A stretch of DNA of 32,886 bases. Source: a virus. Location: the IMG/VR virus record IMGVR_UViG_3300037245_000636, positions 1 to 32,886 of that record, one strand, 5' to 3'. The notes beneath the pieces are model-generated. The model worked only from the letters and a program-made list of their open reading frames with translations, was not told the DNA's origin and ran no database searches. Position numbers and translations under genes: made by a program. Within the stretch, counting starts at the first letter, position 1. Each line of letters opens with the position of its first letter. Below, in pieces: positions 1-32,886 of this stretch.

Positions 1-245
1 CACTTCTTGCCGTGTTTCTTAGCCTTGGCGTGTTTCCATCCATTAAAAAACTCGGCTTTCCGTATAGTCTCTACTGCTTTACATCGTCGGCGGTCGATGT
101 GGTCAAGAAGTAACTCGGCCTCTGTTTCGGAACTACATATATAGGAAAAATGCAGTTCAGATTCAGAGTCGAGGGCAGTAGTCACGCTTATAAATACATG
201 GCATTGATTGCGGCTCATTCTCATGTTATGTTTACTATGGTTCAT
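1..245 (-). CDS. Unknown small phage protein, 3' end cut off by the window
   Basis: A leftward reading frame starts at ATG 245-243 and stays open for 81 codons to the left edge, so the C-terminus is missing. AAGGAG lies 9 nt upstream of the start. An ATG four bases inside the GGAGATATG string is out of frame and stops after five codons, which supports 245. The protein begins MNHSKHNMRMSRNQ, then has a mixed segment (VFISVTTALDSESELHFSY) and a Glu/Leu helix followed by a Lys-rich end (WKHAKAKKHGKK). No family is recognised. It is the last visible gene of the leftward block and is separated from its upstream neighbour by a stem-loop. Confidence 0.6.
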   Translation of the reverse strand, partial: MNHSKHNMRMSRNQCHVFISVTTALDSESELHFSYICSSETEAELLLDHIDRRRCKAVETIRKAEFFNGWKHAKAKKHGKK

Positions 246-267
246 TATTCATATCTCCTTTAAAGGT

Positions 268-303
268 CAGCCCCCGCCCATACTACTCGCGGGGCAGGGG
301 CTG
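268..303 (-). terminator. GC-rich intercistronic stem-loop
   Basis: CAGCCCC (268-274) pairs with GGGGCTG (297-303). After one C/A mismatch, GCCC (276-279) pairs with GGGC (292-295), giving about 12 bp. It fills the gap between two leftward genes. No U-tract follows on the minus strand (ACCTTTAAAGG comes next), so it may be an mRNA-processing or stability element rather than a true terminator. A related sequence lies at 3698-3723. Confidence 0.5.
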
Positions 304-316
304 GTGCTATTGGGGG

Positions 317-769
317 TTAATGCTTGGGTGCGTCACCAGGTATATGTCCCGGCTCGTCCGGCAACGGGCCTTGTTCGTCTGTCCGCAGGTTATTGTCTGG
401 CGTGAACTGGGACTGGGGTGGCTGTTGCTGGACTGGCATTCCCGGTTGTGGAACCATAATCCTTATGCCACCAACCATCTCGCCCTTGAACTGGACTGTC
501 TGGTCGTTGTAGAGGGTTATGTTACTGCCCGGCCATAGGTCTGAATTTCTCTGGCCTGTTGCAATAGCCATCAATCCAAGGTTGGTCTTCTTCATTATAA
601 GACCCTTCTTTATGCCTTGAAACCTCATTACCCACTGATTCTCAATGGGCTTACCTTCAAGTGCTACATTCTCCTGTAGACAGGATACTACCGTTACGTT
701 CATTGGAGCGTCTTCTACATCTACCTTCTTCAAATAACTACTTTCTATCATTTTGCTAATGTCTGGCAT
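317..769 (-). CDS. Conserved phage protein of unknown function with Gln/Pro-rich tail
   Basis: This 150-aa protein starts at ATG 769 with AAAGGG 6 nt upstream. Residues 1-105 form a compact domain (SSYLKKVDVEDAPMNV, then WVMRFQGIKKGLIMKKTNLG, then WPGSNITLYNDQTV and GGIRIMVPQPG). From memory, this pattern resembles a widespread phage family in which a YLK start is followed by KGLVLNKTN and GK.VTLY motifs; its function is not known to me. Residues 106-150 are Gln-, Pro- and Asp-rich and look disordered. It sits near the end of the leftward block, 33 nt after the preceding gene. An ssDNA- or replication-linked role would be a guess. Confidence 0.75.
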   Translation of the reverse strand: MPDISKMIESSYLKKVDVEDAPMNVTVVSCLQENVALEGKPIENQWVMRFQGIKKGLIMKKTNLGLMAIATGQRNSDLWPGSNITLYNDQTVQFKGEMVGGIRIMVPQPGMPVQQQPPQSQFTPDNNLRTDEQGPLPDEPGHIPGDAPKH

Positions 770-802
770 AATATGCCCTTTCTGTGTTTGGTTCTGTTCC
801 TG

Positions 803-955
803 TTAGTTTACTTTCTGTGTCCGGTTCTGGTTCTGTTTAGGTTTCTGTGTCGAATTTGCCTCCTTTTCTATTTCTAAAATGTCCCATTGCTCTACTGATA
901 GCCTTGTCGGCGCCTTGATCTGGCTGCCGGGGATGTCGTGGTTGGCGTTGGTCAT
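803..955 (-). CDS. Unknown 50-aa hydrophilic protein
   Basis: ATG 955 overlaps the TGA of the preceding gene as ATGA, and GGAGG lies just upstream. Both point to translational coupling. The protein begins MTNANHDIPGSQIKAP, has a short acidic helix (WDILEIEKEA) and ends in a repetitive Gln/Lys/Asn tail (TQKPKQNQNRTQKVN). Composition suggests a small, partly disordered protein. No family is recognised, and the call rests on coupling and SD quality. Confidence 0.55.
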   Translation of the reverse strand: MTNANHDIPGSQIKAPTRLSVEQWDILEIEKEANSTQKPKQNQNRTQKVN

Positions 956-1476
956 AGTTCCTCCGCTCTCCAGTCAATATCACCACAGTACATGCAGTTA
1001 AATATCTCTGGGAACTTGACCACTTCTTTAGTTTCTTTAACTCTGAGTAAGCCCTTTTCTATGTACGGGTCATTGATATGAAATTCAGGGCCAACACCAC
1101 TGGCACAGCGGTTTATACCGCATACATACCTCATCGCATCTTCTTTGGCTTTGTGGTTGACGTGGCGATACCTGTCCCATGATTTAGTCCATTCGGTTTC
1201 GCTTTCCCTTAACATGTAGTGCCAAGCATTTCCTCTGGGATGGCCTGATACATTTGCACCCCATTTACCATTTTTAACCCAAGACCAGATTATGCTATAT
1301 CTACTAGGTAAGCCAAAGCCTATCGCAACGCCAGCGTCAGGAATAGCAAAGGCAATGTCATACTCGCCGTCATCCGGTATCCACTTTCCATCTGCATATC
1401 TAAAAACATCGCCTTGGTATCTATCTGGTATCGGCCTAAATTCATAGACTGGTATTTCTTCCTCACATTTCTTCAT
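952..1476 (-). CDS. Unknown 174-aa phage protein with C-terminal CxxC
   Basis: The start chosen is ATG 1476, which overlaps the previous gene's TGA (AGATGA) with AAAGGA upstream. A longer frame to 1509 would begin inside the neighbour. The protein is aromatic-rich: RPIPDRYQGDVFRYADGKW near the N-terminus, SIIWSWVKNGKWGANVSG mid-protein, and NCMYCGDIDWRAEEL at the end with a CxxC pair. With Cys residues around 122-127 the CxxC could bind metal. I do not recognise the family. It ends by overlapping the next start (ATGA), so it belongs to a tightly coupled chain. Confidence 0.65.
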   Translation of the reverse strand: MKKCEEEIPVYEFRPIPDRYQGDVFRYADGKWIPDDGEYDIAFAIPDAGVAIGFGLPSRYSIIWSWVKNGKWGANVSGHPRGNAWHYMLRESETEWTKSWDRYRHVNHKAKEDAMRYVCGINRCASGVGPEFHINDPYIEKGLLRVKETKEVVKFPEIFNCMYCGDIDWRAEEL

Positions 1477-1655
1477 CTTTCTATTCCTTTCAATAAATAA
1501 CATCCACATTCACATCGCTCTGACCCTACAAAGGGGCAGGTATCGCATCTGTGCGCATGTTCGTAACATTCCATGCACATTCCAGTTTCAAAATCAAAGT
1601 CATCGTAGTCGGTATCTACATATTCATTACATTCTATGCAATTAACTACGCTCAT
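1473..1655 (-). CDS. Cys-rich zinc-binding-like small protein
   Basis: This 60-aa protein starts at ATG 1655. It overlaps the upstream gene's TGA (CCATGA), with GGGAG 10 nt upstream. The alternative start at 1673 has its SD directly abutting the ATG and is rejected. Nine cysteines lie in paired patterns: CIEC (6-9), CMEC (27-30), CDTC (37-40), then C48, C50 and C52. This fits one or two zinc-ribbon-like sites with an acidic linker (YVDTDYDDFDFETG). The specific function is unknown. Small zinc proteins of this kind are common in phage early regions and often bind host proteins or nucleic acid, but nothing here specifies which. Confidence 0.65.
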   Translation of the reverse strand: MSVVNCIECNEYVDTDYDDFDFETGMCMECYEHAHRCDTCPFVGSERCECGCYLLKGIER

Positions 1656-1825
1656 GGCGATCCGTTCTCCCATCCTTCTAAGGCGGCCTCTAATTCTTCT
1701 ATCTTGCTTTCCAGTCTTTCAATCTTCTCGATACAGTACTCATGGTCTTTTTCGTAGTCCTCTTGAGCCTCTATCGAGTGAAAACTAGGGCAACAGTTAT
1801 TACGGTTACATATTGGACAACTCAT
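1652..1825 (-). CDS. Small CxxC plus coiled-coil protein
   Basis: ATG 1825 overlaps the preceding TGA (TCATGA) and its own TGA overlaps the next ATG, so it is locked into the coupled chain. The 57-aa protein has an N-terminal Cys cluster, MSCPICNRNNCCP (C3, C6, C11, C12). A long acidic helix follows with heptad-like spacing (YCIEKIERLESKIEELEAALEG), predicted coiled coil. This is a plausible small dimeric zinc-binding protein; no named family is recognised. Confidence 0.65.
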   Translation of the reverse strand: MSCPICNRNNCCPSFHSIEAQEDYEKDHEYCIEKIERLESKIEELEAALEGWENGSP

Positions 1826-2037
1826 GAGTAAAACCCCTTATCTATTGGTTTAATCTTCTTCTTCATCTGATCCCTCTTACGCCTGTCCTGTTCTCGCCTT
1901 GCCATGTCCCATGTATGCTCATCGGGCAAGAACTTATTATATTCACCTATCCAGCATCTTCTAAGTTCCACAAGCTCAGCGTCGGTCAGGTCTTGCAGGG
2001 TTATAACGTCATTAAGCAGGTCTTGGTAGCGTTCCAT
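1822..2037 (-). CDS. Unknown 71-aa charged helical protein
   Basis: Start at ATG 2037, where the previous stop and this start share one base (TGATG) and GAGGAG lies 8 nt upstream. A GTG nine bases earlier is less likely. The protein runs MERYQDLLNDVITLQDLTDAELVEL, then a Trp-containing segment and a basic stretch (REQDRRKRDQMKKKIK). It looks like a helical bundle with a basic C-terminus. The function is unknown. Confidence 0.6.
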   Translation of the reverse strand: MERYQDLLNDVITLQDLTDAELVELRRCWIGEYNKFLPDEHTWDMARREQDRRKRDQMKKKIKPIDKGFYS

Positions 2038-2267
2038 CAGAAACACTCCTCTACTTCTGGATAGCCCATGTCCGACACTGTAACCTCGCCGTAGCCGCCG
2101 GGGGTAATGTCAAGCTCGCCTGAGCCCTCAAGGATGTTAAGCTCCTGTGCTACCCACCTAGCTATCCTAAACCTGCCGTCTATGCCCTGCTGCTGGTCTG
2201 AGGAGTCGTTGGACACCACAGCCTTGATATTGAAGCAGACGCTGAAATTTCTTATCCTGTCGCTCAT
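2037..2267 (-). CDS. Unknown 76-aa phage protein
   Basis: ATG 2267 overlaps the TGA of the truncated deformylase gene (AAATGA), so it is translationally coupled to it. It begins MSDRIRNFSVCFNIKAVVSND, continues with a Gln stretch (SSDQQQGIDGRF) and an alternating segment (LDITPGGYGEVTVSDMGYPEVEECF). An alpha/beta fold is plausible. No family is recognised. Its intact coupling to the deformylase fragment shows that the truncated upstream gene does not disrupt the operon. Confidence 0.6.
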   Translation of the reverse strand: MSDRIRNFSVCFNIKAVVSNDSSDQQQGIDGRFRIARWVAQELNILEGSGELDITPGGYGEVTVSDMGYPEVEECF

Positions 2268-2473
2268 TTTCGTAGTTCCTTAATCCGCTTCAAGTGTCCC
2301 GCCTGTGGAGCCGCCAGACCAACGCCAGTCTTGCTATCAACAAGAATGTGCATCATGTCCCGTATGATACCAGACACGTCCTCACCGTCCTTGACAGGCT
2401 CACAGACTTTCGTGAGGATTTCGTTGGGTGCTATTACCAGTTTTGCTGTTACTCGGTTTTTTCGTTTCTTCAT
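2264..2473 (-). CDS. Truncated peptide deformylase (N-terminal part only)
   Basis: This 69-aa protein matches the start of peptide deformylase (PDF), the metalloenzyme that removes formyl groups from nascent proteins. ILTKVCEPVKDGEDVSGIIRDMMHI is followed by motif I, GVGLAAPQAG (residues 50-59), then HLKRI. Known PDFs are about 130-200 aa and need motif II (EGCLS) and motif III (HExDH) for metal binding; both are absent. After KRIKELRK the gene stops and overlaps the next ATG. I saw no continuation in the other leftward frames immediately downstream. Start ATG 2473 has AAGGA 9 nt upstream. It cannot be a catalytic PDF as it stands. It is either a decayed remnant or a short fragment kept for another use. 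Confidence 0.75.
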   Translation of the reverse strand: MKKRKNRVTAKLVIAPNEILTKVCEPVKDGEDVSGIIRDMMHILVDSKTGVGLAAPQAGHLKRIKELRK

Positions 2474-2496
2474 AATCTACCATCCTTATCTAGGGG

Positions 2497-2871
2497 TTAG
2501 CATTTACATTGTTTGCGGGCGTCGTAGGTGCGGGTGTAAGGGTACCCGTGGGTCAATATACTAAATTCATATTTAGTTATCCGTCTATTATTCTCAATTT
2601 TTACGGGACCTTTCATTACCATGCCATCTACCATGTCAATTAAGGACATTTCGTCTGAGATAACAATTAGTATTCGGTTTGTTATTCCGTTATTCTTCGT
2701 AGAGAACTGATCGCCCCGCGAATACGTTACCTCGTCGTCGGCTATCTGCTGCTTGAGGGCGTCTATCTCAGCGTCAAATTCATCTGTAACAATTTTCAGT
2801 TGAGCTGCCTGAACTCTAATTATCTGAGCTTTATCTTTTTTCTTCTTTTCTAATTCTTTTTGTAAGTCCAT
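2497..2871 (-). CDS. Unknown 124-aa protein with N-terminal coiled coil
   Basis: ATG 2871 has GGAG about 10 nt upstream. Residues 1-48 are a strongly charged helix (MDLQKELEKKKKDKAQII, then EFDAEIDALKQQIADDE) likely to form a coiled coil. Residues 50-124 look beta-rich (NRILIVISDEMSLIDMV, KYEFSILTHGYPYTRTYD) and end with CKC. The family is not recognised. It lies between the Cys-rich gene at 2891-3052 and the deformylase fragment, with short gaps and no overlap. Confidence 0.65.
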   Translation of the reverse strand: MDLQKELEKKKKDKAQIIRVQAAQLKIVTDEFDAEIDALKQQIADDEVTYSRGDQFSTKNNGITNRILIVISDEMSLIDMVDGMVMKGPVKIENNRRITKYEFSILTHGYPYTRTYDARKQCKC

Positions 2872-2890
2872 CGTTCATATACTCCATATC

Positions 2891-3052
2891 TTAAGGGTTA
2901 TTTACATTAACTAACTCAAATTCGGCTGTATCCCCCGTTATGGGGCATAATAGCTCTTCTTCTGGCATGTTAGGAGTCATTGGGTTCTCGTACGTGCAAG
3001 GGCAGTTACCGCCTTCTGTTTCAGCACATGAATTGCATTGCCATTTTGCCAT
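2891..3052 (-). CDS. Cys-rich zinc-ribbon-like 53-aa protein
   Basis: ATG 3052 is preceded by AAGGAGATAT, a strong SD 10 nt away. The protein begins MAKWQCNSCAETEGGNCPCT. C6, C9, C17 and C19 form a compact CxxC...CxC cluster and C36 follows (ELLCPITGD). It resembles rubredoxin-like or zinc-ribbon mini-proteins encoded by many phages. Its role is unknown. The gap to the preceding gene's stop (3053-3094) is GC-rich with weak hairpin potential. Confidence 0.65.
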   Translation of the reverse strand: MAKWQCNSCAETEGGNCPCTYENPMTPNMPEEELLCPITGDTAEFELVNVNNP

Positions 3053-3094
3053 AATCTTATATCTCCTTATTAGCCCGAGTGGGGGCGGGGTTAG

Positions 3095-3382
3095 TTACAG
3101 GGTTATCGGCTTGTATCCCCATGCTTCCATGAGATGGGGTTTTCTACAGGGTCGCCATACAGGGACGTAGACGGTTTCGCCTATGTAATCCTCAACATCC
3201 ATAAGGGAAGAGACTCCGTCGGCATATTCAATGTCGCCATCTTTAAGTCTACGTTTGTATTCAACGAAGTCGTCTGGCCAATTCGGAATTGTGTCTGTGT
3301 CGTAGAAAGTCTCACCCTCTCCAATACAAGAGAATGGAACTGCCTTTAAATTGTGCTTCTTTAGTATTTCTGGGGCTATCAT
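3095..3382 (-). CDS. Unknown 95-aa phage protein
   Basis: ATG 3382 lies 4 nt after the preceding TAG, with AAGGAA upstream. The protein begins MIAPEILKKHNLKAVPFSCIGEG. It has an acidic mid-section (WPDDFVEYKRRLKDGDIEYADG) and ends YVPVWRPCRKPHLMEAWGYKPITL. No motif is recognised. It is probably expressed with the HTH-like gene just upstream. Confidence 0.6.
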   Translation of the reverse strand: MIAPEILKKHNLKAVPFSCIGEGETFYDTDTIPNWPDDFVEYKRRLKDGDIEYADGVSSLMDVEDYIGETVYVPVWRPCRKPHLMEAWGYKPITL

Positions 3383-3386
3383 TTTT

Positions 3387-3572
3387 CTATTCCTTAACTG
3401 CGTTCCATATCGTAAACCACATTGCTACTGAAATCTGACACTTGCCTGTCTTATAGCTGTGCCAGCCTGAATAGCCCACAAGCTTGTCTATCTCACGGCT
3501 TGTCCTGTTGCCTACTAGGGCGGTGAGGAAAGCGTGGGCGTCTTCTGGGGTTTTGATGTCTTGGATGTTCAT
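3387..3572 (-). CDS. Small possible DNA-binding protein (HTH-like)
   Basis: This 61-aa protein starts at ATG 3572 after TTTTAAAGGAG, a near copy of the ribosome-binding block used at 3678. TSREIDKLVGYSGWHSYKTGKCQ (residues 24-46) has the spacing of a helix-turn-helix: a helix, a Gly turn, then Ser/Trp/Lys on the second helix. I cannot confirm this. If correct, it could be a small Cro-like regulator. The alternative is an unclassified phage early protein. Confidence 0.55.
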   Translation of the reverse strand: MNIQDIKTPEDAHAFLTALVGNRTSREIDKLVGYSGWHSYKTGKCQISVAMWFTIWNAVKE

Positions 3573-3600
3573 GTTGTACTCCTTTAAAAGTGTTACTATG

Positions 3601-3678
3601 TTAGCCGTTAAATAACCAGCTTAAAAAATATATCGCTATAAATATAAAAATAGCCGCCAATGCGCCTAGGAATGCCAT
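3601..3678 (-). CDS. 25-aa single-span membrane micropeptide
   Basis: ATG 3678 has AAAGGAG 7 nt upstream, identical in style to neighbouring genes. The peptide is MAFLGALAAIFIFIAIYFL followed by SWLFNG, almost entirely one hydrophobic helix of about 20 residues. It is short, but the strong SD, its placement in a gap otherwise empty of genes, and the hydrophobic design support a real gene. Phage peptides of this kind can target the host membrane. No specific function can be assigned. Confidence 0.6.
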   Translation of the reverse strand: MAFLGALAAIFIFIAIYFLSWLFNG

Positions 3679-3697
3679 TTGTGTACTCCTTTAAAGT

Positions 3698-3723
3698 GCC
3701 CCCGCCCGGATGTGGACAGGGGC
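3698..3723 (-). terminator. Intercistronic GC-rich element related to 268-303
   Basis: GCCCC (3698-3702) can pair with GGGGC (3719-3723) around a 16-nt loop. On the minus strand the element reads CAGCCCCTG, a short middle, then GGGCGGGGGC, and is followed by ACTTTAAAGGAG. The same start and end blocks occur at 268-303. The stem is weak for a terminator, so a processing or translation-related element is equally possible. Confidence 0.35.
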
Positions 3724-3733
3724 TGTAATGGGA

Positions 3734-4006
3734 TTATTTCTTGGGTAATTCCTGTATGAGTTTCATTTTCTCGGTAACGCTAGAGGCGTTAAGGTGTCCC
3801 ATAACATCGTCAGTGACAGGAGTGTCATAGCAAAGGCCACCATCGCCAAGAAGGACAGCCGCCTCGTAAGGAGCGTCACCTTCACCGTAAGCACTGACGC
3901 CAGTAATAACAGATATACCATAACCATTACCAAACTGCATTTTAGCTTGAGTTCCGTAACCAACGGTCTTGTGCGGCTCAAAAACTAAATCATTAAAATT
4001 CTTCAT
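3734..4006 (-). CDS. Conserved phage protein of unknown function
   Basis: This 90-aa protein starts at ATG 4006, downstream of its own promoter-like sequence (4052-4079). GAAGGGATTGG provides the SD. The N-terminus (MKNFNDLVFEPHKTVGYGTQAKMQF) leads to VSAYGEGDAPYEAAVLLGDGGLCYDTPVTDDVMGHL. That last pattern (YE.AVL..G.LCYDTPITDDV) is one I associate with an uncharacterised family of small phage early proteins. No enzymatic motif is visible. Confidence 0.7.
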   Translation of the reverse strand: MKNFNDLVFEPHKTVGYGTQAKMQFGNGYGISVITGVSAYGEGDAPYEAAVLLGDGGLCYDTPVTDDVMGHLNASSVTEKMKLIQELPKK

Positions 4007-4051
4007 AATCCAATCCCTTCTAAAATAAAATTATCATTAACCATTACTAAC

Positions 4052-4079
4052 AGTATAACACCGATTAAGGCAAAGTCAA
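4052..4079 (-). promoter_or_regulatory. Leftward sigma70-type promoter
   Basis: On the minus strand TTGACT (4079-4074) is followed after 16 nt by TATACT (4057-4052). A 4080-4120 tract of nearly pure A/T lies upstream and could act as an UP element. It sits in the largest gene-free gap of this block, 46 nt before the gene at 4006, and would drive the genes to its left. Confidence 0.6.
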
Positions 4080-4135
4080 ATAATTAAATGATTTATTTGT
4101 ATTATTTATTTAAACCGTTAAGAAATGTTTAAGGG

Positions 4136-4354
4136 TTACTTCTGCTCGTTCAAGTGCCTTAATCTACCCAACGGCATAAACGTGGCCTCCATAGCACTAA
4201 CTTCCTCACCCTTGGCGTTGTGGCCTGCAAGGAACAGGCCAGGAACTTCTGTAAATCCCTTTTCCTTTAGTCCGGCTATCATTTCCTGTTCAGTAGGGGC
4301 TGAGACATAGCCCGATGCGTGCGTCTCCATATTTTCGATCTCATAGATTATCAT
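4136..4354 (-). CDS. Unknown 72-aa protein
   Basis: ATG 4354 has AGGAG 9 nt upstream. The protein begins MIIYEIENMETHASGYVSAP, with a helix EQEMIAGLKEKGFTEVPGLF and a tail ending RLRHLNEQK. It looks like a small alpha/beta protein. No family is recognised. It is the last gene before the internal promoter at 4052-4079. Confidence 0.6.
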   Translation of the reverse strand: MIIYEIENMETHASGYVSAPTEQEMIAGLKEKGFTEVPGLFLAGHNAKGEEVSAMEATFMPLGRLRHLNEQK

Positions 4355-4369
4355 TGCTTCTATCTCCTA

Positions 4370-4590
4370 TTAAGGGTTAAGTCCTAGTATATCACATACA
4401 TCACGTACCAAGTCCCCACTAAGAATCCCATTGACTCTCAGTTGTTTAGACTCTGGGTTACACCTTTTGATATTAAACCCTATTCTGTTCTGCCTTGTTT
4501 CCAGGTCTAGCCTTGGGTATTAGGTCGGCACTAACAGGTCAGCGAATCCCACTTCTTTACTGGCCCTCTTGGTATGTTAGCTTTTGTCAC
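4370..4590 (-). pseudogene. Probable broken small gene (one frameshift, one stop)
   Basis: The 284-nt gap between the methyltransferase and the gene at 4354 has no intact frame over 40 codons, yet it reads like protein in two linked frames. From GTG 4590 one frame gives VTKANIPRGPVKKWDSLT and then hits TAG. The adjacent frame continues ADLLVPT, an in-frame TAA, YPRLDLETRQNRIGFN, and IKRCNPESKQLRVNGIL on to DILGLNP and TAA at 4370. Joining the two would give about 73 residues of ordinary composition. The 221-nt length, not a multiple of 3, fits a single frameshift. A sequencing error is possible but would have to explain two lesions. Confidence 0.45.
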
Positions 4591-4638
4591 TCTGGATCAA
4601 GATATAGGCGATTTTAAGTCTATTATTTAGTTTTTTGG

Positions 4639-5385
4639 CTATTTAAAGAGCCCGCAAGCGTCTTCTGCTTCTTTAATCCGCTTCTTTGCGATCTCGTAGT
4701 ATTTATCATCTTTTTCAATGCCGATGAATTGGCGGTTTTGGTTTACGCAGGCTACTCCTGTCGTCCCAGATCCCATAGTAAAGTCTAAAACGGTTTCGCC
4801 CTCGTTGGTGTATGTCTTGATTAGGTATTCCATTAGGGCTACTGGTTTTTGGGTGGGGTGGCAGGCTATGTGTGGCTTGTTGAACCTTAAAACCTGCGAC
4901 GGATATCCGGTCTTTGTTTGCTTGTATGGTTTCTGGGTGACATTGCTTGGCCTATGCTCACTATTGCCTTTGCCTCGGCATATTCGGTCACAATCAACTA
5001 ATCCCTGTGGATTATAAATCATGCGGTTTTTTGAATTCTTGGCGATAGTGGCGAAAGAGAAAACCACAACATCTTCAGTTTTCTTTAGTGGCATGTACGG
5101 AGCTTGTGCGAAGTTGGCAGCCTTGTTAGATTCCCACACCCAGCAATACTTAAACATCTTCATATTAGACGATATAAGGGTCGTAGTAAACGGCTGTGAG
5201 GCTGTCATAACAATAGCACCGTTAGGTTTAATCACACGCTTCAACTGCTCCCACATCGGCTCTAGGGGGACGATAGAGTCCCATTTACAGGCAGTCGTGC
5301 CGTAGGGAGGGTCTGTCATAACCATATCCACAGAGCCGTCAGGGATTTGTTTCATTTCTTGTAGGCAGTCACCTTTGTATAGCAT
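4639..5385 (-). CDS. DNA adenine-N6 (or cytosine-N4) methyltransferase, beta class
   Basis: This 248-aa enzyme transfers a methyl group from S-adenosylmethionine to DNA. Motif IV, TDPPYG (DPPY at 25-28), precedes HPTQKP (176-181) and the SAM-binding motif DFTMGSGTT (201-209). That order (IV, recognition region, I) defines the beta class of the N6_N4 methylase family (PF01555). DPPY favours adenine-N6. The start MLYKGDCLQEMKQIPDGSVD is typical of the family and supports ATG 5385, although the SD is weak (GGA 8 nt upstream). It is the first gene after a leftward promoter and a structured leader. No restriction endonuclease is recognisable nearby, so it looks like an orphan methylase, perhaps protecting phage DNA from host restriction. 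Confidence 0.93.
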   Translation of the reverse strand: MLYKGDCLQEMKQIPDGSVDMVMTDPPYGTTACKWDSIVPLEPMWEQLKRVIKPNGAIVMTASQPFTTTLISSNMKMFKYCWVWESNKAANFAQAPYMPLKKTEDVVVFSFATIAKNSKNRMIYNPQGLVDCDRICRGKGNSEHRPSNVTQKPYKQTKTGYPSQVLRFNKPHIACHPTQKPVALMEYLIKTYTNEGETVLDFTMGSGTTGVACVNQNRQFIGIEKDDKYYEIAKKRIKEAEDACGLFK

Positions 5386-5395
5386 TATCTAAGTC

Positions 5396-5482
5396 CATAA
5401 AAAAATCCGCTCACGTTTTGCCCGGTTAAAGCATCGTTTGCGGATTTTGTTGTTAAACTATTTTGTACTTTAACCGGGTACT
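5396..5482 (-). promoter_or_regulatory. Structured 5' leader (possible attenuator or pseudoknot) before the methyltransferase
   Basis: A leftward transcript starting about 5482 would open with CCCGGTTAAAG (5478-5468), which is fully complementary to CTTTAACCGGG at 5431-5421. Interleaved with it, AAAATCCGC (5448-5440) pairs with GCGGATTTT (5410-5402), extended by ACG/CGT inside, and ends in a run of seven T just before the gene. The order is B'-A'-B-A, so both stems together would form a pseudoknot. The A'/A stem with its T-run looks like an intrinsic terminator. A third option pairs GTTAAA of B' with TTTAAC about 12 nt later. This suggests conditional termination upstream of the operon. Confidence 0.55.
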
Positions 5483-5488
5483 ATTCTT

Positions 5489-5517
5489 ACTATACCCAAT
5501 AGAATCCAACTTGTCAA
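5489..5517 (-). promoter_or_regulatory. Leftward sigma70 promoter for the methyltransferase operon
   Basis: On the minus strand TTGACA (5517-5512) is followed after 17 nt by TATAGT (5494-5489), close to consensus. The predicted start is near 5482, placing the inverted repeat at the extreme 5' end of the RNA. It is divergent from the rightward promoter at 5556-5584. Confidence 0.75.
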
Positions 5518-5538
5518 ACAAAATCCTGATATTTCCTG

Positions 5539-5584
5539 AAAATAAAAGATTTATCTTGACAAACTGCCTTAAATAGAGTAATAT
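5539..5584 (+). promoter_or_regulatory. Rightward sigma70 promoter with repeated 26-bp box
   Basis: TTGACA (5556-5561), a 17-nt spacer and TAATAT (5579-5584) form a strong promoter for the gene at 5634. The 26 bp at 5539-5564, which include the -35 element, recur without mismatch at 11275-11300. Inside is the inverted repeat AAGAT-TT-ATCTT (5546-5557), abutting the -35, a likely operator. TCCTGA occurs twice just upstream at 10-bp spacing (5524, 5534). Confidence 0.75.
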
Positions 5585-5633
5585 GCGGTTGTCGCCTCCC
5601 GATCTGATGGCGTTTTAACAGTTTAAGGATAGC

Positions 5634-5969
5634 ATGAACGTAAGAATACCATACGCAAAGCTCAAAGATGCAGTCGTATCCTCTGGGATGACATATACCC
5701 AGATAAAGAACGAGGACTGGCAATTCACCCTTCCAGACATACTCTCTCCCGAAGAAATCATTAAGGTTAAACACCTAAAGAACCTTGTCATTAGATGGTT
5801 AAAGGCAGATTTCAAGGAAAGACAGTATATAGGCACATTAAAAGCAGCTCTATTCAGCAGGTTCGATCAAATGGAGGATTATATCACTCTACAGGGGTTA
5901 AGCAATCTATCCGGTGAAGAAAAGCTGGACAGGGCTTATAAAGAGTGGAAGGAGTCTAAGAATGGCTGA
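5634..5969 (+). CDS. Unknown 111-aa protein preceding the beta-helix gene
   Basis: This is the first gene after the rightward promoter. ATG 5634 has AAGGA 5 nt upstream. The protein is alpha-rich: YAKLKDAVVSSGMTYTQIKNEDWQF, then SPEEIIKVKHLKNLVIRWLKADFKERQ, and a C-terminal EEKLDRAYKEWKESKNG. No family is recognised. Its stop overlaps the start of the beta-helix gene by 8 nt, so the two are co-translated. It may be an accessory or assembly partner of that protein, by context only. Confidence 0.65.
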   Translation: MNVRIPYAKLKDAVVSSGMTYTQIKNEDWQFTLPDILSPEEIIKVKHLKNLVIRWLKADFKERQYIGTLKAALFSRFDQMEDYITLQGLSNLSGEEKLDRAYKEWKESKNG

Positions 5970-7413
5970 TGTTGTTAATCTATTAGGAGATAGCTCGAGC
6001 GGAGCAACAGGAACTACGGCAATATCTGGGTGCATTCCGAAAGCAGTATGGGACGTTAATACTTGGGATGCTTTTGTAGGTGACGTTCAAGGATCCCCTC
6101 TTTTTACTGGTACGGGCAAGCCTTGGACAGATCTTGGCGGTGGAAAAATCCAATTAACAGACACAAGCAATCTTACTGGTGGTATTGATATTTATGTTAG
6201 AATCTCCAACAGTGATAGTGGGGGTGCTGACGGCTATTATCTAGTTACTGCCAGTGATAGCGATACCATAACTTTCGACGACGTGCCTCTTGTCGGCACG
6301 GCAACATGGATAACATCCGGCACAGCAGATTACTCAATAGGCGGAATAGGAGATATAAGGGCGAATACGGGCGGAAGTGAAGATTTACAAGACCAATTTG
6401 ATGACATTGGTAACTTCGCAGCAGATGGTACACATAACGTAGATATTCTTATAAATCGCACTGTGAATGGTGTAGTAACCGAGGATTACTCGTTACTCGT
6501 TAACCAGATATTAGGCTCTACCACAACAAGAGTAAGGACAATAAGCACAAATAGCAGTTTTGAGGACGATGGAACGCGGAATCTGACAATAGATACAAGC
6601 ACAGAATTAGCTACAGGACTGTTTGATATAGCTGCTGGGGCGAATTATCTTACTTTTAAAAACATTATATTTGATGCTGGTGACAGTGCCAATTATGGTG
6701 TTTGGATGATAAGTAACGCCAATTATGAAGTATTTGAAAATTGCGAATTTTTACAAGCTAAAATTGATGGCCTGCACGTCAATTCATCCTGCGTAGATAC
6801 ACGTATTCAAAACTGCGATTCACATGATAATTTAAACTATGGCATTTATTTTAGGGCCACAAATGGCTCTATATACGGCGGTCGTTTTTACGACAACCAA
6901 GATTCGGGTATATACCAAAGGTCATCAGTCTGCCAAATAACAAATACTAGGTGCTATACTAATACAACAGCAGGTATACAATTAGACGCAAACGCAGACG
7001 TTTGCACTCTAAGCAATAATATTTGCAATGAAAATACGGGTTCTGGGATTTTACTAGGCACTAGCAATCTGCGGTTAAACATTTTTAATAACTCCTGCTC
7101 AGAGAATACCGTTTATGGTTACTTGTTAAGCACTCCGCAACAATCAATTATATTCTTTGGTTTTAACCATGCTTATTTAAACGGCACTGCTCCATCGGAT
7201 GAAGCTCTAACAGAGGCAGAGTTTTTAGTGTTTAGTGAAGGCAATAATATTGTCGGCGATCCATTACTTGACGCAAACTACACCCCATCAAGCTCAAGCC
7301 CACTAATAGACGCAGGCGTAGGCGGCACAGGTGATATAATCGGTGCCTTATGTGCTACAGCAGGCGGTGGGGCAGGTGGCGGAGTAATGCCGCTCAGTGG
7401 CTTACTAGGTTAG
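5962..7413 (+). CDS. Right-handed parallel beta-helix protein, possible spike or surface protein
   Basis: Start ATG 5962 (MADVVNLLGDSSSG) has GGAG 7 nt upstream and overlaps the preceding gene. A longer frame from 5914 lies entirely inside that gene and is rejected. Of 483 aa, roughly residues 195-420 consist of repeating rungs of about 22-25 residues (NYEVFENCEFLQAKIDGLHV, TRIQNCDSHDNLNYGIYF, SIYGGRFYDNQDSGIY), with Asn/Gly turns typical of PbH1/NosD-like beta-helices. The C-terminus has the PLIDAG...GDIIGA motif common at the end of such proteins, then a Gly-rich tail. No signal peptide is obvious. Such folds occur in tailspikes and glycan-active enzymes. Sharing a promoter box with the virion genes favours a virion role; enzymatic residues cannot be assigned. 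Confidence 0.85.
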   Translation: MADVVNLLGDSSSGATGTTAISGCIPKAVWDVNTWDAFVGDVQGSPLFTGTGKPWTDLGGGKIQLTDTSNLTGGIDIYVRISNSDSGGADGYYLVTASDSDTITFDDVPLVGTATWITSGTADYSIGGIGDIRANTGGSEDLQDQFDDIGNFAADGTHNVDILINRTVNGVVTEDYSLLVNQILGSTTTRVRTISTNSSFEDDGTRNLTIDTSTELATGLFDIAAGANYLTFKNIIFDAGDSANYGVWMISNANYEVFENCEFLQAKIDGLHVNSSCVDTRIQNCDSHDNLNYGIYFRATNGSIYGGRFYDNQDSGIYQRSSVCQITNTRCYTNTTAGIQLDANADVCTLSNNICNENTGSGILLGTSNLRLNIFNNSCSENTVYGYLLSTPQQSIIFFGFNHAYLNGTAPSDEALTEAEFLVFSEGNNIVGDPLLDANYTPSSSSPLIDAGVGGTGDIIGALCATAGGGAGGGVMPLSGLLG

Positions 7414-7628
7414 CTCTTTGATAAGTCCATAACACGACTATACTCCTTCATGCTCATAGGCCAGCAACCAGCAAACAGTAAAATATCAGCCCTTCGCCAG
7501 CAATAACGGCCAGGGGTGGGGCAGGAGTGAGGCGGCAATAAACCCTTTTTCCTCATCTTATTGATGGTTTGTTCGTGAATGTTCAGGATTAAGCCGACTT
7601 CTTTAGAGTAGATCAGGTCTTTGTCCAT
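7410..7628 (-). CDS. AlpA/MerR-like winged helix-turn-helix protein
   Basis: This 72-aa protein starts at ATG 7628, sharing one base with the preceding stop (TAATG). LIYSKEVGLILNIHEQTINKMRKKGLLPPH (5-34) is a MerR/AlpA-type helix-turn-helix. It is followed by a wing, PGRYCWRRADILLFAG, matching the RR(Y/W)...DI pattern of excisionase and AlpA proteins. It probably binds DNA and is the best candidate in the window for a regulator of the two control regions, though that link is inference. Its stop overlaps the convergent beta-helix gene by 4 nt. Confidence 0.75.
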   Translation of the reverse strand: MDKDLIYSKEVGLILNIHEQTINKMRKKGLLPPHSCPTPGRYCWRRADILLFAGCWPMSMKEYSRVMDLSKS

Positions 7629-7906
7629 TATAGCTCCTTTGCTTTATCAGTTAGAGTCACCACAAGATTAACTAGCTCTTTAGTTGTTTCGCCAAGCACG
7701 AATGGCGTGTAGTCTTCCTGACTAAACCAGTCTATAAGCTCATCAAATAACTCAGCTTTAGCCTTAAGGGTGTCAATATCTGCGTTGTATTTAGTCAGCA
7801 ATTTATTATGTTCTATGAGTAGATCACGGTATTCTGTTTGGGCGGTTATGGCTATATCTCCATAATGAGTTATGATTTCTTCTATCTTTACGCATCTTTT
7901 ACACAT
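7628..7906 (-). CDS. Unknown 92-aa helical protein
   Basis: ATG 7906 overlaps the stop of the micropeptide upstream (TAATG), with AAGGAG 9 nt before it. The protein begins MCKRCVKIEEIITHYGD (CxxC at 2-5), then a long helix (YRDLLIEHNKLLTKYNADIDTLKAKAELFDELIDWF) likely to form a coiled coil, and ends LVNLVVTLTDKAKEL. The function is unknown. It is directly coupled to the HTH gene downstream. Confidence 0.6.
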   Translation of the reverse strand: MCKRCVKIEEIITHYGDIAITAQTEYRDLLIEHNKLLTKYNADIDTLKAKAELFDELIDWFSQEDYTPFVLGETTKELVNLVVTLTDKAKEL

Positions 7907-7989
7907 TAGTACAACTCCTTCGATCCATTAAGAAACAGACAATTCAACATAGTTAACGTTCCAGCCAGTACAGCTTTTAATAGTTTCAT
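7906..7989 (-). CDS. 27-aa hydrophobic micropeptide
   Basis: ATG 7989 overlaps the TGA of the zinc-ribbon gene (ACATGA), and its TAA shares a base with the next ATG. It is therefore wedged perfectly between two coupled genes. The peptide MKLLKAVLAGTLTMLNC continues LFLNGSKELY. A Lys-containing start and a hydrophobic core resemble a signal or lipoprotein-type leader or a minimal membrane peptide. The in-register coupling on both sides is the main support. Confidence 0.5.
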   Translation of the reverse strand: MKLLKAVLAGTLTMLNCLFLNGSKELY

Positions 7990-8243
7990 GTTACAATCCT
8001 TCCGATTAGGGGCTTAAGTGCTTTTTCCCATGCTCTCCATTTCATAGTTGAGCGTTTACGTTTCGTGTATTCCTTTGGGCTTACTTGGCGCCGGGTTGCC
8101 TCAAGAGACAAAAGCACGTTTTCCTGTGTTTTAAGGGTATTCTTGATGTGCCTATATAAAGACTCAAGAGGCTCGCCAAGCCACTCGCCACAGTCGGGAC
8201 AGTAAGTTGTTTCGTGGATCTTGTCGCATTTAATACAGAGCAT
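7986..8243 (-). CDS. Zinc-ribbon small protein
   Basis: ATG 8243 shares one base with the previous stop (TAATG), with AAAGGAAG upstream. The 85-aa protein has MLCIKCDKIHETTYCPDCGEW: C3, C6, C15 and C18 form a classic four-cysteine zinc ribbon. A helical basic region follows (EYTKRKRSTMKWRAWEKALKPLIGR). A nucleic-acid or RNA-polymerase-binding role would fit the architecture but is not shown. Confidence 0.65.
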   Translation of the reverse strand: MLCIKCDKIHETTYCPDCGEWLGEPLESLYRHIKNTLKTQENVLLSLEATRRQVSPKEYTKRKRSTMKWRAWEKALKPLIGRIVT

Positions 8244-8485
8244 TATCTTCCTTTCGTTTCAATATCGGTTATCTTACCATCATGCCTAACGTGACACAAT
8301 GAAGTTTGATCGCCTGCCTTATCCTCACCAACCAACCGGATAAGAATATCAGCACCACAGGCATAGATAATACGGTCACAAACATCGGCCTTACACCGCC
8401 TTACAGCCTCTAATTTGACCAGGTGCAGGGTGGTGGCGCGGGGGTGGATTAGGATGCTTTCCAGCTTGTTATCGTCTTCATTCAT
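8243..8485 (-). CDS. Unknown 80-aa protein
   Basis: ATG 8485 has AAAGGG 6 nt upstream. The protein has a helix followed by a beta-rich core: LVKLEAVRRCKADVCDRIIYACGADILIRLVGED and SLCHVRHDGKITDIETKGR. No family is recognised. It heads a coupled group of five genes ending in the HTH protein and follows a stem-loop at 8517-8556. Confidence 0.6.
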   Translation of the reverse strand: MNEDDNKLESILIHPRATTLHLVKLEAVRRCKADVCDRIIYACGADILIRLVGEDKAGDQTSLCHVRHDGKITDIETKGR

Positions 8486-8516
8486 TATAAACCCTTTCGG
8501 TTAAAGTAGTTAAAGT

Positions 8517-8556
8517 CCCCGCCTGCCTTGCGGCGTACGCCTTGCGCGTGACGGGG
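8517..8556 (-). terminator. GC-rich intercistronic stem-loop with inner palindrome
   Basis: CCCCG (8517-8521) pairs with CGGGG (8552-8556), and the perfect palindrome GGCGTACGCC (8532-8541) lies in the loop. On the minus strand it is followed by ACTTTAAC rather than a U-run. The GGCGGGG-ACTTTAA ending matches the edge of the element at 3698-3723. Confidence 0.4.
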
Positions 8557-8564
8557 GATGGGGG

Positions 8565-8744
8565 CTAATGGTAGCAAGATTCATAAAAGTCATTATCGTG
8601 ACTATTATCAGCTTCCGCATATCCCCGCATATCTCTGTCAAGTTCGGCCATGTGTTTATTATATTCCTTGGTTGTAATCTCACCAGACGCCAGTTCTTCT
8701 TCTAAAATCTGATCTTCTCTTGCTCTTGAGCCTTCAATACTCAT
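8565..8744 (-). CDS. Small conserved-type phage protein, 59 aa
   Basis: ATG 8744 has TTTAGGAG 9 nt upstream. The protein is a charged helix pair: MSIEGSRAREDQILEEELAS, GEITTKEYNKHMAELDRDMRGYAEA, and an acidic end. The pattern (E..L..G.IT..E.N..M.E..RD.R..A) is one I associate with short uncharacterised phage proteins. No function is known to me. Confidence 0.6.
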   Translation of the reverse strand: MSIEGSRAREDQILEEELASGEITTKEYNKHMAELDRDMRGYAEADNSHDNDFYESCYH

Positions 8745-8784
8745 CGTTAATACTCCTAAAAAGGTTAATAAAATAGTTAGCAGA

Positions 8785-8806
8785 CGGCAACCGTGTTTTA
8801 TTGCCG
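8785..8806 (-). terminator. Short intercistronic hairpin
   Basis: CGGCAA (8785-8790) and TTGCCG (8801-8806) form a perfect 6-bp stem with a 10-nt loop. It lies in the 79-nt gap between the genes ending at 8824 and starting at 8744. There is no U-tract, so its function is open. Confidence 0.35.
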
Positions 8807-8823
8807 AAAGCTAAATACTTAGT

Positions 8824-9336
8824 TTACTGTATCTCGCGCAACTGGTCAAGTTCGTCAGAAGTGAAAAACCTGCCTATATCATTGGAAATCTTTTCACATC
8901 TTAAATACAAGTCAAGTGCTTTCCGGCTGTCGATGTCATAGCCGAAGTTATCGCACCAATACTCGAAACCTTCTGTTTCGTAGCTGTCAGAGGAAATGCA
9001 AGCCAAGAGACTATAATCGCTAGGTGCTTTTTTGTTTAGCCTTATGCAGGAAGGCAGGGGGCCTTTGGAAGGGTCTGCGAAACCGAAATTACCCTGCATC
9101 ATGTGCTTGCCTTCTCGGCTTACAGCTTTATAGCTGTCAACAAGGGAGTTGCCGAAATCAAACGAAAAAGACTTCCTTCCTTTCGCAATCACAACAATAT
9201 TCCAACAAGACCGCTGTTGTGTGTCACCTTCAAAGTGTTTTCGGTGTCCAGTATAAACCTTATCAATAGTAATTCCTGTCGATTCTACAAACTTTGCTGC
9301 TTGTATGTCATATTCTGATAATACTTGCGTTTTCAT
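8824..9336 (-). CDS. Conserved phage protein of unknown function, 170 aa
   Basis: ATG 9336 has AAGGGAATGG upstream. The protein contains AAKFVESTGITIDKVYTGHRKHFEGDTQQRSCWNIVVIAKGRKSF, SFDFGNSLVD, APSDYSLLACISSD, and FEYWCDNFGYDIDSRKALDLYLRCEKI. This set (FL..TGT, ....DG.T...R, F.FG.S, P..YD.LAC, F..FC..FGYD.DS) matches a family of uncharacterised proteins common in phage early regions, as I remember it. No catalytic motif is visible. It stands alone between two hairpins. Confidence 0.75.
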   Translation of the reverse strand: MKTQVLSEYDIQAAKFVESTGITIDKVYTGHRKHFEGDTQQRSCWNIVVIAKGRKSFSFDFGNSLVDSYKAVSREGKHMMQGNFGFADPSKGPLPSCIRLNKKAPSDYSLLACISSDSYETEGFEYWCDNFGYDIDSRKALDLYLRCEKISNDIGRFFTSDELDQLREIQ

Positions 9337-9380
9337 AATCCATTCCCTTAATAAAAGTTAATAAAGTCAATTACCAACAA

Positions 9381-9400
9381 GCCCGGAGAGAAGGCCGGGC
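9381..9400 (-). terminator. Short GC hairpin between genes
   Basis: GCCCGG (9381-9386) and CCGGGC (9395-9400) form a 6-bp all-GC stem with an 8-nt loop. On the minus strand TTGTTGG follows. It is a weak intrinsic terminator or a processing hairpin in the 80-nt gap between two leftward genes. Confidence 0.4.
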
Positions 9401-9416
9401 GTGTTAGTGATGGGCT

Positions 9417-9602
9417 TTAGACATAAACCCGGCTAACACCCTTAAAAGGCTTATACGGGTTAGCGTGGATCTTTTCAAGTGCTTTATCAGCATCGGTCTT
9501 GCTCATTGCCTTGGTTAGCTGTTGGATCTGCCCGCATTGTTCAGCGTAAACAGCATATAAAAATGACAAGGCAGGTCCAATCCAGTAATTAGGAGCATTC
9601 AT
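9417..9602 (-). CDS. Unknown 61-aa protein
   Basis: ATG 9602 has an excellent SD (GGGGAGG, 8 nt) and overlaps the preceding TGA as ATGA. This rules out the longer frame from 9638. The protein begins MNAPNYWIGPALSFLYAVYAEQCGQIQQL, then a helix with Lys/Asp, and ends in a basic Tyr/Val tail (YKPFKGVSRVYV). The hydrophobic N-terminal third is too short and broken to be a confident membrane span. The function is unknown. Confidence 0.6.
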   Translation of the reverse strand: MNAPNYWIGPALSFLYAVYAEQCGQIQQLTKAMSKTDADKALEKIHANPYKPFKGVSRVYV

Positions 9603-9772
9603 CTTATAACCTCCCCAGACAATACCAGCGAATAACACTCAACCGAAGAAGATCCATTATCAATCCATTGACGATCTTTTACGATACGATGCTTGCGCCG
9701 GGTGGATCTTTCCTCTTGCTTCTTATTACTGCAAGCCTGTTTATAACTTGCCGTATTTGGGTAATGTAACAT
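9599..9772 (-). CDS. Unknown 57-aa basic protein
   Basis: ATG 9772 has AGAGG about 6 nt upstream, and its TGA overlaps the next ATG. The protein begins MLHYPNTASYKQACSNKKQE, then a very basic stretch (ERSTRRKHRIVKDRQW) and a C-terminal SSVECYSLVLSGEVIR. The basic middle could bind nucleic acid. There is no recognisable family. Support is mainly coupling and the SD. Confidence 0.5.
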   Translation of the reverse strand: MLHYPNTASYKQACSNKKQEERSTRRKHRIVKDRQWIDNGSSSVECYSLVLSGEVIR

Positions 9773-9784
9773 AATACACCTCTT

Positions 9785-9853
9785 TCAATTAAATAAACAC
9801 TTAACAATTAAATAAGCAATAAAAAACGTAAATGCAAAATAAGGGTCAAACAT
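9785..9853 (-). CDS. 22-aa membrane micropeptide
   Basis: ATG 9853 has a consensus SD (TTAGGAGG, 6 nt away) placed right at the end of the upstream gene. The peptide is MFDPYFAFTFFIAYLIVKCL followed by FN, one continuous hydrophobic span rich in Phe. Such a strong SD for so short a frame is hard to explain otherwise. It resembles the peptide at 3601-3678 in design but not in sequence. Confidence 0.55.
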   Translation of the reverse strand: MFDPYFAFTFFIAYLIVKCLFN

Positions 9854-9863
9854 GGGACACCTC

Positions 9864-10091
9864 CTAAGCAGCAAGCCATTCTTTCCTGTAACGGAGCCAC
9901 AATGGGCGCCAGTCCTGTTTCAATTGCCTTGCCGCTGTCATTGCACCAGCAAGGGTCTTATGTCCCGAAATAGCCTGTGGGCGGCCGTCAGAGGGAACCA
10001 GCTCAACAGTATAACAGCCAGAACCGGACATATTGAACTTTTCAGCGTTTGGTGATGTTGGATAACTGTATTCTACTTGTTTAGTCTGCAT
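9864..10091 (-). CDS. Unknown 75-aa protein
   Basis: ATG 10091 follows TTTTAAGGAGTAC, the ribosome-binding block shared with several leftward genes. The protein begins MQTKQVEYSYPTSPNAEKFN, continues GCYTVELVPSDGRPQAISGHKTL, and ends in a basic, Trp-rich helix (AARQLKQDWRPLWLRYRKEWLAA). An alpha/beta fold is likely. No family is recognised. Confidence 0.6.
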   Translation of the reverse strand: MQTKQVEYSYPTSPNAEKFNMSGSGCYTVELVPSDGRPQAISGHKTLAGAMTAARQLKQDWRPLWLRYRKEWLAA

Positions 10092-10130
10092 TGCTCGTAC
10101 TCCTTAAAATAAAGATTAACATTTAACAAA

Positions 10131-10152
10131 CTGCCGCCATGGGCTGCGGCAG
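10131..10152 (-). terminator. Strong 7-bp hairpin, terminator-like
   Basis: CTGCCGC (10131-10137) and GCGGCAG (10146-10152) form a perfect GC-rich stem with an 8-nt loop. On the minus strand TTTGTTAA follows, a partial U-tract. It lies directly after the 317-aa leading gene and may limit transcription into the rest of the block. Confidence 0.5.
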
Positions 10153-10163
10153 GGAGTTAAGGA

Positions 10164-11117
10164 TTAGATCCATAATGCTTTAATATAGCCGTCATACTTG
10201 CGGGCCTTGCGTTTCCAATCAAACTCATAAGCCATGACAGCAGCCAGATCAGAGCCGGATTTACTCATTATACACATATTAGGGCCTTTGCGTTTCGTCT
10301 CGCAAACAGTGTATTTAGTGTAACGTTCGCCAGTGTAATGCACGCCGCAATTAGGCTTGTAACCGCGAAAAGCGTTACCATTAGGGGTGAAACGTGACAA
10401 GCCAGCCGACTCAAGATCAGTAATAGCACTGGCGGTTAGTTCCTTTTTAATTAAAGCGTCTCGGTCTCGCTCCTGTTGACGTTCAAGTTTCCTGGCTCGG
10501 TCTTTTGCCAGTTCGGCTCTTGCGGCTGTGTAATAATCAGACTTGGTAATGCCTAAAATATTCTCACAAAAGGCCCAAATATTCTTTTTTGGTATTGCTT
10601 TTAAAGCTATTTGGATGTATAATCGTCCTGACAGCATACATTTTAGGATGTTTGCATAGCCAATATATAAATGGCTATTGGCTCTGATAAGCTCGAAATC
10701 AGCTTTTAAAGCGGTAACGTCCTGTTTATAGCCTTTTGTGAAAGTAGTACCCTGTGAGTCATGGTTAGGGTAAAAATCACCGTGACGGCTTATATTGCGG
10801 ATAGTACGCTTCTTTCGGCCGTCAATAGCAGCATAACGAACGCCAAAAGAACCGTTTTTATTCTGGACTAAGTTCTTATAGCCAAAGCAATAGCCGTCAG
10901 TTTCAGGCCATAAGCCGTGAATAGTTATTTGAGTGCGATACTTGTAAACAGGGACATTGACGCCTGAAAGCGACTCAAGAGTCAATCCGTCTCGCTCAAT
11001 AGTATCAAGTGTGATATTTGGAATAGTTCGAGGTGCTGTATTGAGCTTGCGTTTTGCCATAAAGTCGACAGGTGCAGCCAATACAGTATCGAGCTTTTCA
11101 CAGTCTTTTGCTTTCAT
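10164..11117 (-). CDS. Large unknown protein heading the second leftward block
   Basis: Start ATG 11117 (MKAKDCEKLDTV) has GGAG 7 nt upstream; a TTG two codons earlier is less likely. At 317 aa it is the largest leftward gene. The N-terminal half is beta-rich (YKYRTQITIHGLWPETDGYCFGYKN, GSFGVRYAAIDGRKKRTIRN). A helical section includes a highly charged helix (ARAELAKDRARKLERQQER), and the C-terminus is basic and aromatic (YEFDWKRKARKYDGYIKALWI). No catalytic motif or known family is recognised. First position after a strong promoter suggests an abundant early protein. Confidence 0.75.
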   Translation of the reverse strand: MKAKDCEKLDTVLAAPVDFMAKRKLNTAPRTIPNITLDTIERDGLTLESLSGVNVPVYKYRTQITIHGLWPETDGYCFGYKNLVQNKNGSFGVRYAAIDGRKKRTIRNISRHGDFYPNHDSQGTTFTKGYKQDVTALKADFELIRANSHLYIGYANILKCMLSGRLYIQIALKAIPKKNIWAFCENILGITKSDYYTAARAELAKDRARKLERQQERDRDALIKKELTASAITDLESAGLSRFTPNGNAFRGYKPNCGVHYTGERYTKYTVCETKRKGPNMCIMSKSGSDLAAVMAYEFDWKRKARKYDGYIKALWI

Positions 11118-11160
11118 AATCAAACTCCAATAAAATAAACATCATTAACATTACCCTTAT

Positions 11161-11189
11161 ACTATCGGGTATAAACAACAATAAGTCAA
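11161..11189 (-). promoter_or_regulatory. Leftward promoter for the second block
   Basis: On the minus strand TTGACT (11189-11184) is followed after 17 nt by GATAGT (11166-11161), similar to TATAGT at the other divergent region. The leader to ATG 11117 would be about 37 nt, with none of the inverted repeats seen before the methyltransferase. Confidence 0.55.
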
Positions 11190-11192
11190 ATG

Positions 11193-11221
11193 AAAATACG
11201 ACAAAATACGAATAAATATGA
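11193..11221. repeat. Three tandem repeats phased at 10 bp
   Basis: AAAATACGA occurs at 11193-11201 and 11203-11211, and a two-mismatch copy TAAATATGA at 11213-11221. The copies lie on one face of the helix. GAATAAATAT also occurs twice (11210, 11261). The repeats sit just behind the leftward promoter and about 70 bp before the rightward one, so a regulator site or a bent region is likely. Confidence 0.5.
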
Positions 11222-11274
11222 ATATACCCTGTAAATCATCAATACAAGGCTTATATCAATGAATAAATATCACT

Positions 11275-11320
11275 AAAATAAAAGATTTATCTTGACAAAC
11301 ACCGAACAAAAGGGTAACAT
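11275..11320 (+). promoter_or_regulatory. Rightward promoter of the virion gene block, with repeated 26-bp box
   Basis: TTGACA (11292-11297), a 17-nt spacer and TAACAT (11315-11320) form the promoter. The 26 bp at 11275-11300 equal those at 5539-5564, including the inverted repeat AAGAT-TT-ATCTT (11282-11293). Sequences downstream of the box differ, so the identity is confined to the upstream and -35 segment. Confidence 0.75.
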
Positions 11321-11361
11321 AGACCCTAACAAGAACCGAACAAGTCTAATTTGGTGCGATA

Positions 11362-11508
11362 ATGAGCGATACAACCGTAAACATGATTAAAGCAATCCAT
11401 GAGGGTTTATATGACGGCATCAGGGGCAAAAAGCTCAAATTAAGCAAACAACAGCTATTACTACTCAACAGCAATAAAAGGGCAAAGGTTGTTAATTATG
11501 AGCGGTAA
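11362..11508 (+). CDS. Unknown 48-aa protein, first rightward gene
   Basis: ATG 11362 lies about 35 nt after the predicted transcription start. The SD is weak (TTGGTG). The protein MSDTTVNMIKAIHEGLYDGI continues with a basic, Leu-rich helix (KKLKLSKQQLLLLNSNKRAK). It overlaps the next gene by 11 nt. Small and unassigned; the coding call rests on position and overlap. Confidence 0.5.
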   Translation: MSDTTVNMIKAIHEGLYDGIRGKKLKLSKQQLLLLNSNKRAKVVNYER

Positions 11509-11662
11509 ACAAGTAAGACAAGCAATAGACCAGGCAACCATAGACCGCCAGGATCACAAACCACGTCAATACACCTGCAAAACAGCGAGAGAATGGCAAG
11601 ACATAAACAATAAGCTAACAGCAGCATCATTCGACATTCAGACAGGACTGGAGTGCAAGTGA
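11498..11662 (+). CDS. Unknown 54-aa protein
   Basis: ATG 11498 has AAAGG 9 nt upstream inside the previous gene. The protein reads MSGKQVRQAIDQATIDRQDH, KPRQYTCKTAREWQDINNKL, TAASFDIQTGLECK. It is polar and mostly helical. Its TGA overlaps a GTG start of the next gene. No family is recognised. Confidence 0.55.
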   Translation: MSGKQVRQAIDQATIDRQDHKPRQYTCKTAREWQDINNKLTAASFDIQTGLECK

Positions 11663-11823
11663 ATAACATAAACATAGCAAATCCAACGCCAGCTAGCGGT
11701 TATGAGTATGAAGGCAAAGTGCTTGAGGATATGACAAAAAAAGAGCTAATAGCAGCGTTAATAAGAATGCACGAACTAACAAGCTTACAATACACCGGCG
11801 CAAGGCCATTACAAACAAGGTGA
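11659..11823 (+). CDS. Unknown 54-aa protein (GTG start)
   Basis: GTG 11659 overlaps the preceding TGA (GTGA), with GGAG 5 nt upstream. The protein begins MNNINIANPTPASGYEYEGK and has a helix DMTKKELIAALIRMHELTSL. It stops 4 nt before the small terminase gene. This may be a small accessory of packaging by position only. Confidence 0.55.
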   Translation: MNNINIANPTPASGYEYEGKVLEDMTKKELIAALIRMHELTSLQYTGARPLQTR

Positions 11824-11827
11824 ATCA

Positions 11828-12298
11828 ATGCCAATAAGACCACTAACAGCTAAAGAAACATCAGCAATAGAGTTTTATTGCGATACACAGTCCGAAACCT
11901 TTAATAATTGGGCACAAAGCAGCTTAAGGGCAGGGTATAGCCAGTGCAAGGGATGGGAAGGGAATGCAAGAAGGGTACGCACAAAGGACTCAGTAATGGC
12001 CGGAATAGAGGCGTATAAGGGCAGGGCGCAGGGCAGGACGGCCAGAACAGTGGAATCTATCGACGATATGTACCAGCAAGCCTACACCCTAGCCAGCACC
12101 AGCAACCAGCCCTCAGCCATGGTCAGTGCATGTACAGGCATAGCCCGGTTATACGGCATGGACAAGGACACTCAGGCCAACCCTGACCAGCCCTTACCAA
12201 TGACAGAGGAGCAGATGATTGAGGCACACAGAGCAGCCAACGTTGCGCTAGCGTCCACCACAGCCCCGTCAGTGCCAAAGCAGGCAGAACAGGCGTAA
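11828..12298 (+). CDS. terS: Terminase small subunit
   Basis: This 156-aa protein would recognise phage DNA and regulate the packaging motor. The N-terminal region has the typical small-terminase helix-turn-helix context: LTAKETSAIEFYCDT, WAQSSLRAGYSQCKGWEGNARRV (an AGYS...A.R pattern), then SVMAGIEAYKGRA. A central helical oligomerisation segment follows (SIDDMYQQAYTLASTSNQPSAMVSACTGIARLYGMDKD) and an acidic/Ala tail. The start ATG 11828 has AAGGTGA 5 nt upstream. Location ahead of the large terminase supports the call, although eight small-gene steps separate the two. Confidence 0.8.
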   Translation: MPIRPLTAKETSAIEFYCDTQSETFNNWAQSSLRAGYSQCKGWEGNARRVRTKDSVMAGIEAYKGRAQGRTARTVESIDDMYQQAYTLASTSNQPSAMVSACTGIARLYGMDKDTQANPDQPLPMTEEQMIEAHRAANVALASTTAPSVPKQAEQA

Positions 12299-12371
12299 GG
12301 GCAGGGTCAAGGCTGGAACAGGCTTAGAACGAGGCAGGGGGGGGGCTTAGAAAAGGCATTACCCCCAAGGC

Positions 12372-12400
12372 GGGGCTGGGCAGTGTATAGCATAAGCCCC
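12372..12400 (+). terminator. Hairpin in the 134-nt gap after the small terminase
   Basis: GGGGCT (12372-12377) pairs with AGCCCC (12395-12400) around a 17-nt loop. The gap 12299-12432 holds no gene. It also contains a run of nine G (12337-12345) that could pair with ACCCCC at 12361. There is no U-tract, so it is a candidate for mRNA structure or partial termination. Confidence 0.35.
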
Positions 12401-12433
12401 TAACCAGTATATGAAGCAAAGGAATAAAAGACA
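12395..12433 (+). repeat. Duplicated gene leader, copy 1
   Basis: AGCCCCTAACCAGT (12395-12408) followed by AATAAAAGACA (12423-12433) precedes ATG 12433. The same two blocks, with one mismatch and a slightly different gap, occur at 12683-12696 and 12711-12721 before ATG 12738. This indicates a duplicated 5' untranslated segment. Confidence 0.5.
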
Positions 12434-12684
12434 TGACAGACCCAGTACGAGCAATTGATATAGCCGAACGTATAGACGCCGCCATCGCCTCTTTCGTAGA
12501 GGAACACGGTTCTATCCAGCACAGTATAGCATTGCCTGAATCAGACTATGACCGGCTTTATGAGTACGTAAAGGCCGGTGATGACAAGTTTGGGTTCCTT
12601 AAATATGGATTAGCCTATTGTACTTTACCCGTTACAAAGTGCAGTGGCGATGATATAGCTATTTGTGCTAAGACTAAATGGTAG
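12433..12684 (+). CDS. Unknown 83-aa protein
   Basis: ATG 12433 has AAAGGAA 9 nt upstream. The protein begins MTDPVRAIDIAERIDAAIAS, has FVEEHGSIQHSIALPESDYDR and ends with a Cys-containing segment (YCTLPVTKCSGDDIAICAKT). An alpha/beta fold is likely. No family is recognised. It is flanked on both sides by the duplicated leader sequence. Confidence 0.6.
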   Translation: MTDPVRAIDIAERIDAAIASFVEEHGSIQHSIALPESDYDRLYEYVKAGDDKFGFLKYGLAYCTLPVTKCSGDDIAICAKTKW

Positions 12685-12721
12685 CCCCTGACCAGTTACA
12701 GGAGTAGAGCAATAAAAGACA
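12683..12721 (+). repeat. Duplicated gene leader, copy 2
   Basis: AGCCCCTGACCAGT (12683-12696) and AATAAAAGACA (12711-12721) match copy 1 at 12395-12433. The sequence then diverges and reaches ATG 12738 after a further 16 nt. Both downstream genes start with ATGACAGA, extending the similarity into the first codons. Confidence 0.5.
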
Positions 12722-12737
12722 GGACAGGCATAGAACT

Positions 12738-12950
12738 ATGACAGAAAAGGATATAGTCAATATGGCATTAAGCAAGATAGGCCGTCCTACGCTCTTGAAG
12801 CCCACCTGCGGCGATTGCGGTTCGGATATAGTCATTACGACCTTTGCAGATAAGACTCACCGTGCGGTCTGTATGGGCTGTAAGCGTGCTGCAAGGGTTG
12901 GTGCAGACATGAAACGGATAAGAGATTGGATTGATAATGAAAGACCATAA
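12738..12950 (+). CDS. Zinc-ribbon protein, 70 aa
   Basis: The protein MTEKDIVNMALSKIGRPTLL is followed by KPTCGDCGSDIVITTFAD and HRAVCMGCKRAARVG. C24, C27, C45 and C48 form a canonical zinc ribbon. MALSKIG at the N-terminus echoes the gp11-like proteins (NMALDKLG), a resemblance that may be coincidental. The C-terminal helix (DMKRIRDWIDNERP) overlaps the next start by 14 nt. The role is unknown. Confidence 0.65.
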   Translation: MTEKDIVNMALSKIGRPTLLKPTCGDCGSDIVITTFADKTHRAVCMGCKRAARVGADMKRIRDWIDNERP

Positions 12951-13077
12951 CGGCGGCGACATCCCCGGCACGGTGCTTAAAGTTAAGATAGGCAAGCCGA
13001 TTACAGGCCAGAAACAAGGAAAGTCTCCAGATACACGGGGTTTAACAAATAACAGTAATATTGAAGTGGTAAGATAG
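12937..13077 (+). CDS. Unknown 46-aa protein
   Basis: ATG 12937 lies inside the end of the zinc-ribbon gene with GAGATTGGATTGATA upstream (weak SD). The protein MKDHNGGDIPGTVLKVKIGK continues PITGQKQGKSPDTRGLTN and ends SNIEVVR. It is basic and Gly-rich. Assigned from overlap and compact packing; weak evidence. Confidence 0.4.
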   Translation: MKDHNGGDIPGTVLKVKIGKPITGQKQGKSPDTRGLTNNSNIEVVR

Positions 13078-13090
13078 GTAAGGGAAGAAT

Positions 13091-13228
13091 ATGAAAGATT
13101 CAGAGAAGACAACCCCGTGCCAGTCCCGTGGCCGTCATGAGTACAGGATAGTGCATGAGACTGCTACGGAGCGTCACGGTATATGCGCCTGTGGCGTTAC
13201 GGTATCCGAGACGAAGGGTAAGAAATGA
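13091..13228 (+). CDS. Unknown 45-aa Cys/His-containing protein
   Basis: ATG 13091 has TAAGGGAAG 3-8 nt upstream. The protein is MKDSEKTTPCQSRGRHEYRI, then VHETATERHGICACGVTVSE and a basic end. C10, H16, C32 and C34 could form a small metal site; H...CxCG is reminiscent of short phage zinc proteins (HEY...CxCG). Its TGA overlaps the next ATG. Confidence 0.5.
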   Translation: MKDSEKTTPCQSRGRHEYRIVHETATERHGICACGVTVSETKGKK

Positions 13229-13395
13229 AAGTATTGCAAATAGTACAGGTAGCGAATGGTTACTTCGTTCAACCAGAGCCACAGACAAGACACGCAGAGA
13301 CTATCTCAGCGGACACGAAAGTGTTTGAGACGTTTGAGAACCTTATTGATTGCCTGAATAAAGAGTTTCATCCATTAGTGGAAGTTACAGATTAA
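13225..13395 (+). CDS. Unknown 56-aa protein
   Basis: ATG 13225 overlaps the preceding TGA (ATGA), with AAGGGTAAG upstream. The protein MKVLQIVQVANGYFVQPEPQ continues TRHAETISADTKVFETFENL and ends IDCLNKEFHPLVEVTD, consistent with a small beta-beta-alpha fold. It ends exactly where the next ATG begins. The function is unknown. Confidence 0.55.
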   Translation: MKVLQIVQVANGYFVQPEPQTRHAETISADTKVFETFENLIDCLNKEFHPLVEVTD

Positions 13396-13605
13396 ATGAT
13401 AAGCACCGACCCAAAGATGAAGAAATACGAAATAACAGATCCACGCGGCATTCGGCATGGATCTCAAATATGCTTTAATATATACACTATTGAAGCTGAT
13501 GGGTTTGAGATACAAGGAGGGTTTGTATTGTTTTACGACGTAGACAATGAGCTGATTAAGATGATAAAGTCTGAGCATATTGATTCAATGAAGATTATTA
13601 AATGA
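13396..13605 (+). CDS. Unknown 69-aa protein sharing its N-terminus with the large terminase
   Basis: The protein starts MISTDPKMKKYEITDPRGIR and continues with beta-rich sequence (SQICFNIYTIEADGFEIQGG, FVLFYDVDNELIKMIK). Its first seven residues, MISTDPK, equal those of the large terminase, whose gene it overlaps by 4 nt (ATGA). The codons differ (ATA AGC ACC versus ATT TCA ACA). The rest is unrelated. The function is unknown. Confidence 0.65.
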   Translation: MISTDPKMKKYEITDPRGIRHGSQICFNIYTIEADGFEIQGGFVLFYDVDNELIKMIKSEHIDSMKIIK

Positions 13606-15269
13606 TTTCAACAGATCCAAAGATTGCTAATGAACAATTGATGCAAGCCAATGCGGGCTACTGGGCTGCTCAGTGGCCCATCCGTTTACAGGCCGGTCCG
13701 TTTACTTTTGATGGGTTCGAGTACCAAAAAGAGACTATGGCTTCTCAGTCACAAAGGCTTTGCTACCTAAAGGCTCGTCAGTGCTTTGGTGCTACAATAG
13801 GCGAATCATTAAAAGACCTTCACGGTATGATAACTGGCAAATACAAGCTGGGCGTTGCCCATATCTTCCCTACTACTGATGAGGTTGGTGAGTTTAGTAA
13901 GTCAATATTTAAGCCTTTGATCGCTAAGAACAAGACTTCTATTGGAAAGTATGTAAAGAATGTTGCGGGTGGTACAGATACCACGTCTCTGAAACGGGTC
14001 CGTGATTCGATGTTATTCCTCAGAGGTGCTAGACTGGGACAGAAAGTCGGCAATACTGACGAGAATACATCTTCTAAGACTTCGGCTTTCTCATGTGATA
14101 AGGTCGTGTTTGATGAGGTAGACTTCATGGACCCGGAGGCAGTTGTCAAATATGTAGAATCTATGAACATGTCTCCCTGGAAGCATGAAGTTTACCTTGG
14201 CAATCCCTCCCATGAAGATTTTGGGATTGACCTTATCTTTAAGAAGTCCGACCAAAGACATTGGTTTAGGAAATGTTTTCATTGCGGCGAGTGGACATGT
14301 GCTGAACTTAGCTTTCCGGGCTGCGTGAAAATACGACACGATGGCACTGGGTATGTAGGCTGCGATAGCTGCGGGCGTGAGGTTCCCATGTGGGCCGGTG
14401 AAGGCTCAGGTGAGTGGGTTCCTCAATGCAAGGCTAACTCGGCTTACATGCACGGCTACAGAGCCTCACAGCTAATGACCCCGTTCAATGACCCAGCTAC
14501 CATATTGGAAGCTTTTGTAAATCCTCCGTTTGGTAATCTGGCAAATGTGTATAGATTAAAGCTTGGCAAGGCTTATTCTGACAGGGCCGAGAAGTTGACA
14601 CGTAGGGATGTGTTGGCAAACTGTAGCAAGCGTTATCCGTCTACTCAGCACGAAGGTCCCTGTGCAATGGGGATTGACGTTGGTAAGATTGGTCACGTTG
14701 TTATTGGAACGAAGATTGGTAAAGATAATTTCGATATACTCCATACTTGCAAGGTTGATTTAATTAAGGATGGGTTTGCACCGATAGGAAGGCTCGCAGA
14801 GAAGTTCAATGTTAAGAGTACGGTGATCGACATTAGACCTTACGAGGCTATGGCAAGGCAGTACCAGAAAGCCCAGCCATCAGACAGTACATATCTCTGT
14901 GAGTACAGCGAGAACCAGATGTCAGAGACAGCCTTCAATGCCGGAACCGGCACAGTTAAGGCTCACCGTACTGGAATCTTTGACAGGACTCATACTCTTT
15001 TGTCAGATGGCAGTATTGGGCTTCCTACGCAGTGTCCAGAAGTGGAAGAGTTCGCAAGGCAGTGCTGTAATACTGCTAAGTTCGAGGAAAAGGATAAAAG
15101 GAATGGTACAATAGTCTACAGGTACAGACCGACCGGAGATAAGCAGGAGCATTTTAGAAATGCCTTGAACTATTTCGTGATTGCGGCTTGCAGGAATATA
15201 CTCCCGAAGGTTGGTTTAAGACACAGCAATAAGAAGAGACAATTAAACGCAGCAATAAGGATGAACTAA
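13602..15269 (+). CDS. terL: Terminase large subunit (packaging ATPase-nuclease)
   Basis: This 555-aa motor protein drives DNA into the capsid and cuts the concatemer. The adenine-binding/Walker A region is LCYLKARQCFGATIGESLKDLHG (53-75), the P-loop equivalent of the RQ.G.S/T type. TDEVGEFSKSIFKPLI follows. Walker B is KVVFDEVD (167-174; D171, E172). A cysteine-paired insert, CFHC (225-228), C233 and CDSC (254-257), looks like a zinc ribbon between ATPase and nuclease, as in GpA-type terminases. The nuclease begins at GIDVG (D359), with VIDIRPYE (408-415) and a C-terminal HFRNALNYFVIA. Length is normal. Its TAA shares a base with the portal ATG. Confidence 0.93.
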   Translation: MISTDPKIANEQLMQANAGYWAAQWPIRLQAGPFTFDGFEYQKETMASQSQRLCYLKARQCFGATIGESLKDLHGMITGKYKLGVAHIFPTTDEVGEFSKSIFKPLIAKNKTSIGKYVKNVAGGTDTTSLKRVRDSMLFLRGARLGQKVGNTDENTSSKTSAFSCDKVVFDEVDFMDPEAVVKYVESMNMSPWKHEVYLGNPSHEDFGIDLIFKKSDQRHWFRKCFHCGEWTCAELSFPGCVKIRHDGTGYVGCDSCGREVPMWAGEGSGEWVPQCKANSAYMHGYRASQLMTPFNDPATILEAFVNPPFGNLANVYRLKLGKAYSDRAEKLTRRDVLANCSKRYPSTQHEGPCAMGIDVGKIGHVVIGTKIGKDNFDILHTCKVDLIKDGFAPIGRLAEKFNVKSTVIDIRPYEAMARQYQKAQPSDSTYLCEYSENQMSETAFNAGTGTVKAHRTGIFDRTHTLLSDGSIGLPTQCPEVEEFARQCCNTAKFEEKDKRNGTIVYRYRPTGDKQEHFRNALNYFVIAACRNILPKVGLRHSNKKRQLNAAIRMN

Positions 15270-16927
15270 TGGCTGACGATAAACCAATACAATCAGTTGA
15301 CGATAAGGCAATACAGCTTCTGGCTCTATACGACAAGTCCCACAACGACGACGCCAACTTTATGAGCATCTATCAGGAGGTTGCCGATGTCATGTTCCCG
15401 CGTGAGAGCGAGATAACCACAGAACGTGCAAAGGGCGAAGTTCTTGGTAGGAGTATAGTTGATGTTACAGGTCTTATGGCGTCTATTGATATGGCTGCTG
15501 GTCTTTCTATTAACCTATTCCCTCCCGGTGACAAGTTTTACAATGTCCTCATGGAAGATGACGAGCTTAACCAGATAGACGCTGTCCAGCGTAAGCTAGG
15601 CGAGATAACAGAAATCTCACACCAGAAGCGTGCAAACTCTAACTTCATGCTTCAGGCTAATGAGACAGTCCGTTCTCTTGGCACGTTTGGTACAGGCAAT
15701 ATGTTCTCCGAGTACAAGGCCGAGGTTGGTCTTATTTATAAGGATTACGATATTGGTATGTATACGTTCTTTGAAAACGACATGGGCCTTGTCGATACCA
15801 TGATGATAGAGTTTAAGTTCACTGCAAAACAGGCTACCGAGAAGTGGGGTGATAAGGCTGGCGAAACAGTAGCTAAGAAGATGGAAGATCCCAAGACCCA
15901 GACGGATGAGTTTAAGTTTGTGTGGATAACCAGACCAAGGGAACTTGTGAATCAGACTGGTAAAACAAATACAAGCATGCCGTTTGAATCTATATTCATA
16001 TCCAGAACTGACAGTGTAATAGTAGAGGAAAGTGGATTTGAAGAATTCCCATTCCAGGTTCCGCGTTGGTCTAAGTCTTCCAAAGAGAAATGGGGACGTG
16101 GCGTTGGTACGTGGGCTATTGGATTAGTCAACGCTCTCCAAGTCAAGCACAGGGACTTGGATGAAGTTGGTAATTTACATAACAATCCTCCAAAGGAAGT
16201 TTTAGAATCGTTTGAAGGTGAGGTCAGAGTGTCAACAGGCGACCTTAACTTCGTTACAGAGATGGGTTCTATCAAAGCGATCCAGCAACAGGCCCTTGGT
16301 GATTTTAATACCACACTTAAATCTATCGAGTTAGACCAGAAGGAGGTTAAGAGTATGTTCTACGGCCCGGCCTTCAATCAACTCGAAGACTTAAAGGGTG
16401 ACCGCAGGAACGAGCTGGAGATACGCTCACGACTGGCCGAGGGACTTCGTAAGTTAGTCATGCCTGTTGGTCGTATTCAGACTGAGTGGCTCACAGGGCT
16501 TGTCACACGAGACATAATGCTGCTTAGTAGAAACGGTGAGTTTGGAGAGATGCCTCTAGAGATGCAGGGTAAGTCGTTCAAGATTTCCTATGTCGGTAGA
16601 CTTGCGTTAGAACTGCAATCTGCTCAGTCAGTAGGATGGCTCAGATGGGTACAGGAAGGTGCAGAGATAGAAGCATTCGCCCCTGGCACATTAGACAATG
16701 TAAACATTGACGGCGGATACAGGAACAGAGGTATCACCCTCGGTGTTGGTGTTGAAGACATGGCAACAAGCGAAGAAGTGGCACAAAAGAGACAGGCTAG
16801 ATTAGATGCTCAGCAGGCCCAGCAAGAAATGGAAATGGCAACCTTAGCGGCGCAGAACTATAGCGGTGGCACTAAAGCTCCCGAACAGGGAAGTGCGTCA
16901 GAAAAGTTAATGGAGCAAATAGGATGA
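15269..16927 (+). CDS. Portal (head-tail connector) protein, T7 gp8-like
   Basis: This 552-aa protein forms the dodecameric vertex ring through which DNA enters and leaves. It shows the Head-tail_con (PF12236) pattern: ADVMFPRES near residue 40, GLSINLFPPGDKFYNV, ANETVRSLGTFGTGNMF, VPRWSKSSKEKWGRGVG, and LVNALQVKHRDLDEVGNLHNNPP mid-protein. The C-terminus is a Gln/Ala-rich helix (RQARLDAQQAQQEMEMATLA). T7 gp8 is about 536 aa. ATG 15269 has AAGGA 7 nt upstream and shares a base with the terminase stop. Confidence 0.93.
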   Translation: MADDKPIQSVDDKAIQLLALYDKSHNDDANFMSIYQEVADVMFPRESEITTERAKGEVLGRSIVDVTGLMASIDMAAGLSINLFPPGDKFYNVLMEDDELNQIDAVQRKLGEITEISHQKRANSNFMLQANETVRSLGTFGTGNMFSEYKAEVGLIYKDYDIGMYTFFENDMGLVDTMMIEFKFTAKQATEKWGDKAGETVAKKMEDPKTQTDEFKFVWITRPRELVNQTGKTNTSMPFESIFISRTDSVIVEESGFEEFPFQVPRWSKSSKEKWGRGVGTWAIGLVNALQVKHRDLDEVGNLHNNPPKEVLESFEGEVRVSTGDLNFVTEMGSIKAIQQQALGDFNTTLKSIELDQKEVKSMFYGPAFNQLEDLKGDRRNELEIRSRLAEGLRKLVMPVGRIQTEWLTGLVTRDIMLLSRNGEFGEMPLEMQGKSFKISYVGRLALELQSAQSVGWLRWVQEGAEIEAFAPGTLDNVNIDGGYRNRGITLGVGVEDMATSEEVAQKRQARLDAQQAQQEMEMATLAAQNYSGGTKAPEQGSASEKLMEQIG

Positions 16928-17031
16928 CCTATAGCGAAGAGACTATGAAGCAGTGGAGTGAATTAGTAGACAAGTTCTGGGAAGATGTATACAAATTGAT
17001 GGCCGACAAACTAAGAGAAAAGGATAAGTAA
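16924..17031 (+). CDS. 35-aa helical protein
   Basis: ATG 16924 overlaps the portal TGA (ATGA) and its TAA shares a base with the next ATG, so it is coupled on both sides. The sequence MTYSEETMKQWSELVDKFWE continues DVYKLMADKLREKDK, one amphipathic helix. It may be a small virion or assembly cofactor, but nothing specific is visible. Confidence 0.5.
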   Translation: MTYSEETMKQWSELVDKFWEDVYKLMADKLREKDK

Positions 17032-17471
17032 TGACCTGGCAAGCAGAAGCAAAAGATCTTGGCATACCTTTGTATGACCATGAATTAAAGAGGCCACGGA
17101 AGAAATTAGATGTACTGACTGATATAGGCAATAAGTCTGTACCGACGTTAAGCGAACCTGTGAATGTAATCATTGAAGTCAGGGAAGTAAATGCGATATT
17201 CAGGCAGGCTCTACTCGATCATGGTGCTTCGATTGGATTAAGTAATGTATCCATTGAGCAATGTATAGAATCACTGATTAGAAAGAATAAATTGATTAGC
17301 TGTAAACGTAGAGGAATTGTATTAAAAGGAATGAAAGATGGCGACCGAGAAAGAACAAGCGATAGAACGGAAAGCGAAAGCGATGGAACTGGCGAAGGCG
17401 TTTCAGGAAGTCTTCCAGACGCAGAACGGGGAACGGGTATTGAAGGAGCTGAAGAAGTTGTCGAACTTTAA
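17031..17471 (+). CDS. Unknown 146-aa protein overlapping the Bbp19-like gene
   Basis: ATG 17031 shares a base with the previous stop. Residues 1-100 look like an ordinary folded protein (MTWQAEAKDLGIPLYDHELK, VNVIIEVREVNAIFRQALLD, CIESLIRKNKLISCKRRGIV). Residues 101-146 are low-complexity Asp/Glu/Gly/Ser/Arg and lie within the 134-nt out-of-frame overlap with the gene at 17338. The tail therefore looks imposed by the other frame rather than by its own function. No family is recognised. Confidence 0.6.
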   Translation: MTWQAEAKDLGIPLYDHELKRPRKKLDVLTDIGNKSVPTLSEPVNVIIEVREVNAIFRQALLDHGASIGLSNVSIEQCIESLIRKNKLISCKRRGIVLKGMKDGDRERTSDRTESESDGTGEGVSGSLPDAERGTGIEGAEEVVEL

Positions 17472-17616
17472 TTCTACTACAGTTCCAATAGACAGCCAAG
17501 GCCGCATCGACCCTTATGAGGTTATGCGTAACGAAGGTAAGAGAGCAGTGATAGTGCATATTGAAAATCAACTAACTAAAACATTTGAAGTTAAACAGGA
17601 AAGAGCAGAGATATAA
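17338..17616 (+). CDS. Bbp19-like phage protein
   Basis: The 92-aa sequence KAFQEVFQTQNGERVLKELK, KLSNFNSTTVPIDSQGRIDP, YEVMRNEGKRAVIVHIENQL matches the pattern of the Bbp19 family (F...F.T..G..VL..L, then DP...A..EG.R.VV.HI). Members are encoded beside portals in Bordetella phage BPP-1-type podoviruses. Its exact role is not established to my knowledge. ATG 17338 has AAAGGAATGAAAG upstream. It overlaps its left neighbour by 134 nt and its right neighbour by one base. Confidence 0.8.
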   Translation: MATEKEQAIERKAKAMELAKAFQEVFQTQNGERVLKELKKLSNFNSTTVPIDSQGRIDPYEVMRNEGKRAVIVHIENQLTKTFEVKQERAEI

Positions 17617-17822
17617 TGGATGAAGTAGCAGAAAAAAAAGCGGCAGACATTTGCAAGGAATACGAAGAACCTCAAACAATGTTGATATGTTTTGAGTCAG
17701 GTCATTATAAAAAAGTTACTGGCAAGTGGCAAGGCGATAGTCTTTGGACTCACTGGAAGAAACCTAACGGCAAATGCATGCACATAAACAAAGACAAAGT
17801 AGAATACTACGAGGAGGTGTAA
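17616..17822 (+). CDS. Unknown 68-aa protein
   Basis: ATG 17616 shares a base with the preceding TAA. The protein begins MDEVAEKKAADICKEYEEPQ and continues TMLICFESGHYKKVTGKWQG, then HWKKPNGKCMHINKDKVEYY. A helix followed by beta strands is likely. It ends one base before the scaffold gene. No family is recognised. Confidence 0.6.
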   Translation: MDEVAEKKAADICKEYEEPQTMLICFESGHYKKVTGKWQGDSLWTHWKKPNGKCMHINKDKVEYYEEV

Positions 17823-17823
17823 T

Positions 17824-18693
17824 ATGCCAGATCCTATTGTAGACCCAGCACCAGCCGCTGACCCTGCGCCAGCCGCAGATCCAGCACCAGCAGCACCGCC
17901 TCAGTCTTTTATTGAGAGCGATGGAACTTTCAAAGAAGGTTGGCAGGATGTTTACCTTACAGAAGACCAGAAGGCAAACGCCAGAGTAACAGGTGGACGT
18001 ATAACCAGCGTAAAGAGTATGTTAGATACGATAGCTAGCTCTGATAAGATGATTAGCGGCGACAAGATGCTGATTCCGTCTGATACCTCCAGCGATGAAG
18101 AATGGGACGCCTATCATAAGGCAGGCGGCTATACTGGCGAAGTAATACCGATGGTGATGCCAGAAGGGATGCCAGAAGATGCGTGGAGCGACGAGAGAGC
18201 GACAGCGTTCTCTACGCTGTTTAATGGCCTTAAGCTGTCGCCAAAACAACAGGCAGGAATTACAGAGGCGTACAACGCTGATGTTTTACGGCAGATTACT
18301 GATATGGGTAATAACCAAGAAACGGATAATGCTCAAATCAAAGCCGACCTGCTCTCTGAATGGGGTAATGCTTATACCCAGAAAGTACACCTTGGAAACG
18401 CAGCTATCGAAAAAGGTGTTGACAGCCCTGAGCATAAGGATAGACTTGTAGCAAAGTTCGGGAATGACCCTGACTTCATTAGGTATGCGGCCAATATCGG
18501 CGGCATGTTTAGTGAGAGCGGTTCTATACCGACAATAGCACTCTCAGACACGCCAAGAGATATTCAAGGCGAGCTTGATAAGATGAGATCAACGGACGCA
18601 TTTATGAAACCGATGCACCCAGAGCATAAGGCAACAATGGCAAAGATAAGAGAATTACATATTGAAAAGGCGAAAATAACATCACCTGTATAA
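17824..18693 (+). CDS. Scaffolding / capsid assembly protein
   Basis: This 289-aa acidic protein sits directly upstream of the capsid gene, where T7-like phages encode the scaffold that templates procapsid assembly. The N-terminus is a low-complexity linker of four DPAPAA-type hexapeptides (residues 7-28). A region with SFIESDGTFKEGW and LTEDQKANARV follows, a start common to phage scaffold-like proteins, then SVKSMLDTIASSDKMI, GYTGEVIPMVMPEGMPED and helical sequence to a basic end (HKATMAKIRELHIEKAKI), fitting a capsid-binding tail. ATG 17824 has a consensus GAGGAGG. The scaffold assignment is from position plus composition. Confidence 0.8.
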   Translation: MPDPIVDPAPAADPAPAADPAPAAPPQSFIESDGTFKEGWQDVYLTEDQKANARVTGGRITSVKSMLDTIASSDKMISGDKMLIPSDTSSDEEWDAYHKAGGYTGEVIPMVMPEGMPEDAWSDERATAFSTLFNGLKLSPKQQAGITEAYNADVLRQITDMGNNQETDNAQIKADLLSEWGNAYTQKVHLGNAAIEKGVDSPEHKDRLVAKFGNDPDFIRYAANIGGMFSESGSIPTIALSDTPRDIQGELDKMRSTDAFMKPMHPEHKATMAKIRELHIEKAKITSPV

Positions 18694-18773
18694 CAAAGTA
18701 ACATCTTTAGTGGGATACCCCAGAAATGGACCCCGAAGATGACAGTATTCTGTCCGCGTACCAGCGTAAGGCA

Positions 18774-18802
18774 GAGAAGAACTCATAAGAGTTACCCTTC
18801 TC
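18774..18802 (+). terminator. Stem-loop upstream of the capsid gene
   Basis: GAGAAG (18774-18779) pairs with CTTCTC (18797-18802) and AACTC (18780-18784) with GAGTT (18789-18793), with a 3-nt bulge and an ATAA loop, 11 bp in all. It lies in the 148-nt gap 18694-18841 before the capsid gene and is followed by GATTAAC, not U-rich. An RNase III-type processing or mRNA-stabilising hairpin fits better than a terminator. Confidence 0.45.
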
Positions 18803-18841
18803 GATTAACAGTAGCTTAATTTAATTAGAAGGAATACTATT

Positions 18842-19810
18842 ATGGGTAGAGCACTAGGAGCTCCAATACCAACAGGTTTCGTCGACGAGTTCGACAATAC
18901 CTTGTACCATCTGCTTCAGCAGAAGGACTCAAAGTTTCAACAGGCAGTTGACGTTAAACCTATTACTAACGCAGAAGACAAACGATTTGATGCGATAGGT
19001 AAGTTGGCATTGACTGAAAAAACAGAGCGTAATCCAAAGACACCGATTACGGAAATCACCCAAGAGCAGAGATGGGTTAACACCACTCCGTTCCACGAAG
19101 CAGTTCTTATCGACCGTGACGATGACCTTAACAGGGTTGTTGAACCTACGTCAGATATTATGACTGAGTTCGTAAATGCAGTAAACCGCAAAAAGGATGA
19201 CATCATCCTTGCGTCTATTGATGCTGATGTAGTATCTGGTAGAACGTCTAAAGGCGGGACTGTAATCTCATGGGCATCTCAAGATGGTAATGTTAAGTAT
19301 ACCGACAAGGATACTGGGCGTACTATTGCATGGGATACCGCAGTTGGTAATGCTAATGCAGCAGACACAGGATTGACAGTCGAAAAGTGCGAACTTGTTC
19401 GTGAGTATTTCGCAAACAACGACGCCGATGAAGGTACGCCTATCTGGGGTGCTATTAGTCCACGTCAAGCAACCAACCTGTTCGGCCAGGAAGAGTATGT
19501 CAACAACGATTACAGCAACGGCAAACCTCTTACCACTGGTCGCATCATCATGGGCTGGCATGGCATCAACTGGATTGTATCGACTAAGATCGTTGGCGGA
19601 ACCAATAACGATGTCGATGGTGACAAAGATGTAGTTCGTTGCCCGTTCTGGTTGCAAAGCGGTTTGATTCTCGGTGTTCAGGATATGATCTCTACAGAGA
19701 TTAGTATCCGAGCAGACCTGTCATACTCTAAACAGATTTATGTTCACATGAACATGGGTGGCATGAGACGTGACGAAGACCGTGTAGTATATGTTGAAAC
19801 AGTAGCATAA
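18842..19810 (+). CDS. Major capsid protein
   Basis: This 322-aa protein would form the icosahedral shell. Features resemble the Phage_capsid_2 (PF19821) family of HK97-fold proteins in podoviruses: VDEFDNTLYHLLQQKDSKFQ at the start, then a Lys/Asp section, ALIDRDDD-type segment (AVLIDRDDDLNRVVEPTSD), a mid-protein helix VEKCELVREYFANND, the A-domain-like stretch WGAISPRQATNLFGQEEYV, and GWHGINWIVSTKIVGG. It ends VYVETVA. ATG 18842 has AGAAGGAAT upstream. Position between scaffold and tail genes, flanked by hairpins, agrees with high expression. Confidence 0.88.
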   Translation: MGRALGAPIPTGFVDEFDNTLYHLLQQKDSKFQQAVDVKPITNAEDKRFDAIGKLALTEKTERNPKTPITEITQEQRWVNTTPFHEAVLIDRDDDLNRVVEPTSDIMTEFVNAVNRKKDDIILASIDADVVSGRTSKGGTVISWASQDGNVKYTDKDTGRTIAWDTAVGNANAADTGLTVEKCELVREYFANNDADEGTPIWGAISPRQATNLFGQEEYVNNDYSNGKPLTTGRIIMGWHGINWIVSTKIVGGTNNDVDGDKDVVRCPFWLQSGLILGVQDMISTEISIRADLSYSKQIYVHMNMGGMRRDEDRVVYVETVA

Positions 19811-19818
19811 ATATTAAC

Positions 19819-19860
19819 AGGGCGGCGGTTAATTAGTATGCCGGTTAAGCCCTAAATTTT
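19819..19860 (+). terminator. Possible terminator after the capsid gene
   Basis: AGGGC (19819-19823) pairs with GCCCT (19849-19853) and CGG (19826-19828) with CCG (19841-19843), followed by AAATTTT. This position corresponds to the late terminator after gene 10 in T7. The stem is interrupted, so termination would be partial. Confidence 0.4.
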
Positions 19861-19871
19861 AAGGAACTATT

Positions 19872-20681
19872 ATGAGTTACGGAAATTACAGTCACACACA
19901 TAGAAGGTCAATTAACTGCGAGCCTTCTCAAATGACAGCCGACGCTAATCTTTGGACGCCTACAGCGGATCAGAAGAACATGCTCGGTATGCAGTACGAA
20001 ACCGATGACGGAAGAACATTTCGGTATTGCAAGAATATTGCAACTGAGATAGGCAAGAACCTCATGGTTCAAAGTGAAGTTCCTACTGCGGCGCAGTATG
20101 ACAATCTCCAGAACGTCACATCTCCAACCCAGACAGCGGGAATGGTTAGATTTGATGTTGATATTGTCACCGCAAATGGCCTTGTCGATGGCGACTTGGT
20201 TGACGGCTATATGATCGTCAATGCAAGTGCAGGTGCTACAGGCGAAGCTGGCGATATGTATACAATCAAAAGCAACGTATACACCGTCGGTGATACTGTT
20301 ATGCGTCTTGAAATTGCTGATGCTGGTGGACTAAGAAACGCTATCACGGCAACATCTAACGTATCGTTCGTCAAGAACAAGTACCGTGACCTGAAGGTTC
20401 AGCCAACTACTGTAGATGGTTTCGTAATTGGCTCAACACTTACTGTTGTACCTGCTAGTTATTACTTCTGGGCGCAGACTAAGGGTGTTGCATCGGTCAT
20501 CATTGATACCGGCGATACCGTCATAATCGGCGACCCTGTTGGAACGCTGACTACTGGTAACGGTACGGCTGGCTCGGTCGGTCTGGTTGCTACATTCGCA
20601 ACTGATCTTGTCTGGGGTTACATGGTAATGGTCGCAGCAGGTGCAGACTACGGTTTAGTTAATTTCACTAATCTGGAATAG
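19872..20681 (+). CDS. Structural protein after the capsid gene (decoration/head protein candidate)
   Basis: This 269-aa protein begins MSYGNYSHTHRRSINCEPSQ and is beta-rich throughout: MVRFDVDIVTANGLVDGDLV, GDMYTIKSNVYTVGDTVMRL, and a C-terminal SYYFWAQTKGVASVIIDTGD, TVIIGDPVGTLTTGNGTAGS. The last part resembles capsid decoration or head-fibre proteins in which a WAQT.G...V segment leads into a Gly-rich barrel. ATG 19872 has TTAAGGAAC upstream. It is certainly virion-linked by position, but the exact role is unproven. Confidence 0.7.
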   Translation: MSYGNYSHTHRRSINCEPSQMTADANLWTPTADQKNMLGMQYETDDGRTFRYCKNIATEIGKNLMVQSEVPTAAQYDNLQNVTSPTQTAGMVRFDVDIVTANGLVDGDLVDGYMIVNASAGATGEAGDMYTIKSNVYTVGDTVMRLEIADAGGLRNAITATSNVSFVKNKYRDLKVQPTTVDGFVIGSTLTVVPASYYFWAQTKGVASVIIDTGDTVIIGDPVGTLTTGNGTAGSVGLVATFATDLVWGYMVMVAAGADYGLVNFTNLE

Positions 20682-20693
20682 AAAGGTGCTCTT

Positions 20694-21263
20694 ATGACAA
20701 CTATAGCTTCAAAAAACGCTGACGTTCAACTCGGTGCTTATACAGGCCCAGAGTCAGGTACGGCCCAAGACGACAATGTCAAGGCTGCTAATGATCTGAT
20801 AAAGACAGATACCGAAGCCATTATTGCTGATGCGACTAATTCCGGTACGCAACTTCTTGTAACATCGACCGTCGTAAGTTCTTCTATACCAAATAACACG
20901 CAAACGGCTGGTGCTATAACTGGTGCTGCTAGTGGAACTTTGCTATTGAAGGAAATATGTATCAATACGAATGCTACTGGTATTGTGAACCCAACTAACC
21001 TTGAGTTCTCAGTAGATAATGTTAATGGTAAAACTGGTGCTGGCTCTCCTATTTACCTAGAGGCTGTAGCGGCACTTGGTGCTAATGCTACGAATTCTAG
21101 TAAGGATGCCACAAGCACTACCCTTCCCATGCAAATAGAATCTGGAAAAAAGATTTATATCCATGGTGACGATGGTGCTGGTACTGGTGCTGGAACTGCT
21201 AATATTACGTTTGTGTTTGAGCGTATTTCTGACGCAGCCACAATTGCAGGCGTAGCACTTTAA
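20694..21263 (+). CDS. Beta-rich virion-associated protein, unknown
   Basis: This 189-aa protein starts at ATG 20694 with GAAAGGTG upstream. Sequence is Thr/Ser/Ala/Gly-rich with alternating strands (GTQLLVTSTVVSSSIPNN, GTLLLKEICINTNATGIV, LEFSVDNVNG, KKIYIHGDDGAGTGAGTANI, TFVFERISDAATIAGVAL). It looks like a jelly-roll or Ig-like surface protein. It is followed by a strong UUCG hairpin. No family is recognised. Confidence 0.65.
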   Translation: MTTIASKNADVQLGAYTGPESGTAQDDNVKAANDLIKTDTEAIIADATNSGTQLLVTSTVVSSSIPNNTQTAGAITGAASGTLLLKEICINTNATGIVNPTNLEFSVDNVNGKTGAGSPIYLEAVAALGANATNSSKDATSTTLPMQIESGKKIYIHGDDGAGTGAGTANITFVFERISDAATIAGVAL

Positions 21264-21270
21264 CTTTAAC

Positions 21271-21292
21271 GGGAGGGGCTTCGGCCTCTCCC
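21271..21292 (+). terminator. Nine-bp hairpin with UUCG tetraloop
   Basis: GGGAGGGGC (21271-21279) and GCCTCTCCC (21284-21292), with one G-U pair, close a TTCG loop, an exceptionally stable cUUCGg hairpin. ATATCTTAAGG follows, not U-rich, so it could terminate weakly or mark a processed mRNA end. It separates two virion genes. Confidence 0.6.
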
Positions 21293-21312
21293 ATATCTTA
21301 AGGAATAATATC

Positions 21313-21711
21313 ATGGCTGATGGCGACCAAACAATCGTCCTTACCAGTGACAATAGGGCAAAGACAAATAACACTCCAAATGAAGAAGTATGGGAACTTG
21401 TCGTTACTGCTACATTTGATGCTGACGATACTACTGCGTTAAGCCTCCCAATTCCGCTTAATGGAATATTGAGGCATATAACATTTGCTATCCCACAAAC
21501 GACAACCTCAAGAACAAAGCAACTTCAAATCAACGATAACGGAGATAATACCGTCTTTGATACTGGTGCCTTAGTTAATGTAGCAGGGGCGTCAACAACT
21601 AACTACGATGTCGATTTGCCGCTATCCGGCACGATAGACGCCGTAGTTACGATTGCCGGAACGCTTGGCGGGACTGGCGTAGCAATGGTGATAACCCTAC
21701 GAGGTATCTAA
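21313..21711 (+). CDS. Beta-rich virion-associated protein, unknown
   Basis: The 132-aa protein begins MADGDQTIVLTSDNRAKTNN and alternates strands and turns (VWELVVTATFDADDTTALSL, PIPLNGILRHITFAIPQTTT, KQLQINDNGDNTVFDTGA, AVVTIAGTLGGTGVAMVITL). It shares the Thr/Gly/Asn-rich style of the gene at 20694 but no clear sequence identity. TTAAGGAAT precedes ATG 21313. It shares a base with the lectin-like gene downstream. Surface or decoration role inferred from location. Confidence 0.65.
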   Translation: MADGDQTIVLTSDNRAKTNNTPNEEVWELVVTATFDADDTTALSLPIPLNGILRHITFAIPQTTTSRTKQLQINDNGDNTVFDTGALVNVAGASTTNYDVDLPLSGTIDAVVTIAGTLGGTGVAMVITLRGI

Positions 21712-22295
21712 TGAAAGAGAAATACAGACACCCTCAATTCAGTACAAAAGGCTTAGTGGCTTATTACAAGCTATGGGCAGGGTTCACAACAGGTCTGACC
21801 GTACATGATTACAGCGGCAATGGATTCGTTGGTACTGCAACAGACCCAGTAATAACGCCGCAATACCCAGGTATATACTTTAACGGGAACCACGTAATCA
21901 ATATTGGATCAGGCCCATCAGACGTTAAGACTATATCTGAATGGGTTAATCCTCTAAGCATAGCAGCAACAGAAGAAGCGATTAGATTGCAGGTTGGTAT
22001 GTATATATCAATCGTATCAGGAGTCGTAACAGTCACCGGGATAGCAGGCAGTAGCCTATATGTCAATGGCGTATTAGGCACAAGCGGAGTCACCACAGTA
22101 GCAGCAAACGAGTGGAGTCATATTGCAGTAACAGACGCAACCGCTAACAATGCCTCTGCATTAGCCATAGGCAAGAACGATACAGATCCCTTTGAGGGCG
22201 TTATATCACACGTTGCATTGTTTGATATTGAGAAGACGGCAGCCGAGATCAAGAGCATATACGAACTAACAAAGTGGAGGTATCCAAACAACTAA
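21711..22295 (+). CDS. LamG / concanavalin-like lectin-fold protein
   Basis: The 194-aa sequence GLVAYYKLWAGFTTGLTVHD, YSGNGFVGTATDP, GIYFNGNHVINIG follows the LamG-like jelly-roll pattern (G.VA.Y.....D.SGNG..GT, then G..FNG). SSLYVNGVLGTSGVTTVAAN, EWSHIAVTDATANNASALAI, GKNDTDPFEGVISHVALFDI finishes with the usual W.H.A......G..D..VSDV-like end. Such domains bind glycans or decorate virions. ATG 21711 shares a base with the previous stop. It lies between capsid and tail genes, so a head or tail surface lectin is plausible. Confidence 0.82.
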   Translation: MKEKYRHPQFSTKGLVAYYKLWAGFTTGLTVHDYSGNGFVGTATDPVITPQYPGIYFNGNHVINIGSGPSDVKTISEWVNPLSIAATEEAIRLQVGMYISIVSGVVTVTGIAGSSLYVNGVLGTSGVTTVAANEWSHIAVTDATANNASALAIGKNDTDPFEGVISHVALFDIEKTAAEIKSIYELTKWRYPNN

Positions 22296-22296
22296 C

Positions 22297-22926
22297 ATGG
22301 CTATCAATGACACAAAAATCTGTAATATGGCACTAGATAAGCTAGGTGCGGCAAACATCGTAGACCTTGATACCGATAAGAGTCCACAGGGCCAAAAGTG
22401 CAGGATTCACTTCGAGCAGACAAGGGACGCTCTTATACGCTCTCATTACTGGCGGTTTGCGTCAGCAAGGGCATCGCTATCTAAGGACACAGTTGACCCA
22501 GACTTTGAATACGACAGCCAGTTCATTCTGCCGACGGACTTCATGCGGTTTAAATCGTTATACCTTAACGATAGGCGTCCAAGCCTAACCACAAGAATCA
22601 CAGTCGCCATTGAAGGTGACAGGCTGCTGACGAATGAAACGGCTATAAACATGCGGTACATCAAGAGAGTAACTGACCCTACAAAGTTTGATGAATTATT
22701 TACGGAAGTATTCATATTAAAACTTGCCCTTAAACTCGTAGCCTTAGCCGGTGCAAACCCGAAGATGACTCAGACTCTTGGCGGTGAACTCGCTAGGGTT
22801 ATGCCGAGTGTAAGAGCATTAGACAGGCAAGAGACGAATAACATAGGTAGAGACGCTCATGTGCCGTGGACAGAAGTAAGAGTAAGTGCCAGAAGTGCGA
22901 CTATAGGGGACACTGTTAATGGCTAA
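22297..22926 (+). CDS. Tail tubular protein A / gp11-like head-tail adaptor
   Basis: This 209-aa protein (T7 gp11 is 196 aa) begins with the hallmark INDTKICNMALDKLGAANIV. It continues QTRDALIRSHYWRFASARAS and FILPTDFMRFKSLYLNDRRP, then a beta section and a helical LKLALKLVALAGANPKMTQT. The (N.AL..LG)...(R...L..HPW.FA)...(LP.D..R) pattern defines the gp11-like adaptor that joins portal to nozzle. It overlaps the next gene by 8 nt. Confidence 0.9.
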   Translation: MAINDTKICNMALDKLGAANIVDLDTDKSPQGQKCRIHFEQTRDALIRSHYWRFASARASLSKDTVDPDFEYDSQFILPTDFMRFKSLYLNDRRPSLTTRITVAIEGDRLLTNETAINMRYIKRVTDPTKFDELFTEVFILKLALKLVALAGANPKMTQTLGGELARVMPSVRALDRQETNNIGRDAHVPWTEVRVSARSATIGDTVNG

Positions 22927-23314
22927 CGAAATTTACGCAAAATACAGTTCAGGTTTTGACCTTGACGGCTACGTGTTCAGGAAAACAGACGATAAGGTTT
23001 GTATTCCAGCCTCTGGTGCGTTTGAAACGTGGAACGATGTTAACGTATTAACATACGACATACCCATGACAGACCGTGGCGACGGGTATTACTCGGCTGG
23101 CTTCCCGGCAACTATAACTACCGAAGGCGTTTACAGGGTTATAATAAAGCTACGAACCGGAGTAGAGGCAGAAGTAGGCAACACCGGCCTGTTCCAAGGC
23201 GAGCTTAGCTGGGATGGGACAGAGGAGATTGATCTATTTACAATAGACAATAGTATAAGCACTCTTACTGTATCTCAAAGCAGAGTACTTAATGTATACG
23301 GAGTAGACGAATAA
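22919..23314 (+). CDS. Unknown 131-aa protein between the tail tube genes
   Basis: ATG 22919 lies within the end of the gp11-like gene with AGGGGA upstream. The protein MANEIYAKYSSGFDLDGYVF has a beta-sandwich look (YDIPMTDRGDGYYSAGFPAT, ITTEGVYRVIIKLRTGVEAE) and an acidic end with LDLF-type (IDLFTIDNSISTLT). Similar small proteins with a YY...FP....GTY.V pattern occur in phage tail modules. A minor tail protein is likely, but the family is not named here. Confidence 0.65.
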   Translation: MANEIYAKYSSGFDLDGYVFRKTDDKVCIPASGAFETWNDVNVLTYDIPMTDRGDGYYSAGFPATITTEGVYRVIIKLRTGVEAEVGNTGLFQGELSWDGTEEIDLFTIDNSISTLTVSQSRVLNVYGVDE

Positions 23315-25807
23315 ATGGCTAATTATCCTATAATTTCTTTGAATGGAGGGAAAGCAACGCCACTTATAGATGCGCGTTCTGACACCCAGAAGTTCATCTC
23401 GTTATGCAGACAACTCCAGAATATGATCCCTCGTATATACGGACCTGTAGAGCGTAGACCCGGCTTTAAGTATATAGCGGATTGCGAAGACGACGATGTT
23501 AAATCGCGGGTTGTTCCGTTTGTCTTCTCGTCTACTATTGCATACGATATTGAATTAGCTAACCAAATTATGAATGTGTACTTTCAAGGCACACTGGTAG
23601 AGTCAGGGATTGTATCGCCTTATCTCGAAGCAGACTTATTCCAACTCCAGTTTGCCCAGTCAGCGGACGTAATGTGGATAGTAGATCAAGACTATGCTTC
23701 TCGCAAGTTATCAAGGGTGTCTGTTTCGGATTTCTCTCTGGACAAGACATCATTCACTAACGGACCATTTATCAAAAGGAATGATCTTGAAAATGCAGAT
23801 GGTATTACAATTAAAGCAACTGGGTATAGTATAGCCAACGCTACACTCGGCGATCCCGGATTGGGAACATTTACAATTACAGGAGAAGGCGACCTATCGA
23901 GTCTATTCACTGTAAACAAAAGATTCTATGTCACGACTACTGCTGCGAACACTAACGACAACCCTTATACAGTCGCCTCAGTGTCATACGCAGACCCTGT
24001 TCTTACGATAACAGCTAATGAAGAAGTAGTAGCAACGAACACCATAGGCGAGATTATGGTTGACGACGCGACAGTAACACTCACAGCTTCCTCTAATACG
24101 TTCCAGGCGGCTCATGTGGACGCTCTGTTCAAACTTACACATAAACGTGCCAAGGTTGTCACTAAGGGCTCAGCGACGGCCGTAGGCGTCATAGGAGAAC
24201 CGATAGACGTTAAGGGTTCATGGACATTCACGACCACAGGTAATTGGGGTGGCACTGTAGAAGTTCAAAGACTTGCAGATGGGATTAACTGGGAAACATT
24301 TAGGTCTTATACGTCGGAATTAGTAGCCGGACAGGGTTCTAGGAATGTCCAAAAGTCAGACATTGAGGAGTCTTTAGGGGTTCAATACAGGATGAACTAC
24401 GTCACTGACGGAGGTGGTACTTTAGTTGCTGACCTTACAGTAAATTCCAGTACGCAAGACAGTATATTCAAGATAACATCTTTTACATCCACAACTTCTG
24501 TAGAAGCTACGGCAATAGTCGCCGCTCCCGAGAACGGAACTACCACCCGATGGGCAGAGGGTTCATGGTCTGACGTAAGGGGCTGGCCTACTACTGTTGT
24601 GTTCTTTGAGGAACGCTGTATATACGCATTCACTACTCTTGACGCACAGACAATATGGCTCAGTGGAACAAACGACTTCGAGGACTTTGAATCAGGGACT
24701 AATGATGGTGATTCATTTGCTTTGAGGATTGGCACTGGAAACAGAGGAAGATGGATAGGTTCTCTTGACTCGCTTGCTATTGGGACGGCTGGAGATGAGT
24801 GGCGAATAAGATCGTCGGAGCTTGACCAGCCATTAACCCCAACAGATTTCAGCATTAAACGACAAACGATATTCGGCAGTACAGATATACAGGCTTTAGC
24901 GGTCAACGAGGCTATAATCTTTGTAGATTCGGTAGCGAGAAAAATACGTGAGTTCACATTCAGCGAACCGAAGCAAAAGTTTGTATCACCCGACTTGACT
25001 GCTTTAGCCGAGAATATCACGTCTGGCGGAGTAACCAGCATGGGTGTGCAGAGTAATCCTGACAATATTATATGGTTCACTATCGCTAATAGCCCGTACC
25101 TAATCTCCATGACATACGAAAGAGAACAGAACGTAGTGGCATTTGCAGAACATCCAGTAGGCGGTGGCGGCATAGTAGAATCCGTATCTGTTACACCAAG
25201 CGAGTCTGAGGACATTATAACCGTTACAGTCAAAAGGACTATAAACGGTACAACTAAGCGAACCATAGAGCAGATGCAGCCAAGAGACTACGGCCCGGCC
25301 ACTGATATATTCTTTGTAGATGGCGGAATAATAGATACATCAGGCTCTACTACTATAGCCGGACTATCACACCTCGAAGGCGAGACAGTTCAGGTCATGG
25401 TTGATGGGGCACAACAGGCGGACAAAGTTGTGTCGGGCGGACAGATAACCATAGACAAGGCAGGTACTAGGGTTGTAGTTGGCCTGTCCTACGAATACAA
25501 AGCGGAACCAATGCGACTCGATGTTAATGGTTCGACTTACGGAACGATAAAGAAAATATCCGAAGTCACACTTAGCTTCTATAAAACACTTAACGCTATG
25601 TATGGCGATGGAGTGAATCAGTATCCTATTGATTGGCGTACAGATGAGAATTATGACAGTCCACCAGAACTATTCACCGGAGACAAACCCGGGCTAACAT
25701 TTACAGGCGGATTCACGACAGAAACTCCATTAGTAATCTCAGGAACAGACCCATTCCCGTGTATTTTGAGAGCAATAATACCTAAAATAGATCAGACAGG
25801 AAGATAA
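23315..25807 (+). CDS. Tail tubular protein B / gp12-like nozzle
   Basis: This 830-aa protein (T7 gp12 is 794 aa) has the typical start ISLNGGKATPLIDARSDTQK, FISLCRQLQNMIPRIYGPVE, RRPGFKYIADCEDD (N..P...G...RRPG..Y), and VVPFVFSSTIAYDIELANQI. The middle holds WSDVRGWPTTVVFFEERCIY, AFTTLDAQTIWLSGTNDFED (G.P..V.FFE.R...AG), and IQALAVNEAIIFVDSVARKI. It would form the nozzle at the end of the short tail. ATG 23315 begins directly after the previous stop. Its antisense frames are shadows. Confidence 0.92.
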   Translation: MANYPIISLNGGKATPLIDARSDTQKFISLCRQLQNMIPRIYGPVERRPGFKYIADCEDDDVKSRVVPFVFSSTIAYDIELANQIMNVYFQGTLVESGIVSPYLEADLFQLQFAQSADVMWIVDQDYASRKLSRVSVSDFSLDKTSFTNGPFIKRNDLENADGITIKATGYSIANATLGDPGLGTFTITGEGDLSSLFTVNKRFYVTTTAANTNDNPYTVASVSYADPVLTITANEEVVATNTIGEIMVDDATVTLTASSNTFQAAHVDALFKLTHKRAKVVTKGSATAVGVIGEPIDVKGSWTFTTTGNWGGTVEVQRLADGINWETFRSYTSELVAGQGSRNVQKSDIEESLGVQYRMNYVTDGGGTLVADLTVNSSTQDSIFKITSFTSTTSVEATAIVAAPENGTTTRWAEGSWSDVRGWPTTVVFFEERCIYAFTTLDAQTIWLSGTNDFEDFESGTNDGDSFALRIGTGNRGRWIGSLDSLAIGTAGDEWRIRSSELDQPLTPTDFSIKRQTIFGSTDIQALAVNEAIIFVDSVARKIREFTFSEPKQKFVSPDLTALAENITSGGVTSMGVQSNPDNIIWFTIANSPYLISMTYEREQNVVAFAEHPVGGGGIVESVSVTPSESEDIITVTVKRTINGTTKRTIEQMQPRDYGPATDIFFVDGGIIDTSGSTTIAGLSHLEGETVQVMVDGAQQADKVVSGGQITIDKAGTRVVVGLSYEYKAEPMRLDVNGSTYGTIKKISEVTLSFYKTLNAMYGDGVNQYPIDWRTDENYDSPPELFTGDKPGLTFTGGFTTETPLVISGTDPFPCILRAIIPKIDQTGR

Positions 25808-25808
25808 C

Positions 25809-28001
25809 ATGACCATAGCGAATGAGAGCAATAGAACATCGGTAATAGGAACAGGTGCAGAACAGATAGTCCCGTTCACGTTCCCTATAACAAACAATAG
25901 CGACATAGTAGTTACGTCACGAGTCACTGCTACTGGTGGTGAAACCGTTATGGCAGAGACTACTGACTATACCGTGATTAACAATGGTGCGATCGGTGGC
26001 TCAATAACCACCGTAACTCCGTTCATAGCGTCAACCTTACAGATACACATCGTCAGGGACACGCCCAATACGCAGGGAACTGACCTGCAAACAGGCGGTG
26101 CGTTCAGTGCGGACAATGTAGAGAATATGTCGGACAAAGTTACGAAGCTAACGATAGAGAACGTAGACGGGCTTGACAGGACATTGAAGTTCCCAACAAC
26201 TGACCCAGCAGACTCCTTTGCTGATATGCCAAACTCTGTTGATAGAGCAAGTAAGAACTTAACCTTTGACTCGTCCGGTAAGCCGACTGCATCGGTATCT
26301 GACATAACAGGTGCTATTGCCCACAGTACGATAGGAACTAATATCGCAGGGGCGGCTAATGCCGAAGCAGAGCGAGACTTAATTGGCCTCGGCACTGCCG
26401 ACGATGTAGAATTTGCAGATATAACAGGTTCAGAGCTTATTGTAAGCGGGCCTTACATTGACGCAAGGGCGCATGGGCTAAGCGAGGCCAACTCAGCAGC
26501 CGACAATGCCACAGCTATACAGGCGGCTAATGACGCTGCTAATGGAAAGAACGTGTTGATTCCGGTTGGAACTTATGCTGTTACGAGTGTGACAATAAAT
26601 AACTGCACACTTACTGGAGTTGGTCAAGAAGAGACGATTCTTAATGTCACAGGGACTATAACAGTTACTCATACAGTCGGCTTTGGTATTACTGGACGCC
26701 TGCACAAGATGACACTACAGACCGCTACTGGTTACGCTTCTACGGTGCTACTATTAAATGGTTTGATTAACCGCCAAACTATGGTATTAGACCAATTAAG
26801 AATATCCTCCTTTGGAAAAGAAGAAGTCACGCCCGGAAGTACAGGTTTGCTATTGGACTCTGTATCGACGACGGCTGCCACTGTATTTATAGCGTCAAGT
26901 ACATTTGGAAGTGTTATTGTTGAAGGTTTTGAAACTGGGGTCGATTTAAATACAAATGAAACCGGCGCAGGAGACGCCTTTATAAATGCTAATTTCTTCC
27001 AGTCACTAAAGATATTCAACAGTACAGACCTTATGAAGATGACAAATGCTGGTACTGCCTCAATGAATAACAATATTTTCTCCGAGTTATTCTTTCAAGG
27101 TAATTCAGGCGTAACTGTTAGTGGACTTACCACATCAGGAGCTGTTCAGAGAAACAGATTTGTTATTTCTATCGACGGTACATACTCAGGCAATGAAGTC
27201 GAGTTAACTAATACATCTTGGTTTAATACATTTCTTGGATTTGCTACTATAGTTGATACGGCTGGTAAAAACACGCAAATAAATGGTCAGGAAATAAGGA
27301 TTAGCCAAGTAGCTACTTCTTATGGAAGGAAAATTATTGGCAGACAGACAGACCAAACAACCGACAAGAGATACCTTTTGTTGGCACAGAAAGACGCGGA
27401 TCATTCTATTCAAGGAACGATAACGGGTAGGCTCACAAAGGCTAGTTCTAATGGGGAGTATTCCGCAAGAGCTTATGTCAATGTATTGTCTGATAGTTCT
27501 AATAATACATCTGCATATTGGGAGATAGACGCCCAATCAGTTTCAGGAATAACTTTAGTAGAGCTTACCTACGGTGTAAACACTTGGATTGCTCTTGATG
27601 CTGTAGAGTCCTCGGTTAGTGCGGCTCCATTCGACCTTGCTCTATTCGACGGTCAATATACAGAACAGACAGATCAGTTATTATGGGTGGCTGACGGAGA
27701 AATTTCTGGATTAACTGCCGTGACAAGTAGTAGGTCGGTGTCTTCTGGGAATGTATTAAACGGGTCAGCCACTTACGCAGGTGGAGCGATAACCGACAAC
27801 TCATTCACGGCACAGTCCGTTACTGTTACAGGGGCCGCTCTTGGCGATTTCGCTATAGCCAGTTTTAGTGCAGATATAGATGATGTCCAGATGAATGCCG
27901 TAGTCACTGCAAGTAACACAGTTATAGTGACATTCTATAACAATACTGGCGGAGCAAAAACTCCAGTCGGGGATGTGTTTGTTAGAGTGGAGAGGAAATA
28001 G
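25809..28001 (+). CDS. Tail fibre/spike with T7-type adaptor and pectate-lyase-like beta-helix
   Basis: The 730-aa protein starts with an adaptor domain: QIVPFTFPITNNSDIVVTSR, then STLQIHIVRDTPNTQGTDLQ, AFSADNVENMSDKVTKLTIE, and LDRTLKFP by about residue 130. This is the gp17-like N-terminus that attaches to the tail. A GLGTADDVEFADITGSELIV linker leads to a pectate-lyase-like entry (YIDARAHGLSEANSAADNAT, AIQAANDAANGKNVLIPVGT; residues 216-256) and a beta-helix. Residues 560 onward form a different beta-rich end, likely receptor-binding. It would recognise, and perhaps cleave, surface glycans. Catalytic residues cannot be assigned. Confidence 0.88.
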   Translation: MTIANESNRTSVIGTGAEQIVPFTFPITNNSDIVVTSRVTATGGETVMAETTDYTVINNGAIGGSITTVTPFIASTLQIHIVRDTPNTQGTDLQTGGAFSADNVENMSDKVTKLTIENVDGLDRTLKFPTTDPADSFADMPNSVDRASKNLTFDSSGKPTASVSDITGAIAHSTIGTNIAGAANAEAERDLIGLGTADDVEFADITGSELIVSGPYIDARAHGLSEANSAADNATAIQAANDAANGKNVLIPVGTYAVTSVTINNCTLTGVGQEETILNVTGTITVTHTVGFGITGRLHKMTLQTATGYASTVLLLNGLINRQTMVLDQLRISSFGKEEVTPGSTGLLLDSVSTTAATVFIASSTFGSVIVEGFETGVDLNTNETGAGDAFINANFFQSLKIFNSTDLMKMTNAGTASMNNNIFSELFFQGNSGVTVSGLTTSGAVQRNRFVISIDGTYSGNEVELTNTSWFNTFLGFATIVDTAGKNTQINGQEIRISQVATSYGRKIIGRQTDQTTDKRYLLLAQKDADHSIQGTITGRLTKASSNGEYSARAYVNVLSDSSNNTSAYWEIDAQSVSGITLVELTYGVNTWIALDAVESSVSAAPFDLALFDGQYTEQTDQLLWVADGEISGLTAVTSSRSVSSGNVLNGSATYAGGAITDNSFTAQSVTVTGAALGDFAIASFSADIDDVQMNAVVTASNTVIVTFYNNTGGAKTPVGDVFVRVERK

Positions 28002-28414
28002 TGAACTTTAGAGAAGCAACAGAAGAAGACTTCGCCGATATAGCTGATAAGAGTATAACGAAAGGCGATAAAGAGTTCAGCGACAGGGAGAATTACTCCT
28101 ATGTCTTAGAGGATGATGGAAAGATGATATGTATTGGTGGGTTTAAAATCATTAACTCTGCTATGGCGTGGTGTTGGATCGACCTTTCTATTGACGCCTT
28201 AGACCACAAGGCTGTAATGTTAAGGACTACTAAGGACTGGATAGCCTCCTTTGCTAAAGAGCATAAACTAAGACGCCTTCAAGCCTATGTAGATGTAAGC
28301 TTTGAAGAAGGAATAAATTTTATAGAACATCTTGGATTTGAAAGAGAGTCAATAATGAAAAACGCAATGCCTGATGGTGACGCAATAATGTATAGGAGGT
28401 TGTATAATGGGTAG
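28001..28414 (+). CDS. GNAT-like protein, T7 gp13-like
   Basis: GTG 28001 shares a base with the fibre stop (TAGTG), with GAGAGGAAA upstream. The 137 aa equal T7 gp13 (138 aa) in size and context. MNFREATEEDFADIADKSIT, a strand section with CIGGFKIINSAMAWCWIDLS, LRRLQAYVDVSFEEGINFIE, and HLGFERESIMKNAMPDGDAI, MYRRL follow the GNAT acyltransferase layout, ending in HLGF-E. The Q/RxxGxG/A acetyl-CoA loop is not evident, so activity is uncertain. In T7-like phages gp13 aids assembly of internal proteins. Confidence 0.78.
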   Translation: MNFREATEEDFADIADKSITKGDKEFSDRENYSYVLEDDGKMICIGGFKIINSAMAWCWIDLSIDALDHKAVMLRTTKDWIASFAKEHKLRRLQAYVDVSFEEGINFIEHLGFERESIMKNAMPDGDAIMYRRLYNG

Positions 28415-28697
28415 TCTTAGAGGGCCAACAAGGTCAGAAAATACAGGCCCGCTATTTAAGAAGGCGGTAGGCGGTAAAGATTCTCCGGTCTTTAGGGGAC
28501 AGAAGGCAGCGGACGAAGACCTTGGCGGCGAAGAACCTGAAAAGATTCCACCACCAGAGCCGATAGCCCCTGCCCCAGAAGTTGACGACGACCAGGTCAG
28601 AGTAAGCAGGTCAAGAAGGCGATCAAGGGGTAGACAGTCTACGGTACTGACGGGCGACCTTGCTCCAGAACAGAAGAAGAAAACAACTTTAGGATAA
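28407..28697 (+). CDS. Small Pro/Arg-rich podovirus virion-module protein
   Basis: ATG 28407 lies in the end of the GNAT-like gene with TAGGAGG 7 nt upstream. The 96 aa are mostly disordered: an acidic, Pro-rich middle (EEPEKIPPPEPIAPAPEVDD) and a basic end SRSRRRSRGRQSTVLTGDLA, finishing KKKTTLG. The RGR.STVLTG...KTTLG ending is a pattern I associate with a short conserved protein located before gp14-like genes in many podoviruses. Its function is not known to me. Confidence 0.72.
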   Translation: MGSLRGPTRSENTGPLFKKAVGGKDSPVFRGQKAADEDLGGEEPEKIPPPEPIAPAPEVDDDQVRVSRSRRRSRGRQSTVLTGDLAPEQKKKTTLG

Positions 28698-28707
28698 TGG
28701 TGACATT

Positions 28708-29220
28708 ATGGTAGCATTTGCAGGTCTAGCATTATCAGTAGCCGCCGCAGCTCAACAGCGTCAGGCTGCTAAAGACGACGCAACAAGGCGAAAGAACCTT
28801 GCGACGTTTAATGCGCAGGTTCAAGAGAACGAAGCTAAGGCAAAGAAGCAGGCTGCTGAGTTTGCGTCTAAGCGGCTAGCTAAGAAAAGTGCAAGAGACA
28901 GAGGTACTTTACAGACAAGGCTTGCAAAGGCCGGTGGACTAGGTTCTCCTGTAGCAGAAGACTTGGCAGTAGAGCTTGAATCAGAGCAAGACCTCCTCGA
29001 CCTCTTGATAGGGTTTGAAGGAGAGACAGCAGCTAAACAGGCAAGGGCTCAGGGAGCTATTGACACGGCATCAGGTAAACGAGCTGTGGCACGTGGTCAG
29101 GCTCAGGCGACAGCGGCGACAATCGGCGGTGGAAGTTCAGTACTTAGTGGGTTTAATACTGGCGGACAGAGAACAACAACAAAAGAGGGACCAACTCGGT
29201 CTAGGATACTTACGCATTAA
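28708..29220 (+). CDS. Internal virion protein, gp14-like
   Basis: The 170-aa protein (T7 gp14 is 196 aa) begins with a hydrophobic Ala-rich helix, MVAFAGLALSVAAAAQQRQA. A long Ala/Lys/Gln helical domain follows (NLATFNAQVQENEAKAKKQA, SARDRGTLQTRLAKAGGLGS, PVAEDLAVELESEQDLLDLL). The FNAQVQEN...G...S.V..DL pattern is typical of gp14-like ejectosome proteins, thought to form the outer-membrane part of the DNA ejection channel. It ends in a Gly/Thr-rich tail. Confidence 0.85.
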   Translation: MVAFAGLALSVAAAAQQRQAAKDDATRRKNLATFNAQVQENEAKAKKQAAEFASKRLAKKSARDRGTLQTRLAKAGGLGSPVAEDLAVELESEQDLLDLLIGFEGETAAKQARAQGAIDTASGKRAVARGQAQATAATIGGGSSVLSGFNTGGQRTTTKEGPTRSRILTH

Positions 29221-29232
29221 AGGTTTCATACT

Positions 29233-30828
29233 ATGGCTAAATTTAATATAACCAGAACAGAAAAAGGCTTACCCGGCACATCCGGCTCAGTGCGGGATAG
29301 TAACGACCCTGCTATCGGTGCTGGCGTTATAGGGCAGGCTGCGGCTGGGCTTGGTACGGAGGTCAAAGACCTTGGTATAAGATTTGATCTCATACAGGCT
29401 AAGTCGCAATTAAGCGATAGTATGGTTCACGCCGCTAATTTAACTAATAGTTTCTTTGACACTCTCGGTAGCAATGAAGACCCGGAAACTTACGGAGAAG
29501 AATTAGCAAAACTCAATAAGCAAATAGAGTCTGTTACGCCAGAAAACTCAAGAGCTGCTGGTGTTTTCAGGCAGAACATGGCGACAAGATCAATCCAGAC
29601 TGCTAAGCTGGTGAGGATTGCTGCTGAGAAAAAGATAGAACGTAAATCTCAAACATCAGACTTTCTATTGCTTCAAACAGCAAAGGCGTCTGGGCTAGAA
29701 GCTGACTTCGATGTATACGAAAAGGCTGTAATCAATGGCGTTAAGCTCGGCGTATATGACGCCAAAGAAGGCGAACTGCTTTTAGATAACGCCGACAAGG
29801 ACAGGGATACAGCAGAGAAGAATGAGGTCTTTACCAGAGCGTCTAGTCAGAGAGATGAAGAAGGGATCATGGACGTAGACCGTGCCCTTGCTCATGTAGA
29901 TGCTTGGGATGGGCCAGAAAATGATAAGGCTGACATTAGGAATCAAATACAGAATAAGGCAGCCCAAGAACAAAAGAGAAGCGACGAGGCACTTGCCAAT
30001 AGGACGGGCGAGGAAGATGCCAGACTTAATGATTTACTAATCGAGAATCAATTAAGCGACCAAGAGATTGAATTAGTAGACCTTGGTGCTAGGGGAAAAC
30101 AAAAGACATTTGAAAAGAATTTTAAGGCTAACTGGAAAACAGACCTACGTAAGATAAATGCCTTGTCTGAACCACTATTGAGCAATGAAAATGTTTACGA
30201 TGATCTAGTTGTAGGCAATGGTTCAGTTGAAAGAGGCAGCATGTCTCCTACTGAGTGGGAAACTAACTTTAGAAATGCGTGGGCTAATGGAGACTTATCA
30301 AGAGCAGACAGGAGAGCATTAAGGTCTGGTGATATAGTTGCTACGAAGTCAATGCAGAACAGGGCATTCCTTGCCCAAACAGACGGGTCGAGCCAAGCAC
30401 GCTCCTCGTTAGTAGAGGCTACAGAAGGGCAAATCCAGCAATTTACTACCCAAAGAGACCTACTAAACAAGAGTAAGGACTTCACTGGTGCAGAGGCGTT
30501 TACGTTCGCTTTACAAAAGGGACAGATACAGAGATGGAACTTCGGCAGATTTAGAGATGAGCTTAGAACGCAGATGGGCCAGAATGAGGATTGGTCACAA
30601 GAGCAAATTTTCATTGCAAGCGATATACTAGAGAACCAATACGACAAAGACTTTGATGTTTTAGTAGCAGAGTTTGATGCCGCTAATCCGTCTAAGGCGA
30701 TAACTAATACACCTCCAGGTGAGGGGTTCAAGGATATATGGAAGGGTTTATCGGTAGAGGATAAAGCAAAGATATGGGAACTCAGGATGTTTGGTGAGAG
30801 TGTTGAATCTATAATCGGAGAACTCTAA
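29233..30828 (+). CDS. Internal virion protein, gp15-position ejectosome component
   Basis: This 531-aa, almost fully helical protein follows the gp14-like gene, where T7 encodes gp15 (747 aa). Sequence features include GVIGQAAAGLGTEVKDLGIR, coiled regions (AKLVRIAAEKKIERKSQTSD, IRNQIQNKAAQEQKRSDEAL), a beta-poor middle and KDIWKGLSVEDKAKIWELRM near the end. There is no enzymatic motif. ATG 29233 has AAAGG upstream; its TAA directly abuts the ATG of the next gene. The role in DNA ejection is inferred from order and composition. Confidence 0.75.
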   Translation: MAKFNITRTEKGLPGTSGSVRDSNDPAIGAGVIGQAAAGLGTEVKDLGIRFDLIQAKSQLSDSMVHAANLTNSFFDTLGSNEDPETYGEELAKLNKQIESVTPENSRAAGVFRQNMATRSIQTAKLVRIAAEKKIERKSQTSDFLLLQTAKASGLEADFDVYEKAVINGVKLGVYDAKEGELLLDNADKDRDTAEKNEVFTRASSQRDEEGIMDVDRALAHVDAWDGPENDKADIRNQIQNKAAQEQKRSDEALANRTGEEDARLNDLLIENQLSDQEIELVDLGARGKQKTFEKNFKANWKTDLRKINALSEPLLSNENVYDDLVVGNGSVERGSMSPTEWETNFRNAWANGDLSRADRRALRSGDIVATKSMQNRAFLAQTDGSSQARSSLVEATEGQIQQFTTQRDLLNKSKDFTGAEAFTFALQKGQIQRWNFGRFRDELRTQMGQNEDWSQEQIFIASDILENQYDKDFDVLVAEFDAANPSKAITNTPPGEGFKDIWKGLSVEDKAKIWELRMFGESVESIIGEL

Positions 30829-32886
30829 ATGAGCCTTGATGACCTTTTACGGAGACATAGAAAGACAGAGATTAAGGTAGACAGAGAGCCGTCTGCTGAA
30901 AAGGTTAGGCGTCCTAAGAGAATATTCTCTACAGCTACAATGAGAGGTGTGAATATACAGACAGCGGAAGCAGAGGAGACAGTTCGAGAATTAGCGAATT
31001 GGGATAAGTTGAGGGAGGGCGATCCAAGCTTTACGGACATTGATGGATTGATAGACGTGTTCGACCCAAGCGAATCACCCGGTTCAGTAGAGGGCAGGCC
31101 GGATCCAATGGTAGAAGTACTTAAAGCCGAGATGGCAATTGTTCGTCCAGTTGCTAAAGTTGGAATGAAGTTTATGTCGTTTATCAATGCTCCACTTAAT
31201 AGGGGTTTTAAGTTCATAACAAATGCAGTGATGTTTGACCCATTAACTAAATCTGCGACTGGGCCAGTGAGAAGATTCGCTATACAGCAAGCGACGTTCA
31301 ATGCGAAAAAAACTGCCATAAAAATAGAAAGAGAAAGACAAGGACTTGGGTTCAGGCAGAGGCTGACGAAAGAAGAGGTAGATAAGATAAACGATGACGT
31401 GGACGCCCTTGCCGTAGGTATGATTAAAGAAGCCAATGCAGAATTAGGCGAAGGCGAAAAAGTGACAGCAGGCGACTTCGGTGCGTCTGCTGTGGACGCA
31501 CTCAAGTCGTTAATACCTTGGCCCGGAGCAGCAGACGAAGTGAAAACATTCGGTGAGATAAGTGCCGACTCTTATGAGCGTATAGTAGAGCGCCAGGCCC
31601 CTTGGTATTATGCTCCGGCTGGAGACATAGTAATGGAAACGGTGGCTATGGGAGGGCTGATAAAAATAGCGTCCGCAACTTCAACAGCGAGTAAGGCTGC
31701 CAAGAGTGTCAAGGATGTAGCTGCGTCTGCTAAATTAACCATTAAAGAAATGAGGGCGATAAGAAAACTACATAAAGCGGCGGCAAAGGCTAAACCTCTA
31801 GCACCTGCTGCTGCCGGTGTACCTACCGCAGACCAAGCAGCTACTGTAACCTCCAAACTGGTGCAGCTAATAAAGGATGCTAAACCACTGAGGAATAAGA
31901 AAGCTCTATTGGTTCACCAAAACAGGCAAGCGAAAGCAAGGAAGCTAGCTCAAGTCCAAAAGAACGTGCAAGGCAAGAGGCTTGTTAAATCAACAAAAGG
32001 AGCTTTGGCTGGTAAATCTGCTAACCCAGACTTCACTCCTATTGGTGAACAATTTACACCAGGAGAGATTGATTCGTTATTTGACATGGTGAATACTTCC
32101 GGGCTATCAAGGGGGTTCGATAAGGCTAATGCTACAATATCTCTCGATAAGCTATTAAAAGGAAATCTAATAACAAAGAGTGAGATAGCTAACCTAGAGG
32201 CCGTTTTCGGCAAGTCGCTTACTAAGGCTTTATTCGGAAAGCAATCCATAGCATCTATAATCCAAGATGTTTCTTTTGAGGTCATTAACCTTCCAAGAGC
32301 AGTGCTTGCGTCTTATGACTTATCGGCACCCGGCAGGCAGGGTATTATCTTTTCAGTGTCACACCCAGTGTCCTCAACTAAGGCATTCGGTAGGATGGTA
32401 AGAGCGGCCATCCCGGGTTCAGGTGCAAAGTACGCAGACGACATCGAGAGGGTAACTGCGTCTTCTAAGTTTGGCAAGATGGCAGATAGATTCGGTGTGC
32501 ATTCCTCTCCTACTGGATTCACTGCAAGGATGTCAGCAAAAGAAGAACAATACATTTCAAGGGTAGCAGAAAAGATACCCGGCGTAGCTCAATCCGAAAG
32601 AGGGTTCACTACATTCCTGAACCAGCAGAGACGCTTAGTATTTGAGGAACAGGCAAAGAAATGGATACGGAAAGGGATTACTCCACAGAGCGACCCTAAA
32701 ACGTTCCAACAATATGCTAAGTTCATAAACCATGCAACAGGCCGAGGCTCTATGGAGAGCTTGCAACCCGGAGCATTGACGGCATTGAACGCAACCTTCT
32801 TTTCGCCAAGGCTACAGGTATCAAGGGTTCAGGTTATTGGGGACTTAATAAGCCCAACTACCACAAGAAATGCACGTAAAGTTATA
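30829..32886 (+). CDS. Very large internal virion / polyvalent-type protein, 3' end cut off
   Basis: The frame from ATG 30829 (MSLDDLLRRHRKTEIKVDRE) stays open for 686 codons to the right edge. It occupies the place of T7 gp16 (1318 aa). A hydrophobic-helical section (FMSFINAPLNRGFKFITNAV) may insert into the membrane. An Ala/Lys-rich helix (residues about 280-350) and a basic linker follow. Near the visible end FINHATGRGSMESLQP and ALNATFFSPRLQVSRVQVI match a segment (N.ATGRG...LN..FFSPR...SR.Q) seen in large phage polyvalent proteins (LPD-type domains), as I recall. No lytic transglycosylase motif is seen in the N-terminal part. All reverse-strand frames here are shadows. Confidence 0.82.
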   Translation, partial: MSLDDLLRRHRKTEIKVDREPSAEKVRRPKRIFSTATMRGVNIQTAEAEETVRELANWDKLREGDPSFTDIDGLIDVFDPSESPGSVEGRPDPMVEVLKAEMAIVRPVAKVGMKFMSFINAPLNRGFKFITNAVMFDPLTKSATGPVRRFAIQQATFNAKKTAIKIERERQGLGFRQRLTKEEVDKINDDVDALAVGMIKEANAELGEGEKVTAGDFGASAVDALKSLIPWPGAADEVKTFGEISADSYERIVERQAPWYYAPAGDIVMETVAMGGLIKIASATSTASKAAKSVKDVAASAKLTIKEMRAIRKLHKAAAKAKPLAPAAAGVPTADQAATVTSKLVQLIKDAKPLRNKKALLVHQNRQAKARKLAQVQKNVQGKRLVKSTKGALAGKSANPDFTPIGEQFTPGEIDSLFDMVNTSGLSRGFDKANATISLDKLLKGNLITKSEIANLEAVFGKSLTKALFGKQSIASIIQDVSFEVINLPRAVLASYDLSAPGRQGIIFSVSHPVSSTKAFGRMVRAAIPGSGAKYADDIERVTASSKFGKMADRFGVHSSPTGFTARMSAKEEQYISRVAEKIPGVAQSERGFTTFLNQQRRLVFEEQAKKWIRKGITPQSDPKTFQQYAKFINHATGRGSMESLQPGALTALNATFFSPRLQVSRVQVIGDLISPTTTRNARKVI

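Follow-up and report, generated by a model that had tools for sequence, protein, structure and literature searches.

In phage P4, the CI RNA pairs with the leader segments seqA and seqC and stops transcription of the replication genes (PMC4825925). Attenuation in pT181 is triggered by an antisense RNA and depends on an anti-terminator that base-pairs with the terminator's 5′ arm (PMC4878617). We compared with these systems a leader found in a 32,886-bp viral contig (hereafter the window) and read on its leftward (−) strand. The layout of the contig is probably podovirus-like, as its families of terminase, head-tail adaptor and tail proteins suggest.

The gene that would be controlled encodes an N6/N4 DNA methyltransferase of 248 amino acids (4639-5385, − strand; Pfam PF01555, 6.9e-31; phrog_67, 2.7e-73), whose ATG at 5385 lies downstream of the leader. 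Past the end of the methyltransferase, a stretch of 284 nt (4355-4638) contains no gene-sized ORF before the next leftward gene begins, and a divergent intergenic region of about 700 nt (11124-11827) separates the leftward and rightward gene blocks. The nine-codon frame noted in the initial annotation (MDLDNAIQR, 5369-5398, − strand) does overlap the methyltransferase start as a reading frame, and no sign of its translation was found here.

Reading leftward, a promoter (5517-5489) is followed by arm A (5478-5468), arm B (5448-5440), arm A′ (5431-5421), arm B′ (5410-5402), seven U residues and the ATG. The initial annotation had reported two interleaved inverted repeats in the order A-B-A′-B′, and both proved to be exact, one of 11 bp (CCCGGTTAAAG/CTTTAACCGGG) and one of 9 bp (AAAATCCGC/GCGGATTTT). 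Its placement of the first arm, CCCGGUUAAAG, where the RNA is predicted to begin is backed by a putative sigma-70-like promoter, TTGACA-17-TATAGT (5489-5517, − strand), recognized by its match to 11 of 12 consensus positions; from the position of this promoter, the RNA is predicted to start at about 5482. Arms B and B′ are the 5′ and 3′ halves of a hairpin that resembles an intrinsic terminator and has an unusual 29-nt loop. The U7 tract (5405-5399), also noted earlier, ends 13 nt upstream of the ATG, and four of its seven residues are paired in the stem as well. Arm A′ (CUUUAACCGGG) occupies the center of the loop, where it is partly presented by UGC[..]GCA. The window has the promoter and, after it but still ahead of the first codon, the stable hairpin and U tract that an attenuator with an intrinsic terminator would show. 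Since the complement of A lies in the terminator loop and not in B or B′, the pairing with a terminator arm that typifies pT181 is not seen in the window.

Comparison with shuffled sequences indicated that this arrangement is rare. Shuffled windows would be expected to contain 0.025 interleaved pairs of this size each. In a stricter scan for a terminator-like stem of at least 8, a loop of 20-34 nt, a U tract and complementarity of the loop to upstream RNA, 400 shuffled windows gave 21 matches, none of which scored as high as the window or had an A of 11 nt. The chance of an 11-nt match between the loop and a shuffled upstream leader was about 0.00015. We considered the 11-bp repeat unlikely to be a DNA operator, as its half-sites are 36 bp apart and the RNA-type layout is found in other phages. 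There is also a 10-bp inverted repeat (GGATTTTGTT/AACAAAATCC) at 5442-5451 and 5517-5526, with one copy in arm B and the other, not part of the RNA, at the −35 box and upstream of it; it is possibly a DNA site or a chance occurrence.

Folded alone, the 84-nt leader RNA forms an early hairpin together with the B:B′ terminator (−22.6 kcal/mol, z −3.5). Stepwise folding of the window leader gave a definite order of structures. Hairpin I, GUAC[CCGGUUAAA]GUAC (5465-5481, − strand), which holds most of A in its loop, is the early fold at 20-29 nt; it is weak (−1.8 kcal/mol) and only 4 bp long, and other leaders have stronger counterparts. It gives way to a competing hairpin (5452-5474, − strand; −4.0 kcal/mol) that ties up part of A. 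This is the third pairing that the initial annotation had proposed, and it does exist, as GUUAAA/UUUAAC at nt 9-31 of the RNA, and no early fold is more stable before A′ emerges. The A:A′ helix (−17.5 kcal/mol) follows from about 60 nt and stands at about 62-74 nt, and B:B′ replaces it once B′ has been made. A:A′ precedes the terminator and uses its loop, and the overlap with the terminator hairpin is confined to its inner part. Under a generic pseudoknot penalty, which makes the value a rough one, both helices together came to −18.4 kcal/mol in the window and were not more stable than the terminator alone (−22.6). Two further leaders, those of L004 and of the sister phage L088, likewise form A:A′ before B′ emerges, and for L004 the rough pseudoknot estimate (−26.6 kcal/mol) was better than both nested forms.

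We looked for relatives of this leader. No homolog was found among DNA relatives in phages and plasmids or in exact-pattern scans of viral contigs, a scan of genome contigs for the 5634 gene gave no match, and the best methyltransferase relatives, mostly inside operons, have leaders without such an element. Two sister contigs share the rightward neighbor gene at 78-83% and carry no methyltransferase at this position. Sister phage L089 has a short plain leader without the element. In L088, the first leftward gene is preceded by a promoter and a terminator with a 28-nt loop, 9 nt of which match the upstream leader; this version is longer and weaker than that of the window, with a chance expectation of about 0.01-0.02. 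By eye, from translations, different methyltransferase-type genes lie elsewhere in L088 (6275-6991) and L089 (5924-7012), so methyltransferase content seems to turn over fast in this phage group. Tandem TGTTACGGC-like repeats in sister phage L090 (8840-9150) lie inside overlapping ORFs and were rejected as false matches within coding DNA, and a candidate in L091 (3264-3196) was an ordinary hairpin. Directly 5′ of a methyltransferase relative in L064 (about 2920-2970) is a strong 11-bp hairpin (AGAGGACCGGT/ACCGGTCCTCT), to part of which an upstream segment is complementary; it has no U tract.

The closest geometry elsewhere was that of L004, a contig that encodes a methyltransferase relative (65% identity), a DnaB-type helicase and a gp32-like protein. 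Its element (A 10 nt, L1 15, B 10, L2 8, L3 6, U8) is followed by the start of a DUF723 gene, and the upstream sequence TATAAATA looks like a T4-type late promoter. Among the leaders of DUF723 homing-endonuclease genes in general, the element was clear only in L004 and weak in L173.

The same architecture, with independent sequences, recurs in other phage leaders. A strict scan of 1.12 Mb of fetched phage loci gave nine matches, six of which (five distinct loci) lie within about 40 nt before an ORF; three shuffles of this set gave 2-4 matches each, none before an ORF. The five loci are the window, L004, L196, L074 and L088/L090, and the ORFs that follow are, respectively, the methyltransferase, DUF723, a T5orf172/MUG113 (GIY-YIG-like) gene, DUF6291 and a short ORF. 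A further element lies 11 nt upstream of an HNH/NUMOD4 endonuclease gene in Flavobacterium phage tooticki. We did not find this layout described in the open-access literature, and it is in that sense that we call it undescribed. Rfam gave no match at the gathering score in the window and no convincing match for it or for other leaders of this layout.

The layout is also present before the replication operon of tooticki. From there, further leaders were reached by DNA or gene homology rather than by complementarity, at first in morran, snusmum, mumin, mymlan, phi19:1, phi10:1 and phi18:3, and then in elemoA/C/D, 11b, phi19:3, phi13:2 and the Olleya phage Harreka. The family lies before replication operons, and every one of these leaders has a promoter, an A region, a terminator whose loop holds A′, and a U tract. 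In the typical layout, A sits in the loop of a 5′ hairpin and A′ at the center of a 25-35-nt terminator loop; in phi19:3 and phi13:2 the 5′ hairpin is weak or doubtful. The scan detected every member except 11b and Harreka, whose A/A′ pairs (CGGGCAGG/CCTGCCCG and GTGGTGG/CCACCAC, respectively) were identified by eye. When four genomes (187 kb) were scanned, three had one element per replication operon, with one extra before an HNH gene; no element was found in the 50 kb scanned of FPSV-F12, and shuffles gave 0-1 matches. Several Flavobacteriia leaders have a second motif between the terminator and the start codon, approximately AGTT..(A/C/T)GGTAATCTTAAAACC(T/G/A), which forms a small co-varying hairpin (L197 1255-1285; L203 about 505-540; L205 about 1275-1308; L217 1254-1295; L206 about 505-550), and a similar stretch occurs in the crAss-like phage cr55_1.

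Because a MAFFT alignment of all leaders (A3) was unreliable for pair counts, we counted changes only in an alignment of five close Flavobacteriia leaders (A4). The named structure was 98% paired, and 13 of its 30 pairs had changed on both sides, against a mean of 5.2 in 500 shuffles, none of which was as high. When partners were slid by 1-3 columns, pairing fell to 32-46% and all measures collapsed. All seven A:A′ pairs were 100% paired and four were compensatory, with the variants GTGAGACG/CGTCTCAC, GTGAGAAG/CTTCTCAC, GTGGAACG/CGTTCCAC and TGAGAGC/GCTCTCA. This covariation is strong for the family, yet the counts are not a probability, because the alignment is a small one of related rows. 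Across 15 leaders, cognate A:A′ duplexes averaged −12.0 kcal/mol, compared with −1.7 for non-cognate ones, a comparison that is circular for loci found by complementarity; only 1 of 210 non-cognate pairs reached −8 kcal/mol.

A covariance model of the Flavobacteriia family (R1) found Harreka, L074, phi18:3 and 11b and missed phi19:1, phi19:3 and L196. Its match to the window leader was weak (13.9 bits, E 0.013 for 301 bases) and was absent at E<=10 in a wider search. The window has every element of the family (5′ hairpin, loop-borne A′, U tract), with a hairpin I of only 4 bp; it has neither a Bacteroidetes-type TAnnTTTG promoter nor a replication operon, and has TTGACA/TATAGT and the methyltransferase instead. 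In view of the weak R1 score, we claim a shared architecture for the window and do not file it as a homolog, and since no homologous window leader was found, covariation is shown for the Flavobacteriia family only. The initial description as a conditional terminator or pseudoknot thus stands as to the kind of object, in that the architecture recurs and equivalent helices co-vary in that family.

These results lead us to regard it as somewhat probable that the leader is a transcription attenuator, in which termination is modulated by pairing of the RNA 5′ end with the terminator loop, a pairing that arises while the terminator is still incomplete. Transcription would start near 5482, and B:B′ with the U7 tract would act as an intrinsic terminator able to halt RNA polymerase once about 80 nt have been made and ahead of the methyltransferase. 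The terminator loop A′ could pair with the 5′ end A of the same RNA as soon as it emerges and before B′ is made, and A:A′ would then either hinder inside-out zipping of the terminator or hold a kissing or pseudoknotted form. We infer that termination occurs, that A:A′ favors readthrough over termination, and that the switch would be occupation of A, by the early hairpin or by a factor or RNA in trans, which would let the terminator form freely. We favor early A:A′ as a brake on terminator folding that leads to readthrough, this direction of the effect being presumed. Points against the attenuator are the weakness of hairpin I in the window, the lack of a homologous window leader, the plain leader of L089 and the weaker version in L088, the low R1 score, and the pseudoknot estimate that does not beat the terminator alone.

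The strong promoter, the compact fold and the terminator directly before the gene would also suit a stand-alone small RNA of 80 nt that acts in trans, with the methyltransferase expressed through leak-through only. IsrK of Gifsy-1, a terminated sRNA with a readthrough mRNA, is a precedent (PMC4825925). This reading is not exclusive of attenuation; by itself it leaves unexplained why complementarity between the 5′ loop and the terminator loop is kept amid sequence change, and we consider it unlikely. A released leader RNA might instead use A/A′ to bind leaders still being transcribed from the same phage and force their termination, as in P4, providing negative feedback or superinfection immunity. 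The phage specificity of A/A′, seen in the single non-cognate pair of 210 at −8 kcal/mol, and the position of the Flavobacteriia leaders before replication operons, as in P4, are in its favor. Pairing in cis within one RNA should nevertheless beat pairing in trans, no processing sites are known, and the window genes examined included neither an integrase nor a repressor, with a weak excisionase-type match in one short ORF; we judge P4-like control quite unlikely here.

Mobile genes often need shielding by a terminator, and one does lie directly 5′ of the methyltransferase, so A:A′ might be a chance match or a 5′-end stabilizer beside a plain insulator against upstream transcription. Such an insulator is improbable: the upstream gene is divergent, leaving little co-directional transcription to block, and the A:A′ complementarity (P about 0.00015) recurs. 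The pseudoknot-like topology in front of a SAM-using enzyme had prompted the suggestion of a riboswitch for SAM/SAH or another ligand, which did not hold up and is now very improbable. No Rfam family matched, the SAM/SAH families being absent from 4300-5700 even at a relaxed E-value; the methyltransferase relatives do not have the leader; and the layout also stands before genes for replication and for homing endonucleases, which do not use SAM, without a conserved sequence able to form one binding pocket. That the methyltransferase uses SAM appears incidental.

Beyond the attenuator itself, we tentatively raise the possibility of a widespread phage leader class in which a 5′ hairpin loop kisses the loop of an intrinsic terminator. 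Such leaders would diverge fast, co-vary per phage and control mobile-gene cargo as well as replication operons; they might also act in trans in a phage-specific way, as RNA-based immunity or copy control. If so, very different phages would control replication and selfish cargo (methyltransferases, homing endonucleases) through a terminator loop that reads the 5′ end of the RNA in which it lies, a design absent from Rfam that would open a way into RNA-level control in Bacteroidetes phages. Natural compensatory A/A′ variants already exist in Flavobacterium phages.

Among known systems, the H-type pseudoknot riboswitches (SAM-II, preQ1) share the A-B-A′-B′ topology near a gene start, whereas the leaders described here have no conserved sequence, no Rfam match and varied downstream genes. 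The IsrK/anrP leader of Gifsy-1 resembles ours in that a single promoter yields a terminated sRNA and a readthrough mRNA; it differs in that IsrK activates translation in trans and in that we found no paired terminator loop described for it. The P4 leader with its CI RNA (seqA-seqB-seqC) is likewise an untranslated phage leader, whose complementary segments govern premature termination ahead of the genes that follow, and in P4, as in the Flavobacteriia phages, these are replication genes. Rfam detected no sequence relation to the P4 leader. In P4 a processed RNA acts in trans on two target sites, whereas here there is one cis pair, with A in the loop of the 5′ hairpin and A′ in the loop of the terminator. 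Plasmid attenuators of the pT181/pIP501 type share a 5′ hairpin and a downstream intrinsic terminator, a decision on termination by 5′ folding, and kissing loops; here, in contrast to pT181, A takes the terminator loop only and no antisense RNA is known. The closest known logic is RNA-only attenuation, as exemplified by the P4 CI RNA and pT181.
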